A stretch of DNA of 64,000 bases from contig JAJJLU010003495.1 of assembly GCA_023807065.1 (NCBI GenBank), positions 1 to 64,000 of the forward strand, written 5' to 3'. Below are positions 1 to 64,000 of this stretch, one piece after another. How positions within the stretch are numbered: position 1 is the first letter of the stretch; each line of letters begins with the position of its first letter. The stretch is from Isotricha intestinalis. Taxonomy: Eukaryota > Ciliophora > Litostomatea > Vestibuliferida > Isotrichidae. Below the pieces are notes generated by a model. That model made no database searches, was not told the DNA's origin, and saw nothing but the letters and a program-made list of their open reading frames with translations. The position numbers were made by a program, and so were the translations under genes.

Positions 1-898
1 TTTTTGAAAATTAAATATTTTTTTTTGATGAAATAATTAATAAAAACTATCTGAATATTAATATTTTCATTTTTTTTATATTTTGTTTTTGGAATTATTC
101 TATGAATCTTATTATTTTATTATAATTTTCTTAGTTTATTTGAATGCTATAAAATTTATATTTTATTTATTAAAAATTGTTAAAAAAATAGGTAATAATC
201 GAAGTATTTGGCTTAAAGGAAATTAATAATTTTAGTAATTATATTTTTTTAGTATCATATGGTTTATTTTTAGACAATTTATAGTATTATTTTCAATGAT
301 TTTTATTCTTCTTTTTTATGGTGTTTATAACATAATAATGAATTAGAAAAAGAATTTTTAATTTTTTTAAAAGATATACTATTATTTCTCTTTAATTAAA
401 AATTATTAAAGTAAATTAAGGTTTATAAATAATAATATTTTTATATTGTAAACATATATTACTTCGAAAAATAAAATTATAAATAACAATAATATTATTC
501 TTATATTTTTTGATAAAAATATTTTCGAACTTATCATCATTTAAAAAATATTAAAACCCTTTATTGATTAAAATTAATATATTTAATTAAAATATAAATA
601 AAAAAAAATTCATCTCAAAATAAGTACTTAAAAATATTTAAAAAAATAAGAATCAAAAATTATATTTCTGAAAATTAATATCAAAATTGAAAAACTCTAA
701 ATTTTCTCATTAATGTAATATATAATAATAATAATATTTCTTCCTTTTATAATTTATTTTTTATTTGGAATTTACATTATGATTATTTCATTATATTAAT
801 TCTTTGAATATTTATTTTTTTCTTTAAATTTATATATTATTTGACATTATTGATGAAATTTATTTTTTATTTTTATATTTTTTTTCTTTTTTGAAAAG
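1..898. other. AT-rich non-coding flank
   Basis: No gene, RNA or repeat array can be supported here. All frames are broken by frequent stops, there are no G+C-rich blocks that would suggest a tRNA or snRNA, and no telomere-like repeat is seen at the left edge. The last part must hold the promoter of the gene starting at 899. Confidence 0.6.
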
Positions 899-1198
899 AT
901 GGTTCAAGGAAAAGTTAAAAAAATTAGTAAAAATAATAATCAAAATTATTATGCTAAAAAAAGGAAAATAAGACATGAAAGAAAAAATCATCATTTTTCA
1001 AAACCTAAACCTCAGATTTTACCTCAGAAACAAGGAGAAATTAATGATCCTAATACTTTATCAAAGATTAAAAACATTCAATTCATGAAAAAAGTTCAAA
1101 AAAAAATAAAATCCCATCAAAAAAAAATATATAAATCAATTGAAGAAACAATAATAGAAAAAGCTAAAAAACATCAAGATATCTTAGAAATATTATAA
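899..1198 (+). CDS. Small lysine-rich protein, possibly UPF0390/L10K family
   Basis: A 99-residue, very basic protein. The start MVQGKVKK and the C-terminal helix (KKIYKSIEETIIEKAKKH) resemble the UPF0390 (Leydig-cell tumour 10-kDa homologue) family, which is about 100 residues long, begins M-A-Q-G and has a Lys-rich helix near the C-terminus. That family has no established biochemical role; its composition suggests nuclear or nucleolar location. There is no signal peptide or membrane segment. The gene stands alone, followed after about 430 bp by another plus-strand gene. The family link is tentative because the protein is short and low in complexity; the ORF itself looks real. Confidence 0.5.
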   Translation: MVQGKVKKISKNNNQNYYAKKRKIRHERKNHHFSKPKPQILPQKQGEINDPNTLSKIKNIQFMKKVQKKIKSHQKKIYKSIEETIIEKAKKHQDILEIL

Positions 1199-1634
1199 AA
1201 AAATATAAAAATAAAAAAATTTATATAAAAGAAGTTTAATAAAATATTTTAAAAAACTATATATAATAATAATATTAATATATATATATCATATATGAAA
1301 AAAAGAAAATAAAAATATTAAATGAATAAAGATTTATTTTTAAAATAAGAAAATAAATCCTTCTGAATAATATAATTAATTATTTAAAAGACAATAATAT
1401 TAAAATTAATATTAAAAAAATTAATTCTGATATAAATAATAATTGAATATAACTCAAATTTATTATAAGGGAAGTAATATTAAATAAAAATATAAAAACA
1501 ATATAAAAGTAAAAAAACAATGTTATGCAAATAAATATTAAAGAGAATAGAATTTATTATAAGACAAAAATTAATAAAAATAATAAAAACATAAATTAAA
1601 AAAATAAAGTAAAAACCCTTAATATTATAAAAAA

Positions 1635-2021
1635 ATGGGAGGAATAAATACAAAAGAAGAAATAATAGCAAGATTAGATGAATTAGATAAAAAAGAATTA
1701 GCTTTAAATCTTCAATTAAGAGATCTTCAAAAACAATTAAATGATATTGTTCCAGATGATGAAAAAGTAAAAATAAATGAAAATTTAGGAAGAGAAGATA
1801 TGAATGATGTACCTGAGAGAACTCCTCAAAAAAAAAGAAGTCAAAATTTAAGAAGTAATAATAGAAGTAATACTAATCAAAAAAGACAAAATAAAAAAAG
1901 ATTTGAAAGTGATGAAGATGATGAGGAAAATAGTGATGATGATGATGATGATGATGAAAATAGTGATGAAGAAGAAGAAGAAGAAGAAGATAATAGGAAA
2001 AGAAGAAGAAGAAGAAAATAA
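1635..2021 (+). CDS. Short coiled-coil protein with acidic/basic tail
   Basis: A 128-residue protein that I cannot assign to a family. Residues about 6-40 form a heptad-like helix (coiled coil). A basic Arg/Asn/Lys linker follows (about 60-90), then a long Asp/Glu run (about 91-118) made of GAT and GAA triplet repeats, and finally an Arg-rich end. The acidic run next to basic clusters is typical of nuclear or nucleolar proteins. The start MGGINTK also fits an N-myristoylation consensus (Gly2, Thr6, Lys7), though that is weak evidence. The ATG has an A-run in front of it, as do most plus-strand genes in the window. Confidence 0.5.
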   Translation: MGGINTKEEIIARLDELDKKELALNLQLRDLQKQLNDIVPDDEKVKINENLGREDMNDVPERTPQKKRSQNLRSNNRSNTNQKRQNKKRFESDEDDEENSDDDDDDDENSDEEEEEEEDNRKRRRRRK

Positions 2022-2309
2022 AAATTTTTATTTTCGTTATTTTGTTATATTTTTATACATATTATTATTATTCTTTTTTTTAGATTGAACATAATATTTT
2101 TATTGTTAGGATTTGATAAATTTTAGTTATTATTATAAGTTGCTTTTTGATATTATTCCTTTTAAATATATATTAAAATAAATTTCCAAAAAATAATTAT
2201 TAAATATTTATATTCATTTCTTATAAAAAAATTAAAATATGTAAATATTATATTTTATTTTTTATTAATATATTTATATTTAATATTTTTAAATTTGAAA
2301 TCAAGGAAT

Positions 2310-4502
2310 TTAATTCATATTATTACTTTGTGAATTTAAACTATTTATACTATTAGTAAATTTTCTTTCATCATTTTTTAACTTTCTTTTAAAATAATTA
2401 GTAGTTTCATTTTTAAATTCTTGTAATTTTTTTTCTTTTTCAACTAATTTATCATATAGCTTTTCTCCAATTTTATTAATTTCTTCATATTTTTCATTTC
2501 TTTTAACAGAAGAAGATTTATTATCATTTTGAGAAGAAAGAAGAGATTTACTTACTCTATAAGAATCAATAAAACTATTACTTTGATTTAAATTATTATT
2601 ATTATTAGAAGTTAAATTTAATTGAATTAATTTATCTTTTATTTCTTCCATATTATTTTTCATTGTTTTTTCAATACTTTTAATTGAAGGAATTAATAAA
2701 TTATCATTTATTTGACTTTGAATATTATTTGCTAAAATATTTAATCTTTCATCTATTTTTTTATTTAATCTAAATTCTAAAGAATTTAAATCTGTGTCTA
2801 TTGATATATTATTATAATTGATATTATTATTTGGATAATATTCATGAGTTATTTTATTTGTTGCTTGAGAATATTGATTATTATTTAATTGATAATTAAA
2901 TTCAGATAATTTTATATTTATTAATTTTTCACATTCTTTAAGTATAATTTTAATTAATTGCTTATTATTATTTATTTGATTATTTTCATTTGATTCTTTC
3001 ATTGTAATTAAAGTTTGAATATTATCTGAAAGTTTATTAAATTGAGTTTTCATTTCTGATAATTCGTTTTCAAATTTATTCATTTTATTTTCTAATATTT
3101 TAATTTTATCTTCATTTATAATAATTTTATTAGAATTTATACTATTTATATTTTCATTATTTGAATTTTTAGAACTTATTAATTCTTCTTTTCTTAAAGA
3201 AGGAGTAAATTGACTATTATTTTCATTAATAAAATTACTATTATTTTGATTAATAAATTGATTATTTGATTGAGATAAAATTTTATTAGAATCTTTTGGT
3301 AAAAAACTAAAACTTTTAGAATGAGATAAATTTTTATTTATATCATAATTAGGTTCTAATACTTTTAATCTATTTTCCATTTCTTTTAATTGATTTTCTA
3401 ATCTTTTATATTCATTATTTTCATTGTTACTACTAATGTAAATTACTTTATTATCATTTTTACTTTTAGGATTAATATAATTATTTTCATTTTCAGGAGA
3501 TTTAAATAATTTTTTAGAAGATTTTGGAATAGGAGTTAAATTTCTTTTATTATAATTTGTTGAATAAGCACTATTTGAATTTGAAATATAATTATTTGTT
3601 TTAAAAGGATCTTCACTTTCTGTTTGATTTCCACTCATTATATTAGATGAATAATATATTTTATTTGATGTTTGTCTTTTTGAATTTTCATTAGATAAAT
3701 AATCATTTAAATTTACATTTGGATAATTATCTTCTTCTTCTTCTTCTTCATTCTCATTTTCTGGTGTTATATATTTATTTATTTCATCTTCTTTTTCATT
3801 TAATGTTTCTTTTTCACTTATATTATTTAGGATTTTTTCTTTTAATATTTTTTCTATTTTTTTTAATTTTTTTTCTTTTATTTCTTCATTTAATAAATTT
3901 GAGTTTTTTTTAATATTTTTTTTTATATTCTCTTTATCACTTAAATTATAATTTTTAATATATTTTTTTTCATCTTCTTCATTTTCACTTTCTTCTAAAT
4001 TATTTTCAATATCATTTAAAGAATAATTAGATTTAATTTCAATAGTATCATCAAATAAAAAAACTTGATTAATATAAGTTCTATTTCCACCGAAAGTTTC
4101 TTTAATAATTAATTTAAGATATTTAATTTTCTTTATATTTCTTTTATTAATAATATTATCAATTGGAAAAAATTGAGGTGAAGGTAACATATTTAATTCA
4201 AATTCTCCTATATTATAATATTTATTATTATTTTCAGAAAAAGAAATTTGAATTATTTTTGGATTTGTTGTGTAAGAATGCCAACAATAAAGTCCAAAAT
4301 ATTTGAAATAATTATTTGGTAATTTTATCATTCTTGTTAAATTGAATATTATAGTTTGAGGAACATTTTTTTCAGAAAGCCAAATATTCTTTTGATTATT
4401 AGATAATATATTTTTTGAATTACAACCTTTTGATTGACTTGAACAAAATGATATTGTAACATTATTTTTTTCTGAAAGGTAATTATAAGCATTTTCAAAC
4501 AT
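2310..4502 (-). CDS. Coiled-coil protein with N-terminal discoidin-like domain
   Basis: A 730-residue protein. Residues about 1-155 read as a galactose-binding-like (F5/8 type C, APC10-like) beta-sandwich: alternating hydrophobic strands, a central Gly-Leu-Tyr-Cys-Trp-His segment, and a closing LKLIIKETFGGNRTYINQVFLFDD-type strand pair typical of the end of this fold. The rest is charged and Asn-rich with acidic stretches (about 160-290) and several coiled-coil segments (about 360-400, 470-520, 590-640, 690-720). Such an N-terminal domain with coiled coils occurs in centrosomal or ciliary proteins, but I cannot name an orthologue. It is probably a cytoskeletal scaffold (inference). No membrane segment. 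Confidence 0.6.
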   Translation of the reverse strand: MFENAYNYLSEKNNVTISFCSSQSKGCNSKNILSNNQKNIWLSEKNVPQTIIFNLTRMIKLPNNYFKYFGLYCWHSYTTNPKIIQISFSENNNKYYNIGEFELNMLPSPQFFPIDNIINKRNIKKIKYLKLIIKETFGGNRTYINQVFLFDDTIEIKSNYSLNDIENNLEESENEEDEKKYIKNYNLSDKENIKKNIKKNSNLLNEEIKEKKLKKIEKILKEKILNNISEKETLNEKEDEINKYITPENENEEEEEEDNYPNVNLNDYLSNENSKRQTSNKIYYSSNIMSGNQTESEDPFKTNNYISNSNSAYSTNYNKRNLTPIPKSSKKLFKSPENENNYINPKSKNDNKVIYISSNNENNEYKRLENQLKEMENRLKVLEPNYDINKNLSHSKSFSFLPKDSNKILSQSNNQFINQNNSNFINENNSQFTPSLRKEELISSKNSNNENINSINSNKIIINEDKIKILENKMNKFENELSEMKTQFNKLSDNIQTLITMKESNENNQINNNKQLIKIILKECEKLINIKLSEFNYQLNNNQYSQATNKITHEYYPNNNINYNNISIDTDLNSLEFRLNKKIDERLNILANNIQSQINDNLLIPSIKSIEKTMKNNMEEIKDKLIQLNLTSNNNNNLNQSNSFIDSYRVSKSLLSSQNDNKSSSVKRNEKYEEINKIGEKLYDKLVEKEKKLQEFKNETTNYFKRKLKNDERKFTNSINSLNSQSNNMN

Positions 4503-4650
4503 TTATTTTAAAATTAAAATTTAATTATTAATTACAATTTCATATAAATGATTATTTTTTAAATATTTAGAAAAAATGATAAATTTGAAATTGAATAATA
4601 ATTAAATAATTAAATCTTATTAAAATCTTTTTATTTAATTAATTTTTAAT

Positions 4651-6213
4651 TTATTTTTTAAGCATTGCAGGTTCTACTGGTGACTTATTTAAATTTTCTT
4701 GTAATTTTTCAGATAATCTTTTTAAACAATTTTGAGCTTTTTGTTTTAAAATTTCTTTGGTTTCTTTTTTATTAAAACATTCATTGATTTTTGTATTTAA
4801 ATATGTTTTAAATTCATTGTTCAATATTTTAACTATTAAATCATAAAATTGTTTTATTATATGTGTTTTAATTTCATTATAATAATCATTAATTTCTTGA
4901 GCCCAAAAATTTTTCCATTCTAATTCTGATTTTTTCTTTTTTAATTTACATTTTGATTTCTTTTCTATATCCAATTCAATTTCTTTTGATTTTTCTAATA
5001 AAAATTCATTGTTTTTCTCAATAAAATATAAATCAAATAATTTTTGAAAATCATTTTTTAAACTTTCAAATAAAACCTTTCTATTTTCAGAATTTTTATC
5101 ATAAATATCATAATATTCAAATTCTGAATAAGAAATAAGTAATAACTTCATATTTCCTATAATTATATTTAAACTTTCAATTAATTCTTCAAAGTTAGAA
5201 GGATAATGATATCTTTTGATATATACTTTTTTTTCAAATTGTTCTATAAATCCTTTTTTGATATTTTCTTTAATAAAAATATAATATTCAGAATCAATAG
5301 CATTTTCAGTTTTTTCAATAGATTTATTCATAAGTTGATCAATACCATAAGGTTCAATAAAATCATCTTCATCTTTTACAGCTAAAATTGGTATTACATC
5401 TATTTCTTCATTTAAAAGTTTTTTTTGAATATAATCTTTCATTGTTTCTGTTCTTTTTATCTTAGAAGCTTGAGTATAAACAATAATAATTGGAAGTTTA
5501 TTTTCTTCATAAATATTAATTAATTCTTTCATATAATTTTCTTCTTCATCTTGAAATCTAGATCCAGTTGTACAATACCAAATAATATGAATAAATTCAT
5601 CAATATCTTTTGTTTTACTATTAATAAAATTTTTAATATTTTGTTTAGACTCTTCAATACTTATTTTAAAATCTATTCCTCTAGTATCATATAATCTTAA
5701 ATATTTAAATTCATTTGAAGTATAACTTTTTGTTTCTTCAGTTACACAATTACCTAATCCAACTTCAGCTGAATTTTCTTTATTTAATTTTAATATTGAA
5801 TTTATTAATGTACTTTTTCCTACGCCAGTTGGACCTATTATTAAAATATTCAAATGATTTATTTTTTCGGAAATGTTATTATGAAATTCATTCAATTTTT
5901 CCTTTATTGTCTTATATATTTTTTCTTCTTGTTTTTCATTCTCTTCTGAAAATACTTTTAAAATACTATTTTTATCTATATTTTCTATAAACTCTTTTAC
6001 AAATGATGTAATTAATTCTATTTCTTTTTCTTTGTTATTTTTTAATAATGTGTCTTTTAATGATTTTATTTCACTTTCAATCATTGAATTCATATCTTTT
6101 TGTGTTTTTTTTTTTTTATAATCCTCAATTGTTTCTTTCATTTTTAACATTTCTCTCTTTAATTCATTTATTTTCTCTTCATATTCTTTATTGTAACTTT
6201 GTCCTCCTCCCAT
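4651..6213 (-). CDS. P-loop GTPase with myristoylation-type N-terminus
   Basis: A 520-residue protein. Residues 7-115 form a charged coiled coil. A G domain follows: P-loop GPTGVGKS at 127-134, a switch-I Thr region near 159-165, and G3 DTRG at 176-179. The usual NKxD is replaced by a TQAS-type motif about 70 residues later. Residues about 330-510 are helical and charged. The P-loop and DTRG place it near AIG1/septin/MMR_HSR1-type GTPases, which often act at membranes; the exact family is unclear. The start MGGGQSY fits the N-myristoylation consensus (Gly2, Ser6), so membrane anchoring is plausible. The non-canonical G4 means guanine specificity should not be assumed. Confidence 0.75.
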   Translation of the reverse strand: MGGGQSYNKEYEEKINELKREMLKMKETIEDYKKKKTQKDMNSMIESEIKSLKDTLLKNNKEKEIELITSFVKEFIENIDKNSILKVFSEENEKQEEKIYKTIKEKLNEFHNNISEKINHLNILIIGPTGVGKSTLINSILKLNKENSAEVGLGNCVTEETKSYTSNEFKYLRLYDTRGIDFKISIEESKQNIKNFINSKTKDIDEFIHIIWYCTTGSRFQDEEENYMKELINIYEENKLPIIIVYTQASKIKRTETMKDYIQKKLLNEEIDVIPILAVKDEDDFIEPYGIDQLMNKSIEKTENAIDSEYYIFIKENIKKGFIEQFEKKVYIKRYHYPSNFEELIESLNIIIGNMKLLLISYSEFEYYDIYDKNSENRKVLFESLKNDFQKLFDLYFIEKNNEFLLEKSKEIELDIEKKSKCKLKKKKSELEWKNFWAQEINDYYNEIKTHIIKQFYDLIVKILNNEFKTYLNTKINECFNKKETKEILKQKAQNCLKRLSEKLQENLNKSPVEPAMLKK

Positions 6214-6606
6214 GATAATAGAAAAGAAAATTAGTTTATATTCCTTTTTTCTTAAAAATTATTTCTATTTTTTTCCTATTGGATTTTTTTCATTTTTACA
6301 TACAATAAGGAATAAATATATTTAATTATTTTATTGTTGTTTAAAAATTGAAATAAATAAAAGTTTTTGAATTAAATCTAACATATGAATAAATAAAAAA
6401 AATAAAAAATAATATAACAAAATAAAATATAATTGCCTCTGAATAGTATTTAATTTTTAAAATAAGATAATACTAATTATATAATATTTTATATTGTTTT
6501 TAATTTTTTAAAATATATATACTATATATTTTTAATAATAAAAAATCATCAAAAGAAGATGATTAATAAAATATTTTACTAAATATTATTTTTATAAATT
6601 TACATT
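6214..6606. other. Intergenic spacer between two minus-strand genes
   Basis: About 390 bp of A/T runs with many stops in all frames. It must hold the promoter of the GTPase gene and the 3' end of the GRAM/VASt gene. No specific element can be recognised. Confidence 0.5.
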
Positions 6607-9600
6607 TTACATATTTGATTGTTTTTTATCTAAACTTTTATTATTTAATTGACTATTTTTAAAATTATAAATTTCAGATTTAATATTTTTCACTTCTTTA
6701 TTTATATCAATAACCTTATAAAATAATAATGAAAATCCAATAATAAGAAGTATTATTATTATTGCAATATCATATTTAAAAATTAAAAATAAAAATGAAA
6801 CAATTATAAAACTTCCTACTATTAATATAGTATCAAAATCAAAAGTATTTATATAAGCTTTTAATTTATTAATATATTCATCAACATTAATTATATCATT
6901 TTTATTAATTTTATTATTATTTATATTTTGAATGATATTATTTTCTTTAGAAATACTTTTTCTTCTATTAATTATACGTATTATTAAAGGCTTATCAGGA
7001 TTAAATAAATATTTGCAAATATCTTTCTTATTTTTATTTACTTTCTCCAAAATATCTTTTACTAAAGGTAAAAAAATATCTTTAATAAATTCATTATTAC
7101 CAGAAATTCCATCAGATTTAATTTTAGTCTTAAACCAAGTATCTTTAATAAATTTAATATTTAAATGTATTTTTAATTTAGTATGAAACATATAATGATT
7201 ATTATTTTCATTAATTTTAGAAGTATATATAAATCTTAAAGTAGAAACATAAGTATCAATTAACATAAATCCACTTAAATAAGAAGATATTTCAACAATA
7301 AAACAAAAAGGAGAAATTATAAATATATTTATTTCATCTTCAACTTCTAATTTAGAAGGTCCTCCAAATCTTTTTTTTAAAATAGGATGAATATATTTTA
7401 TTTTATATGTTATTTTTTTATTTACATTTTCACTTTTATTTTCATTTAAAAAATAATTTAAATCTTCCATTGAATTTGTTAAATAATATTTTGGTATATT
7501 TTCATAATTTCCTCTTTGAATTAATTCTAAATAATAATCTTGTTTTATTTCTGCTAATTTAACTAAATAAGTTTTATTTTCAAAGAAAGGAATATTTATA
7601 TTATGATTATATATTAAATTAAATATTATTGGAAGAGATATATCTCCACAATCTAAATTATATTCAAAATCTTCTATATTTTCTTTTTGGTTGTTTTTGA
7701 AAAATTCATTTAAATTATTCTTATTTATTTGTTTTATTTCTTTAATAAAATTTGGTAATTCTTTATTACTATCATCTTCTAATAATTTCTTTTGTAAATA
7801 TAATTGACTTTTTATATGATTAATTTTATTATTTATGATATCAAAATTTTTTTTATTTTCAAAAATCGGACTTTTAATTGTTTTTAATGAAATATTACTT
7901 TGATTATTTCTTAACTCAGGAATTTCATTAAAAAAAGTTTTAATTAATAGATCATAACAAGAATCAGAAAATAATAAAGAACCAAAAATAAAATTTTCTT
8001 TATGAGTTTTTAACTCAATAGAATTGTTTTTTTTATCAACAAATAAAACATCATTATTAGGAATAATAATTAAAGTTTTATAATTATTAGTTTTATTTAA
8101 TAAGGAATAAAAAACAACTTTTTTATTAGTTAAATATAAAGTTCCTTGTAATAAAGTTTTTTCTTTTAAAGTACAAGAAAAATTATCTAAAACTTTTTCG
8201 TCTGATTCAATAATAAAAATATCTTGATATAATTTTCCTTTTTCTTTTAACAGTAAAATATTTTTATAATTAATTTCTTTATTATTTGAAATTAATAAAT
8301 CAATGTCTTCTTTTAATTTTATTAATTCTGATTGAGGAATAATATTTGAAATATTTAAATAATTATTTATTATTGTTTCTTCGGTATTAAATAAATAAAT
8401 ATTTTCTAAATCATTTATTTTTTTTTCTTCTGAGTTTAAAAAATTATTTGAAAACTCAATTGAATATTTTTTTGAAAATAATTTTAATATTTCTATTATA
8501 TAATTTTTTATTATTCCTTTATCTTGAAATAAAGAATATTTAATATTATAATTTTCTTCAAAAAATTCATAATTTTTTTTTTCATATAATAAAAATTCAT
8601 TAAATTTATTTTTTATATTTTCAATTTGATTTTTTTCTAAATTTAATGTTTTATTCATTAATTGCTTAATAACATTTTCATTATATTCTAAAATTAAAGG
8701 TTTGGATTTATTAAAACTTTCATATAATTTTTCTTGATATTTATCAATTTCACTTTTAATTGAAAGAAATTTTTTTTCAAATTCTGAAAATTTAGAAGGA
8801 TCTTTTTCTAAGTCTTCTTTTATTTTATTAAATTCATTATCTAATTTTTCTTTATCTAATATTATTTTAGAATATGATGATTTAAAATTAGAATATTCTT
8901 TATTAAATTTATTTAATTTAATAGAAAGTTTATCTTCATAATTTGATAAATTTTCATTGTAATTTGAAAGAGGAGAAATTAAATTGTTATTTATTTTTTT
9001 TATTTTTTCTTGATTTTTTTTTATATGTAATTCAAATAAATTCTTCATGAAATTAATTAATTGAAATAAAAAAGAATTTGAAATAGAAGATTGAATATTA
9101 AATAAATTAGAATTATTTTTTAATTCTTTATTAATATTTGAAGTATAATTTTCATAATTTTGAATATAAGTTTTAAAAGAATTTAAAGTAATTGATATTA
9201 TTTTTTTTTCATGAGAAACTTTATTTAATTGTTTTTGTGTTATTTCATTAAATTCTTTAGGAATTTCACTTGTAGTAAAATTATTTTTTGTCCAATCTTT
9301 TTCAATATTAATTTCTTGGATATTTTCTTTTTGAGAAAATAAATTTAAAGATTCTATTAATTTAACTATAATATCATTTAATATTTCATTTATTTTATTA
9401 TGATAATTATTCATTGAATTATTAATTCTTTCATATAATATTTTTATATTTCCTATATATATATTTATTATATATATTAAAAATTCTTTCATTTCATTAT
9501 TAAAGTTTATTTCTAAGTTTTTACAATCAGAATACACTTTCATTCTTTCTTTTTTATTATCTTCATATAATTTATCATTTTCATATAATAAATTAACTAT

Positions 9601-10137
9601 TTTTTCTTTTAAACTATAATTATATATTTCTTTTTCATTTTTTTCAAAATTTATTTTTTCTTGATATGCAGTTTCTAATCTTTTTAATAATTTATTTTCT
9701 TGATTTTCGAAATTTTTATATTGAATTCTTTGATTAGATAAAACAATAGATTTTTCATTTAATAAGTTAATTTTCTTAATTATATTATCACAAGGTTCTA
9801 ATTGTTTAATTAAATCATCAAAAAAAAAATTTTTAAAGCTTTCATTATTTTTACTAATTATTAAAATAAAATTTTGAAAAAAAACTAAAATTAAATCTGA
9901 AATTACTGATTGAATATCATTTCTAAAAGAAATTAAATCTAAATTTGATTTATTTAAAGTATTTAATATTTCATCATAAAATGATTCATTTATTTTTAAT
10001 ATTGATTTACATAATTTATTTATTGAATCAAAAAAAGTTTGAATTTCATTTAAATAAATTATTAAATCTTTTATTTCTTCATTTTCTTTATTAAAATCTT
10101 TTGGAAAATTTGGTATTATTATTTCATAAGAAGTCAT
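6607..10137 (-). CDS. BAR-like/GRAM/VASt membrane-anchored lipid-transfer-type protein
   Basis: A 1176-residue protein. Residues about 1-540 are long amphipathic helices resembling a BAR/SNX-type helical bundle. Residues about 636-735 match a GRAM domain (a TLYLTNKKVVFYS-type core with flanking strands). Residues about 820-1030 look like a VASt (START-like) domain. Near the C-terminus, about 1102-1150, are two hydrophobic membrane segments and a short charged tail. BAR + GRAM + VASt + TM is the order seen in yeast Lam1/Lam3-type sterol transporters at ER-plasma-membrane contacts, so a contact-site sterol or lipid transfer role is a reasonable inference. Its ATG lies only 39 bp below the stop of the duplicated kinase fragment. 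The first 208 codons are repeated at 13943-14565. Confidence 0.72.
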   Translation of the reverse strand: MTSYEIIIPNFPKDFNKENEEIKDLIIYLNEIQTFFDSINKLCKSILKINESFYDEILNTLNKSNLDLISFRNDIQSVISDLILVFFQNFILIISKNNESFKNFFFDDLIKQLEPCDNIIKKINLLNEKSIVLSNQRIQYKNFENQENKLLKRLETAYQEKINFEKNEKEIYNYSLKEKIVNLLYENDKLYEDNKKERMKVYSDCKNLEINFNNEMKEFLIYIINIYIGNIKILYERINNSMNNYHNKINEILNDIIVKLIESLNLFSQKENIQEINIEKDWTKNNFTTSEIPKEFNEITQKQLNKVSHEKKIISITLNSFKTYIQNYENYTSNINKELKNNSNLFNIQSSISNSFLFQLINFMKNLFELHIKKNQEKIKKINNNLISPLSNYNENLSNYEDKLSIKLNKFNKEYSNFKSSYSKIILDKEKLDNEFNKIKEDLEKDPSKFSEFEKKFLSIKSEIDKYQEKLYESFNKSKPLILEYNENVIKQLMNKTLNLEKNQIENIKNKFNEFLLYEKKNYEFFEENYNIKYSLFQDKGIIKNYIIEILKLFSKKYSIEFSNNFLNSEEKKINDLENIYLFNTEETIINNYLNISNIIPQSELIKLKEDIDLLISNNKEINYKNILLLKEKGKLYQDIFIIESDEKVLDNFSCTLKEKTLLQGTLYLTNKKVVFYSLLNKTNNYKTLIIIPNNDVLFVDKKNNSIELKTHKENFIFGSLLFSDSCYDLLIKTFFNEIPELRNNQSNISLKTIKSPIFENKKNFDIINNKINHIKSQLYLQKKLLEDDSNKELPNFIKEIKQINKNNLNEFFKNNQKENIEDFEYNLDCGDISLPIIFNLIYNHNINIPFFENKTYLVKLAEIKQDYYLELIQRGNYENIPKYYLTNSMEDLNYFLNENKSENVNKKITYKIKYIHPILKKRFGGPSKLEVEDEINIFIISPFCFIVEISSYLSGFMLIDTYVSTLRFIYTSKINENNNHYMFHTKLKIHLNIKFIKDTWFKTKIKSDGISGNNEFIKDIFLPLVKDILEKVNKNKKDICKYLFNPDKPLIIRIINRRKSISKENNIIQNINNNKINKNDIINVDEYINKLKAYINTFDFDTILIVGSFIIVSFLFLIFKYDIAIIIILLIIGFSLLFYKVIDINKEVKNIKSEIYNFKNSQLNNKSLDKKQSNM

Positions 10138-11812
10138 TAAAAAAAATTAGTTTATTAAATTTTTTATATATATATATTAAGAATTAATGAATTTATTATT
10201 GTTTCCTCTGAAACTATTATTTTTATTTTTATAATTTGTTTTTATTAAATTATATGATGTATGATTATTTAAATTATTTTCATTTTCATTATTATTATCT
10301 CTGTAATTATGAGTTAAATTATAAGAATTATTTCTTGGAATCATATTTATATTTTGTCTTGGAGTTTTAGATTGTCTATAAATATTTTCATTGATATTAT
10401 TTATTTTCCTATTGTTAATTAATGTATTATTTGAAGAAGAAAATGTTCTTTCTTTTCTTAGAACTTTATTTTTTAAACTTTCTGTATTTAAATTATTATT
10501 TTCATTATTTGATATATATTTTATATTATTTATATTTCCTAAGGGAAAATTATTATTTTTAGAAATATTATTAGTATATTTTATTTTTGAATTATTATTA
10601 TTTTTAGGAGATATAGTTATAAAATTTGTATTTAATTCATTATTTAAATTATCATTATTATTATCATTATTATTATTATTTGGATAATCAAAAATATATT
10701 TTTGACTATCATTATTTTCACTATAAATATCAGAAAATAATTTAATTGAATTATTATTATTCATATAATTAAAATCTTGATTATAATTTTTATTACTTAT
10801 TTCTTCAATATAATTATTATTGATAATATTTTGAGAAGAATGAGTTTTAGAATGAGAAAAAACTAAATTTTGTTTTTTAATATTTTCATTTGATTGATTA
10901 GGAGAATAATTTAATTTATTTGAAACAGAATTAACATCAATTGAATAGAAATTTTTATGATTAGGATAAATTAAAGTTTTTATTTGATTATTTATTGTAT
11001 TATTAATAGATTGAATAGAATTATTATTTGTATTAATTGTATTTAAACTTGTATTATTTGTTAAATTTATTGGTTTATGATATATTTTTTTTGGTGAAGA
11101 TGATGGAAAATATAATTTTGGTTTTGTTTTTAAAATATTATTTCTATTTCTTTTCATATTATAATTAAAATATTCATTATTATTTTCATTATTATAATAA
11201 TTCTCTAAATTATTAAAATTATTTTCTGAGTTATTTACCATTAAAGAATTTCTATTTAAACTTTCATTAATAGAAAATCCACTGAAATTATAATTATCAT
11301 ATTCAGAATAATTTTTAAATAAAACATTATTTTTATTTCCTTCATTTTCATAATTGTTATTATCTTCATTATAATTATTATTAATATAATTATTTTCCTT
11401 AATTTTAATATTAAATTCTTTTTTAATAAATTCTTCTCTTTCATTAACTCTTTTTTCTCTTGCTTTAATATTTTCTTCTTTTTCATTTAAATATTTTTCT
11501 TTTAAATTTAATTCATTTTCTTTTTGAATAATTTTCTCTTCTCTTTCTTTTAAACTTTCTTCAAATTTTTTCATTTTAATGTAATTATCTTTAAACTTTT
11601 TTTCTTTAACTCTAAAATTAATTTCAGGTAAATTAAGTAAATCCCAAGTAAAAGGTCTATTATTAGGATTAATATTAATTAACCACAAAATGAGTTTATT
11701 TAAAAAGTTAGAATATCTACAATTAATTTTTTCTATTTTTCCACTTTTAATTTTTAAAGCTAAACTTAAATGATTATTAGCTTCAAAAGGAGGATTTAAA
11801 GTAGTTAATTCA
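9515..11812. repeat. Left copy of a 2.3-kb direct repeat
   Basis: This 2298-bp block is repeated in the same orientation at 13943-16240 with exactly the same length. It holds the first part of the GRAM/VASt gene, the 39-bp spacer and the 3' two thirds of the NEK kinase gene. The only differences I see are two C-to-T changes near the left end (9535 and 9537 against 13963 and 13965). On the right, identity stops abruptly after 11812, where foreign sequence begins. Confidence 0.9.
10177..11812 (-). pseudogene. Truncated duplicate of NEK kinase gene, catalytic core lost
   Basis: Duplicate of the 3' part of the kinase gene at 14605-16842. It retains only the end of the kinase domain (from about residue 201, the ELTTLNPPF region) plus the coiled-coil and Asn-rich tail. 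Upstream of 11812 the kinase sequence is replaced by unrelated DNA with an in-frame stop a few codons on. The ATP-binding lobe, catalytic loop and activation segment are absent. An internal Met leaves an open frame of 503 codons (10177-11688) identical in sequence to the intact protein's tail, so a tail-only product cannot be excluded. The lack of decay indicates a recent copy or gene conversion. The first nine codons of this copy survive 1.6 kb away, at 13401-13427. Confidence 0.88.
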
Positions 11813-11923
11813 ATATTTTTTTATATAATATTATAATTATTTATTATAATTTTTAACTCTCCTAAAGGTATTTTTTTGTAAGTTTTTTATATAATATATT
11901 TTTACAAAATAAATATAAATTCC

Positions 11924-11951
11924 ATGGGGATTGGGTTCACTCCCCCCATCT
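11924..11951. repeat. G/C-rich block with short inverted repeat, left of HIT gene
   Basis: A G- and C-rich patch in an otherwise A/T-rich region. It contains TGGGGATTGGG followed by CACTCCCCCCATC; ATGGGG and CCCCAT can pair as a short stem. The same 11-mer occurs in the hairpin at 13274-13284 on the other side of the HIT gene. Function unknown. Confidence 0.5.
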
Positions 11952-12055
11952 AATTGATTTATTTAAAAATATATAATTTTTATTTAATTCAATTCATTTA
12001 AATAGTAAATATTTACAAAAATATTTCTAATAAAAACTTTAGGATTAGAATTCTC

Positions 12056-12781
12056 ATGGAAAAACAGGAATTTTCTAAATTTTCAGAGTGTATTTTGTGC
12101 GATATTATCAAAGGTGGTGTTGATATTACAGGTAAAAAGCCGTATATACTTTATCAAAACGAAAGTTTTATTGCAACGGTGGATTTAGGCTCAATGGTTG
12201 AAGGATATGTCCTTATTACCTGCAAACGCCATATAAATTCTATGGGGGAATTGACCGATAGGGAATACATTGATTTTATGGAAATTCAGAAAAAAATTAA
12301 TATAGGATTAAAACAAATATATTCTAAAAAGTCCATATGTTTTGAACACGGTTCAGGCAATAATAATCAAGATAACGCAGCAAGTAGTATAAAACATGCA
12401 CATTTTCACATGGTTGCGATTGATAAATTAGATGACGATATACATGAAAAAATTATTAATGATATGGAAATGCTTTCAATTGAAAATCAGAGAGAATTAA
12501 AAAATTATGTTGATGAACCTTACATATATTATATGGCTGGCGATGGAAAAAAATATATCTCTACAAAGCAAGGAATGGAAAGCCAATATATGAGGCAAAG
12601 AATTGCTGAACAATTTAGAACACAATATAACTGGAAAGATCCGGATATTTGTAAAAGTCTAAATGAAAATGTGTTGAAAACGGAGAAAAAGTGGAAAAAT
12701 TATATTGAAGAAAGCAAACAAGTTTATTGTATTTTACATTTTATAGGTTTTGAAAGGGACATAAGGGTCAATGAATTTTAA
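12056..12781 (+). CDS. HIT-family nucleotide hydrolase/transferase, bacterial-like
   Basis: A 241-residue HIT (histidine triad) protein. An N-terminal C-x-x-C (Cys12, Cys15) precedes the HINT-type beta core (about 30-120), and the triad HAHFHMV places His114, His116 and His118. The C-terminal part (about 160-225) has the S-Q-Y-x-R-x-x-I-A-E-x-F pattern of bacterial HIT hydrolases acting on dinucleoside polyphosphates or nucleotide conjugates. All catalytic residues are present. Codon use differs sharply from neighbours: CGC, GCG, ACG, CCG and GGC occur, whereas nearby genes use AGA and A/T-ending codons almost only. There is no intron and no Asn-rich insertion. This supports lateral transfer from a bacterium. 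The last 20 or so residues may be lineage-specific extension. Confidence 0.88.
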   Translation: MEKQEFSKFSECILCDIIKGGVDITGKKPYILYQNESFIATVDLGSMVEGYVLITCKRHINSMGELTDREYIDFMEIQKKINIGLKQIYSKKSICFEHGSGNNNQDNAASSIKHAHFHMVAIDKLDDDIHEKIINDMEMLSIENQRELKNYVDEPYIYYMAGDGKKYISTKQGMESQYMRQRIAEQFRTQYNWKDPDICKSLNENVLKTEKKWKNYIEESKQVYCILHFIGFERDIRVNEF

Positions 12782-13399
12782 AAAAATCACAGCACTTTTA
12801 ATTACATTTTTAATGATTAACAGTTAAACAAAACATTTAGGTTTAATTTATAAAAATAAGAATCTCAGTTTTAGAAAAAAAATTTAAAATTTTTCGAAAG
12901 TTATTCAGGATTTTTAAAAGTTTACATGTATAATTTGTAACTGTTTTAAGTGGTATTGTAATGGGCGATTATTTATCTTTGGGTTTATATTGAAGCTATA
13001 AAAAATAATTAAATTTTGGTAAATGTTGTTCATTAATGAATTTTATGGGATAAAATATTTTTTTATTTTTAAATTGAAAATGTCTTCATCTAATCTTTAT
13101 TCTTTACATGTATCTTCCAATTGGAAAGAAAAATTAGTTAATATTTTTTTGTTAACTATTTTTTCATCCCTAATTTTTAAAAAATTAATTATTTTAATTT
13201 AAAATAATTAATTTAATTTTAAAATAAAATATTTTGTTCTAAAATTTTAACTAAAAAATAGATAATTGAGGATTGGGGATTGGGCCCAATCCTCAATTAT
13301 TTTCAATTACAGAAAATAGATAAAATAATACTTTTATTAAAAATTATATAAAAATTAAACATTAAAATACTTAATAAATTATTTTATATTTATTAAATT
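12782..13399. other. Non-coding right part of the inserted segment
   Basis: About 620 bp downstream of the HIT gene. It is slightly richer in G than the rest (for example around 12950-13000) and contains the hairpin at 13264-13298. A 40-codon ORF at 13080-13202 is the longest I find and shows no recognisable motif. No RNA gene is recognised. Confidence 0.5.
13264..13298. repeat. Perfect 14-bp inverted repeat with 7-nt spacer
   Basis: AATTGAGGATTGGG (13264-13277) is followed after GATTGGG by its exact reverse complement (13285-13298). A nested 12-bp palindrome, ATTGGGCCCAAT (13279-13290), offers an alternative fold. It sits close to the right border of the foreign segment, and its 11-mer TGGGGATTGGG also occurs left of the HIT gene. 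It could be a mobile-element remnant or a transcript-end hairpin carried with the foreign DNA. Function is not shown. Confidence 0.8.
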
Positions 13400-13400
13400 T

Positions 13401-13427
13401 TATATTTAAATTTTCATATTTTTCCAT
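13401..13427 (-). pseudogene. Nine-codon 5' remnant of the duplicated NEK gene
   Basis: Reading leftward from the ATG at 13427 gives MEKYENLNI, the start of the NEK protein (MDKYENLNI in the intact gene), then unrelated codons and a stop. With the fragment at 10177-11812 it shows that the kinase coding sequence once spanned this interval and that the HIT-bearing segment replaced residues about 10-200. Confidence 0.8.
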
Positions 13428-13835
13428 TTTTTCATTTAAAAATTATTTTAATTTTTATTTTTTATTTATGTTTTTCAATTTTAATTTGAGAATAAAAAAT
13501 AATGCTTATTAGATTATATTTATAGTTATAATATTTTATGTTGAATTAACGGTATTAAATAATTAGTGAAATTATTATAAATAATTATATTATGTTTTAT
13601 TATTAAAAATTAATTTCAATATAATTATTAATTCATAAATAGATTTATTATATAATTAAATTATACTTTTTTACACTATTTATTATAATAATATTTAAAA
13701 GTTAAAAAGATAATTAAAATAATTAATTTATTCATAAAATATATAAAATAACATAATAAATTATTTTTCCTTTGATTACAAAACCTTATTTATAATATCA
13801 TAGCAAAAGATAAATTAAAAAAACAAAAATAACAA

Positions 13836-13942
13836 CTATAAACTTTTTTTTTCATTATTATTTTTATTTATATCATATAAATCAATAGAACTTGCATTTT
13901 TCTTTTGTCCATTATGAATAATTTTTTCATTTTTTAATTTAG
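13836..13942 (-). pseudogene. Copied 3' tail of the K+ channel gene
   Basis: About 107 bp equivalent to 17261-17370, the last codons and TAG stop of the channel gene. It differs by two substitutions and one in-frame 3-nt deletion. It is cut at the duplication junction and cannot encode a product. It marks the right end of the duplicated unit. Confidence 0.8.
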
Positions 13943-14565
13943 AAGTTTTTACAATCAGAATATATTTTCATTCTTTCTTTTTTATTATCTTCATATAATT
14001 TATCATTTTCATATAATAAATTAACTATTTTTTCTTTTAAACTATAATTATATATTTCTTTTTCATTTTTTTCAAAATTTATTTTTTCTTGATATGCAGT
14101 TTCTAATCTTTTTAATAATTTATTTTCTTGATTTTCGAAATTTTTATATTGAATTCTTTGATTAGATAAAACAATAGATTTTTCATTTAATAAGTTAATT
14201 TTCTTAATTATATTATCACAAGGTTCTAATTGTTTAATTAAATCATCAAAAAAAAAATTTTTAAAGCTTTCATTATTTTTACTAATTATTAAAATAAAAT
14301 TTTGAAAAAAAACTAAAATTAAATCTGAAATTACTGATTGAATATCATTTCTAAAAGAAATTAAATCTAAATTTGATTTATTTAAAGTATTTAATATTTC
14401 ATCATAAAATGATTCATTTATTTTTAATATTGATTTACATAATTTATTTATTGAATCAAAAAAAGTTTGAATTTCATTTAAATAAATTATTAAATCTTTT
14501 ATTTCTTCATTTTCTTTATTAAAATCTTTTGGAAAATTTGGTATTATTATTTCATAAGAAGTCAT
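13943..14565 (-). pseudogene. Truncated duplicate of the GRAM/VASt gene 5' end
   Basis: Repeats the first 208 codons of the gene at 6607-10137, from the same ATG context, 39 bp below the NEK stop codon. Only one residue differs (Val to Ile in MKIYSDCKN) and the frame ends just after the junction with copied channel sequence at 13943-13945. The GRAM, VASt and membrane parts are missing, so only a helical BAR-like fragment could be made. It keeps the promoter region of the original and may be transcribed. Confidence 0.88.
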
Positions 14566-16240
14566 TAAAAAAAATTAGTTTATTAAATTTTTTATATATA
14601 TATATTAAGAATTAATGAATTTATTATTGTTTCCTCTGAAACTATTATTTTTATTTTTATAATTTGTTTTTATTAAATTATATGATGTATGATTATTTAA
14701 ATTATTTTCATTTTCATTATTATTATCTCTGTAATTATGAGTTAAATTATAAGAATTATTTCTTGGAATCATATTTATATTTTGTCTTGGAGTTTTAGAT
14801 TGTCTATAAATATTTTCATTGATATTATTTATTTTCCTATTGTTAATTAATGTATTATTTGAAGAAGAAAATGTTCTTTCTTTTCTTAGAACTTTATTTT
14901 TTAAACTTTCTGTATTTAAATTATTATTTTCATTATTTGATATATATTTTATATTATTTATATTTCCTAAGGGAAAATTATTATTTTTAGAAATATTATT
15001 AGTATATTTTATTTTTGAATTATTATTATTTTTAGGAGATATAGTTATAAAATTTGTATTTAATTCATTATTTAAATTATCATTATTATTATCATTATTA
15101 TTATTATTTGGATAATCAAAAATATATTTTTGACTATCATTATTTTCACTATAAATATCAGAAAATAATTTAATTGAATTATTATTATTCATATAATTAA
15201 AATCTTGATTATAATTTTTATTACTTATTTCTTCAATATAATTATTATTGATAATATTTTGAGAAGAATGAGTTTTAGAATGAGAAAAAACTAAATTTTG
15301 TTTTTTAATATTTTCATTTGATTGATTAGGAGAATAATTTAATTTATTTGAAACAGAATTAACATCAATTGAATAGAAATTTTTATGATTAGGATAAATT
15401 AAAGTTTTTATTTGATTATTTATTGTATTATTAATAGATTGAATAGAATTATTATTTGTATTAATTGTATTTAAACTTGTATTATTTGTTAAATTTATTG
15501 GTTTATGATATATTTTTTTTGGTGAAGATGATGGAAAATATAATTTTGGTTTTGTTTTTAAAATATTATTTCTATTTCTTTTCATATTATAATTAAAATA
15601 TTCATTATTATTTTCATTATTATAATAATTCTCTAAATTATTAAAATTATTTTCTGAGTTATTTACCATTAAAGAATTTCTATTTAAACTTTCATTAATA
15701 GAAAATCCACTGAAATTATAATTATCATATTCAGAATAATTTTTAAATAAAACATTATTTTTATTTCCTTCATTTTCATAATTGTTATTATCTTCATTAT
15801 AATTATTATTAATATAATTATTTTCCTTAATTTTAATATTAAATTCTTTTTTAATAAATTCTTCTCTTTCATTAACTCTTTTTTCTCTTGCTTTAATATT
15901 TTCTTCTTTTTCATTTAAATATTTTTCTTTTAAATTTAATTCATTTTCTTTTTGAATAATTTTCTCTTCTCTTTCTTTTAAACTTTCTTCAAATTTTTTC
16001 ATTTTAATGTAATTATCTTTAAACTTTTTTTCTTTAACTCTAAAATTAATTTCAGGTAAATTAAGTAAATCCCAAGTAAAAGGTCTATTATTAGGATTAA
16101 TATTAATTAACCACAAAATGAGTTTATTTAAAAAGTTAGAATATCTACAATTAATTTTTTCTATTTTTCCACTTTTAATTTTTAAAGCTAAACTTAAATG
16201 ATTATTAGCTTCAAAAGGAGGATTTAAAGTAGTTAATTCA
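13943..16240. repeat. Right copy of the 2.3-kb direct repeat
   Basis: Partner of 9515-11812, equal in length and nearly identical, except for two changes at 13963 and 13965 close to the junction. Beyond 16240 this copy continues into the intact kinase domain, whereas the left copy enters foreign DNA. Together with 16241-17373 it forms the 3.4-kb unit that was tandemly duplicated. Confidence 0.9.
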
Positions 16241-16842
16241 TAAAGAAAACAACCAAGACTCCAAATATCGCTTTTTTCATTATATTTATTGTTATTAATT
16301 TGTTCTGGACTCATATAATAAGGAGTTCCAACATTAGAATAAGCAAATATACTTTGATTATTTAAAATTTTACTTAAACCAAAATCACCTAATTTAACAT
16401 TATTATCTTTATCTAAAAATATATTTGAAGGCTTAATATCTCTATGTAATATTTTTCCATTTTTAAAAGTATGAATATAATTTAAAGCTAATAATACTTG
16501 TGTAAATATTTTTAATATAATATCTTCTTCTATTAATTCTTTATTTTTTTTACATCTTTTAATTAAATTTCCTATATCTCCTCCTGAACAATATTCCATT
16601 ATTATATATATTTTTGTATTTTTTTTATCTATTATTCTATCATAATATTTTACTATGTTTGGATGATGAAGTTCTCTTAATATATTTATTTCTGATATTA
16701 TATGATGTTTATCTTTTTCTTCCATTTTACCATAATCTATTTCTTTCCATACTAATATTTTTCCATCACTTTTTCTACGAATTTTTGATATTGAACCAAA
16801 GTTACCTTTTCCTATTATATTTAAATTTTCATATTTGTCCAT
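14605..16842 (-). CDS. NIMA-related (NEK) Ser/Thr kinase with long Asn-rich tail
   Basis: A 745-residue protein. The kinase domain is at residues about 4-265: glycine loop GKGNFG, beta-3 Lys in VWKEID, catalytic HRDIKPSN, DFG in KLGDFGLSK, activation segment SNVGTPYYMSPEQ, and the SDIWSLGC helix. The VGTPYYMSPE and DIWSLGC signatures are those of NEK kinases. A charged coiled coil follows (about 275-350, with repeated Lys-Glu heptads), then about 380 residues of Asn-rich low-complexity sequence. NEK kinases act on microtubules, centrioles and cilia; the substrate here is unknown. All catalytic residues are present. The gene is the intact member of a duplicated pair and is followed, 39 bp on, by the duplicated GRAM/VASt start. 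Confidence 0.9.
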   Translation of the reverse strand: MDKYENLNIIGKGNFGSISKIRRKSDGKILVWKEIDYGKMEEKDKHHIISEINILRELHHPNIVKYYDRIIDKKNTKIYIIMEYCSGGDIGNLIKRCKKNKELIEEDIILKIFTQVLLALNYIHTFKNGKILHRDIKPSNIFLDKDNNVKLGDFGLSKILNNQSIFAYSNVGTPYYMSPEQINNNKYNEKSDIWSLGCFLYELTTLNPPFEANNHLSLALKIKSGKIEKINCRYSNFLNKLILWLININPNNRPFTWDLLNLPEINFRVKEKKFKDNYIKMKKFEESLKEREEKIIQKENELNLKEKYLNEKEENIKAREKRVNEREEFIKKEFNIKIKENNYINNNYNEDNNNYENEGNKNNVLFKNYSEYDNYNFSGFSINESLNRNSLMVNNSENNFNNLENYYNNENNNEYFNYNMKRNRNNILKTKPKLYFPSSSPKKIYHKPINLTNNTSLNTINTNNNSIQSINNTINNQIKTLIYPNHKNFYSIDVNSVSNKLNYSPNQSNENIKKQNLVFSHSKTHSSQNIINNNYIEEISNKNYNQDFNYMNNNNSIKLFSDIYSENNDSQKYIFDYPNNNNNDNNNDNLNNELNTNFITISPKNNNNSKIKYTNNISKNNNFPLGNINNIKYISNNENNNLNTESLKNKVLRKERTFSSSNNTLINNRKINNINENIYRQSKTPRQNINMIPRNNSYNLTHNYRDNNNENENNLNNHTSYNLIKTNYKNKNNSFRGNNNKFINS

Positions 16843-17260
16843 TTTTTTTTCTTTTAAAAATTATTTTAATTTTTATTTTTTATTTATTTTTTGTTTATGT
16901 TTTTTTTTAATTCGAGAATAATTAAAATATTTATTATATTATATTCATACTTATAACATTTTATGTTGAATTAACGGTATTAAAAAATTAGTGAAATTAT
17001 TTTAAATAATAATATTATGTTTTATTATTAAAAATTAATTTCAATATAATTATTAATTCATAAATAGATTTATTATATAATTATATTATATTTTTTTACT
17101 CTATTTATTATAATAATATTTAAAATTAAAAAAGATAATTAAAATAATTAATTTATATAATAAAATATATAAAATAACATAATAAATTATTTTTCCTTTG
17201 ACTACAAAACCTTATTTATAATATCATAGCAAAAGATAAATTATAAAAACAAAATAACAA
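16843..17260. other. Intergenic region between NEK and channel genes
   Basis: About 420 bp of A/T-rich DNA with no coding frame. It contains the promoter region of the NEK gene and the 3' region of the channel gene. A diverged copy lies at 13428-13835, so conserved patches could mark functional sites; a block around TTGAATTAACGGTATTAA is identical in both. Confidence 0.6.
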
Positions 17261-20200
17261 CTATGAACTTTTTTTTTCATTATTATTTTTATTTATATCA
17301 TATAAATCAATAGAACTTGCATTTTTCTTTTGTCCATTTTGAATAATTTTTTCTATATTTTTTAATTTAGAAGAAAAATCATTAGTATCATTTTGAACAA
17401 TATTATTAAAATAATTAGTATAAAACATTTTAGGATTATTTAAAGCTAAAGAAGAACTTTCAATATTTTTTCCTATTAAATTTAAAGTACTTTCTGAAAA
17501 CAAAGGCATATTTTTTTTTTCATCACTTTTAAATAATTCTGTTTTCTTTTTCTCAAAAAAATTATTAATTTTAGGATTTAATATTATTTTACTTATTCTT
17601 TTATCACTTATATTTTTTTCTTTTACTGTATTATTTATTATATTTTTTCTCTGATAAGTTGCAATTTGTTTTATTTCTTCTTTATTATTATTTTCTATTT
17701 CTTTTCGAATTGAAAAAGTTTTTTTTAATTTTGGTAAATTATTCTCTGAAAAAAATGTTGTTTTACAATTTTTTATATATTTACCTATTGAAAAACTTTC
17801 ATTTTTAATTATTATAAATATATTTTTCTTAGGAGGTAATAAAATATTATTTTTAATTGATTCTATTTTGAAATTAAAAGATGAAGTTGTTAAATTTGTA
17901 AAAATTATTTGTTTTATATTTGTATTATTATGATAATTATTATTTAAATAATTATTATTTTGATAATTTAAACTTAAATAATTTTTACTTTGGTTATTAT
18001 CTATAAATTTATTATTAATTATCATTGGTTTAATTTTTTGATTAGAAAATATATTAGAAATAAATTCTTTAGGAACAATACCTTGAAAATTAGAAAAAGA
18101 GTTTTTATCTAAAAAATCTTTAAAATCATTATTTTCAAAAGGATATTCTTCATTATTAATTTCATCTTTAGAAAAAGGATATAATAAAGTATTATTATAA
18201 TTAGAAAAAGAAGATAAATCAAAAAATTTATTTTCATTTATTCCTTTTTTAGTTTTTGATTCTGTTTTACTTTTATTATCAAAAGAACTTGAACTTGAAT
18301 CGAAAATTTTTGAATCTGAATCAGAATAATAATTACTACTTGAATTTAATGGTTTTTTTCCTAATATTTTTTTATTCTCTGTTTCTGTTGTTGTTTTCTT
18401 TTTATTTTTTTTGTGAAAAATTGAATCTTTTTCATCATCTGAATTTACTTCTTTTATTGTTTCATTATTTAATATATCTAAAATATTTTCTGAACGAGCA
18501 TTTTCTTTTTTTTTATTTTCTATGTTTTTAATATTATTCTCTTTTTTTTTACTAATAGAATCATTTGAAGAAAAACTTTTATTACTTTTATTATTTATTT
18601 CTGAATTATTTATTTCACTTTCATTATTATTATAACTATTGTTGATATTTAATAAATTATTTTTTTTCTTTGATTTTAACTTCATAATATTTTTATCAGA
18701 ATTATTTACTTGAGAAGGAATACTTTGTAATTCACAATCTTCAGAAGATAAACTAGAATAAATTTCTTTACAATTAACAAATATATTTTTTTTAGAAAAG
18801 TCTTTTTGATAATAAGAACCTCTAATATATTTTCCTTTTTTTTGATAAAAGAAAAATTTAAGAGCTTTATTAATTAATCTTTCAATTTGTTCCATATTAA
18901 ATAAACTCTTTTTAATAATTAAACCCCATATTTTAGGAAAAGACATAGAAATTTCAACAGCATCAGTTTTATTTAATAAATATAATTCTGCAATTTTACT
19001 TTTAACTTTCATACTTAAAGGACTTCTTCTATTTAAAAACATTAAAATATCTCCAAAATGTTCATTTTTCCTTATTTCAATAATTTTAACATATTGCTGA
19101 ATAGGAACATTAAATTTATTATTATTATTATTATTATTATTATATGTTAATCCTTTTCCTCTTATAAAAGTCATTGTTTTTTGAGGTATGAAAGTATTAT
19201 TTAAATCAATAAATTTAGGTTTATTATTACTTAAACATTTATTAATTGTTTTAGGAAATTCTAAATTCAATACAGAATTTCTTTTAGTAAACATATCATA
19301 ATTTTCAATATCTTTATCTTTAATAAAAATAGGAAGTGGAAGTTCTAAACTTAAAGTTCCTCTTTTAACAAATATTATTTCTTCAAGATAATCTCCTTCA
19401 TTAACTAATTTCTCATTTTTCATTACTAAAATTGGTCTAAAAGCTAAAATAACTTTAATAGCAAAATCTGATGAATTATAAGTTTTAAAAAAGATAAAAT
19501 TATCTATTATTGGTTTATACATTTCCATTATTAATGTTGTTCGTAAACCAATAGGTAAATTATCTATTATTTCATTTTTGTCTCTTACAATATGAGTTAA
19601 ACGATATTTTAAAAAACGAGAAATTTTTTCATATAAACTTTGAGGCATTTTTTCATGTGATAATTTTAAATGATGCAAAATTTCCATTTTATTATTATAA
19701 TCTTGAGTTCTTGAATCAACATTTTGAACATAATTACTTAAGGAAGAAACTGAAAATGAATAAGCCATAATACCAACAATTAATAATATTAAATTATAGA
19801 ATCTTTCATATATATTTATTGAAACTATATCACCATAACCAACTGTGAAAACAGTGGCAAAAACATAATAAAATGAAGAAATATATATTTCTAATTTTGA
19901 TGAATCTGTTAAATTTTGTATTGTTATCCAAGAAGGATTCTCTAAATGAGAAAGAAATATAAATATACATGCTAAGATATGACCACATATTATAAATAAA
20001 AATATAAAATTAGATGTTTGATATAATTTATATAAAGATGTTTTTTTCATTAGAAAATGAGTGAAATTAAAAAAAAATGTATTATTTTTATATATTTTAA
20101 ATGATTTAATTAAAGTGAATAATTCTAAAAGATATATAACTTTATATTCATTTATTGAAGTAGTATAATTTTTAGATATTTTAAATAAGGAAATTATACT

Positions 20201-21856
20201 ATATGGAAAAGAAGAAATTAAATCAGGTATAAACCAAGAAGTTAAATAATTAAATATTATATTTGGTAATTTGATTATAAATCTTTCTTCAATATCATAA
20301 TAAGCAGTAATAAATCCTAAAAATAAATCAAATAAATAAAAAATATTAATTATAATATTGATTATAAAATCTTTTGAATGAATATAATTTAAATTTTTTG
20401 GTTTAAAACATAACTTTAAAGGAGGAAAAATCATATTAAAAATAGTAATGAAAAATATTATAGAATCAAAATATAATTTAAAAGTTGATTTAGGATCTAA
20501 ATAAAATGAATCTTCATAATCAAAATCTGATTCTTCATCACTTAAAGAATCATAAACTAATTTATTTAATCTTATTAAATGACGATATTGTAATTCTTTA
20601 AATTCTTTAACATTAAATCTATTACTTCCTATTTCACTTATATTTATTCCTTCTTCTAAATATTTTTTTTTCTCTATTAATGATAATAAATCCTTTTTTT
20701 CATTATTTTCTTTTTTCTCTAAAGAATATTCATTTATATTATTTTCTGTTATTTTTAAAGAACTTATGGTTTTTGTTCTTTTAGTTAAAGTATTTCTTTT
20801 TTTTGGAGAATTTAATATTTTTTCTTTTATTGATTCACAACATTTAGTAAATTCATTATATTTTTTTTCATTTAAAAATAATATATTTCTTATATCATTA
20901 TCTTTTATTTTTTCATTTTCTGATAAAGTAAGTTCACTTAAATAATTATTTGAATGAGGAATATAACTATGAATCCTTATAAATTTATCATTTTCTTTAC
21001 TTACATTTGGATCAGATATTTTTTTTCTTTCATTTTCTTTATTTTTAAATATTAAATTTAAAAAAAGATTTTTTTTATTTATTATCTGAGATTTTTCTCT
21101 TTGTTTTCTACGAAAGATTATCTTTTCATTTGATTTTCCTTTTTTCCAATTTTTTAAATTATGAGATAATTTTTTTTTCAATCCAAATTTATTTTTATTA
21201 TTATTTGAAGGAGAATATAAATCTATATTTAAATTACTTGAAGCACTAGAATTAGTTAAATAATTAATAGAATTATGTCTAGAATATTTATTATCAATGT
21301 TATTATTATTATTATATTTAATTAAAGAATTTCTTTTTTTTAGTTTTCCTTTAATAATATTATCAATATTATTTTCAGAAAAATCAAAAGTATGTCTTTG
21401 ACTTAAAGTAGAAGAAATATGATTAACTTGACTATTATTATTTTGATACGATGATTTTAACCCAGAAATTTTATTCTTTTGTTTAAAATGATTTAAACCA
21501 ATTAAATTATGAGATGAATTTAAATTTTCATCTAAACTTAAAGTTATTAAATCTTCTCCTAAAGGAAATTTTGGTCTTAATTTTGAAAAAGATTCTTCTT
21601 CTTTTATTTTATTATTTTTTATTTTTTCTATTTCTTCTAATTCTTGATTTATATTAAAATATTTTGTTTCATTTGAATTTTCAACTAATGCTTTTGATAT
21701 AAAATTTTGAAGATTTAATTCAATATTATTTAAAGGAACTTCTGAAATTTCTTTTTCATTTTTTACTTCTTTTGCTCCTTTTCTTTTTAAACTATTTAAT
21801 CCTTTTATTATTTCATTTTCTGATTTTTTTATTTTGGTTTTAGGAGAATAATCCAT
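17261..21856 (-). CDS. Cyclic-nucleotide-gated-type K+ channel, very long tails
   Basis: A 1531-residue protein. After a 450-residue charged, Asn-rich N-terminus come six hydrophobic segments (about 460-700) with the pore signature TVGYGD near residue 670 and an S6 helix, then a C-linker and a cyclic-nucleotide-binding fold (about 810-975). The binding fold is interrupted by an insertion of about 80 residues including a poly-Asn run (ATT repeat near 19120). The phosphate-binding cassette FGDILMFLNRRSPLS is recognisable but non-canonical, so ligand binding is uncertain. The C-terminal 550 residues are Ser/Asn/Lys-rich. The GYGD filter indicates K+ selectivity. Ciliates carry many such EAG/HCN/CNG-like channels for membrane excitability. 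The gene ends at TAG, showing that TAG is a stop. Confidence 0.9.
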   Translation of the reverse strand: MDYSPKTKIKKSENEIIKGLNSLKRKGAKEVKNEKEISEVPLNNIELNLQNFISKALVENSNETKYFNINQELEEIEKIKNNKIKEEESFSKLRPKFPLGEDLITLSLDENLNSSHNLIGLNHFKQKNKISGLKSSYQNNNSQVNHISSTLSQRHTFDFSENNIDNIIKGKLKKRNSLIKYNNNNNIDNKYSRHNSINYLTNSSASSNLNIDLYSPSNNNKNKFGLKKKLSHNLKNWKKGKSNEKIIFRRKQREKSQIINKKNLFLNLIFKNKENERKKISDPNVSKENDKFIRIHSYIPHSNNYLSELTLSENEKIKDNDIRNILFLNEKKYNEFTKCCESIKEKILNSPKKRNTLTKRTKTISSLKITENNINEYSLEKKENNEKKDLLSLIEKKKYLEEGINISEIGSNRFNVKEFKELQYRHLIRLNKLVYDSLSDEESDFDYEDSFYLDPKSTFKLYFDSIIFFITIFNMIFPPLKLCFKPKNLNYIHSKDFIINIIINIFYLFDLFLGFITAYYDIEERFIIKLPNIIFNYLTSWFIPDLISSFPYSIISLFKISKNYTTSINEYKVIYLLELFTLIKSFKIYKNNTFFFNFTHFLMKKTSLYKLYQTSNFIFLFIICGHILACIFIFLSHLENPSWITIQNLTDSSKLEIYISSFYYVFATVFTVGYGDIVSINIYERFYNLILLIVGIMAYSFSVSSLSNYVQNVDSRTQDYNNKMEILHHLKLSHEKMPQSLYEKISRFLKYRLTHIVRDKNEIIDNLPIGLRTTLIMEMYKPIIDNFIFFKTYNSSDFAIKVILAFRPILVMKNEKLVNEGDYLEEIIFVKRGTLSLELPLPIFIKDKDIENYDMFTKRNSVLNLEFPKTINKCLSNNKPKFIDLNNTFIPQKTMTFIRGKGLTYNNNNNNNNKFNVPIQQYVKIIEIRKNEHFGDILMFLNRRSPLSMKVKSKIAELYLLNKTDAVEISMSFPKIWGLIIKKSLFNMEQIERLINKALKFFFYQKKGKYIRGSYYQKDFSKKNIFVNCKEIYSSLSSEDCELQSIPSQVNNSDKNIMKLKSKKKNNLLNINNSYNNNESEINNSEINNKSNKSFSSNDSISKKKENNIKNIENKKKENARSENILDILNNETIKEVNSDDEKDSIFHKKNKKKTTTETENKKILGKKPLNSSSNYYSDSDSKIFDSSSSSFDNKSKTESKTKKGINENKFFDLSSFSNYNNTLLYPFSKDEINNEEYPFENNDFKDFLDKNSFSNFQGIVPKEFISNIFSNQKIKPMIINNKFIDNNQSKNYLSLNYQNNNYLNNNYHNNTNIKQIIFTNLTTSSFNFKIESIKNNILLPPKKNIFIIIKNESFSIGKYIKNCKTTFFSENNLPKLKKTFSIRKEIENNNKEEIKQIATYQRKNIINNTVKEKNISDKRISKIILNPKINNFFEKKKTELFKSDEKKNMPLFSESTLNLIGKNIESSSLALNNPKMFYTNYFNNIVQNDTNDFSSKLKNIEKIIQNGQKKNASSIDLYDINKNNNEKKSS

Positions 21857-22267
21857 TTTTTATTATTATATTTTCTATTTTATATATGTGTTATTTTACT
21901 TATTTCATTTTTTTTTAATTTTTTTAAAGCAAATTACTTTATTAGATTGATTTTTTATTTTTATAATTTTTGTATAAAAAGAAAATTTTTTATTGTAATT
22001 AAAAGTAAGGTGTGGGAAATGTATATCTTTTATTTATTTTATAATTTATTTAAAGGATAAAATTTATATGATTGTTATTTTATTTTTTGTTTTTATGTAA
22101 AATAAATGATTTAAAAGATTATATTTTTTTGATTTTACATTTATTAATATTATTCAAATTTTATAAATTTTTAAGGAAAACATTTTGTTTTTTTTAAATT
22201 AAAATAAATATATATTTATATAAAATTTTAAAACTAAATTTTATTATATTTTAATTTTAATATCTAA
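21857..22267. other. Intergenic spacer
   Basis: About 410 bp, A/T-rich, no coding frame. It includes the channel promoter side and the 3' end of the rhomboid-like gene. Nothing specific is seen. Confidence 0.5.
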
Positions 22268-23179
22268 TTAAGGTTCTTCATTTTCATTTTCTATTTCTTT
22301 CATTTGAATTCCTAATTCTTCTCTTTTTTGTTTTAAAGACTCTAAATCAATATTAGTGAAAATTTCAGAAAAAATTTCTTTCATTTCTTGATTAGGCTCA
22401 ATAATACTAATATACCAATTTTTAATATTTAAATTAAAATATTGTTCAAAATCATATACTCCATAAAATTTAGGTAAAATAATATAACCAAATTTAATTC
22501 TAATAATATAAGCTGAAAAAATTCCACATAAATTACCTAAAAAAGTAGTATTAGGAGTAAAAAGAGATAAAAATAATAAAATACTAAAAGAAGAAAAGCT
22601 CATTTTTATAATTAAACTATTAAATAATTGAATTTGTTTATTTTTATTTTTCCTAAACTCAAAAATATAAGAATATAAAGAAAATAAAAGAGAAGACATT
22701 CCACATTCATACATAAAATCTCCATTATAATTAATATCAATAGTATCATTAATTAATTTAAATAATAAAACTATAAAAATGTAAAAGAAGGAAGTGAATA
22801 TTATCATTATAAAAATTATTATTAAAGAATAAAATGTTCCAATTGTTTTTTCTAAAGATTTACATATGTAAAAAGAAAAGTATATTTCAATTAAAAGATG
22901 ACAAATACCATAATGCATGAAATGATGTGTTATTATTCTATAATATTGATTTTTTATTAATATTGTATATAAACTTATTGATAATTCTGATATTTTTAAT
23001 TCAAAATATTTACATGATAAATATAAGGAAATGTTTAAAAGAAATAATAATATAAATGTTGGATATATTTTTATATTTCTTTTATTTTTATTCTTCTTTC
23101 TTTGTCTTTCATTTCTTCTTCTTTCTTGATTTTGATTTATATCTATATTATGAGCTTCATTTTCATTATTTATATTCAT
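22268..23179 (-). CDS. Rhomboid-like membrane protein, apparently non-catalytic
   Basis: A 303-residue protein with a basic N-terminus (about 20-36) and about six hydrophobic helices between 38 and 228. The segment YYRIITHHFMHYGICHLL (80-96) is the rhomboid TM2 signature, and GMSS at 160-163 sits where the catalytic GxSG is expected, with Ser162. The partner His in the last helix (normally A-H-L-G-G) is replaced: TTFLGNLCG has Phe213. Without the His the Ser-His dyad is missing, so this is probably a rhomboid pseudoprotease (iRhom-, derlin- or UBAC2-like role in ER quality control or trafficking) rather than a protease. The C-terminus is a soluble acidic helix. Confidence 0.75.
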   Translation of the reverse strand: MNINNENEAHNIDINQNQERRRNERQRKKNKNKRNIKIYPTFILLFLLNISLYLSCKYFELKISELSISLYTILIKNQYYRIITHHFMHYGICHLLIEIYFSFYICKSLEKTIGTFYSLIIIFIMIIFTSFFYIFIVLLFKLINDTIDINYNGDFMYECGMSSLLFSLYSYIFEFRKNKNKQIQLFNSLIIKMSFSSFSILLFLSLFTPNTTFLGNLCGIFSAYIIRIKFGYIILPKFYGVYDFEQYFNLNIKNWYISIIEPNQEMKEIFSEIFTNIDLESLKQKREELGIQMKEIENENEEP

Positions 23180-24012
23180 TCTATTTATTTATTATTTAAT
23201 TTTATATATAATATTTTTATTTAAAATTTATTAAAATGAAGTATAATATTGAATATATTTTTACACTTATATAAGTAATACTATTATATAATATTTACAA
23301 ATAAATGATTTTAAATATCTCATTTTATTTGTTTTTATTTATTAAAAATTCATTTAAATAAGTATTATAATTCAAAAAAGAAATTTCAAAAAACAATGGT
23401 TAAATTATAATATATCTTGTAAAAATTTAAACCTGGAAAGTTTAAATAAATCATCAAATAAATTTATTATTGGAAATCCCATTTTGAGAAAATACAGAAA
23501 TAATAAACATTAACTTTAATATTTCAAAAATAAAATTTTAATATTTAAATCAAAAAGATATGATTATTAATTTAATACTGTTAACTATTTTGTGAAATAA
23601 AAAAAATAAAAATAAAAGAAAATTAATTAAACAATAAATATTTTTTTTTCAAATTAAATATATGATTTCATTTAATATGCTCTTAATTTATATTTATTTT
23701 TAATCATTGTCTGATATACTTTTTATAATATTTAATCATTATATTTTGATAATAAATATTTAAAGATTAATTTAAAATATTTTAAAATATTTTAATTTGA
23801 ATAAATTAAAATATTAGTTTATTTTATAGTTTATTTTTATAATCACAAAGAACCACTATAACCTAAAATTATATTTTATAAATATATTATAAATTATTTA
23901 TTTATCAATTATAATAATACACAAGAAATTTCAATATTGTTTTCAACAAATAAAAAATTCAACTTTTAATTACAATATATATAAACATAAAATAATAAAT
24001 TCACAAATTATA
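23180..24012. other. Longest ordinary intergenic region
   Basis: About 830 bp between two minus-strand genes. No ORF with protein-like composition, no tRNA-like G+C-rich cloverleaf and no obvious repeat. A small, less A/T-rich patch occurs near 23430-23500 but shows no recognisable fold. Confidence 0.5.
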
Positions 24013-25803
24013 TTAATTTAAATTTGATAACAAATTTTTTAATTTTTGAAATTTTGTTAATTTATCGATTAAATCATTTCTTTTATCTTTAAATAAAACA
24101 CAATATTTTTCACAATATTTATTTAAATGATGACAATAAATAGAATTATTAATATTCTTAACTTGATTAATAAAAGAATAATATTCATTAAAAAAGTGAT
24201 TAAAATTAATTTGATTTCTACTTAAATAATAATTATTAATAGATTCATTTAATTTTTTTTTAATAATTTCATTTTCTTTATAATTTAAATTAATAACTTT
24301 AGATAATTCATTAATTAATCCTTCAACAGTATCAATATCTAAATTGTAAGAACACTTTAACATTTCTAAAAATAATAAATATATTAATTTACTTTTATTT
24401 TTCCATCCTCTTACTCCAATTATAAATTGAATTTCAATTTCATTTTTATTATTATTATAATCTTTAACATTTATTTCAAAAGTAGAATTTCTTTTTTTAT
24501 TGTTTTCTTTTTTATCTATATTACTTTTAATTGAATAATTTTTTTTATAATTTCTATTTATATTTATATAATTATCATAAGAAATTCTTCTTTCTTCATC
24601 AACACTAAAATTTAAATTTTCTTTTATTTTATTATTTAAATGTGTAGGTGAAAAAGATTTCATTTGGGAGAAAGTAACTTTTTTTCCAGATTTAATTTTT
24701 TTATGAATATTAAAGAAATTTAAATTAAATTGATTTTTAACAAAAACTTGATAATCATTTTCAGAATCAGAATCATCATTTAACCAAGGATTATTTAATA
24801 ATTCTAAAGCACTTGGTCTTTGATTAATATTTTTATTTAAGCATAATTTAATAAAATTAACAATATTAACATTTTCAATATTATAAAGAATATTAGGATA
24901 AATATTATTTTTTTCTTTTTGATAAATTTCTAAAATTCCATTGTATTCATTATAAGGAATTTCTAAAGTTAACATTTCAATAATAGTCATTCCTAAAGAA
25001 TAAATATCTGCTTTATAATTATATTTTCCTTCATGAACTTCAGGAGCAATAAATCCTTTTGTTCCTATAAATTTACTTAAAAATTTATAATTTTTTAAAA
25101 ATTGACTTTCACCTAAATCTCCTATTTTAACATCTCCATTTATTTTATCAATAAATATATTATCACATTTTAAATCTCTATGAATTATTTCTTTTGAATG
25201 TAAATAATTTAATCCTTTTAATATTTCTTTTATCCATTTTTTTATCACTCTTAATCTGGGTTTTTTTATTGATTTATTTAAATACTTTTTTAATGTTCCA
25301 CCTGAAAAAAATTCTGTAATCATATATACTTTTTTTGTATTTATATCTAACCAACCATTATAATACTTAATTATATTTGGATGATTTAAATTCTTCATTA
25401 TTGTTATTTCTTCTTTTATTTTTTTTAAATTATTTTCTTCTGAATCACTTATATTTATTTCATGCCATGCAATTTCTCTTCCTTCATTATAATCATATCC
25501 TTTATATACTTTTTTAAAAGAGCCATTTCCTATAATTTCATCAAACTAAAAAATTATATATTTTATTTTTATTTTTTTTACTCTTCCATAATGATATTCC
25601 TCTGTTAAATATGTTTTATCTGGTTTTTTATAATAATATTCATTTTCTGATTCTATACTATTGTTCATGTTTTCTATTGATGTTGTTTTTGTTGTTACTT
25701 TTTGAGATATATTATCTGAAGAATTGTCTATATATGATGAACTTTCTGTGTAATTAGATGATGATGATGTGTTGTTTCTTTTGGGAATTTTATATAACTT
25801 CAT
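24013..25803 (-). CDS. WNK-type Ser/Thr kinase, two exons
   Basis: Exon 1 25803-25582 (74 codons), intron 25581-25546 (36 nt, GTAAAA...TTTTAG), exon 2 25545-24013; product 584 residues. Kinase domain about 76-330: GNGSFKKVYKG carries the WNK-type Lys in the glycine loop (Lys85), while the usual beta-3 Lys is absent (IAWHEI, His102). HRDLKCDN and DLGES follow, the latter in place of DFG, as in WNKs. C-terminal region about 440-510 (IEIQF ... LDIDTVEGLINELSKV) resembles the OSR1_C/autoinhibitory fold of WNKs. WNKs sense osmotic and chloride state and regulate ion transport. The short intron is in phase, so read-through of one TAG would give the same frame, but TAG is a stop elsewhere. Divergent from a double-FHA gene 231 bp away. 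Confidence 0.85.
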
Positions 25804-26034
25804 TTTTTTTTAAGGGATTTTTTTTTTTATTTTATATTGTTATTTAAAAGGTTATTTTATTAATTTTTCTATTTTATAATCATATTTATTTAAATATAAA
25901 ATTTTTAAATTAATTAAATACTTATTTCATTAAAGATTTAAATTTTTTTATTTTATAATTAATCATGTTTTATATGTGTTTATAAATATAAAGTTAAATT
26001 TTAAGGTTCTTTAAAATTTTTTTTTTTAATTAAA

Positions 26035-26964
26035 ATGGGATGTAATATTCCAAATAATAATAATAAAAAGTGTGAATATACTATAAATAATAATATTTTC
26101 TCAGATACTAAAAGAATAGATTTATTGAATTTAAATAATATAGATAATAAAACAACAACAGACACATATAAAAAAGAATTAGTGAAAAACATTGAAGAAT
26201 TTAATAAAGAAGCAATGCAACTTTATTCAAATTATAATAATAAAGATAATAATAATAAAGAAACTTTACTTAAAGAAAAGGAAGATTATGTTAAATTAAA
26301 AATATATAATTCATCAAATATTTTATTTGATGAAATAATAATAACAAAAAATTCAATAATATCAAAATATAATATAAAGAAATATGATAAGTGTAAAAAA
26401 TTTTCTTTTGGGAAAGATATTTTAAATGATTATAGATTAAATGATAATTCAATAACTCAAATACAATTTTATATATATTACAATGAAAATAAAAAAAAAT
26501 TTTATATTATGGATAATTTATCTGGTACAGGAACTTTCGTTAAAATAAATAATAAATTAACTTTAAATCAAAATATGATAATAAGTTTTTTAGTTGATTT
26601 TATATATATTGATTATATAAAATTAGGAGAAATAAAATTAATATTTTTAAAAAAGAATAAAAATAAAGAAGAAAAATCTGAAGTAATAATTAATAGTAAT
26701 AATAAAATAAAATTTACTATTGGAAGAAAAAAAACTTGTGATTATATATATGATGATTATTCAATAAGTAAAGTTCAATGTACTTTAATGTATGAAAAAG
26801 GAAATTGGATTATTTATGATGGAGATTATGATAATTTTCATAATAAAAATTCTACAAATGGAATTTGGTTATTAACTAGAAAAGGTGTTTTAATAGAAAA
26901 TGGTATGATTTTTAAAAGTGGGAATTTAAAAATTTATTCTTATATTAATGATTATAAGAAGTAA
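26035..26964 (+). CDS. Double FHA-domain protein with lipidation-type N-terminus
   Basis: A 309-residue protein. FHA-like domain 1, residues about 120-205: FGKDILNDYRLNDNSITQIQ, ending DNLSGTGTFVKI. FHA domain 2, about 222-305: FTIGRKKTCDYIYDDYSISKVQ and NKNSTNGIWL, with the Gly-Arg and Ser-x-x-(His/Gln) pattern of phosphothreonine binding. In both the usual His after the Ser is Gln. The start MGCN suggests acylation at Gly2/Cys3, although Pro6 is unfavourable for myristoylation. FHA domains read phosphothreonine, so it may be an adaptor for kinase signalling at a membrane. It is divergent from the WNK gene with a 231-bp shared upstream region (25804-26034). Confidence 0.75.
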   Translation: MGCNIPNNNNKKCEYTINNNIFSDTKRIDLLNLNNIDNKTTTDTYKKELVKNIEEFNKEAMQLYSNYNNKDNNNKETLLKEKEDYVKLKIYNSSNILFDEIIITKNSIISKYNIKKYDKCKKFSFGKDILNDYRLNDNSITQIQFYIYYNENKKKFYIMDNLSGTGTFVKINNKLTLNQNMIISFLVDFIYIDYIKLGEIKLIFLKKNKNKEEKSEVIINSNNKIKFTIGRKKTCDYIYDDYSISKVQCTLMYEKGNWIIYDGDYDNFHNKNSTNGIWLLTRKGVLIENGMIFKSGNLKIYSYINDYKK

Positions 26965-27424
26965 TTATAAATTTATTTATTAATTATTATTCCATTAATA
27001 AAATACAATATTATATTGGAATTATAAAAAATATAGATGTAATATCTTATATTATTATAATTATTTATATATTAAATAGATTTATATATTTATTCGTTGG
27101 TGTATTTTTAAAAGAAAAATTCTTTTTTTTTTAATTTTTTTAAAAATGATTTTATTGATTAAGAGTTTTATATATTTAATTATACAATAAAGGTAATAAA
27201 ATTTATAAATGTATAATTAATTAATTTTTAATGTGCATTAATTTTAAAGGAAAATAAATATTCATTTACAATTAATTAAAAATTTAACTTTATTTTATCC
27301 CTAATTATTATAATGTATATAATAAAAATATATTAAAAATATTTTTTTATTTATAAAAATATTAAATTTACTTTAATTATTAAGATTCAAATGACATAAA
27401 AATATTTATAATTATTTTATATTA
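26965..27424. other. Convergent intergenic region
   Basis: About 460 bp between the ends of a plus- and a minus-strand gene. It contains only A/T-rich sequence and presumably both 3' ends. Nothing else is recognised. Confidence 0.5.
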
Positions 27425-29092
27425 TTAATTGATTTCATTTGAAACTTGTAACAAATCATCTTCGATAAAATTTTCATTTTCTTTTATTTCATTTTGATTT
27501 TCTATTTTTTGATTATTATTACTATCATTTTCCGAATTGATAATTTCAATAAGAGTTTTTAAACTTAAATCAAACATTGAATTATTTTTATTATTTAATA
27601 TACTATCTTTTTTCATTCTATAAATTAAATATTCAACAATATCATCTTCTAAGAAAATATTTTGTTTATTTAATAAAACTCTAAAAGAAAAAAAAGAAAT
27701 AAAATCCTTTTTATAATTTTCATTTAAATAACTTTTATATTTTTTTAATTTATTTTTAATTAATTGAGTAAATTTTTTATCATCATTTTCATTATAATCT
27801 TTAATATTATCAAATAATTGAAGAAAATTTTCAATAAATTTATCTAATTCATTATTAGAAGAATAAATAATTGATTCAATTAAATAATTAATTTTGCTTT
27901 TATCAATTTCATTATTTTTACAATTAATAATTTCACAAATTTTTAAACTAATATTATCTATTAAATTCACTTTTTCAATTTCATTTTCTTGATAATATTT
28001 ATCAATAATATTTTTAAATATTTGATTCATCATTTCTTTATTTATTTTTTTTGATTCAAAGTTTTTAATTAATATATATGTTATTTCTGAAATTTGAGCA
28101 TTTTTAACTTCAATTTTACTTAAATCTGAGTTATTATTACTTAAAATATTATCTTTAATATCTAAATTTTTATTTAAGTTATTTATTTGATTTGATAATA
28201 AATAATTTTTTTCTTCTAAAATTTTTTTTTCTAGCATTAAATTCCTTATTTGTTCTTGCATATTCAATTTTTTTTCATTATTTGATTTATATTCTTTTAA
28301 TATTATTTTATATTGATTTTTTAAAGATAAATTTTCATTTTTTAATATTGAATTTTCTTCTTTTGATTTTGTAAAATTTTCCTGTAAATTTAATATTATA
28401 AAATGTTGTTTATTTATATTTGTTTCAATTTCTTTTGTTGTTTTTTTTTTAAGATTTAAAGTATTATTTTCTTGAATTTTATTATTATATAAAAGTTGAA
28501 ATTTATTTAATTCTTGTAAAATTATATTATTTTCAACTTTTAATTCATTTAATCTTGAATTTTTTATATTTTTCTTTAATAAAAATATATCTTTGTCTTT
28601 ATTTAATAATTCTTTCTTTAAATCATTATATTGTTTTTTTAATTTATATATTAAATTAGAATGTAAACATTTATCAGAAATTTCATTTTGAATTTTTGTT
28701 TCTTCTTTTAAATATTCTTCTTCTTTAATTTCAAAAGTATTATTTATTAAATTTTCTCTTTGATTTATTTCATTATCTTTTTTTATATTTTCATTTTTTA
28801 TTTTAATTAATTCTTTTTTTACTTCATTTAATTCACTTTTTAAATGTTTATTTATTTCATATAAAGATTCTTTATCATTTATAAAATTATTATATTTTGT
28901 TTTAGAATTTGAAGAAAAAGAATTTGACTTTTTTAAATTTTTATTCTTTGAATTTTTCCTTATTTTTTTATTTAATTGTAATTCATTTAATTTAATTCCA
29001 ATATCAACTAAAGGAAGTTGATTATTATTTATAATAAAAGGATATAATGGTGCTTTAAATTTTATTTCATTTCCTGAAAAATTATTTTTCAT
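27425..29092 (-). CDS. Coiled-coil protein, unrecognised
   Basis: A 555-residue protein. After a short N-terminus (residues 1-70, Ser/Asn/Lys-rich), almost all of 75-320 is heptad-patterned coiled coil. Residues about 330-500 are shorter hydrophobic helices with patterns such as FISFFSFRVLLNKQNIFLEDDIVEYLIYRM, which could form a helical bundle. The C-terminus is acidic. No enzyme motif, membrane segment or signal peptide. Probably structural (cytoskeletal or basal-body type), by composition only. It starts 64 bp below the stop of the next gene upstream on the same strand. Confidence 0.6.
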   Translation of the reverse strand: MKNNFSGNEIKFKAPLYPFIINNNQLPLVDIGIKLNELQLNKKIRKNSKNKNLKKSNSFSSNSKTKYNNFINDKESLYEINKHLKSELNEVKKELIKIKNENIKKDNEINQRENLINNTFEIKEEEYLKEETKIQNEISDKCLHSNLIYKLKKQYNDLKKELLNKDKDIFLLKKNIKNSRLNELKVENNIILQELNKFQLLYNNKIQENNTLNLKKKTTKEIETNINKQHFIILNLQENFTKSKEENSILKNENLSLKNQYKIILKEYKSNNEKKLNMQEQIRNLMLEKKILEEKNYLLSNQINNLNKNLDIKDNILSNNNSDLSKIEVKNAQISEITYILIKNFESKKINKEMMNQIFKNIIDKYYQENEIEKVNLIDNISLKICEIINCKNNEIDKSKINYLIESIIYSSNNELDKFIENFLQLFDNIKDYNENDDKKFTQLIKNKLKKYKSYLNENYKKDFISFFSFRVLLNKQNIFLEDDIVEYLIYRMKKDSILNNKNNSMFDLSLKTLIEIINSENDSNNNQKIENQNEIKENENFIEDDLLQVSNEIN

Positions 29093-29156
29093 ATTTTTAA
29101 ATTTATTTTTAAACTTTTCTATTTTTATAATAAATATTTTATTTAAAATAATAATT

Positions 29157-30254
29157 TTATAAATTATTCATTATTTTTAATTTTTTTATTGTTTTTTTAT
29201 TTATTGGAGATTTAAAAGAATTTTTCATATCACCGATAATAATTTTTGAAGTGATTGAAAAAGTGTTGTTATCATTTTTATTTAAAGTATTTCTATTATG
29301 ATTATAGTTTAAAACATTATTATTTGAATTTAATTCACTTAAATAATTTTTCGTAAAAGAAATAGATTTATGATTTATTAAATTAATATCTCTATTTCTA
29401 CTTGTTAAAATAACATTATTATCTTTTTTATCTAAATCAGAAGATAATAATTTTAAATGATTTATTTTATTTAAAGGATTATTATATTTAATAGCATAAG
29501 TATTATTACTTTCAAATAAGTAATTCCCTTTATTTTGTAAATTAATATTATAAGAATTAGAATTTAAATTATCTAATTGTGTATTTCTACTTTTTATTTC
29601 TTTATTTTTATTATTAACACTTATTATTTGAATTGGATTATTTTCTTTTATAAAATTCTTAATATTTATAATAGGTAAATTATTAGAATTTAAATGACTA
29701 TAATTTTTATTTGTTGATTTTGAATGTTTATTTAAAATATAATTTGATGAATCAGTTTTATTTTGAATTGTTATTTTTCCTAAACTATAATTATTATTAT
29801 TATTAATAAATGGTTTTTCTTTATTTAAATTATATAAATTTACTTCAGATGGTAATTTTAAATTTAATTTTTCATGATTTAAATTAATAAACATTTTACT
29901 TTTTTTAATTGGAATTTTTTCTTCTTCTTTTTTATTATTATTATCATAATTTTTTTCGGTTAAAGATAATAATATATTTTGATTATTTCTTTTTAAATTT
30001 TTATAATTTAAAGAATTAGATCTTTCATTATTTATATAAGATTTATGATTTTCATTAATTAAATTATCTTTATTTTCATTAATTAAAAGTTCTTCTTTTA
30101 TTTTTTCTGATTCTCTTTTTTTTTTTTCTTCTCTTTTTTCATATATAAGTTCAAGTATTCTATATAAATCTTTATATTTAAAATGAGCACCTCCTTCGAA
30201 AAATCTTGGTTTATTAGTTTTATGATTAGCATATATTCCTTTATAATTATCCAT
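29157..30254 (-). CDS. Asn-rich protein with N-terminal FFEGGAHFKY motif
   Basis: A 365-residue protein, unassigned. The N-terminal 45 residues are the only ordered part: RFFEGGAHFKYKDLYRILELIYEKRE, a motif that looks conserved rather than low-complexity. A Lys/Glu helix and about 300 Asn/Ser/Lys-rich residues with no predicted fold follow. No membrane segment. The gene is packed between same-strand neighbours with 64- and 79-bp spacers. Function unknown. Confidence 0.55.
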   Translation of the reverse strand: MDNYKGIYANHKTNKPRFFEGGAHFKYKDLYRILELIYEKREEKKKRESEKIKEELLINENKDNLINENHKSYINNERSNSLNYKNLKRNNQNILLSLTEKNYDNNNKKEEEKIPIKKSKMFINLNHEKLNLKLPSEVNLYNLNKEKPFINNNNNYSLGKITIQNKTDSSNYILNKHSKSTNKNYSHLNSNNLPIINIKNFIKENNPIQIISVNNKNKEIKSRNTQLDNLNSNSYNINLQNKGNYLFESNNTYAIKYNNPLNKINHLKLLSSDLDKKDNNVILTSRNRDINLINHKSISFTKNYLSELNSNNNVLNYNHNRNTLNKNDNNTFSITSKIIIGDMKNSFKSPINKKTIKKLKIMNNL

Positions 30255-30333
30255 TTTTATTTATTTTAAATTATATTTTGTTTAATTTTTTTTAATTTTC
30301 AAAATTTTAATTATAAAAAAAATATTATTTAAT

Positions 30334-31701
30334 TTATATTATATTTAATTTTTTTATATCCAATCTGTTTATTGTTTTTTTTTGCGGAAAAACTTTCAAT
30401 AAGTTTTTATTTATTCTTATTGGAGAAACTCTTGATGAATTATATATTATTTTTGCTTTGAATTTTTCTTCTTTTTTTAAACTAAAACCATTTTTTTTTT
30501 CTTTATTCTTACTTCGACTTTTACTTTTTAAATATCTATCAGTTAAAGAATATTCATTTTTATTTTTTAAATTTTTTATTTTATTATAATTATTATTACT
30601 TTCTGTTTTTAAATTAGGTAATTTTTTAAAAGAATTATTTGATGATAAAGATATTTTTGTTGAAAAATACGAATTAATAGTTTTTTTATTATTTAATATA
30701 TTTAATATTTTCTCTTGATTATTATTATTTAAATTAAAATTCCTATTTTTTCTATTTTTAACTATCATTTTTTTTAAATATTCAGCATTTTTAATCCTTA
30801 ATTTAACACTTTTATCAAATTTTTGAATATTAAATTTTTTAGTTAATTTATTAGATAAATTCCTTATAAGAGATTTAATTGTACTATCATAAGAATTAGA
30901 AAATAAATAATTATGATTTCTTGTTTGAAAAACTCTTGTTGTTAATATTTGTTTATTATCTAATTTATTATTATTATTAATATTATTATTATAATTTAAT
31001 AATATTTCATCTGGTGAAAAAGTAGAAATATTAAAAGATTGAGAAATTTTTTTTTGATGATATTCATATTTATTTAAATTACTATTTTCTAATAAAGATT
31101 TTTGAAATATGATAATATTATTTTCTTTATTTTTTTTTTTATATTTTTTTTTCTCTTTTTTCTTTTCATTTCTTATTTCATTTTGATATCTATATTTTCT
31201 TCTATAATTTCTTATCATAACATCTTTACAATCTCCAATATGAAAAAAAATAGGATAAATATTTAAAATGTTATATATTTGATTATAGAACTTAATAAAT
31301 TTTTTTATTTTAATTTTAGATTCTTTAATAGAATAAAATCTTTTTAAACATTCTATTTCATCATTCCAAAATAATAAATCTTTAAAAACAGAAATTTCTC
31401 TAGATTTACCATCAAATATTAATCCATTTATTATATAATTATGAAATTGCTTTCTTGTTATATTATATTTAGATAAATTTACTTTTATTGTTTTATTGTT
31501 TAAATTTATTTTTTTAAATTTTGATATGTTTAATTGTTTTCTAAAAGATGAATTTGATAATTTTTTTAAAAAAAAGGAATTTTGAATTTTGTCTTTTAAA
31601 AATATTTTATTAAATATATTATCAAATTTTAAATTAATTTGATTTCTTTTTCTTTTTTTATCATTATTAATATAATTTGAAAAATTATTCGATTTTTCCA
31701 T
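30334..31701 (-). CDS. Basic Asn/Lys-rich protein, unrecognised
   Basis: A 455-residue, strongly basic protein. The first 170 residues have some hydrophobic pattern (for example FKDLLFWNDEIECLKRFYSIKESKIKIKKF) and might fold. The remainder has long Lys/Arg runs (about 175-195) and Asn/Ser-rich linkers. Several Lys/Arg clusters could be nuclear localisation signals. No catalytic motif is visible. Its ATG follows a typical A/T-rich leader and it is separated from the next gene by 79 bp. Confidence 0.5.
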   Translation of the reverse strand: MEKSNNFSNYINNDKKRKRNQINLKFDNIFNKIFLKDKIQNSFFLKKLSNSSFRKQLNISKFKKINLNNKTIKVNLSKYNITRKQFHNYIINGLIFDGKSREISVFKDLLFWNDEIECLKRFYSIKESKIKIKKFIKFYNQIYNILNIYPIFFHIGDCKDVMIRNYRRKYRYQNEIRNEKKKEKKKYKKKNKENNIIIFQKSLLENSNLNKYEYHQKKISQSFNISTFSPDEILLNYNNNINNNNKLDNKQILTTRVFQTRNHNYLFSNSYDSTIKSLIRNLSNKLTKKFNIQKFDKSVKLRIKNAEYLKKMIVKNRKNRNFNLNNNNQEKILNILNNKKTINSYFSTKISLSSNNSFKKLPNLKTESNNNYNKIKNLKNKNEYSLTDRYLKSKSRSKNKEKKNGFSLKKEEKFKAKIIYNSSRVSPIRINKNLLKVFPQKKTINRLDIKKLNII

Positions 31702-31944
31702 TTATTTAATATTTTTTAAAATGAAGAAAAATAAATAAAAACTTATTATAATAATAAATAATAAAGAAAATAAAAATCATTAATTTTAAAAATGTTAAAA
31801 TTATAATAAATTGATTTATAGAATTATACAATTTTAATAGATGAATATACTAATAATAATTTAATTAATAATTTATTTAAATTTTTTTATATATATAAAC
31901 ATAATTATTTGGTTATTATAATATAAAATTTATTTAATTTTATA

Positions 31945-32877
31945 TTATTTCTTATCATATCTTTCACTTTCTTTATTAAGGAAATTCTCATATGAAAATG
32001 TAAACATATTTTTTAAAGTATCATCAAGACTTTCTTTTATTTTAGTCAAAAGTTCATTATTATCATAATCATTAACTTTTTTTTTTTCAAGATTCTCATA
32101 ATTATTATCTTTTAGAATAATATTTGAAAAATCGTTTTTTATTGTTTTATTATTATTATTATGAATGTTATTCTTACTTTGAGAAAGAAATAATTCTTTA
32201 TTAAAAGAATATTTATTTTTTGAAGAATGTATTGTTTTATTTTTATGAGAATTACTTTTATATTTTTTTATTTGAGAATTAATATTTTTTTGATTTGGAT
32301 GATAAGGAGATATATTAGAAATATTAATTTCATTTTTTAATAATTTAATTTGTGGTTTTGATTTATAAAAAGAAGGAGTTAATTCTAAATTATTTTTACT
32401 TTGATTATTTAAATTAAAATTATTATTAAATTGCTTAATACATTCATCTAATATTTTTTTTATTGAATTCGAAGGAGAATTTTTATTTTCTTTATTATTT
32501 TCTTTTAAATTATTTAAAAATTCCATTTTAAATTTTTCCTTTAATTCATCATAAATATTTTTTGCTAATAACATTTTAATATTTTCAAATAATAAAATAA
32601 CGGTTTTTTCATATGAATCAATTATCTTTTTTAAAGAGAATTTATTAAATATAGAATTTTTACCTATGTTTAATTTATTAATTGATATATTTGAATCAGT
32701 ATTATAATTATATATTGAAGTATTATTTACTTTTGATTTATACTGTGTTAAATTTAAGAAAATATTATTTTTTGAATTATTAATTGAAGTTTCTGTTTTA
32801 ATTCTTGAATGCATTTTTTTTGGTTTATATAAATTTTGATTTTTTTTGGAATACATTAATGAATAATTTGACTTCAT
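31945..32877 (-). CDS. Asn/Ser/Lys-rich protein, unrecognised
   Basis: A 310-residue protein with no recognised domain. Residues about 85-125 and 270-305 are amphipathic helices; the rest is Asn/Ser/Lys-rich and probably disordered. It is divergent from the large BEACH gene, with only about 114 bp between the two ATGs, so both promoters must lie in 32878-32991. Confidence 0.5.
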   Translation of the reverse strand: MKSNYSLMYSKKNQNLYKPKKMHSRIKTETSINNSKNNIFLNLTQYKSKVNNTSIYNYNTDSNISINKLNIGKNSIFNKFSLKKIIDSYEKTVILLFENIKMLLAKNIYDELKEKFKMEFLNNLKENNKENKNSPSNSIKKILDECIKQFNNNFNLNNQSKNNLELTPSFYKSKPQIKLLKNEINISNISPYHPNQKNINSQIKKYKSNSHKNKTIHSSKNKYSFNKELFLSQSKNNIHNNNNKTIKNDFSNIILKDNNYENLEKKKVNDYDNNELLTKIKESLDDTLKNMFTFSYENFLNKESERYDKK

Positions 32878-32991
32878 TTTTAATTATAAATTAAATATTT
32901 TAAACTTTAAATTATAAAATCAAGATTTAAAATTTTATGACAACAAAATATATCATATTTATATAATTATTAATTAATATTTAAACAATAA

Positions 32992-35900
32992 ATGGAAGAA
33001 GAAATAAATAATAAATTTAAAGAAATATTTTATAGTGATGAAGAAGGGAATTATTATCCTTTATTTAAAGAAAATAGTTTAGAAAAAATAGTAAATTTAT
33101 ATAAAGAAATAAAAGAAACAAATAATTCAAATTTAATTTTAGAAGAAATTACATTTATATATAATATAATATTAAAAAATATTGATATTGCAATAATATT
33201 AGAATCTTCCCCTTCAATTAAAATAGAAAAAGAAATTAGTTTTATTGAACTTTTATGTGAAATTTATGTTAAATTTCCTTCTGAAAAAAAATTACAAGAA
33301 AAAATTTTAGAAATATTAAAATTTCTAATTAATAATATTTCAATTAAGCCAAATTCTTATTTTTATCTTTTAAGAAGTACAGTAAATATAATAAAAAATC
33401 CAACAATAGAATCATTTAATAATTATATTGATTTACTTGAAGTCTTTTATCCTAAAAATGAAAAAGAGGAAAAAAGTGAAAAAAAAGATAAATATTTTTA
33501 TTTTTATAATAAATTAGAAAGTGGAATTCAAGTTAATAATAATATTATAATTGAAAAAGGATTTGCTTTTAAATTTTGGTTTTATTTAGAAAAATATCAT
33601 AAAAATAAAAACTCAAGTTTAATAAAAATTACCATAGGTGAAGATATATATAAATTAAATTTAAATGAAAAAGAAATAAATATTATAATAAATGATGAAA
33701 TACAAGAAGAATTAAATTACAAAATAAATGAAGAAGAATGGAATAATATAGTTTTTGGAATAACGAAAACAACATCAAACAATATAATATTATTTTCTTA
33801 TAAAAAAGAAGACGAAAAAAAAAAAACAAAAATAAAAGGATTACCAATAGAAATAGAAAACATACATTTAAATTCAATTATTTTTTTTGAAAATTTCATA
33901 GGAAAAGTATCTTCAATAATATTATATAATGATTTAAATTATGGAGTTTTTGATTATTTTAAAGATGATGAATTTAAACAACCAAATAAATTATTATTTA
34001 ATAGTGATTTTAATAAAACAATTTATTCTTGTTTTTCTCCTCAAACATTAGATTTAGATAGAATGGAAATTGAAGATCCAATAAATCATTATAATGCTTA
34101 TTATATTAAATCAAATAATTTTCATTTAAATTATGCTCATATTATTCATAAGAAAAAAAATAATTTATATAATTATTTTGGCCTTGGTAATTTTTTTCCT
34201 CTTTTTGATTTTATTTATGATAAATATAATAATGAAAATGGAGTTTCTTTATTTAATAGATTATTTAATATTATTATTTTAAGAATAAATGAGTTGCAAG
34301 AAAGTTCAAAAAATCAATTTTTTAAAAATTTCAGTTGTTTTCTTAAAAATTTAAATAAATGCTTTTTAGAAAATAATGAATGTTTAAATAACTTTTTATA
34401 TGATAATGTATTCTTATTTTCAAAGAGTAATATTAATGATAAAAAACCTCCTTTCTTAAATGATATACTATTTAATTATAAAATTATGATAAAATTTTCA
34501 GAGAAAGAACAAAGAAAGTTTTGGGATTTTATTTATGAAAAAATAAATGAATTATATACTGATAATTCTAATTCTTCAAATATTTTATATAAATTTTTAG
34601 ATTTAGAATATTTAAATTCTTTTTTTTTTCATGAATTTAAAAAAGATTTCAATATTAGTGAAAATCAAAATTTTATTAAAATTTTAAAATTAATTATGAC
34701 TCGTAATAAACATAATAAATATGATAATAATAAAGATAAATTATTCTTTTTTAGATTTTTATTAAATCCTAAAATTAGTTTTCAAAAAGTTGAATTTATT
34801 TTACTTTTATTTTTAAGTTTTATTAATGGAGAAGAAAAATTTCAAGATGATCAAATTACAAATATTATAAAATATTTTTTAACTAAAGAGTTTATCATTG
34901 ATTTATTTTTATTTTTCGTTCGTTATCCTATTAACATAAAAGAAATAATTATTCAAATTTTTAGATATTTAATGTTAAATTATTATGATATTGTTAATAA
35001 AACGAGTAATATACATAAAAATAATATTAAAGATATAATTGATAATTTCTTTTTAAATGAATATAATTTTTTTGAAAAAAAAGAAATAAAAAATGAAGAA
35101 ATAAAAAATGAAGAAATTAAAAATGAAGAAGAAGAAGATGTTATAAATACAAATATTAATAAAAATTTAATTAATGAACAAATAGAAAATAATAATAATA
35201 ATAATGAGAAACAAATATTAAAAATTGATTCAAAAGATAATCTTTCATTTTTAATAATAAATATATTTCATTTAACTTTCAGATGTATTATTTATGAATG
35301 GACTAATGATAATTTAGAATTTGAATATAAAGAAATAGAAAATTTTAATATTGAAAATGTTAAATTAACAATAGAAAAGTCTTTTAATAACATTTGTGAT
35401 TTAATTTTAAAAGAAAATAACGAAATATATTATAAATTATTTTTAAACAATAATTTTTTAAAAATTTTCGGAAAAATATATTTTGATAATTTCCTTTTAA
35501 TAAAAAAAGAAGATATAAATTTAACAAATTTAACAGAATTAATAGATAAAAAAGGAGAAAATGTAATAACAAAATTAAATAATGATATAATAATAAATAT
35601 AAAAATAATTCCATTTCAATATATTGCATTTTTAATATATTTAAATTATAAATTATTTAATGAAGATAAAGAAACTTCGTTTGCATTTTTAGATTATTTT
35701 TTTGAAAAAATAAAAATTTACGACAAAATAAAAAGTTATGAACAAGAAACAAAAGATAATTTTAATAAATTATTAAAGTATGCAGAAATAGAAAATTATA
35801 ATTATTCAGTTGATGATAGAATTTTTACTTTATCATCAAATCAATTAAAAAAATTTGTAGAATATTTAAAAAAAAGAGATGATTATTATTATATTCATAT

Positions 35901-38900
35901 ATGTAATAATTTAAAAAAAGGAATTGATACTTTAAAATATATATTTTATTATTCTATTTATTTAATTCATGAAGGTTTCATTAAAGAAAATTATCAAAAA
36001 ATTAATGAATATTTTACCTTTATTTTTTCTTTAATTTTATGTGAAATTCAACATAAATTTGATAACGGAGATATTGTATTTGAAAATTTAGAAAAAACTT
36101 ATGATTTCTTTTTTTTAAATTTCTTTAATTTTTATTATTTAAATCCTCAAAAACAAAAAGATTATATTAAAATATTTGCAAATATATTAAGACTTGCAAA
36201 ACTCATAAGAGAGCTTTATTTTTTAAATGGTTATTTTAAAATTTTTATTCAAAAAGACTGTAAAATTTATAATTCTTTTGAAAAATTTAAAATAATTGAA
36301 TTAAATACTACTCAAGATAATCCTAATAAAAACTATAATTTTTCTTTAAAAGATTTAAATGAAATTTTAAGTCAAAGTGATGATGATGTTAATTCAAATT
36401 TAATAAAAAAATTAGAAGCACAAAAGTCTTGTTATTTAAATATAATTTTAAATAATTTTTATAATGAACCTATTATAGAAGATGATAATAAATTAGTAAA
36501 TATTAAAAAAGTAATTGATTCAAATTATGAATCAAGAAAATTAGATTTTAAAAAAGAATATTTAGATGAAAAAAATAAAAATGAATATATTAATGCTATA
36601 ATGAATAATAAAATATATAGAAAATTAAAGAAATTTCTTCATTCATTTAATCAACCTTTCAGTGATTTTAATATATTTTATACAGAGGAAGGGAAAAAAA
36701 AATTAAAATATAAAATATTTAATCATGTAACTTCACAATTCATTCATCCTTTATTAACTCCTATATTTGATGTTACATATTATTTGCCTAAAGAATTTAA
36801 TCCTGAATCATTTAATGATAATTTAATTGATATATATCATTTAAATCTTCATTCTTTTCAATTTAAAGAAAAATTAAATTTTATTAATAATACATATAAA
36901 AATTGTTGTTTAGTAAAAATAACACATCATATAATTGGTTTTTTTAATGTTGAAAGAGATAAATTTGAATTTTTCGGTAAAAAATTATTAAAAACAAAAA
37001 GAACAAATGATCCACATTTTAACAAGAAAAAAGAAAAATGTTTCGGAAATTTATTAGATTCATATCATGAAAATGAAGACTATTATTTACAAATCAAAAT
37101 TTCAAATATACAATATGCAATAAAAAGAAATTATTATTATAGTGATATAGGATTAGAAATATATACAACATATAATAAGAATTATTTCTTTGTTTTTCAA
37201 GAAGAAAATTATATAGATCAATTGATTAAAACTATAAATAAACCAGAAATAAATATTGATGATATATATAATAAATGGTTTTACCAAAATAAAATTTCAA
37301 CTTTTGAATTTATTATGTACTTAAATGTGCTTGGAAATAGATCTTATAATGATATTACTCAATATCCTATCTTTCCTTGGATTTTTCCAAATCCAGTTTT
37401 AAATTTAGAAATAACAGAAATAAAAAAAGAATCTTCAAATAATAATAATAATAATCATAATAATTATCCAAATTTTAAATTATCTTTATTAGAAATAAAT
37501 AATGTAAGAGACTTAAGTAAACCAATGGGATTAATAGATTCAGATAATAAAAGTAATTTACGTAAAGAATCATATATAAATAATTATCAATCAATGATTT
37601 TAGATTTATGTACTATAAATACGTTTAAATATGAAGATGAAAGTCATTATAAAACTAATAACTTTTTTGATTGGCATAAAATTCCTTATTGTTTTGGAAG
37701 TCATTATTCAAATCAAGTTTATGTTTCTCATTATTTAATTAGATTATTTCCTTTCACTTTAACTTCTTTAGAAATTCAAAAATGGGAATTTGATTTACCT
37801 GAAAGATTATTTTTTAATTTAGAAAATAGTTATTATAATTCTATTAGAGAAAAAAGTGATGTTAGAGAATTAATACCTGAATTTTTTTATTTACCTGATT
37901 TATTTAATAATATTAATAATTTTAATTTTGGATATATTTTAAGCGATATTGATAGAAGTAAAATTAATATTAATAATGTTATTTTACCTGATTGGGCTAA
38001 AAATAGAAGTGATATTGTTGTTTATGTTTTAAGAGAATTATTAGAAGGAATTAATAAGGAAAAAATATTTGATTGGGTAAATTTAATTTTTGGAGAAAAT
38101 CAATTTGGAAATAATGCTGCAAATATATATAATATTTTTTTACCTTATTCTTATGAATATTGGGCTCATAAAAAAATCAATAATTTATGTCCTGATGATG
38201 ATATTAATGATATTAAAACTTATTTTGAATTAGGTGTTTGTCCTTCTCAATTATTTAAAAAGAAAAAAAATTATAAAAAAAAAAACACTAATTTAGAAAA
38301 TAAAGAAAATGAATTAGATATTGAAAATTGTGGAATTATATATGAGAAATTGATATGTAATGAAAATATTAAAGATGTTTATTTTATTATGTTTAATTCT
38401 TTAAATCAAAATATTCAATTTGTAAAAAAGGAAAATATAATAGAGAAAGATAAAAATAATAATATAATATATCAAATAAATTATTCAAATAATAAACTTT
38501 CTTCTTTTAAAAAATTACTTTGTGGTCAAATAAAAGATATATTTATTATAACTGGATTTTATAATGGTTTTGTTTTTATTTTTGGAAAAAATGAAAATGA
38601 AGAAATAAGGTCTAAAAATCCAATAATTAATTCAAGAGATATGAGTATGATAACAGCTTTAGAAATAAATAAAAAAGAAACAGAAATTTATTTAGGAACT
38701 AAAAAAGGAAGTATAATAATATATAGATATAAAAAAGAAAAAAAAGACAAAAATGAAAGTTTAATTTTCCATAGAATGATTCATAATAATATTAAAAGAA
38801 TAAATTATATTAATTCAAATGATAAATTAAATTTGTTTATTTCTTGTTCTGAAGATGGTTTTATTAATTTATATTTATATTTAACTTGTGAATTAATTGG

Positions 38901-39318
38901 TTCAATATATAATAAAGTTAAATGTGATTATGTTTTTTTATTTAATTCTCCTCTTCCTTCTTTTACTACTTTTTCTAATTCAAATTCTAAATTTAATTGT
39001 TATACTATTAATGGAAATGAAATTGATTTAAAAGATTTTGATATTCAAAATAAAATTATTGAAATACCAAATGAAAGAATTTATAGTCCTCTTATTATTA
39101 CTAATAAATTTAAAGATTATTTAATTTATATTTCTAATAGAAAAGAAATTGTTATTAGAAGAGCTCCTTATATGGAATATATTAGAAGTATATTTATTAA
39201 GTTTGATAATTTATTATTAACTTCAATAAAATATATAAATAATAATATTTATGTTGCTGTTACTTCAAAAGGCACTATATATATCAATAAATTAGTCCCT
39301 AAAAATATGATAAAATGA
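32992..39318 (+). CDS. BEACH/WD40 protein (neurobeachin/Lvs-like)
   Basis: A 2108-residue protein in one uninterrupted ORF ending in TGA. Order: helical N-terminus; a concanavalin-A/LamG-like domain about 180-325 (FKFWFYLEKY ... GKVSSIILYN); a long helical middle part; a PH-like domain about 1285-1410 (CLVKITHHIIGFFNVER); the BEACH domain about 1430-1765 (FEFIMYLNVLGNRSYNDITQYP, SHYSNQVYVSHYLIRLFPFT, VRELIPEFFYLPDLF and a GENQFGNNAAN end); and WD40-like repeats about 1800-2108. This is the architecture of neurobeachin/LRBA/LvsA proteins, large scaffolds for vesicle traffic, contractile vacuole and lysosome-related membranes. A 15-bp unit is repeated three times at 35083-35127 (Glu-Ile-Lys-Asn-Glu). 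It is the first gene in a four-gene plus-strand block. Confidence 0.93.
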   Translation: MEEEINNKFKEIFYSDEEGNYYPLFKENSLEKIVNLYKEIKETNNSNLILEEITFIYNIILKNIDIAIILESSPSIKIEKEISFIELLCEIYVKFPSEKKLQEKILEILKFLINNISIKPNSYFYLLRSTVNIIKNPTIESFNNYIDLLEVFYPKNEKEEKSEKKDKYFYFYNKLESGIQVNNNIIIEKGFAFKFWFYLEKYHKNKNSSLIKITIGEDIYKLNLNEKEINIIINDEIQEELNYKINEEEWNNIVFGITKTTSNNIILFSYKKEDEKKKTKIKGLPIEIENIHLNSIIFFENFIGKVSSIILYNDLNYGVFDYFKDDEFKQPNKLLFNSDFNKTIYSCFSPQTLDLDRMEIEDPINHYNAYYIKSNNFHLNYAHIIHKKKNNLYNYFGLGNFFPLFDFIYDKYNNENGVSLFNRLFNIIILRINELQESSKNQFFKNFSCFLKNLNKCFLENNECLNNFLYDNVFLFSKSNINDKKPPFLNDILFNYKIMIKFSEKEQRKFWDFIYEKINELYTDNSNSSNILYKFLDLEYLNSFFFHEFKKDFNISENQNFIKILKLIMTRNKHNKYDNNKDKLFFFRFLLNPKISFQKVEFILLLFLSFINGEEKFQDDQITNIIKYFLTKEFIIDLFLFFVRYPINIKEIIIQIFRYLMLNYYDIVNKTSNIHKNNIKDIIDNFFLNEYNFFEKKEIKNEEIKNEEIKNEEEEDVINTNINKNLINEQIENNNNNNEKQILKIDSKDNLSFLIINIFHLTFRCIIYEWTNDNLEFEYKEIENFNIENVKLTIEKSFNNICDLILKENNEIYYKLFLNNNFLKIFGKIYFDNFLLIKKEDINLTNLTELIDKKGENVITKLNNDIIINIKIIPFQYIAFLIYLNYKLFNEDKETSFAFLDYFFEKIKIYDKIKSYEQETKDNFNKLLKYAEIENYNYSVDDRIFTLSSNQLKKFVEYLKKRDDYYYIHICNNLKKGIDTLKYIFYYSIYLIHEGFIKENYQKINEYFTFIFSLILCEIQHKFDNGDIVFENLEKTYDFFFLNFFNFYYLNPQKQKDYIKIFANILRLAKLIRELYFLNGYFKIFIQKDCKIYNSFEKFKIIELNTTQDNPNKNYNFSLKDLNEILSQSDDDVNSNLIKKLEAQKSCYLNIILNNFYNEPIIEDDNKLVNIKKVIDSNYESRKLDFKKEYLDEKNKNEYINAIMNNKIYRKLKKFLHSFNQPFSDFNIFYTEEGKKKLKYKIFNHVTSQFIHPLLTPIFDVTYYLPKEFNPESFNDNLIDIYHLNLHSFQFKEKLNFINNTYKNCCLVKITHHIIGFFNVERDKFEFFGKKLLKTKRTNDPHFNKKKEKCFGNLLDSYHENEDYYLQIKISNIQYAIKRNYYYSDIGLEIYTTYNKNYFFVFQEENYIDQLIKTINKPEINIDDIYNKWFYQNKISTFEFIMYLNVLGNRSYNDITQYPIFPWIFPNPVLNLEITEIKKESSNNNNNNHNNYPNFKLSLLEINNVRDLSKPMGLIDSDNKSNLRKESYINNYQSMILDLCTINTFKYEDESHYKTNNFFDWHKIPYCFGSHYSNQVYVSHYLIRLFPFTLTSLEIQKWEFDLPERLFFNLENSYYNSIREKSDVRELIPEFFYLPDLFNNINNFNFGYILSDIDRSKININNVILPDWAKNRSDIVVYVLRELLEGINKEKIFDWVNLIFGENQFGNNAANIYNIFLPYSYEYWAHKKINNLCPDDDINDIKTYFELGVCPSQLFKKKKNYKKKNTNLENKENELDIENCGIIYEKLICNENIKDVYFIMFNSLNQNIQFVKKENIIEKDKNNNIIYQINYSNNKLSSFKKLLCGQIKDIFIITGFYNGFVFIFGKNENEEIRSKNPIINSRDMSMITALEINKKETEIYLGTKKGSIIIYRYKKEKKDKNESLIFHRMIHNNIKRINYINSNDKLNLFISCSEDGFINLYLYLTCELIGSIYNKVKCDYVFLFNSPLPSFTTFSNSNSKFNCYTINGNEIDLKDFDIQNKIIEIPNERIYSPLIITNKFKDYLIYISNRKEIVIRRAPYMEYIRSIFIKFDNLLLTSIKYINNNIYVAVTSKGTIYINKLVPKNMIK
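35083..35127. repeat. 15-bp tandem repeat within BEACH gene
   Basis: Three copies of GAAATAAAAAATGAA (the third has one change), encoding Glu-Ile-Lys-Asn-Glu. It is in frame, so length variation would not break the protein. Likely a site of slippage. Confidence 0.85.
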
Positions 39319-39618
39319 ATAATTATTTAAATTATTAATTAAATTTACTTAATACTACATTTAAATGTATTATATTTTATACTAAATTTTAAATAAATAT
39401 TCTTAGTTAATATACTTAAAATTATAATAGATCATAAAATACTCTTTTAACTGTTTTTAAATTATTTATATTATATTATTAAATTGAAAAGAAAAAAAAG
39501 ATTTTTCATTTGATTACCTAAAAATAATATTATAAATAATTGAAAGAAAAGAAAAATAAATAATTGTTAAAAATAAAAAAACAAATATTTTATTTTATTA
39601 ATATTATGAAATAAAAAA
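39319..39618. other. Intergenic spacer
   Basis: 300 bp between two plus-strand genes. A/T-rich, no coding frame, no recognisable element. Confidence 0.5.
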
Positions 39619-40446
39619 ATGGATGAAACAATAAGAAAAAAAGAAATATTAGAAATAATAGAATCATTTCTTTTGAAAGGAAATGAAAATATAATTGAAT
39701 TTTCAAATAAATTAAAAAATAAAATATTATCAAAAGTTTCAATAACAGACTTAATGAAATTAATAGAATCAACATTAAAAGAAAAAAAAATTTATTTTTT
39801 AAGACATGCTCAAGCAGAACATAATGTAAAAAAAGGATTAAATTCCATAAGAATTTATGATTCTTCTTTAACAGAAGAAGGAAAAAATCAAACTGAAAAA
39901 ATATTACTTTTATTAAAAGAATTGGATATTTCATTTGATTTAATATTTATTTCTCCTTTAAAAAGAGCTTTACAAACTTTTTATTGTATTGAAAAATATT
40001 TTACAAATAAAAATGATAAAGTAGAATATATTTGTACTGATTTAATAAGAGAAGCTTTAACTAATAAAGATAAAAATAAAGGAATGAATTTACAAAAATT
40101 AAAAGAATATATTGATTCAAATAATATTAATATGAATTTAAATTTTATTACTAAAGATTTTTGGTGGATTGATTCAGGAAAATTTGTAGAAAATCCTGAA
40201 CCTGAATTAAGAAAATTATTTAAAATTAGAATTAGAATTTTTCTTTTATGGATTATTTTTAGGTTTGAAAAAAATATTCTTTTAATTTCTCATAGTAAAG
40301 TTAATAGACTTTTAAATAATAAAGAAAAAGTTAAAAATTCAGAAATTATTGAATTAAAATATGAAAATATTTTTAATAATTGTGTAAAATATTTTAAAAA
40401 GGAATTAGAATTTAATGGTGATAAAAATATAAATAAAAATATTTAA
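39619..40446 (+). CDS. Histidine phosphatase (PGAM superfamily)
   Basis: A 275-residue protein of the histidine phosphatase (phosphoglycerate-mutase-like) clan. The phospho-acceptor motif is LRHAQAEHN, with Arg62 and His63. Arg116 lies in SPLKRALQT, an acidic Glu145 in REAL, and the second catalytic His is His225 in ISHSKVN. All four expected positions are filled, so the enzyme should be active. The first 55 residues are a helical extension not typical of the family. The substrate cannot be read from the sequence: members act on sugar phosphates, phosphoproteins or nucleotides. The motif RHAQ rather than RHGE is more like plant and protist phosphatases than glycolytic mutase. Confidence 0.85.
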   Translation: MDETIRKKEILEIIESFLLKGNENIIEFSNKLKNKILSKVSITDLMKLIESTLKEKKIYFLRHAQAEHNVKKGLNSIRIYDSSLTEEGKNQTEKILLLLKELDISFDLIFISPLKRALQTFYCIEKYFTNKNDKVEYICTDLIREALTNKDKNKGMNLQKLKEYIDSNNINMNLNFITKDFWWIDSGKFVENPEPELRKLFKIRIRIFLLWIIFRFEKNILLISHSKVNRLLNNKEKVKNSEIIELKYENIFNNCVKYFKKELEFNGDKNINKNI

Positions 40447-40970
40447 ATTTAAATATACTTAATCATTTATAATTATATAATTTATTCGTAGTTATTTAAA
40501 TAAATAAGATAATAATTAAAGAATTTATAAAATATCAGAAAAAAATTTATTTAATAAATTACTGTGTTATTTTAAAACTTAAGAACTTTAAAAACTTTAA
40601 TAAAATAATAAAGAATAATAAGTATAATAGTTTAAAATTATACTATGAAATTAATTTTATGTATTATTAAAAAATGATTTATTATTATTTTGAGTTTAAT
40701 ATTATTTCCAATTAATTTCGAACTATTACATATTAAATTTATTATTTTACTAAAATTTTTTTACATCACAAAATTATCACAACTTTAAACTTTTAAAGTA
40801 AAGTAACTCCAATTTTAATAAGCAATAATAATTTTTTCTTATTAACCGTATTATTTTTATATAAATATTTATTGAAGAAATAATTAAAAAAAACAAAATT
40901 TTCAAAAAAAAAAAATTTTCAAAAAAAAAAAAAATTCATTCTAACAAAAAAAAAATAAAAAATTAAAAAA
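40447..40970. other. Intergenic region with A-rich leader of the CDPK gene
   Basis: About 520 bp. Non-coding and A/T-rich. The last 110 bp are dominated by A runs interrupted by TTTTC (two TTTTC-plus-A-run units, then a related TTC, at 40910-40937). This could be a 5' UTR feature or simple slippage. No other element is recognised. Confidence 0.5.
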
Positions 40971-42911
40971 ATGGGAATATGTGGAGGTAAATGTCCATTA
41001 GGAATATCAACATTTCAGAATAAATTTTCAATAAACGTTGAAAATGATGAAAAAAAGGAAACAAAGCCTCAATCAAATTCAATAAAAAACAAAAATTTAA
41101 TAAACGCTGATTCAACAACATCAAACAATAAAAATGATGAGTCAATAATAAAAAAATTGAAAGACACTCATAATTCAGAGAATAAAAAAAAAGAAAAAGA
41201 AAAAGTAAATTTTTTATTAAATTCATCTTCAAATTTTAATGAAGTGAAGTGTAAAAGTAATCGTCAAACAATAGATGTATCATCTTCAAAAGAGAGAAAA
41301 AGAGAAAGATTAAAAACAAATAAAGTTCATGAATCAAGGAAAGTATTATTTGAGAAATCAGAAAGATCAAGTAGTCAAAATCCAGAAAAAAAAGAGAAAA
41401 AAAATGAGACTTTTAAAAGAAGAGAAAAAAAAGGAAAAACTTTAGTAGAAAAAAGTAGAATGGAAAATAAATTTAAAGAAGAAATGAAACTTAATGTTAA
41501 AACTCAAACTTTAATTGAAGAACAAAAAGGTGATCCTTCAAAAAAATATAAAATAGTAAAAAGATTAGGTGATGGTAGTTATGGAACAGTTTTTTCTGTT
41601 GTTAATATTCAAACTAATGTTACTGTTGCTATGAAAAAAATTGAGAAAGTAAAAGAAAATGAAATAGATGATTTAGAAATTAAAAATGAAATTGATATTT
41701 TAAAAAAATTAGATCATCCTAATATTGTTAAAATATATGAATTTTATAATACTAAAAATGATTTTTTTATTGTTACTGAATATTGCAAAAAAGGAGAATT
41801 ATATAGTTATATTAAAAATACTTATTCTGAAAAGCAATTAGCTGTTTTATTTTATCAAGTTTTCTCAGGATTATATTATTTACATGATAATCATATTTTA
41901 CATAGAGATTTAAAATTAGAAAATATAATGATAAGTGATATAGAAAAAGATTTAAAAACAAAAGAAGAATATTTTTGGATTAAAATAATAGATTTTGGAA
42001 CTGCTAAAATTTTTAAAAAAAATAAAAATGAAAAAGCAGTTGTTGGAAGTTCTTATTATATAGCACCTGAAGTTTTAAAACAAAAATATAATGAGAAATG
42101 TGATACTTGGAGTGTTGGAGTTATATTATATATGTTAATAGTTGGAAGAGCTCCTTTTGATGGAAAAGATGATGAAGAAATTATAGAAAGTATTAAAATT
42201 GGAAATTATAATACTAAACATCCTAAATTAATTAGTAAATCTAAAGAAATTCAAGATTTAGTTTTTTCTCTTCTTCAAAGGAATATTAATAAAAGATTAT
42301 CTGCTTATCAAGCTTTAAATCATCCTTTTTTTGTTAAATTTAATGGAAGAGCTCTATATGAAAATTTCTCTGTTTGTGATATTAAATCTTATTTAGATAA
42401 TTTACTTAATTATAAATTTCAAAGTAAATTTCAACAATTAGTTTTAGCTTTTATTTGTCATAATATTAAACATGATAAAGAAACTAATCTAATACTTAAA
42501 TTATTTAGATATTTTAATGAAAGTGGTAATTGTAAATTAACAAAACCAGAATTAATAAAAGGATTATATAAATTTAAAGATAAAAATGATGTTGATAAAG
42601 TTATTGATGATATATTTTTAATGTTAGATGGTGATAATAATGGTTATATTGAATATGAAGAATTTTTAAGAGCTTGTATTGATAAAAGTACTGCTTTAAA
42701 TAATGATCATTTAAAATATGCGTTTAAATTTCTTGATAAAGATAATACTGGCTTTTTGTCCCTCGAAAAAATCATGGCTGCTTTTTTTATTAAAAAAAGT
42801 AATCCTACTTTTATTTCTATCTTTAAAAGTACTATTAAGGAAGTTGATAAAGATAGAGATGGAAAAATTAATTTTGATGATTTTAAAGAATTAATGCTTA
42901 AAATACAATAA
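40971..42911 (+). CDS. Calcium-dependent protein kinase (CDPK)
   Basis: A 646-residue protein. The N-terminus MGICGGKC fits N-myristoylation (Gly2, Gly6) with nearby Cys4 and Cys8 for palmitoylation, typical of membrane-bound CDPKs. A 180-residue charged linker follows. The kinase domain is at about 193-455: LGDGSYGTVF, Lys in VAMKKIE, HRDLKLENI, DFGTAK, GSSYYIAPEVL. After a junction helix (about 480-500) come EF hands: a degenerate one near 515, then DGDNNGYIEYEEF (about 553), DKDNTGFLSLEKI (about 588) and DKDRDGKINFDDF (about 625). Calcium binding to the EF hands should relieve autoinhibition. CDPKs are typical of alveolates and plants, which is a main argument for the ciliate assignment. 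The next gene downstream is a NEK-IFT57 fusion. Confidence 0.95.
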   Translation: MGICGGKCPLGISTFQNKFSINVENDEKKETKPQSNSIKNKNLINADSTTSNNKNDESIIKKLKDTHNSENKKKEKEKVNFLLNSSSNFNEVKCKSNRQTIDVSSSKERKRERLKTNKVHESRKVLFEKSERSSSQNPEKKEKKNETFKRREKKGKTLVEKSRMENKFKEEMKLNVKTQTLIEEQKGDPSKKYKIVKRLGDGSYGTVFSVVNIQTNVTVAMKKIEKVKENEIDDLEIKNEIDILKKLDHPNIVKIYEFYNTKNDFFIVTEYCKKGELYSYIKNTYSEKQLAVLFYQVFSGLYYLHDNHILHRDLKLENIMISDIEKDLKTKEEYFWIKIIDFGTAKIFKKNKNEKAVVGSSYYIAPEVLKQKYNEKCDTWSVGVILYMLIVGRAPFDGKDDEEIIESIKIGNYNTKHPKLISKSKEIQDLVFSLLQRNINKRLSAYQALNHPFFVKFNGRALYENFSVCDIKSYLDNLLNYKFQSKFQQLVLAFICHNIKHDKETNLILKLFRYFNESGNCKLTKPELIKGLYKFKDKNDVDKVIDDIFLMLDGDNNGYIEYEEFLRACIDKSTALNNDHLKYAFKFLDKDNTGFLSLEKIMAAFFIKKSNPTFISIFKSTIKEVDKDRDGKINFDDFKELMLKIQ

Positions 42912-43176
42912 TTTAATTGTTAATGCTTTTTATTATATAAATCAATGACTGCTTCTGTTGCTATGTTTGTTTTATATAATTTTAAACACTTTAGTTCATT
43001 ATAAATAAATTTTAATTTGATTTTCCATACATTAAAAATCAAATTAATAAATAAGATGTATAATATAAATATATATAAAATGAAAAATATATCTCAAAAA
43101 AAAAAGAATTTTAAATAAGTTTAAATCATTTAATAAAAAAAATAAAATAACCATCCTTTAAAAAAAAATAAAAAAA

Positions 43177-45471
43177 ATGGAATCAAAGCCAGTTCTAAAC
43201 GGAACAATAATTGAGGGTTACAAAATAATAAAATTTTTAGGAAAAGGAAAATTTAGTGATGTATACCAAGCAGAGCGTAAAGAGGATAATAAATTAGTAG
43301 CATTAAAAATAATAAAAATATATGATATAATGGATAAAGAAACAGTACAAAAATGTCTTCAAGAAGTAGATTTACTTAAAAAAGTATCTCATCCTAACAT
43401 TGTTAAATATTTTGATTCCTTTATTTCAAATAACGAATTATTTATAGCAATAGAATGGGCAGATAAAGGTGATGTTAAGAAACTGATAAAAAAATTTAAA
43501 CAAGAAGGAGACGAAATAGATGAAGTACATATAATAGAATATACAAGAGAAATAGCAAGTGCACTTCAACATATGCATGAACAAAGAGTAATTCATAGAG
43601 ATTTAAAACCTGCAAATATATTAATATTTAGTGATGGTACTTTTAAATTAGGTGATTTAGGTTTGGGAAGATCATTAAGTAAAGAAACTATAAAAGCGTT
43701 TTCTCGTGTTGGAACTCCTTTATATATGGCACCTGAAGTTATTAATAATAAAGGTTATGATTTTAAAAGTGATAATTGGAGTTTAGGCTGTGTTGTTTAT
43801 GAATTAGTTACTTTGAGATCTCCTTTTCAAACTAATGAAAAAATTTCTGTTATGGATCTTTTTAAAGTTATCACTTTAGGACAATATAAAGATATTGATC
43901 ATCCTAAATATAAAACTGCTAAAATTATTGTTAATGGACTTATTAAAATTAATCCTAATGAAAGATTAGATTTAAAGGAAGTTATTAAGATTTGTAATGA
44001 TTATTTAAGTAAAGTTGAAGAAAAACCAAGATTTGATCCTTTTATTATTATGGATGATATTAATGAAAAATTAAGACTTCTTAATTATGAAGATAATTTT
44101 TGTAAAAAATTTAATAAAGATATTATCAATAAATATTATTTTGCTATTAATATTTATGGTTATGATTATAACAATGAAAATAATTCACTTAATGAAAGTT
44201 ATCCTGTTCAATTTTCTTATTTTTATGATTTGAGTAATTGGTTAATGGCTTTAATAAAACAGAATGTGAATTTAAATATTATTAAAGAATTCGAGATAAA
44301 AATAAAGAAATATGATAAGAAAAAATCACATGAACAACAAATGAATGAATTAATAGAAGATTTAAAATCAATAGATGTGAAAGTATTATTAAATTCTAAA
44401 TTTAAATACGGATACGGTGATGGAGTATGTTTAGTTTTAACTCAATTATGTGATAAATATTTAATAAAACAAAATTATATATTTAAAAAGCCAAAATTTA
44501 AAGAAGGAAAACAAAAAATAGAAGAAATAAAAGGATATGATGATATAGTTCTTGAAGAAAACATAGGAACAAATTTTGGTTTTAAACCAAAAACAGGAAT
44601 TAATTTTGGAGGTGGATTTAAAAATAATATAACTTCAACAAAAACTAAATTTTTCCAAGGAATAGGTATTAAGAGATTTAATTCTTATTCTAATAATGAT
44701 GATGTTAATACTGCTGCTACTGAAATTTCTGTTAATGATGATGAAAATTATAATAATGTTAATAATATTAAAAATAATATATTAATAAGTGGAATTGAAC
44801 AAAATGAATGGAATAAAGAATTTAAAAGAGTTGAAAATATTTTAGAAATTCCTGAAGCTCCTGAAATTTTTGAACAAAGTGAAAGTTATAATAATAATAA
44901 TAATATTAGTAATAATAATAATTTGAATGATAATGAAAAAAGTATTATTAGAAAATTATATAATTTTAATATAAATTTTGATAATGATTATTCTTATTTT
45001 ATTGAAGGAATTAATAATTATAATGAAGAAATTGAGAAAGAATTAAAAAAAATTAATATAATTGAAAGTTCTTTAGGAAATAATGAAGAAAATAAAAGTA
45101 ATTTATCTAAATTGAAATTAACTCAAAATGCTGTTAAACATTATAAAGAAGATATTGATAATATTAATGATGAAATTGAAAGTATGAAAAAGGAAAAAGA
45201 AAAAATTATACATAAAATTAATAAATTAAATGCTTTAGAAAAGAATGAATTAAGTATTGATGATAAAAATAAATTAAATTCTATTAAACAAAATTTAAAT
45301 ATATTAAAAAATGAAACTTTGAAATATAATTCTGAAGAAAGTATTTTAAATGCTGCTTTAATAAATATAAATAAAGATGAAAATTTAAATTTAATAAATA
45401 ATAATAAAATTTTATTTTCAAATGATAATAATGATAATGAACAAATTTTTTCAAATGATGAAATAATTTAA
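43177..45471 (+). CDS. NEK6/7-like kinase fused to IFT57
   Basis: A single uninterrupted 764-residue ORF. Residues about 15-280 are a NEK6/7-type kinase: GKGKFSDV (22-29), Lys44, HRDLKPAN (Asp142, Asn147), DLG rather than DFG at 160-162 (as in NEK6/7), SRVGTPLYMAPEV. From about 288 the sequence follows IFT57/HIPPI: FIIMDDINEKLRLLNYEDNF (NN-CH-like start), YYFAI, QFSYFYDLSNWL, then SKFKYGYGDGVCLVLTQL (about 407-424), the IFT57 hallmark. About 535-550 has the EWNKEFKRVE motif and 600-750 the C-terminal coiled coil. IFT57 is an IFT-B subunit that carries cargo along the cilium. The fusion would place kinase activity directly on the IFT train (inference). All catalytic residues are present. Confidence 0.9.
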   Translation: MESKPVLNGTIIEGYKIIKFLGKGKFSDVYQAERKEDNKLVALKIIKIYDIMDKETVQKCLQEVDLLKKVSHPNIVKYFDSFISNNELFIAIEWADKGDVKKLIKKFKQEGDEIDEVHIIEYTREIASALQHMHEQRVIHRDLKPANILIFSDGTFKLGDLGLGRSLSKETIKAFSRVGTPLYMAPEVINNKGYDFKSDNWSLGCVVYELVTLRSPFQTNEKISVMDLFKVITLGQYKDIDHPKYKTAKIIVNGLIKINPNERLDLKEVIKICNDYLSKVEEKPRFDPFIIMDDINEKLRLLNYEDNFCKKFNKDIINKYYFAINIYGYDYNNENNSLNESYPVQFSYFYDLSNWLMALIKQNVNLNIIKEFEIKIKKYDKKKSHEQQMNELIEDLKSIDVKVLLNSKFKYGYGDGVCLVLTQLCDKYLIKQNYIFKKPKFKEGKQKIEEIKGYDDIVLEENIGTNFGFKPKTGINFGGGFKNNITSTKTKFFQGIGIKRFNSYSNNDDVNTAATEISVNDDENYNNVNNIKNNILISGIEQNEWNKEFKRVENILEIPEAPEIFEQSESYNNNNNISNNNNLNDNEKSIIRKLYNFNINFDNDYSYFIEGINNYNEEIEKELKKINIIESSLGNNEENKSNLSKLKLTQNAVKHYKEDIDNINDEIESMKKEKEKIIHKINKLNALEKNELSIDDKNKLNSIKQNLNILKNETLKYNSEESILNAALININKDENLNLINNNKILFSNDNNDNEQIFSNDEII

Positions 45472-45723
45472 AATAATTAAAAGTTAGATAAATTAATTAT
45501 AATATTTTTTATATATCTTTTATTATAAATAAAAAGTAGAAATAATTATATTTTGAAAAATAAAAAAAAATTAAAATTAAAAAGTTAAGAATTAAAAACA
45601 AAGGAAAATATAAAAAGAAGATTTATAATTATCTAAATTTAATTAATAATAAAAATTGTTTCTAATTTATGAATAATAAATAAATGATTAACAATAAATA
45701 TAATTATAAATTGTTTATTTTTA

Positions 45724-47538
45724 TTATTTTTTAGTATATAATTGAATTAAAAATTGAGTTGTTAATTTTGGTTTTATTTTTTGAGAATTATTATAATTTA
45801 AAGAATTATGATTAATATCACTTTTAAATTCATTATATATAACTTCAAAATCTTTGATTTTTTCTTCTTCTTTTTGAGAATAATTTTTATTTTCAATTAT
45901 TTTTTTTTCTTCAGAATTAATAATATTATTATTTATAATATTTTTATTTTTTTTATTTTTATTTTTCTTTTTCTTTTTTTTCTTATGAACAGTGTTTTCA
46001 TCACTATCAATTAATTTAACTAAATCATCAATATCTAATTCATTTAATTTATTTTTTTCATCTTCAATAATATCTTTATTATTATTATTATTATTAACAT
46101 GATTATTTTGATTAATATTATTATTAATATTAATATGAGAATCAATAGAAGAAAAAGAAGTAGATAAGATATTTTTTTTTAAATAATTATTTTCAATATC
46201 ACTTTCAATACTATTATTATCTATAATACATTCTTTACTATTATCATTATAATATTCTTCGTTATTAAACTTAATTTTTAATTTTTGAGAAATTAATTTA
46301 TCAAATCTTGTCATTTCTTCTTTATCATATTTTTTATCATTTTCTAAAGAATTAATTAATTCAATATTAGGATTTAATTTATTTTTATATTTATCTTTAA
46401 TTTGAAATAAAATAGTAGAAATTAAATCATCTTTAATTAATATTGAATTAAAAGCTTCTAATTGAATTAATTCTATAGAAAAATTAATTTTTAATAAATT
46501 TAAAGGATATTGAAAAATTTGTTTTATTTCATAAGAAGAATTTTTTAAACTAATTTTAATATTATTTAATTCTCTTATTATAGCTGTTCCTAAATTAGTA
46601 TCTTCAATAATATTTAAAATAGAATGAAAATATTTTTTGTTTAAATCAAATTGATTTAATTGATTTAAAATAAAAGAATCAGATTTATTTGAAGAAGTAG
46701 AAGCAGTTCTTGAAAAAATTTTATTATTATTCTCTTTTAAATTTTTATTTTCAAAATAAGAAAAATACTCTTCATAAAGTTTATTTGGTTTATTATTTAT
46801 TTCTTCTTTTCTTTTTTTAAACTCATTTAAAATTTTAGATAAATCTTCATTTTCAAATAATTTTTCTTTATATTTCTTAATTAACTCCTTAATTTTTTTA
46901 GATAAAATTTCTAAAACGAAATAATTATATCTTTCATTTAATTGACAGAAAGTAACTTTTAATTCATTTTTATTAATTTCAATATTATTTTTATTAAGAT
47001 ATTTAAATTTATCTCTTTTGAATTTATATTTTTTATTTTTAATATAATTTTTATCATTACAAGGAAAATTTTTATTATACATTTCAATTAAAATACTTTC
47101 TATTTCAGTTTCTAAATTATATTTTAAATGAGGTTCCATTTCAAAACTTTCTCCATCAGATGAAAGTAAACCAACATCACTTTTATTAGGATAATTAAAA
47201 CTTTCTTCTTTAAAATTCTTTTTTTTTCTTATTTCAATTGAATCAAAAGAATCGCTTTCTTCACTTATATTTTCACTTATATTATTTGTTAAATTCCTTC
47301 TTTCTTTCATATAATTTTTTTTCGTTTTTATATTATTTTCAAGAGGGATTTTATTCTTTGAATCACATGTTGTTGCTTTTGAATTATTTATATTTGATAC
47401 TTTAAAATAAGGCTTTGAAAAAGAAAAAAGTTGACGTCCTCTTTTATTTTTAGGAGAATTTGAACATTTTCCTATTTTTGATTGTTTTGTTGATAAATTA
47501 AAGGATTGATAATTTTCAATTAAACTTCTTTTTTTCAT
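45724..47538 (-). CDS. Large Asn/Lys-rich protein, unrecognised
   Basis: A 604-residue protein. Residues about 125-390 contain hydrophobic helical patterns (for example LETEIESILIEMYNKNFP, VLEILSKKIKELIKKYKEKLF and LNLLKINFSIELIQLEAFN), which suggest a folded helical core. The N-terminus and the region 430-560 are low-complexity, with a Lys run (about 518-535) that could be a nuclear localisation signal. No enzyme motif or membrane segment. It is convergent with the NEK-IFT57 gene (about 250 bp apart). Function unknown. Confidence 0.55.
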   Translation of the reverse strand: MKKRSLIENYQSFNLSTKQSKIGKCSNSPKNKRGRQLFSFSKPYFKVSNINNSKATTCDSKNKIPLENNIKTKKNYMKERRNLTNNISENISEESDSFDSIEIRKKKNFKEESFNYPNKSDVGLLSSDGESFEMEPHLKYNLETEIESILIEMYNKNFPCNDKNYIKNKKYKFKRDKFKYLNKNNIEINKNELKVTFCQLNERYNYFVLEILSKKIKELIKKYKEKLFENEDLSKILNEFKKRKEEINNKPNKLYEEYFSYFENKNLKENNNKIFSRTASTSSNKSDSFILNQLNQFDLNKKYFHSILNIIEDTNLGTAIIRELNNIKISLKNSSYEIKQIFQYPLNLLKINFSIELIQLEAFNSILIKDDLISTILFQIKDKYKNKLNPNIELINSLENDKKYDKEEMTRFDKLISQKLKIKFNNEEYYNDNSKECIIDNNSIESDIENNYLKKNILSTSFSSIDSHININNNINQNNHVNNNNNNKDIIEDEKNKLNELDIDDLVKLIDSDENTVHKKKKKKKNKNKKNKNIINNNIINSEEKKIIENKNYSQKEEEKIKDFEVIYNEFKSDINHNSLNYNNSQKIKPKLTTQFLIQLYTKK

Positions 47539-47657
47539 TTTTTTTTAAATTATTTTTTTTTCTGAATATAATTTAATAGATTATTTAATCTTGTTTCTTT
47601 TTTTATTTTTTTTAGGTCATTATTCTATAAGATATTCAATTTTTATTTATATAATAA

Positions 47658-47858
47658 ATGGAATTTAAAATAAAAAGAAATAAAAGAAAAGGAAAAATTA
47701 ATAAAGATGATTTTTTTATTTATGATTTATTATTAAAAAAAAAAGAAATATTTTATAATAAATATAAAATAAAAAACACTATTTTTTTTTTAGTTATTTT
47801 TTCTTTATTTTATATAAATTATACTCAAATACCTTTTAACCAAATAATATTTATTTAA
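47658..47858 (+). CDS. Possible small single-TM protein
   Basis: A 66-residue ORF: a basic N-terminus (KIKRNKRKGKINK), then near the end a hydrophobic stretch (NTIFFLVIFSLFYINY) that could be a tail anchor. It starts 119 bp from a divergent gene. Composition cannot separate it from chance in DNA this A/T-rich, so it is listed as doubtful. Confidence 0.25.
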   Translation: MEFKIKRNKRKGKINKDDFFIYDLLLKKKEIFYNKYKIKNTIFFLVIFSLFYINYTQIPFNQIIFI

Positions 47859-47978
47859 AATATTTATAAAAAAAATAATATTTTTTAACCAAATTTTAAC
47901 TAAAATTTTACATATGAAATTAAAAGTTTAGATATTCAAAACCAATTATTCCTTTTTTTTTCCAAAAAAAAGAATTAA

Positions 47979-49079
47979 TTAATTATGAATAAAATTATAA
48001 ATTTTATTCATTGAATCAATAGAATTTTTCATAATTATAAAATGAGAAAAATTTTGAATTAAATTTATAGCATTTTGAACTTCATTAAAAATAATGTTAA
48101 ATTGGTTTCTATCTAAAACTTTTTCTTTTAAAATATTTAGCAAAGTAAAAGAATTATCATTCTTTCTTAAAGGAATAATTAAATCATTTTTTTCATTAGG
48201 AATTTTTACTTTTAAATTTAAAATAACTTTATCTTCAAAGTTATTTTCTTTCTTATTTATATTATTTATAATAAAAGGTTTAGATCTTGGATTTAACTTT
48301 AAAGGAGCTTTTTTTAATATATCTGACATTAAAATATATTTTTTTTCTTTTGATTTTTGAAAATTAATTTTATTTATATTTTCCTCTACAAAATTAATTA
48401 AATTACAATTTTCAATAGGTAAATTATAATTTATAAATTTATTCTCTTTATTATTCTTATTTTTTATTTTTGAATAAAATATAGTATCATACATTTTATT
48501 TTGATAAATGGCATTATCATTTTTAAAAGAATTTTTTACCTCATTGAAATTTTTTATATATAAATTATTAAAATTTTCATTATTTATATTTCGATTTATT
48601 TCTTTATAATTTATATTTCCATTACCCAATAAATTTATATTTGAATAATTATTCTTTTCTATATTATTTAATATGTTTTTTTGTTCTTTATTTAAATTAT
48701 TATTTATACTTTTTTTTAAAGATTCTTCATTTTCATTTTCTTTTGAATTTTTTTCTTCATCATTTATATTTTTATTTTCTTCTTTATTATTCTTTATTTC
48801 TTTAATAATATAATTATTTCTTTTTGAAAGATTTGAATTATTTTCTTTTATATTTTCATAATAATTTATATTGGATTTTTCTTTATATTTCATTTGTTTT
48901 TTATTTTTAAAAATTTTCTTTTTTTCTTTTTTGTTCTTTAGTTTGTATTTTTCGTTCTTATCATTTCCAGAAGTAAAATTAATTTCTTTTTCAATATAAT
49001 ATCTTTCATTTTGGATCTTATAATTATTTATTTCATAAATTGGGTAATTTTTATTTTGTTTATTTATTGGAAAATCCAT
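47979..49079 (-). CDS. Asn/Lys-rich protein with short C-terminal domain
   Basis: A 366-residue protein. The first 230 residues are Asn/Lys/Glu-rich and likely disordered. Residues about 245-360 look ordered: a SDILKKAPLKLNPRSKPF segment, two beta-like strands (KVILNLKVKIP and NDLIIPLRKND), then helices ending with FNIIFNEVQNAINLIQNF. No family recognised. It could be a ciliate-specific cytoskeletal or signalling protein; that is a guess from composition. Confidence 0.5.
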   Translation of the reverse strand: MDFPINKQNKNYPIYEINNYKIQNERYYIEKEINFTSGNDKNEKYKLKNKKEKKKIFKNKKQMKYKEKSNINYYENIKENNSNLSKRNNYIIKEIKNNKEENKNINDEEKNSKENENEESLKKSINNNLNKEQKNILNNIEKNNYSNINLLGNGNINYKEINRNINNENFNNLYIKNFNEVKNSFKNDNAIYQNKMYDTIFYSKIKNKNNKENKFINYNLPIENCNLINFVEENINKINFQKSKEKKYILMSDILKKAPLKLNPRSKPFIINNINKKENNFEDKVILNLKVKIPNEKNDLIIPLRKNDNSFTLLNILKEKVLDRNQFNIIFNEVQNAINLIQNFSHFIIMKNSIDSMNKIYNFIHN

Positions 49080-49589
49080 TAAAAAGATTTTATTAATAAA
49101 AAATTATAATTTATTATTTATTTTTTTTAGATATCTTAAGAAATTAAAATTATATTTAATATAAATTATTAATAATTTCTTTCTTTTTAATGAATAAAAA
49201 AAAGTATAATGTTACTTGTGTTTAAATTATATTCACAAAGCCCTTTAAGTTTAATTTCTTTTTGATTAATTTTTAAGAAAAAAAATATTAAGTAATTGTA
49301 TATTTAAATATATTATCTTTCATGAAATGATATGACATTTTTGTAATATCTTATTTAAATTTTTTTATGATATCTAGAATATATATTTTATATTAATTTT
49401 TATTTTTATATATTTAATAATTAATTGAATATAACAAAATAAAGAATAACTTTTAAAAAGAATATTATATTAATAAAAAAAATAATATATTATAAATATG
49501 TCAAAATATTAAAAAATATAAATTTAGAAGTTAAAAAAGAGTAAAATAGAAAAAAAAAAATAAATCCATTTAAAAAAAAATTTATTAAA
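49080..49589. other. Intergenic spacer
   Basis: About 510 bp of A/T-rich sequence between two minus-strand genes. No coding frame, no repeat beyond homopolymer runs, no RNA gene seen. Confidence 0.5.
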
Positions 49590-51293
49590 TTAACAATTAT
49601 TAAAATCAAATTGTTCATTATTTTCAATTTTTGAATCAATTTTATTAATCATATCTTTCATTCCTTGGATTAATTGATGACTATAAGTATCTTTATCAAC
49701 ATTTAAATTATTAAAATTATTATTTTGATTACAAATATTATTAACTCCCATATAATTCAATCCTTGATTTGTATAAATAGAATTATTTATATTTAAATTA
49801 GCATCATTCATATTTCTTTCAATACTCATTGCATAATCTTTTAAAGCAATTAATGAATTAATTAAATTTTTAATTCTTGAATTTAATTCATTATTACTTA
49901 AAGTTAAAACTTGTATTTTTTTTTCATATTTAGCTTTTAAAATTTCTAAATCATTATTTCCTTTTTTATTAATTTGATTTAATTTATTAATTTCATCTTT
50001 ATGTTCTTTTTCTTTTAATTCAAAAGCTTTAATTAAATCATTATATTTTTTATCTATTTTCATACATTCATCTAATTGAGATTTATTATTTAATTCATAT
50101 TGTTTTATTTGTTCTTGTAAATTAGAAATTTCATTTTCATGTGAGTTTTTATTTTTTGATAAATTATTCTTTTCTTGATCTAATAATAATAATTTCTTTT
50201 GTAAAATATCAATTTCTTGTTGAGAAGAATTTTGATAATCTATAAAATCATTTTGTTTATCATTTATTTGCTTTTGTAATCTTTCTTTATCATTTGATAA
50301 ATTTGCTATTATATTTTCTCTATTATTTAAATCATTATTTTTTGATTCTAAATCATTATTTAAATTTGTTATTTCTTGATTTAATTGATTTATTTGATTT
50401 TCTTTACTTTGGTTTTCATTTGTTAAATTTTGTAAATCATCTTTTAATTTATCTATTATTTTTTTATTGTTTGTTTTTTCATTTTGAGAATTTAATTTTA
50501 TTTCTTCTAATTCATTTTGTAATTGAAGAATTTTTTTGGTTAATTTTTCATTTTCTTTTTCTTTATTAAATAATTTTTTTTTATTTTCTTCTTCTTGGTT
50601 ATTCGTTTTATTATTTAAATCATCATATCTTCTTTTTAAATTTTCTAAATCTGTTTTTAATTGTTCAATTTCTATTTTATTTTCTCTTATTTCTTCTTCA
50701 TAATTTTTAATTTGATTTTTATGATTTTTTTCTAAATTATTTAATTTAACTTTTTGTAATTCTTCTTTTTTTTCATATTGTTCTTTTAAATTTTCAATTT
50801 CATTTTCATAATTATTTATTTTATTATTTAAATCATCCTTATTACCCTTTAATTTATTAGGATTACTTTTTAATGTATATTCATCATCTTGATTTGGTTT
50901 TTTTTGATTTTTTAAAATATTATTATTATGTTCATCTAATAATTTAAATTTTTCAGTACTTATTTCAATCATTTTTTGATATTCATCAATTAAACAATTT
51001 TTACAATTTAAAGCATCCATTAATTGTGCATTTTGTAATTTTAAATAATTTAATTCTGATTCTAATTCACAATAATTTTTATTTAAGGAATTATATTCTA
51101 TTATTAAATTATCTAATTCTGTTATTTTTTTATTTTGATCTACTGTCATTATTTGATAAGCTTTTAATTTTCTTTGTAAATTCTTTATTTTCTCATTTAA
51201 TACTGTTTTCTCTTCTATTATTATATTGGGATTAGAATTTAATCCTTCATATGTGTAATTTACTTTTGTATTTTCTTTTTGAATTGTTGACAT
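49590..51293 (-). CDS. Long coiled-coil protein
   Basis: A 567-residue protein that is coiled coil over almost its whole length (about 25-500), rich in Lys, Glu, Asn and Leu heptads. A short Cys pair (CKNC, about 97-100) lies in an otherwise cysteine-poor chain. The last 65 residues are Asn-rich. Similar proteins are fibrous or basal-body components, but heptad composition gives spurious similarity to myosin and SMC proteins, so no orthologue is named. No membrane or catalytic motif. Confidence 0.6.
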   Translation of the reverse strand: MSTIQKENTKVNYTYEGLNSNPNIIIEEKTVLNEKIKNLQRKLKAYQIMTVDQNKKITELDNLIIEYNSLNKNYCELESELNYLKLQNAQLMDALNCKNCLIDEYQKMIEISTEKFKLLDEHNNNILKNQKKPNQDDEYTLKSNPNKLKGNKDDLNNKINNYENEIENLKEQYEKKEELQKVKLNNLEKNHKNQIKNYEEEIRENKIEIEQLKTDLENLKRRYDDLNNKTNNQEEENKKKLFNKEKENEKLTKKILQLQNELEEIKLNSQNEKTNNKKIIDKLKDDLQNLTNENQSKENQINQLNQEITNLNNDLESKNNDLNNRENIIANLSNDKERLQKQINDKQNDFIDYQNSSQQEIDILQKKLLLLDQEKNNLSKNKNSHENEISNLQEQIKQYELNNKSQLDECMKIDKKYNDLIKAFELKEKEHKDEINKLNQINKKGNNDLEILKAKYEKKIQVLTLSNNELNSRIKNLINSLIALKDYAMSIERNMNDANLNINNSIYTNQGLNYMGVNNICNQNNNFNNLNVDKDTYSHQLIQGMKDMINKIDSKIENNEQFDFNNC

Positions 51294-51528
51294 TTATAAT
51301 TTTTTTAAAATTTTTTTGGTTTATTTATATAAAAGTTAATAACTTAATATATTTAATTTATTTTTTCATTTTTTTTTTTCTCCCTCTTATTTCTTTTAAT
51401 AAAGTATATACTTCAAAAAATAAAATAATAAATTATTGATTTGTATACATAATAATTAAATTTCTATTTAAAAAATACATTATATAATTGAGTTAAATAA
51501 TTATAAAAACAATAACAAAAAAAAAGAA

Positions 51529-52455
51529 TTAAATGTCAATGATTTTAATAGTAAATTTAGAATCAAAGATTTTCATAGTACAATCAGAAAGAAGATAAAT
51601 AAAAGGGAAATTATCATCAATAAGAAAAAAAGTACCATTAGTACTTTCATTATCTCTAATAAATAAAGAATTAGAATCATTATTAAAATCAATAACAGCA
51701 TGAATTTTACTAATAGAATTATGTTTTATATTTATATTTGAATTTCCTCTTCCTATTGTTAATGGTAATTCTTTCTTATTAAATTTATAATTTTTTCCTT
51801 CAGTTTCTATATAAAATATTTCATCTTTTTCATTTTTTGGACTTATTATTTTTATTTGTATTTTTCCTATCATAAAATTTAAATTTGAATTATTATCTAT
51901 TAAAAAATCATTTTCTATTAATAATAATATTTTAATATCTTTATTTATTAATGATAAAATATAATTTACATCTTCTTTAATATATTCTATTTTAAAAATT
52001 GGAATATTTGTGTCTTTTTTATTTTTTAATTTTTTCTTTGATAAATTTAAATTAAAATCAATTCCACAATTATCATTAAAGTCATCTGAAACTCCAAAAA
52101 TTGTAATTCCATTTTTATTAATTCGATTTTCGTCTTTTATTCCAATTTTATCTATTTTTATTGTTTTATTATAAAATATATCTCCTTCTAATATTAATTC
52201 TGTTGAGCCTATTACTAAAGTATCTAAAACTCTTTTTTTTATTTTATTTTGTTTCACTTTAGTATCACTAAATGTTATTATTGAATCTTTGCTTTTATTT
52301 TCAATTATTATTTTCTTTATTCCTTCATTTAAAGGTATATTGTTTTTTTCTGTTGGTTCATTTGTTGATTGTTCATTTTCAACTTTTAATATACATTTGT
52401 CTAAAATATTACTAGTTTTACAACAGTTTATATAATTTAAAATTCCATTTAACAT
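51529..52455 (-). CDS. FHA-domain protein
   Basis: A 308-residue protein with a clear FHA domain at the C-terminus (about 228-305): LPLTIGRGNSNINIKHNSISKIHAVI, then RDNESTNGTFFL. The Gly-Arg, Ser-x-x-His and Asn-Gly positions needed for phosphothreonine binding are all present, unlike in the double-FHA protein at 26035. Residues about 60-200 hold beta-rich segments, including a possible second, degenerate FHA-like region. The N-terminus contains a Cys pair (NYINCCKTSN), a possible palmitoylation site. Probably a phosphothreonine-reading adaptor. It is divergent from the cNMP/nucleosidase-like gene (175 bp). Confidence 0.82.
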   Translation of the reverse strand: MLNGILNYINCCKTSNILDKCILKVENEQSTNEPTEKNNIPLNEGIKKIIIENKSKDSIITFSDTKVKQNKIKKRVLDTLVIGSTELILEGDIFYNKTIKIDKIGIKDENRINKNGITIFGVSDDFNDNCGIDFNLNLSKKKLKNKKDTNIPIFKIEYIKEDVNYILSLINKDIKILLLIENDFLIDNNSNLNFMIGKIQIKIISPKNEKDEIFYIETEGKNYKFNKKELPLTIGRGNSNINIKHNSISKIHAVIDFNNDSNSLFIRDNESTNGTFFLIDDNFPFIYLLSDCTMKIFDSKFTIKIIDI

Positions 52456-52630
52456 TTTTTATTTATTTGATATTTTTTTATTCACAATGAAATTATATTT
52501 TGTTTTTTTTTTTATAATTTTTTATAATCAATATTTAATTTTGAAAAGAATACAGTTAATAATAAATTAAAAAAGAAAAACAAAAAAAAATAAAAAAATT
52601 ATGTTAAAATAAAAAAAAAAAATTAAAAAA

Positions 52631-54913
52631 ATGGCAAAAGAAATAAAAGAATGGGACTTAGATCATGATTGGGAAACAGATGATTTAAATTATTCAGGAG
52701 TAGAAGACTACCAAATATTATCATCTAAAGTATTAGATTTTAATCTATTAAATCAAAAAAAGACAGAATTAGAGAGAATATATAGTACTCAAGATTTAAA
52801 AAGTGAAAGTATGTCTCTTCCAAATCTTCAACAATATGGAACATCATTAGATTCTGTTGATGAGCCAAAATATAAACAATATTTAAAAGAATCTTTTGAT
52901 AAAATTTATCCTCTTTTTTTTTTAAGCAGAGAACAAAGGAAATTCCTTTTAGAAAAAATAACAATAAGGAAAATAACACAGAAAATGAAATTATATTCTG
53001 AATATGAAGATGCAAATTTTTGTGCTTTTATTTTATTAGAAGGTGAAATTCATGTATTTAAAAATGATTATACATTCATTGATTATTTAAATAATGTTTC
53101 TTTATTTGGATATGATGGACCAATATTTCAAAAGAGAATGACAACAACAATTGCACAATATGGAACAATAATTGCAGTCATTAAAAGAAAAGATTTTTTA
53201 AATGTTATACATCCTTTCAGTCAATTTGCTTCTTTTTTAAGTAGAAATATTAGAAATAAAGATAAAATCTTAGATTCTTTAAATTCTTTTAAAAATTTCG
53301 TTCTTTCTCATATTGAAAGAGGACCTATTGATTTTAATAAATTAATTGATTTATATAAAAAAATTAATCCTTGTATTCATCAAAAATGTAATAGTGAAGA
53401 AATTGATTTTTCAGCTTGGACTTATAGTTTAAGTAGATTACCTGTTGATGTTATTGAAACTTATATTTTTGTTCTTGTTAATAGACAACCTAGAATTTTA
53501 AATTTAAATGATAAATTAAGTAATATTGGAGTTGAAAAAGTAAAATGTATTGCAAGAAATAGAGATATTTATAAATATTTAGATGGAAAAAATGTGATTG
53601 TCTTAAGAGATATGGAAAGTGATGTTTTAGATTTTATTTCTAATATTTGTATTTATTATATTGAAAGTAAAAAATTAAGAAGTAGAATTTATTCCCCTAT
53701 TACTCTTAATGAATTAGAAAAAACTAAAGGAAATTTTGAAGAAACTGTTAAAGTTTTAACTACGAAAACTGGAGTAAGTATTTATGATGATGATAAAGCT
53801 ATTTTAAAAGGTGTTTTTGGAAATTCTTTTGCTGATAAATTAATTAATTTATGTTTAAATTATCAAGATATTAGTGTAAGAATAAATAAATCTCGTGTTT
53901 TAGATAAAGATTCAGTAGAATTTTGGACTCAAAATTTATGGAATACAGTAAAAAATCTATTTGATGATAATATAGAAATGGATGAAATAGATGATTTATA
54001 TGTAGATATATTTCAAGGAAGTAAGAGAACTTTATTATTTTGTATTTGTCCTCATATGTATGCAAATAAGGAAGAAATATTAAAATGGGGAGATGATAAT
54101 AAAATCGAAACAATAACAAAGACCTTTTTAACTGAAACTGATAAATTAATAGCATATTCATATTATTATTATTTAGCTCATCCTGAGAAAGAAAAAGAAA
54201 AGGAAAAAATGAATAAAGAACATGGAATAATATATATAGAAAAAACATATGGAACAGGAGTAGGATTAGTATTAATAAATGTAAATAAATTAAATCCTAA
54301 ATATGTAGATCCAGAATTAAAAATAAAACCAAAAACAAAACATCATATAATATTACATATAGGATATACATTTGGTTATCAAAGTCATGAAATAATAAAA
54401 CAAATTCTAATGCTTTTTGGAAATAAAGCAAAATCATTAAATTTAATAGGTAAATGTGGTGGATTAATTGGTAATAGAAGTGATATTATTATTGCAGATA
54501 GAATTATATCAGATAAATCATATGAATTGGTTTCAATAAACACAGGTAAAATTAATATTGAAGACATTAAAAAAGTTACTCAAAGAAATGTTCATGTTGG
54601 AACTTTATTAACTGTTGCTGGTACTATTTTACAAAATTATGATCTTTTAAATTTTTATAAACATGTTGTTGGATGTGTTGGTTTAGAAATGGAAGGTTAT
54701 TATTATGCTAAAGTAGTTGAAGATGAAATTAAACATAAAATGATAAATAAAGATTTTATCATGAGATGCTTTTATTATGTTAGTGATCTTCCTTTAGATC
54801 CTACACAAACTTTAAGTAAAGAAGGTGTTGCTGTTAATTGGAATGAAGGTGTTGGAGCTATGAATGCAATTCAAAGAATTATTTTAAAACAAATTTTTTC
54901 ACAGGATGAGTGA
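52631..54913 (+). CDS. cNMP-binding-like domain fused to nucleoside-phosphorylase-like domain
   Basis: A 760-residue protein, TGA stop. Residues about 85-210 fold like a cyclic-nucleotide-binding domain: ILLEGEIHVFKNDYTFIDYL, and a cassette GPIFQKRMTTTIAQYG that keeps the Arg and Thr but lacks the usual FGE acid. A helical middle region (about 220-540) has no known match. Residues about 565-755 resemble the PNP/UDP phosphorylase/MTAN fold: LNLIGKCGGLIGNRSDIIIADRI, RNVHVGTLLTVAGTI and the GLEMEGYYYAKVVED motif, where Glu-Met-Glu is the ribose-binding signature. A regulated nucleosidase or phosphorylase is a plausible reading; substrate and ligand are unknown. Unlike its neighbours it has little low-complexity sequence. 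Confidence 0.7.
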   Translation: MAKEIKEWDLDHDWETDDLNYSGVEDYQILSSKVLDFNLLNQKKTELERIYSTQDLKSESMSLPNLQQYGTSLDSVDEPKYKQYLKESFDKIYPLFFLSREQRKFLLEKITIRKITQKMKLYSEYEDANFCAFILLEGEIHVFKNDYTFIDYLNNVSLFGYDGPIFQKRMTTTIAQYGTIIAVIKRKDFLNVIHPFSQFASFLSRNIRNKDKILDSLNSFKNFVLSHIERGPIDFNKLIDLYKKINPCIHQKCNSEEIDFSAWTYSLSRLPVDVIETYIFVLVNRQPRILNLNDKLSNIGVEKVKCIARNRDIYKYLDGKNVIVLRDMESDVLDFISNICIYYIESKKLRSRIYSPITLNELEKTKGNFEETVKVLTTKTGVSIYDDDKAILKGVFGNSFADKLINLCLNYQDISVRINKSRVLDKDSVEFWTQNLWNTVKNLFDDNIEMDEIDDLYVDIFQGSKRTLLFCICPHMYANKEEILKWGDDNKIETITKTFLTETDKLIAYSYYYYLAHPEKEKEKEKMNKEHGIIYIEKTYGTGVGLVLINVNKLNPKYVDPELKIKPKTKHHIILHIGYTFGYQSHEIIKQILMLFGNKAKSLNLIGKCGGLIGNRSDIIIADRIISDKSYELVSINTGKINIEDIKKVTQRNVHVGTLLTVAGTILQNYDLLNFYKHVVGCVGLEMEGYYYAKVVEDEIKHKMINKDFIMRCFYYVSDLPLDPTQTLSKEGVAVNWNEGVGAMNAIQRIILKQIFSQDE

Positions 54914-54988
54914 TTTATTTGTTTTATTCATTTAATTATATTTTATTGGGTATTAAAAAATTATTTTCTTTTTTTTTATAAATAGTTT

Positions 54989-56548
54989 TTATTTCTTTTT
55001 TATATTTTGTATATATTTGGGAGAACATATTATTGGACTATATCCTTTTGAAAAATTACTTTTTCCAAATAAACAAGCATAGCATGTTTTTATTCTATCA
55101 TCTCCTTTTGAACCATAATAATCAAAAAATTCATTATTATTACTTGATAAAGCAGTTTTTGAAGGGCTTTTAAAATAATAATTGTTTCTTTTATTACTTA
55201 TTGAATCATTATTTTCAGGAATTAAATTATTAAATGAAAATCCTTTTTCTGATTTAATATAATATTTATAATTAGAAGAACATTTAGTATTAGAATTTAA
55301 ATTTGAATTTGATGAATTAAAATAATTTTCATTGTTTGATTTTTTAAAATTATCAGAAATATTTAAACTTTTTTTTTTGGGTTTATAAAATAAAATTTCT
55401 TTTTTTATATCTGAATAAGATATATTTCTACGTTCTTTTTTTAATAAATTAATATTTAATTTTTGTAAAAGATAATCTATTATTCTTTCATTTTCATTAT
55501 TTTTTTTTGTTAATTTATCATTTTCTTCAAGTAAATAACCTTTAAATTTATCATTACTTTCATTTTCTTTTCTTTTTAATTCTTCTATTAATTTATTATT
55601 CTTAATTTTTAATTCTATTAATTCTTCATATAAATTAATATTATTTTCAAATAATTTTTCTATTTTTTCTTCGTTTGTTAAATTATTTAATTCATTTAAT
55701 GAACTTATATATTTATATAATGGAACTATTGTTTCTTTATTAATATTTTGTGGAAGAATAAATTCATTTCTTTTTAAAATTTTTGCTTTTTTATTTTTTA
55801 CTTTTTCAATTTCTTCTATTTCTTTATTTTCATTGTTTTTTAATTTATTTTCTAAATTTTCTTTTTCTCTAGATTCAGAATTTTTATTAATATCTTTTTC
55901 AATTGAGATATAATTTTCAGTTCTTTCTTCAGTAACTTCTCTTAAAGTTTTTAAATGTTTATTTTCTATTTTTTCTTTAGGAAAAATAACATTTAATTGA
56001 GTAGTAATATTATTATTTTCTTTTTCTTTAATTTGTTTATTTCCTTTCTTTAAATTATTTGAAGTTGATTTATAATTATTAATATTAACATCAATTTTTT
56101 CATTTTTTTCTTCTTCATTTTTTTTATTTGATTTAATACTATTAGAAGAACTATTTTTTTTTGGATTAAAATTACTAATATTACTATTATTACTTATATT
56201 TTGTTTATTTAAATCTGAATCATTTATTATTATTTTTTCTTGAAGTATATAACTTGTGTCTTTACTTTTAGATTTATTTTTTAATTTTTCCATTAATATT
56301 TGTCTAGCATCATATAATGCTTTTGTACTTATTCCTTTTCTTCCTAAATTATTATGAAATTTATTTTTTTCATTCATTTCATTATTCATACTTATTCCAC
56401 TTAATGATGTTAAAGTTGTGTTTTTATTATGTAAATTATCAGAAGAATTAAATATTTGCTTAATTCTTTTATTTATCTTTTTGGAACTTGGTTCTTTTGA
56501 ATTTTCTTTTTTACTTTTATTTAAAAATGAATCAGAAGAAATTATCAT
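54989..56548 (-). CDS. Coiled-coil protein with C-terminal Cys motif
   Basis: A 519-residue protein. The first 240 residues are Asn/Ser/Lys-rich. Residues about 280-350 form a coiled coil. The last 35 residues look conserved: DDRIKTCYACLFGKSNFSKG, then YSPIICSPKY, with a CxxC that might bind metal or be modified. No named family. It is convergent with the preceding plus-strand gene, with only 75 bp between the stops. Confidence 0.55.
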   Translation of the reverse strand: MIISSDSFLNKSKKENSKEPSSKKINKRIKQIFNSSDNLHNKNTTLTSLSGISMNNEMNEKNKFHNNLGRKGISTKALYDARQILMEKLKNKSKSKDTSYILQEKIIINDSDLNKQNISNNSNISNFNPKKNSSSNSIKSNKKNEEEKNEKIDVNINNYKSTSNNLKKGNKQIKEKENNNITTQLNVIFPKEKIENKHLKTLREVTEERTENYISIEKDINKNSESREKENLENKLKNNENKEIEEIEKVKNKKAKILKRNEFILPQNINKETIVPLYKYISSLNELNNLTNEEKIEKLFENNINLYEELIELKIKNNKLIEELKRKENESNDKFKGYLLEENDKLTKKNNENERIIDYLLQKLNINLLKKERRNISYSDIKKEILFYKPKKKSLNISDNFKKSNNENYFNSSNSNLNSNTKCSSNYKYYIKSEKGFSFNNLIPENNDSISNKRNNYYFKSPSKTALSSNNNEFFDYYGSKGDDRIKTCYACLFGKSNFSKGYSPIICSPKYIQNIKKK

Positions 56549-56745
56549 TTATAATTATTTATTAAATAATTGTTTATTTGGAAAAAAAATTATAATATAT
56601 TCTATAAAAAGTTTTAAGAGTTATATTCTTAATTTATTTTATAAATTTAAACCATAAATTTTTTCTTTCGAAATTAAATCTAAATTAACTATAAGTAATT
56701 TACAATTATTTTCACAATTATAGCTTGTTTTTTTATTTAATATAT

Positions 56746-57776
56746 TTATAAATTTGATTCATTGATAAGATTATTTTCATATTTTTCTTCTTTTTCACAA
56801 AGAAGATTAAGCTCATTTAAGGAGAAAAAATCATTATTAAAATTATCAAAACCAAATGCTTTATCTATAATATCATTATTATTTCGATTATTACAAGGAT
56901 TAATTTCATCATTATTATTCTCATAATTATCATTTATTTCATTAATATTATTATTATTAATATTATTTCCGCTTTCATTATAATTATTATTTAAAAAAGA
57001 AGAATCATTTAAAAATTGAATTTCCTTATTATTAATATTATTATTTCCTAATAAAAAAGCATTGTCACCAGAAACAGTAGTATTAGCTAAGCTTTTATTT
57101 TCAATGAATTTAAAATGTTTTTTATAATGGCTATTTAAATTACCTCTTTCTCTAAATTTCTTATTACAATTAGGATAATCACATATAAAAGGTTTTTCTC
57201 CAGTATGTATCATAATATGAACTTTTAATCTAGTTTTCCTATTAAAGGCAGCTTGACAAAAATAACATTTAAAAGGTCTATAATTAGAATGTATATTTTG
57301 ATGATCATTTAATTGACCTTTTGTTTTAAAAGCCATATTACAATTATTATAATTGCATTTATAAGGCCTTTCTCCTGTATGAATCCTTAAATGAGCTTTT
57401 AAATTTCCTTTTTCATTAAATTTTTTTGAACAATAAGAACAATTAAAAGGTCTTTCTCCAGTCTATAAAATTATATATTATTTATTTTTATAAATTGTTT
57501 ACATGTGTTCTTAAGTGAACTTCATATCTTGTTACATTTAAATAACTTTTTGAACAATATGGACATTTGTATAAGGTTCTTTTTATACTTTCTTTTTCAA
57601 ATTTTAATTGAGCTTTATCTCTTTTATGATATACTGCAAATAATTTCAGTTTAAATTCATAGTTTTTTACTTTTTTTATTTTTTTGGGTTTTATATTATT
57701 TTTTTATTTTACCTAATGTGTGTTCAAGGGAATTCAATGAAGAAGGATTTTTATTTATATAAGATTTTTTTCCCAT
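56746..57776 (-). CDS. C2H2 zinc-finger protein, five fingers, three exons
   Basis: Exon 1 57776-57713, intron 57712-57670 (43 nt), exon 2 57669-57503, intron 57502-57463 (40 nt), exon 3 57462-56746; product 315 residues. Both introns begin GTAAA and end AG; neither length is a multiple of three, so splicing is needed to keep the frame. The protein has five consecutive C2H2 fingers (about 55-205) joined by TGERP/TGEKP-type linkers, e.g. CPYCSKSYLNVTRYEVHLRTH and TGERPFNCSYCSKKF. Fingers 3 and 5 have the C-x4-C spacing (CNYNNC, CDYPNC) seen in TFIIIA-like proteins. The C-terminus is Asn-rich and acidic. Role: DNA- or RNA-binding, probably a transcription factor. Confidence 0.9.
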
Positions 57777-58115
57777 TTTTTTTATATATATTATAAGTTA
57801 TTTGTTTATTATAAATAATTTATATTTTATCATACTTATAAAATAATTTTTCTTATTTTAACTTTTATTCTTAAATTCTATCAATATTAATTTTAATAAA
57901 AAATTATTTATAATTTATTTTATACTTAATATTTCTTTTAAAAATTATTGTTAATATTTATTATTTTTTTTCTCTTTTTTATATTTCTTTTAAATACATT
58001 TAAAAATTGTTTTTATTTAAATAAAATATTTAAGATAAATATCAATTATTACACCACAATTAGATAACATTACAAAAAATAAATAATTTATTATTAATAA
58101 TATTCTTTTAAAAAA
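57777..58115. other. Intergenic spacer
   Basis: About 340 bp, A/T-rich, upstream of the zinc-finger gene and downstream of the next minus-strand gene. No coding frame or specific element seen. Confidence 0.5.
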
Positions 58116-59690
58116 TTAATGTATAGTTTTATGAATTCCAAATAAAGATTTCATAATATTTTCTCTATTATCTTTATCGAAACTATGATTTTTAGCTTTT
58201 TTATCAATAACATATTTATATTCATCATATCTTAATTTTTTAATTAAAAGTTCATTATATTCAACTCTTCTTTTAATATCAATTATTTTTTGAAAATCAC
58301 TTAATTTATCATAATTAATTATATTAAGATTATCATTTAAATTATTTTTATTTTCTTCTTGTGAATTTAAAGAAGGTAAATTAGTATTACCATTATTATA
58401 TTTTTTTTTTAAATAAAAAATATTATTTTTAATATCATGTTTATCTAACAATTCTCCTAATTTATTATCTAAATATTTTTCAGTAGAATAATGTAAATTT
58501 TCATGATAATTATTATGATTATGATTATGAATATTATTATTATCATTAAAATTTTTAATAATATTATATTTACAAATATGTAATTGATTAATTAAATCTA
58601 AATTTTCATTTTTTTTTTTAGAATATTCAATTAAGAACTTAATCATATGATTATCAAAATAATTAGGAAAGTTATTTAATTGAGGTTTATAACCTAATTT
58701 TAATAATTTTCTAACAACCCAAGATAAACCATTTGTTCTTGTATCAGTTCCTTTTTTTAATATTTCTAAATAATATTCAATTCCACATTTTATATGTTCA
58801 TTTAATTCATTTTTTAATTGTTTAATTTCTTCATGTAAATTTTTAGATTTTTGATTATATTCATTTTCTATATTTTGATAACTTATATCATTTTCTTTTT
58901 GTTTGTTTTTTAAATTTGATATTTCATTTTTTAATACTTTTAATTTATTATTTATTATTTTACTTTTATCTTGTTCTCTCTTATTTAATAATTTAATCGA
59001 ACATTTTGGACTTGAAGAACTTCTTCTTGCTTTTAAATTTAAATTATTTAATATATGAATCTTTGCATCTATTTCTGTTGTTATTTTTAATTTCTTTTTA
59101 TCTTTTTCTTTTGTAAAATTATTTATTTCATTTTTCATTTCATTTTCTTTTAAAATTTTTTTTTGTAATTTATTATTCATTTCATTTATATATTGTTCAG
59201 CTTTTTTTTCATTTGATATTTTATCTCTTATTATTTCTTCATATCTATTTAAATATGATATGTCTTCGAAATTACAATATGATTTTGATTTTATTATTTT
59301 ATTATTTTTTTTCTCTTCAAAAGCTTCAAAATCAAAATTAAAATTATTTGTTTTTGAATAATCTGTATTTATTATTCTTTCTTCTTCATTTAATATTTTT
59401 CCTAATTGATTATATATTGATTTATTAATATATTTTATATCTGATAAATCATTTATTAAAGATGATTTTGATTTTAATTTTGTATTTGCTATAAAAATAG
59501 AAGGTAAATCCAATAAGTTATTTATTGATAATTCTTGAGTTATTTTTTTCTTTAATTTTAAAGAATCTGCTTCGTTTATATTTCTCATTGCTTCTATTAT
59601 TGATGTTGGAATTTTGGAATTTTCGTTTGTGTTTTTTTTTCCTTTTTTCTTTTTTGGATGTGGAATTTTTAGTTTTTGTTCTTTTTTCAT
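58116..59690 (-). CDS. Coiled-coil protein with conserved GTDTRTNGLSW motif
   Basis: A 524-residue protein. The N-terminus is very basic (HPKKKKGKK). Residues about 140-300 are coiled coil. The segment at about 305-365 is not low-complexity: YYLEILKKGTDTRTNGLSW, then VVRKLLKLGYKPQLNNFPNYFDNHMIKFLIEY, a helical module that looks conserved. The rest is Asn-rich with another helix near the C-terminus. I cannot attach a name. The motif would be the best seed for finding relatives, likely in ciliated protists. It is divergent from the gene at 59815 (124 bp). Confidence 0.6.
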   Translation of the reverse strand: MKKEQKLKIPHPKKKKGKKNTNENSKIPTSIIEAMRNINEADSLKLKKKITQELSINNLLDLPSIFIANTKLKSKSSLINDLSDIKYINKSIYNQLGKILNEEERIINTDYSKTNNFNFDFEAFEEKKNNKIIKSKSYCNFEDISYLNRYEEIIRDKISNEKKAEQYINEMNNKLQKKILKENEMKNEINNFTKEKDKKKLKITTEIDAKIHILNNLNLKARRSSSSPKCSIKLLNKREQDKSKIINNKLKVLKNEISNLKNKQKENDISYQNIENEYNQKSKNLHEEIKQLKNELNEHIKCGIEYYLEILKKGTDTRTNGLSWVVRKLLKLGYKPQLNNFPNYFDNHMIKFLIEYSKKKNENLDLINQLHICKYNIIKNFNDNNNIHNHNHNNYHENLHYSTEKYLDNKLGELLDKHDIKNNIFYLKKKYNNGNTNLPSLNSQEENKNNLNDNLNIINYDKLSDFQKIIDIKRRVEYNELLIKKLRYDEYKYVIDKKAKNHSFDKDNRENIMKSLFGIHKTIH

Positions 59691-59814
59691 TTATTATTTA
59701 TTTAAAATATCTATACAATATTTCTTTCATTATTTAATTTAAATTATTTTATTTTAAACCTTTTTATTTATTTAATTTATTTATTTTTAATATTTTAAAA
59801 CAATTTTTAAAATA

Positions 59815-60689
59815 ATGGATAAAAAGGATATATTAACTGAAATAAAATCGAAATATCCTAATTTTAATTTGTTTTTAGAATTTTCAAATGAAAAAATAAA
59901 AAAAGAAGATTTAATATTTCTTTTTAAATCAAATAATAATATATCAGAAAATATAATAAATGAATATATAAATTTGATTTTTGAAAATAACGTAAAATAT
60001 TTAAATTTAATATTAAATAGGATTTAATTTCAAAAAAAGAATTTATTGAAAAAGAAAAATTATTATGTTTAGAAATTAAAAAAGATAATTTTAAAGAAAA
60101 AAACAATTCAAAAATAAGTATTTTTGAAAATGAAAAAGAAACTTTTGAATTGTTAGAAGAAGACAAAAATAAAAGTAAATTTTTAGAAGAGTCTTTTGAT
60201 GATTTACAAATTTTACATGAATTAGAAAAAAAGATAATAAATAATAAAAAGGAAATAAATGATAAAAGAAATTTTAATAATTCAAATATAAATAATAATT
60301 ATGATTCAATAATTAAACCAATAAATAATTTTAGATTTTCTACTCTTGATGTTAATTATTCTTCTAGAATAAAAAAGAAAAAAAATCAAATTTTTAAAAT
60401 AAATAAATCAAGTTATCAAAATATGAAAAATAATAATTTTAAATTAAAAGAAAAATTCGATGATATTTATTTTCAAATTGAAAGAAAGTCTTATAAGAAA
60501 AATAATGTGTTTGAAAATTTAAAAATGAAAAATACTAAATCTGATACTATAATGTCATCTAATTTTCCTTTGAAAGAATTTAAAATTAATAAATATAAAA
60601 TTCCTTTTTCAAAAAAAAATGATTCGAGAATTTTTAATAGTAATAATAAAGATATATTTAAAAGTCAATTATTTAGGAAATTTTTATAA
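59815..60689 (+). CDS. Lys/Asn-rich protein, two exons, unrecognised
   Basis: Exon 1 59815-59991 (59 codons), intron 59992-60020 (29 nt, GTAAAATATT...AAATAG), exon 2 60021-60689; product 281 residues. Without splicing the frame stops at 60027; with it, exon 1 joins in frame to DLISKKEFIEKEKLL and on to the TAA. The N-terminal 100 residues are helical with regular hydrophobic spacing (DILTEIKSKYPNFNLFLEF). The C-terminal part is Asn/Lys-rich. No domain is recognised. The 29-nt intron is among the shortest in the window. Confidence 0.7.
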
Positions 60690-60991
60690 TATTAATTATA
60701 TAAAACAATTTCTTGTTTTTTTGTTAATAAAAAAAATATAGGATTAATTCAAATTAGATATAATTTTTTTAATGTATTTAAAATATTATTAATTTTTTTT
60801 ATTGTTTTAATAAATAAATTAAATTTTTACAAAAAATTTTTTTTTACTCAATTTAATTACAAATATAAATTAATTAATTAGATCTAAAATTAATATAATA
60901 ATATTAAGCATTAACAAAATCTCAAAAACAAATAACAACAAATAAAAACAAATATATATACCATAATATAACAACAAATCATACAATTAAT
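60690..60991. other. Convergent intergenic region
   Basis: About 300 bp between the stops of a plus- and a minus-strand gene; A/T-rich, with no feature recognised. Confidence 0.5.
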
Positions 60992-61426
60992 TTATTGATT
61001 TTCACGATTAATAATTGATAAATCAGAATATTCATCATCAAAATAATTTTGATTTCTTAAAATTGAAAAAGAAAGAATAGTATTTATAATAGGATTTTTT
61101 TCTTCATAAAAAACTTTTGAAAAATTATTATGATCTGTATCTTTTTTTTGAAAAAATTTAATTAATAATTCTTTTTGTTTTGAAGTCTTATTAAAAAATC
61201 TATTTACTTTTCCAGTTTCTTTTAATTCTTTATAATTTAAATAATTTAATATTTTAATCCAAAGAATATTTGTTATTCTTTGAGATTTATTTTTTATTAA
61301 ATTTTTTACTTCTTCTTCTTTTATTGTTGGATATCTATCTCCTAATGATAAACTATTTCTTAATTTATTTTTATTTTTTTTAATACTATTTATCCTTATT
61401 GGTCTTTTATTTTCAACGCAACCCAT
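60992..61426 (-). CDS. Small F-box-like protein with lipidation-type N-terminus
   Basis: A 144-residue protein. Residues about 48-95 match an F-box pattern: ITNILWIKILNYLNYKELKE, then TGKVNRFFNKTSK, i.e. a leading I/L-P-like turn, I-L-x-Y-L, and a helix ending with V-N-R-x-x. F-boxes bind Skp1 and recruit targets to SCF ubiquitin ligases. The start MGCVENK fits N-myristoylation (Gly2, Asn6) with Cys3 for palmitoylation, so it may act at a membrane. It is the last of three tightly packed minus-strand genes (91-bp spacer to the Rab gene). No substrate-binding repeat domain is present. Confidence 0.6.
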   Translation of the reverse strand: MGCVENKRPIRINSIKKNKNKLRNSLSLGDRYPTIKEEEVKNLIKNKSQRITNILWIKILNYLNYKELKETGKVNRFFNKTSKQKELLIKFFQKKDTDHNNFSKVFYEEKNPIINTILSFSILRNQNYFDDEYSDLSIINRENQ

Positions 61427-61517
61427 TTTAATTATTTTATTTAATTATATAAAAATTCTTATTGAAAATTTTATCAAAAGAAAAATAATATTCGTTTAAA
61501 AATAAAAATAATTATTT

Positions 61518-62213
61518 TTAAAAATAATAACAACATTTTTTATTTTTTTTAGCTAAAGTTAATTGAATTTCTGTAGAAGGATTTTGCACAACAATACTAT
61601 TACCTATATAATCGCCATCATTATTTTCTTTCTTATTTTTATTAAACTCCTCCACTTTATCAATAATATTAGATAATAAAAAATCCATACATTCATTAAT
61701 ATTAATATCATTTTTACATGAAGTTCTAAAATATTGTATAAAACCATTATCTTGACTAAAGTTTATAATGTCTTGAACAGTATTATTTAAAAAATCATTA
61801 TTAACTAAATCAATTTTATTTTGTACAATAACAATAGGAATTTTTTCACCATTAATAAATTGAGTATTATCTTCAATTTCTTTTTTCCATAATAAACTTT
61901 TATTTAAAGTTTGAGGTTCATTAATATCTGAAAGTATTATACATCCATATGCATTTTTACAAAAAAGTTTTAAAGAAATTATATTTTTATCTTGTCCTCC
62001 AATATCCCAAAATTGAATTTTATAATATTTACCTTTATATTCATATATTTTATAACTAAAATCACTTAATATAGTTACTTGGTATTCTTCAGTAAATACA
62101 TTTTTCATCCAACGATTACAAAATGTTGTTTTTCCTGTTCCTGAGTCTCCTACTATTATTATCTTTATTGAAGTATTACAATTTTTATATTTTTGAAATT
62201 CACTTCTAGACAT
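61518..62213 (-). CDS. Rab-family small GTPase
   Basis: A 231-residue protein. G1 GDSGTGKT at 22-29, G3 WDIGGQD at 69-75 with Gln74, G4 NKID at 132-135 and a TSCK-type G5 near 170. The C-terminus KKCCYYF provides a double Cys for geranylgeranylation. Switch-I lacks a clear Thr-x-G context, and Gly at position 73 replaces the Ala usual in Rabs (WDIGGQ is closer to Arf-type G3). It is slightly longer than a typical Rab because of a C-terminal linker. Likely role: a membrane trafficking switch. It lies between an ankyrin gene and an F-box gene on the same strand, spaced 91-93 bp. Confidence 0.85.
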   Translation of the reverse strand: MSRSEFQKYKNCNTSIKIIIVGDSGTGKTTFCNRWMKNVFTEEYQVTILSDFSYKIYEYKGKYYKIQFWDIGGQDKNIISLKLFCKNAYGCIILSDINEPQTLNKSLLWKKEIEDNTQFINGEKIPIVIVQNKIDLVNNDFLNNTVQDIINFSQDNGFIQYFRTSCKNDININECMDFLLSNIIDKVEEFNKNKKENNDGDYIGNSIVVQNPSTEIQLTLAKKNKKCCYYF

Positions 62214-62306
62214 TTTTTTTTTATTTAATTCTTATTAATTATAAATAATATATTTTGGAAAATAAATATTTATTTGATAGATATATAAGTTAAAAAATAT
62301 GATATA

Positions 62307-62677
62307 TTACTTATTTTGAATGCTTTTTTTATTTGTTATCATATTTTTTTCAAGTAATTGAATTAAATTATTTGTTTTTGCAATGTCCATAGGAGAATAT
62401 TTTCTTTTATTTTGTTTATAAGGATCAGCTCCGTTTTTTAATAAAAATTCAATTACTTTAATTCTCTTATGATAAACAGCATAATGTAAAATAGTATCAT
62501 CATATAAATTTACAGGGTCATTTATTTTATTTGTTTTTATGTCTCTTAAAACATGTTTTTTTAAATAAATAATAAATTTTTCATCAGAATATAATTGATA
62601 ATTTTCTACTAATCTTCTTGATGCTATTACCTTTCCCTTTTAAAATTATTATTTATTCTTACACATCCACTTCCCAT
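62307..62677 (-). CDS. Small ankyrin-repeat protein with lipidation-type N-terminus
   Basis: Exon 1 62677-62663 (five codons, MGSGC), then a short intron of 26 nt (62662-62637) or 32 nt (62662-62631); both keep the frame. Exon 2 runs to the TAA at 62307. The product is about 112-114 residues; with the 26-nt intron it begins MGSGCGKVIASRRL. Ankyrin repeats cover about 45-100: DDTILHYAVYHKRIKVIEFLLKNGADPY, then KQNKRKYSPMDIAK. The start fits N-myristoylation (Gly2, Gly6). Without splicing the frame stops after about 13 codons. Ankyrin repeats bind proteins; a small membrane-tethered adaptor is likely. Intron length and start should be tested with transcripts. Confidence 0.7.
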
Positions 62678-63030
62678 TTTTTATTCTTTTTAATTATATT
62701 TAAATTTATTATTTATGAGTTTTTTTACTTAGATAAATAATATTTATGGTTATTATTATATTTCATTTATAAATTTTTGATTAATATAAAAATAATTAAT
62801 AATTATTTAACACATAAATTATTTTAATTGTTTTTTCTTAATTTTATTTATTTATTTATATTATTCATATGAATATAATTTAAAATAATTTTATGAAAAA
62901 TAGATTAATAAAATTATATTGCCAACTAATATTTAAAGTCAATAAAAAATAGTTTACGTATATAAAAATAAAAATAAAAAAAGTTAATAGGTGAATATTA
63001 TTTAATCAAGTGAATTTTTTATAAATATAG
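62678..63030. other. Divergent promoter region
   Basis: About 350 bp between the divergent ankyrin and RING genes; A/T-rich, with no specific motif recognised. Confidence 0.5.
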
Positions 63031-64000
63031 ATGAATTTACCACAATTAAAAAGTGAATTTAAAATAAGAAATGAAAATGGAATTTTAACAGTAAATAATA
63101 AAAATTATTATTTAATTATAAATGATTATTTTGCTAAAATGTCTCCTTTTGAATCAGTTTGTTTACCAAGAACAATAATAAATGAAAATGAAATGGAAAT
63201 TACAAGTAAAAAATTAGATAAGATTATAAATGAAATTTTTAGATGTAGAATTTGTTATGAAATTTTATATGAACCTGTTACTTTTAAAAGTTGTCTTCAT
63301 ATATTTTGTAAAAAATGTATTGAAGATTATAATAGGAAATTTAAGAAGGAATGTATTATTTGCAAAAGAAAAATTGAAACTAAAAGATTGTTAAAAAAAG
63401 ATGATAGAATCAAACAAATTATTGATTGTATTATTCCTGATTTTGATCAATTTAAAAAAGAAGAAGATAAATATATTAATAATTATGTTAAGGAATATTT
63501 TTCTAAAAAAAAGGAAAAACTAATTCAAATTGATAATCCTATAAAAAAAGATGAAAAAGAGTTAAATTATAATAATAAAATTAAAGAAAATATTGAAATT
63601 CTTATAAATAACAATATTATTAATAAGGATGTTAATCAATGTAATAATAATATTAATAATATAAATAACAATGAAACAAAAATAAAAAAGAGTATTTTTA
63701 AAATAAATAATAATAATAAATCATATTTAAAGAGAAAAAGAAATTATAAGAAAAAAAAAGAAGATCCATTAATTTTTGAGAATTCCTTAAATGAATCTAA
63801 AAATATTTTAATAAAAATTAAATATGGAGAAAAAAATGAAAAAACAAAATTTGAAAAAACCAGAATAAAACTTCAAGATATATATTCATTAGGTTTTATC
63901 TCAAGATTCATTTGCTATAAGCAAAATTTAAAAAATGAATATTTAAAAAAAATAGATTTTTATACTTTAGATTCAAATAATAAAATAAAAGAATGGAAAG
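63031..64000 (+). CDS. RING1-like E3 ligase (PRC1-type), partial
   Basis: Open from the ATG at 63031 to the window edge (at least 323 codons), so it is incomplete. A C3HC4 RING begins near residue 71: CRICYEILYEPV, SCLHIFCKKCIEDY and CIICK, with all eight zinc ligands. The segment after the RING (KKLDKIINEIFRCRICYEI before it, KRLLKKDDRIKQIIDCIIPD after it) matches the RING1/RNF2 pattern in which a Lys-Arg-Ser/Leu-Leu loop and a short helix follow the RING. The last 50 visible residues could be the start of a RAWUL (ubiquitin-like) domain. If so, this is a Polycomb repressive complex 1 H2A ubiquitin ligase subunit. Confidence 0.75.
   Translation, partial: MNLPQLKSEFKIRNENGILTVNNKNYYLIINDYFAKMSPFESVCLPRTIINENEMEITSKKLDKIINEIFRCRICYEILYEPVTFKSCLHIFCKKCIEDYNRKFKKECIICKRKIETKRLLKKDDRIKQIIDCIIPDFDQFKKEEDKYINNYVKEYFSKKKEKLIQIDNPIKKDEKELNYNNKIKENIEILINNNIINKDVNQCNNNINNINNNETKIKKSIFKINNNNKSYLKRKRNYKKKKEDPLIFENSLNESKNILIKIKYGEKNEKTKFEKTRIKLQDIYSLGFISRFICYKQNLKNEYLKKIDFYTLDSNNKIKEWK

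Follow-up and report, generated by a model that had tools for sequence, protein, structure and literature searches.

How do cells read the length of a cilium and adjust IFT to it? The locus described here may bear on this question through its architecture: why should a ciliary kinase and an IFT subunit share one reading frame, and what might their joint product do? The window (the whole stretch of DNA analysed, 64,000 nucleotides) carries a complete NEK6/7-type kinase followed by a divergent, full-length IFT57-like region (Table 1). A first-pass annotation, made from the letters alone, had described both parts. Its complete NEK6/7-type kinase with a DLG is confirmed by Pfam and by NEK7 as the best match, and its full-length IFT57-like region by a PF10498 match with an alignable CH domain and coil; the alignment of both halves to NEK6/7 and IFT57 that it had proposed gave a match for each.

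Table 1. Parts of the fusion gene in the window, with residue numbers of the predicted protein
Feature	Positions	Strand	Basis
Single ORF, 764 aa: NEK6/7-like kinase fused to IFT57-like region	43177-45471	+	One uninterrupted frame
Protein kinase domain, residues 15-271, NEK6/7 type with DLG	43219-43989	+	Pfam; NEK7 best in PDB; AF2
Catalytic Lys44 in VALKIIK	43306-43308	+	VALKIIK in 117/121 fusion-set proteins
Tyr78, equivalent of inhibitory NEK7 Tyr97	43408-43410	+	NEK7 alignment, chain numbering
Catalytic Asp142 of HRDLKPAN	43600-43602	+	HRDLKPAN in 117/121 fusion-set proteins
Asp160 of DLG	43654-43656	+	LGDLGLGR in 118/121 fusion-set proteins
Ser176, equivalent of NEK7 Ser195	43702-43704	+	NEK7 alignment; FSRVGTP or FSKVGTP in 120/121
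Junction, residues 272-291, KPRFDPFIIMDDI type	43990-44049	+	Pattern in 27/120 listed kinase-search proteins
CH-like globular domain, residues 288-431	44038-44469	+	AF2; structure matches
PF10498 IFT57 match, residues 292-717	44050-45327	+	Pfam; hhalign to stand-alone IFT57
Loop 440-540, predicted disordered, with fusion-conserved motif EENIGTN.GFK	44494-44796	+	pLDDT under 50
Long helices/coiled coil, residues 586-740	44932-45396	+	AF2-based

The kinase half and its surroundings

We compared the kinase domain with the NEK family. The bit scores (NEK7 239.7, NEK1 157.1, NEK2 146.8) place NEK6/7 closest among the NEKs, and the AF2 block means of this domain are mostly 84-98, with the lowest dips at 67. 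The DLG, the Tyr97-type residue and the serine equivalent to NEK7 Ser195, which we take to sit in the activation loop, are all kept in the fusion, as in NEK6/NEK7 of animals and other groups. With its catalytic residues retained, the kinase is apparently active. We placed Tyr97 on the first Tyr of KYYASF because a fish NEK6 has KYLDSF and because the chain numbering agrees; a Tyr stands at this place in all 118 of the 121 proteins in which the motif could be located. A loss of the inhibitory Tyr97 switch, considered as a candidate, is excluded by the retention of this residue. The inhibitory role of Tyr97 and the numbering of Ser195 follow an account of NEK7 available in excerpt (PMC12564199). 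According to the same excerpt, human NEK6 and NEK7 consist mainly of the catalytic domain and are without coiled coils (PMC12564199), whereas the fusion adds an IFT57-like tail of some 480 residues after the kinase. Because this tail follows the catalytic domain, the fusion kinase is a NEK6/7 type of different architecture, not an ordinary NEK6/7.

In Pfam searches of 23 of the 29 window ORFs of at least 150 aa, no other ciliary or IFT gene appeared by name, and the Rfam (gathering level) and tRNA searches of the window found nothing. A neighbouring gene encodes a kinase with EF hands (Pfam). Elsewhere in the window, 52631-54913 (+) encodes a protein with DUF6909 (PF21850; 253 bits over nearly the full profile), a family without assigned function.

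Related fusions, damaged copies and other genes of the assembly

We then searched for relatives with residues 285-764 as the query, admitting proteins of about 420-1337 aa and leaving out those under about 420 aa. This search scored the 7999 candidates sharing most words, and it shows the recurrence, not the frequency, of the fusion. Pkinase and PF10498 occur together in 119 of the 120 relatives among the matches listed, of 290 found; the only one without both domains, P0046, is a fragment beginning inside the kinase. The relatives carrying the fusion are drawn from ncbi, ena, jgi and lgn sources and, with the window, make up 121 rows in nine clusters at 85% identity. Among the rows printed, identity to the window is 73-95% for the kinase, leaving out the truncated P0046, and ranges from 48-92% for the IFT57 half. 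No relatives were found in the viral contigs and prokaryote genome contigs searched. For 99 of the 110 relatives P0012-P0121, the longest contig measures 2.4-2.8 kb, barely more than the gene. Contigs of this size recall the gene-sized chromosomes of litostome ciliates; the available part of a study of Balantidium reports 22,334 nanochromosomes (PMC10978948). Our guess for the source is a rumen-type ciliate, rich in A+T and using the standard code.

The assembly (57.3 Mb in 2153 contigs, not shown to be a single organism) contains two further copies. One (L009 3575-5843, on contig C903) is close in sequence and frame-broken, differing from the window by several one- and two-base gaps and a TAG. 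The other (L010, about 9040-9914, on contig C2010) lies degenerate at a contig end, has 20 stops in its kinase part and shares a lesion with the C903 copy; the sequence upstream of it resembles, by eye, a gene elsewhere on C903, so that it is either a rearranged duplicate or an assembly chimera. Such damage gives some ground for suspecting the fusion itself to be an assembly or gene-model artefact, in which two adjacent genes are read as one. However, the window frame is continuous, with no stop codon between the kinase and IFT57 halves, this join recurs in many assemblies from the four sources named above, and an MMETSP transcript (P0353; IFT57 46 bits) crosses the junction. The many assemblies and this transcript refute an artefact in practice, and we regard it as extremely improbable. 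A comparison of the window with the C903 copy (739 aligned codons in total) gives a dN/dS of 0.054 in the kinase half and of 0.159 in the IFT57 half, so that selection has acted on each half in one or both of these lines. The dS values are uneven, at 0.70 for the kinase and 0.26 for the IFT57 part, as would follow from a more recent exchange of the 3' part between the copies.

PF10498 has five matches in the assembly: the window, two on C903, the end of C2010, and C520. The last is a stand-alone IFT57 gene scoring 248 bits against 118 for the window, which excludes the window as the sole IFT57 of the assembly. The first-pass annotation had concluded that the fusion would fix a kinase to every IFT-B train, and this is not supported in view of the C520 gene, its score and the wide occurrence of stand-alone IFT57s. 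As a combined observation against the fusion it had named a second, stand-alone IFT57 and related species that lack the fusion: the stand-alone gene exists, and the relatives keep the fusion. The C520 gene has one apparent 90-base GT..AG intron. A code with TAA=Q was considered for this gene and excluded, as the internal stops lie in this intron; a neighbouring 780-aa frame, without in-frame TAA or TAG, also speaks against it. A search for stand-alone relatives of C520 gave 138 matches, and the 120 listed all have PF10498 and none a kinase, in a search over proteins of about 223-710 aa, a limit that shut out most fusions. One protein labelled as from an archaeon MAG (P0144) is 59% identical to the stand-alone IFT57, and probably represents protist DNA misassigned to an archaeal bin.

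The kinase search of the assembly scored 134 matches out of 1461 candidate places, and the three best are copies of the fusion. Seven kinases with 37-42% identity follow, in which DFG (four) or DLN (three) stands at the place of DLG. The count of separate genes suggested by the earlier annotation thus yields a stand-alone IFT57 on C520, and no separate NEK6/7 with DLG among the first ten kinase places of this incomplete assembly. As the assembly may mix organisms, both results are only loosely tied to the genome of the window. Ribosomal protein L3 was not found in a search of the 57 Mb either, so the assembly is incomplete or partly withheld, or the gene is split by introns; because of this incompleteness, the absence of a gene is weak evidence. 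As a separate observation, an alpha- and a beta-tubulin gene are arranged head to head with 120 bases between them (L028 634-3489), and tubulin pairs of nearly equal score are found on three contigs, namely this one, C1462 and C1974.

Distribution across eukaryotes and origin of the fusion

We next investigated how widely the fusion occurs. A kinase-only search (291-aa query) covered proteins of about 160-509 aa and listed 120 of 4531 matches; full-length fusions fall outside these limits, so fused and unfused rows are unevenly sampled. PF10498 is present in 26 of the 120 listed proteins. In addition, a profile with stand-alone IFT57 and Chlamydomonas as its only training set was tested on the 58 kinase tails of at least 40 residues, and it matches 23 of them at E 0.01 or better (the best of 1160 shuffles reached 0.012). 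Whole-protein hhalign comparisons were driven by the kinase and are uninformative on tails. A Phytophthora ramorum protein named Nek6 (P0287), encoded on a 3.4 Mb contig, is fused, with the C-terminal part of IFT57 at 259-427 (46 bits); the CH part is absent from its gene model, and the CH profile does not detect it. P0269 and P0257, which we call stramenopile-like and dinoflagellate-like from their placement in the kinase tree, match IFT57 with 63 and 36.5 bits, the latter below the cut-off of 40. An invention restricted to ciliates is excluded by the oomycete and stramenopile-like fused proteins.

A kinase tree was made from 71 domains, with rows hand-picked from the relatives, the kinase search and the assembly kinases. 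The fusion groups with named NEK6/7 proteins, apart from four other assembly kinases (98/92). Within this group, 37 fusion and 19 unfused rows form one clade (99/93), which includes the named stramenopiles and the dinoflagellate; the NEK6/7 of named animals, of the fungi Sorochytrium and Blastocladiella and of Chlamydomonas, all free of IFT57, stand outside it. The window kinase falls in the part of the clade holding the dinoflagellate, P0257 pairs with Prorocentrum (100/99), and P0287 pairs with a Phytophthora capsici model (99/81). In the tree of the IFT57 half (38 rows, after two planned rows lacking the motif were dropped), the fusions are split, and a single fusion clade is not rejected (p 0.198).

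The most likely origin, as the best though unproven fit to these sequences, is one old fusion in the stramenopile+alveolate line. Alternatively, kinase and IFT57 genes may have joined repeatedly, with alveolates and oomycetes, for instance, acquiring the fusion separately. This agrees with the five changes of the fusion label on the kinase tree, a number that the starred branches alone force, and with several stramenopile-side NEK6/7 rows that show no IFT57; some of these, such as P0288 and P0294, have long tails and no Pfam IFT57 match. For P0288, a likeness of the tail to a CH domain was seen by eye, and the profile gave it no support. However, some rows counted as unfused end early, within the kinase domain or shortly beyond it (P0280, P0348), and P0283 is marked partial; such rows account for part, not all, of the unfused ones. 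The tail of an Aureococcus kinase (P0359) resembles the IFT57 CH domain by eye, albeit with a profile E of only 0.021, and hidden fusions may be commoner than the domain tables show. Furthermore, the fusions seen share the kinase-first order, and a like junction pattern recurs in 27 of the 120 listed proteins, P0269 and P0257 included. Repeated joining appears unlikely to us. A bolder reading, which we consider rather less likely than not, places a single fusion before the stramenopile/alveolate split; it would have built a NEK6/7 kinase into the structure of an IFT57-type subunit, and with it into some IFT machinery.

The IFT57 half and its possible role

We then investigated the fused IFT57 half. 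PF10498 scores 117 bits on it, against a curated cut-off of 40, with nearly the whole profile covered. Like IFT57, an IFT-B2 subunit (Chlamydomonas 8ruy chain M), the fusion thus has PF10498, a CH domain and a coiled coil; unlike IFT57, it has a divergent sequence, an N-terminal kinase and its own conserved loop. In an hhalign comparison with stand-alone IFT57, the CH domain and the coil align over the full length, and the segment between them is unlike canonical IFT57. The CH-like domain of the fusion (AF2 block means 61-95) finds IFT57 (8ruy_M) and the IFT81 CH domain as its first structure matches. The best structural match is IFT57 itself, and the fold is like that of the solved protein. 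In a single-sequence search, the fused half matches Chlamydomonas IFT57 with 19 bits; a stand-alone relative matches it with 131. As this relative is closer to Chlamydomonas IFT57, and the C520 copy scores higher on PF10498, the sequences indicate that the fused half is a diverged IFT57 paralogue, provided that the assembly is one organism. On the same proviso, the fusion is not the best IFT57 copy of the assembly and does not qualify as the orthologue.

We infer binding and function from these comparisons: the protein is likely a NEK6/7 kinase whose IFT57 tail docks it, either on IFT-B or at the base of the cilium. More specifically, and with about even confidence, we suggest an apparently active NEK6/7-family kinase whose IFT57-paralogue tail would be a permanent docking module in a subset of IFT-B2 complexes. 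The tail would dock through its CH domain and coiled coil, and would replace canonical IFT57, or pair beside it, in some IFT-B2 complexes with IFT38/CLUAP1 and IFT20 (IFT38 genes are present in the assembly on C1044, C144 and C913, and IFT20 genes on C465 and C1058). Whether on trains or at the ciliary base, docking would keep the kinase close to IFT-B2 and dynein-2, and there it would phosphorylate putative substrates among the IFT or motor proteins. In the part of a human study available, IFT57, an IFT-B2 subunit, touches several dynein-2 subunits (PMC10110421), and because of these contacts a kinase at the IFT57 site could tune motor hand-over, train entry or train disassembly. Given the additional stand-alone IFT57, the kinase would be needed only on some trains, in some places or at some stages.

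Because the fused IFT57 is divergent and its CH-to-coil region non-canonical, partner binding by the tail may have been lost. The tail might even have left IFT altogether, its diverged CH domain and coiled coil serving dimerisation or targeting to basal bodies, cortical microtubules or nuclei. This would suit the far greater divergence of the fused copy than of the stand-alone one, the loop conserved among the fusions, and the finding that the CH domains of many proteins also match the globular part in the structure search; in addition, the authors of one paper state that an earlier study of theirs found Paramecium IFT57 to act both in cilia and in the macronucleus (PMC6006156). On the other hand, the CH domain and the coil can both still be aligned to IFT57, the IFT57 half is under purifying selection, and the closest structure remains that of IFT57. 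We consider a role outside IFT possible, if somewhat doubtful.

The proposed docking on IFT-B resembles LF4/MOK and other cilium-length kinases, in so far as a kinase would act on IFT trains. However, LF4/MOK are separate proteins of the RCK kinase group, whereas the fusion is a NEK covalently joined to an IFT subunit. The excerpted text of a Tetrahymena study reports that LF4A, a separate kinase, reduces the frequency and speed of trains, and that a few LF4A particles travel by IFT. In one length model, the kinase is a separate protein stationed along the axoneme, close to the trains that pass; the authors note that feedback on length would require a train component to be reused (PMC6682161). 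We speculate that a kinase within a train subunit would supply such a reused component.

The first-pass annotation knew of no described NEK-IFT57 fusion, and we likewise found no description of a kinase-IFT57 fusion among the open-access papers listed. In the available portion of a P. infestans kinome paper, IFT57 is not among the accessory domains of the kinases, and the main text of an oomycete domain-fusion paper has no word beginning with IFT or NIMA. The architecture is visible in precomputed Pfam annotations, and is thus undescribed as far as we found, rather than unseen.

A natural, long-conserved covalent link between a NEK and an IFT-B subunit is strong evidence that both functions belong together. 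It raises the question of whether the simple animal NEK6/7 has an IFT partner, and it offers a ready-made probe, in which the kinase can be inactivated with the train part untouched. If a single ancient fusion is true, members of a large part of eukaryote diversity would have a kinase built into some of their IFT machinery, possibly as an internal sensor of train dose or cilium length, and animals, fungi and green algae keep the kinase and IFT57 apart.
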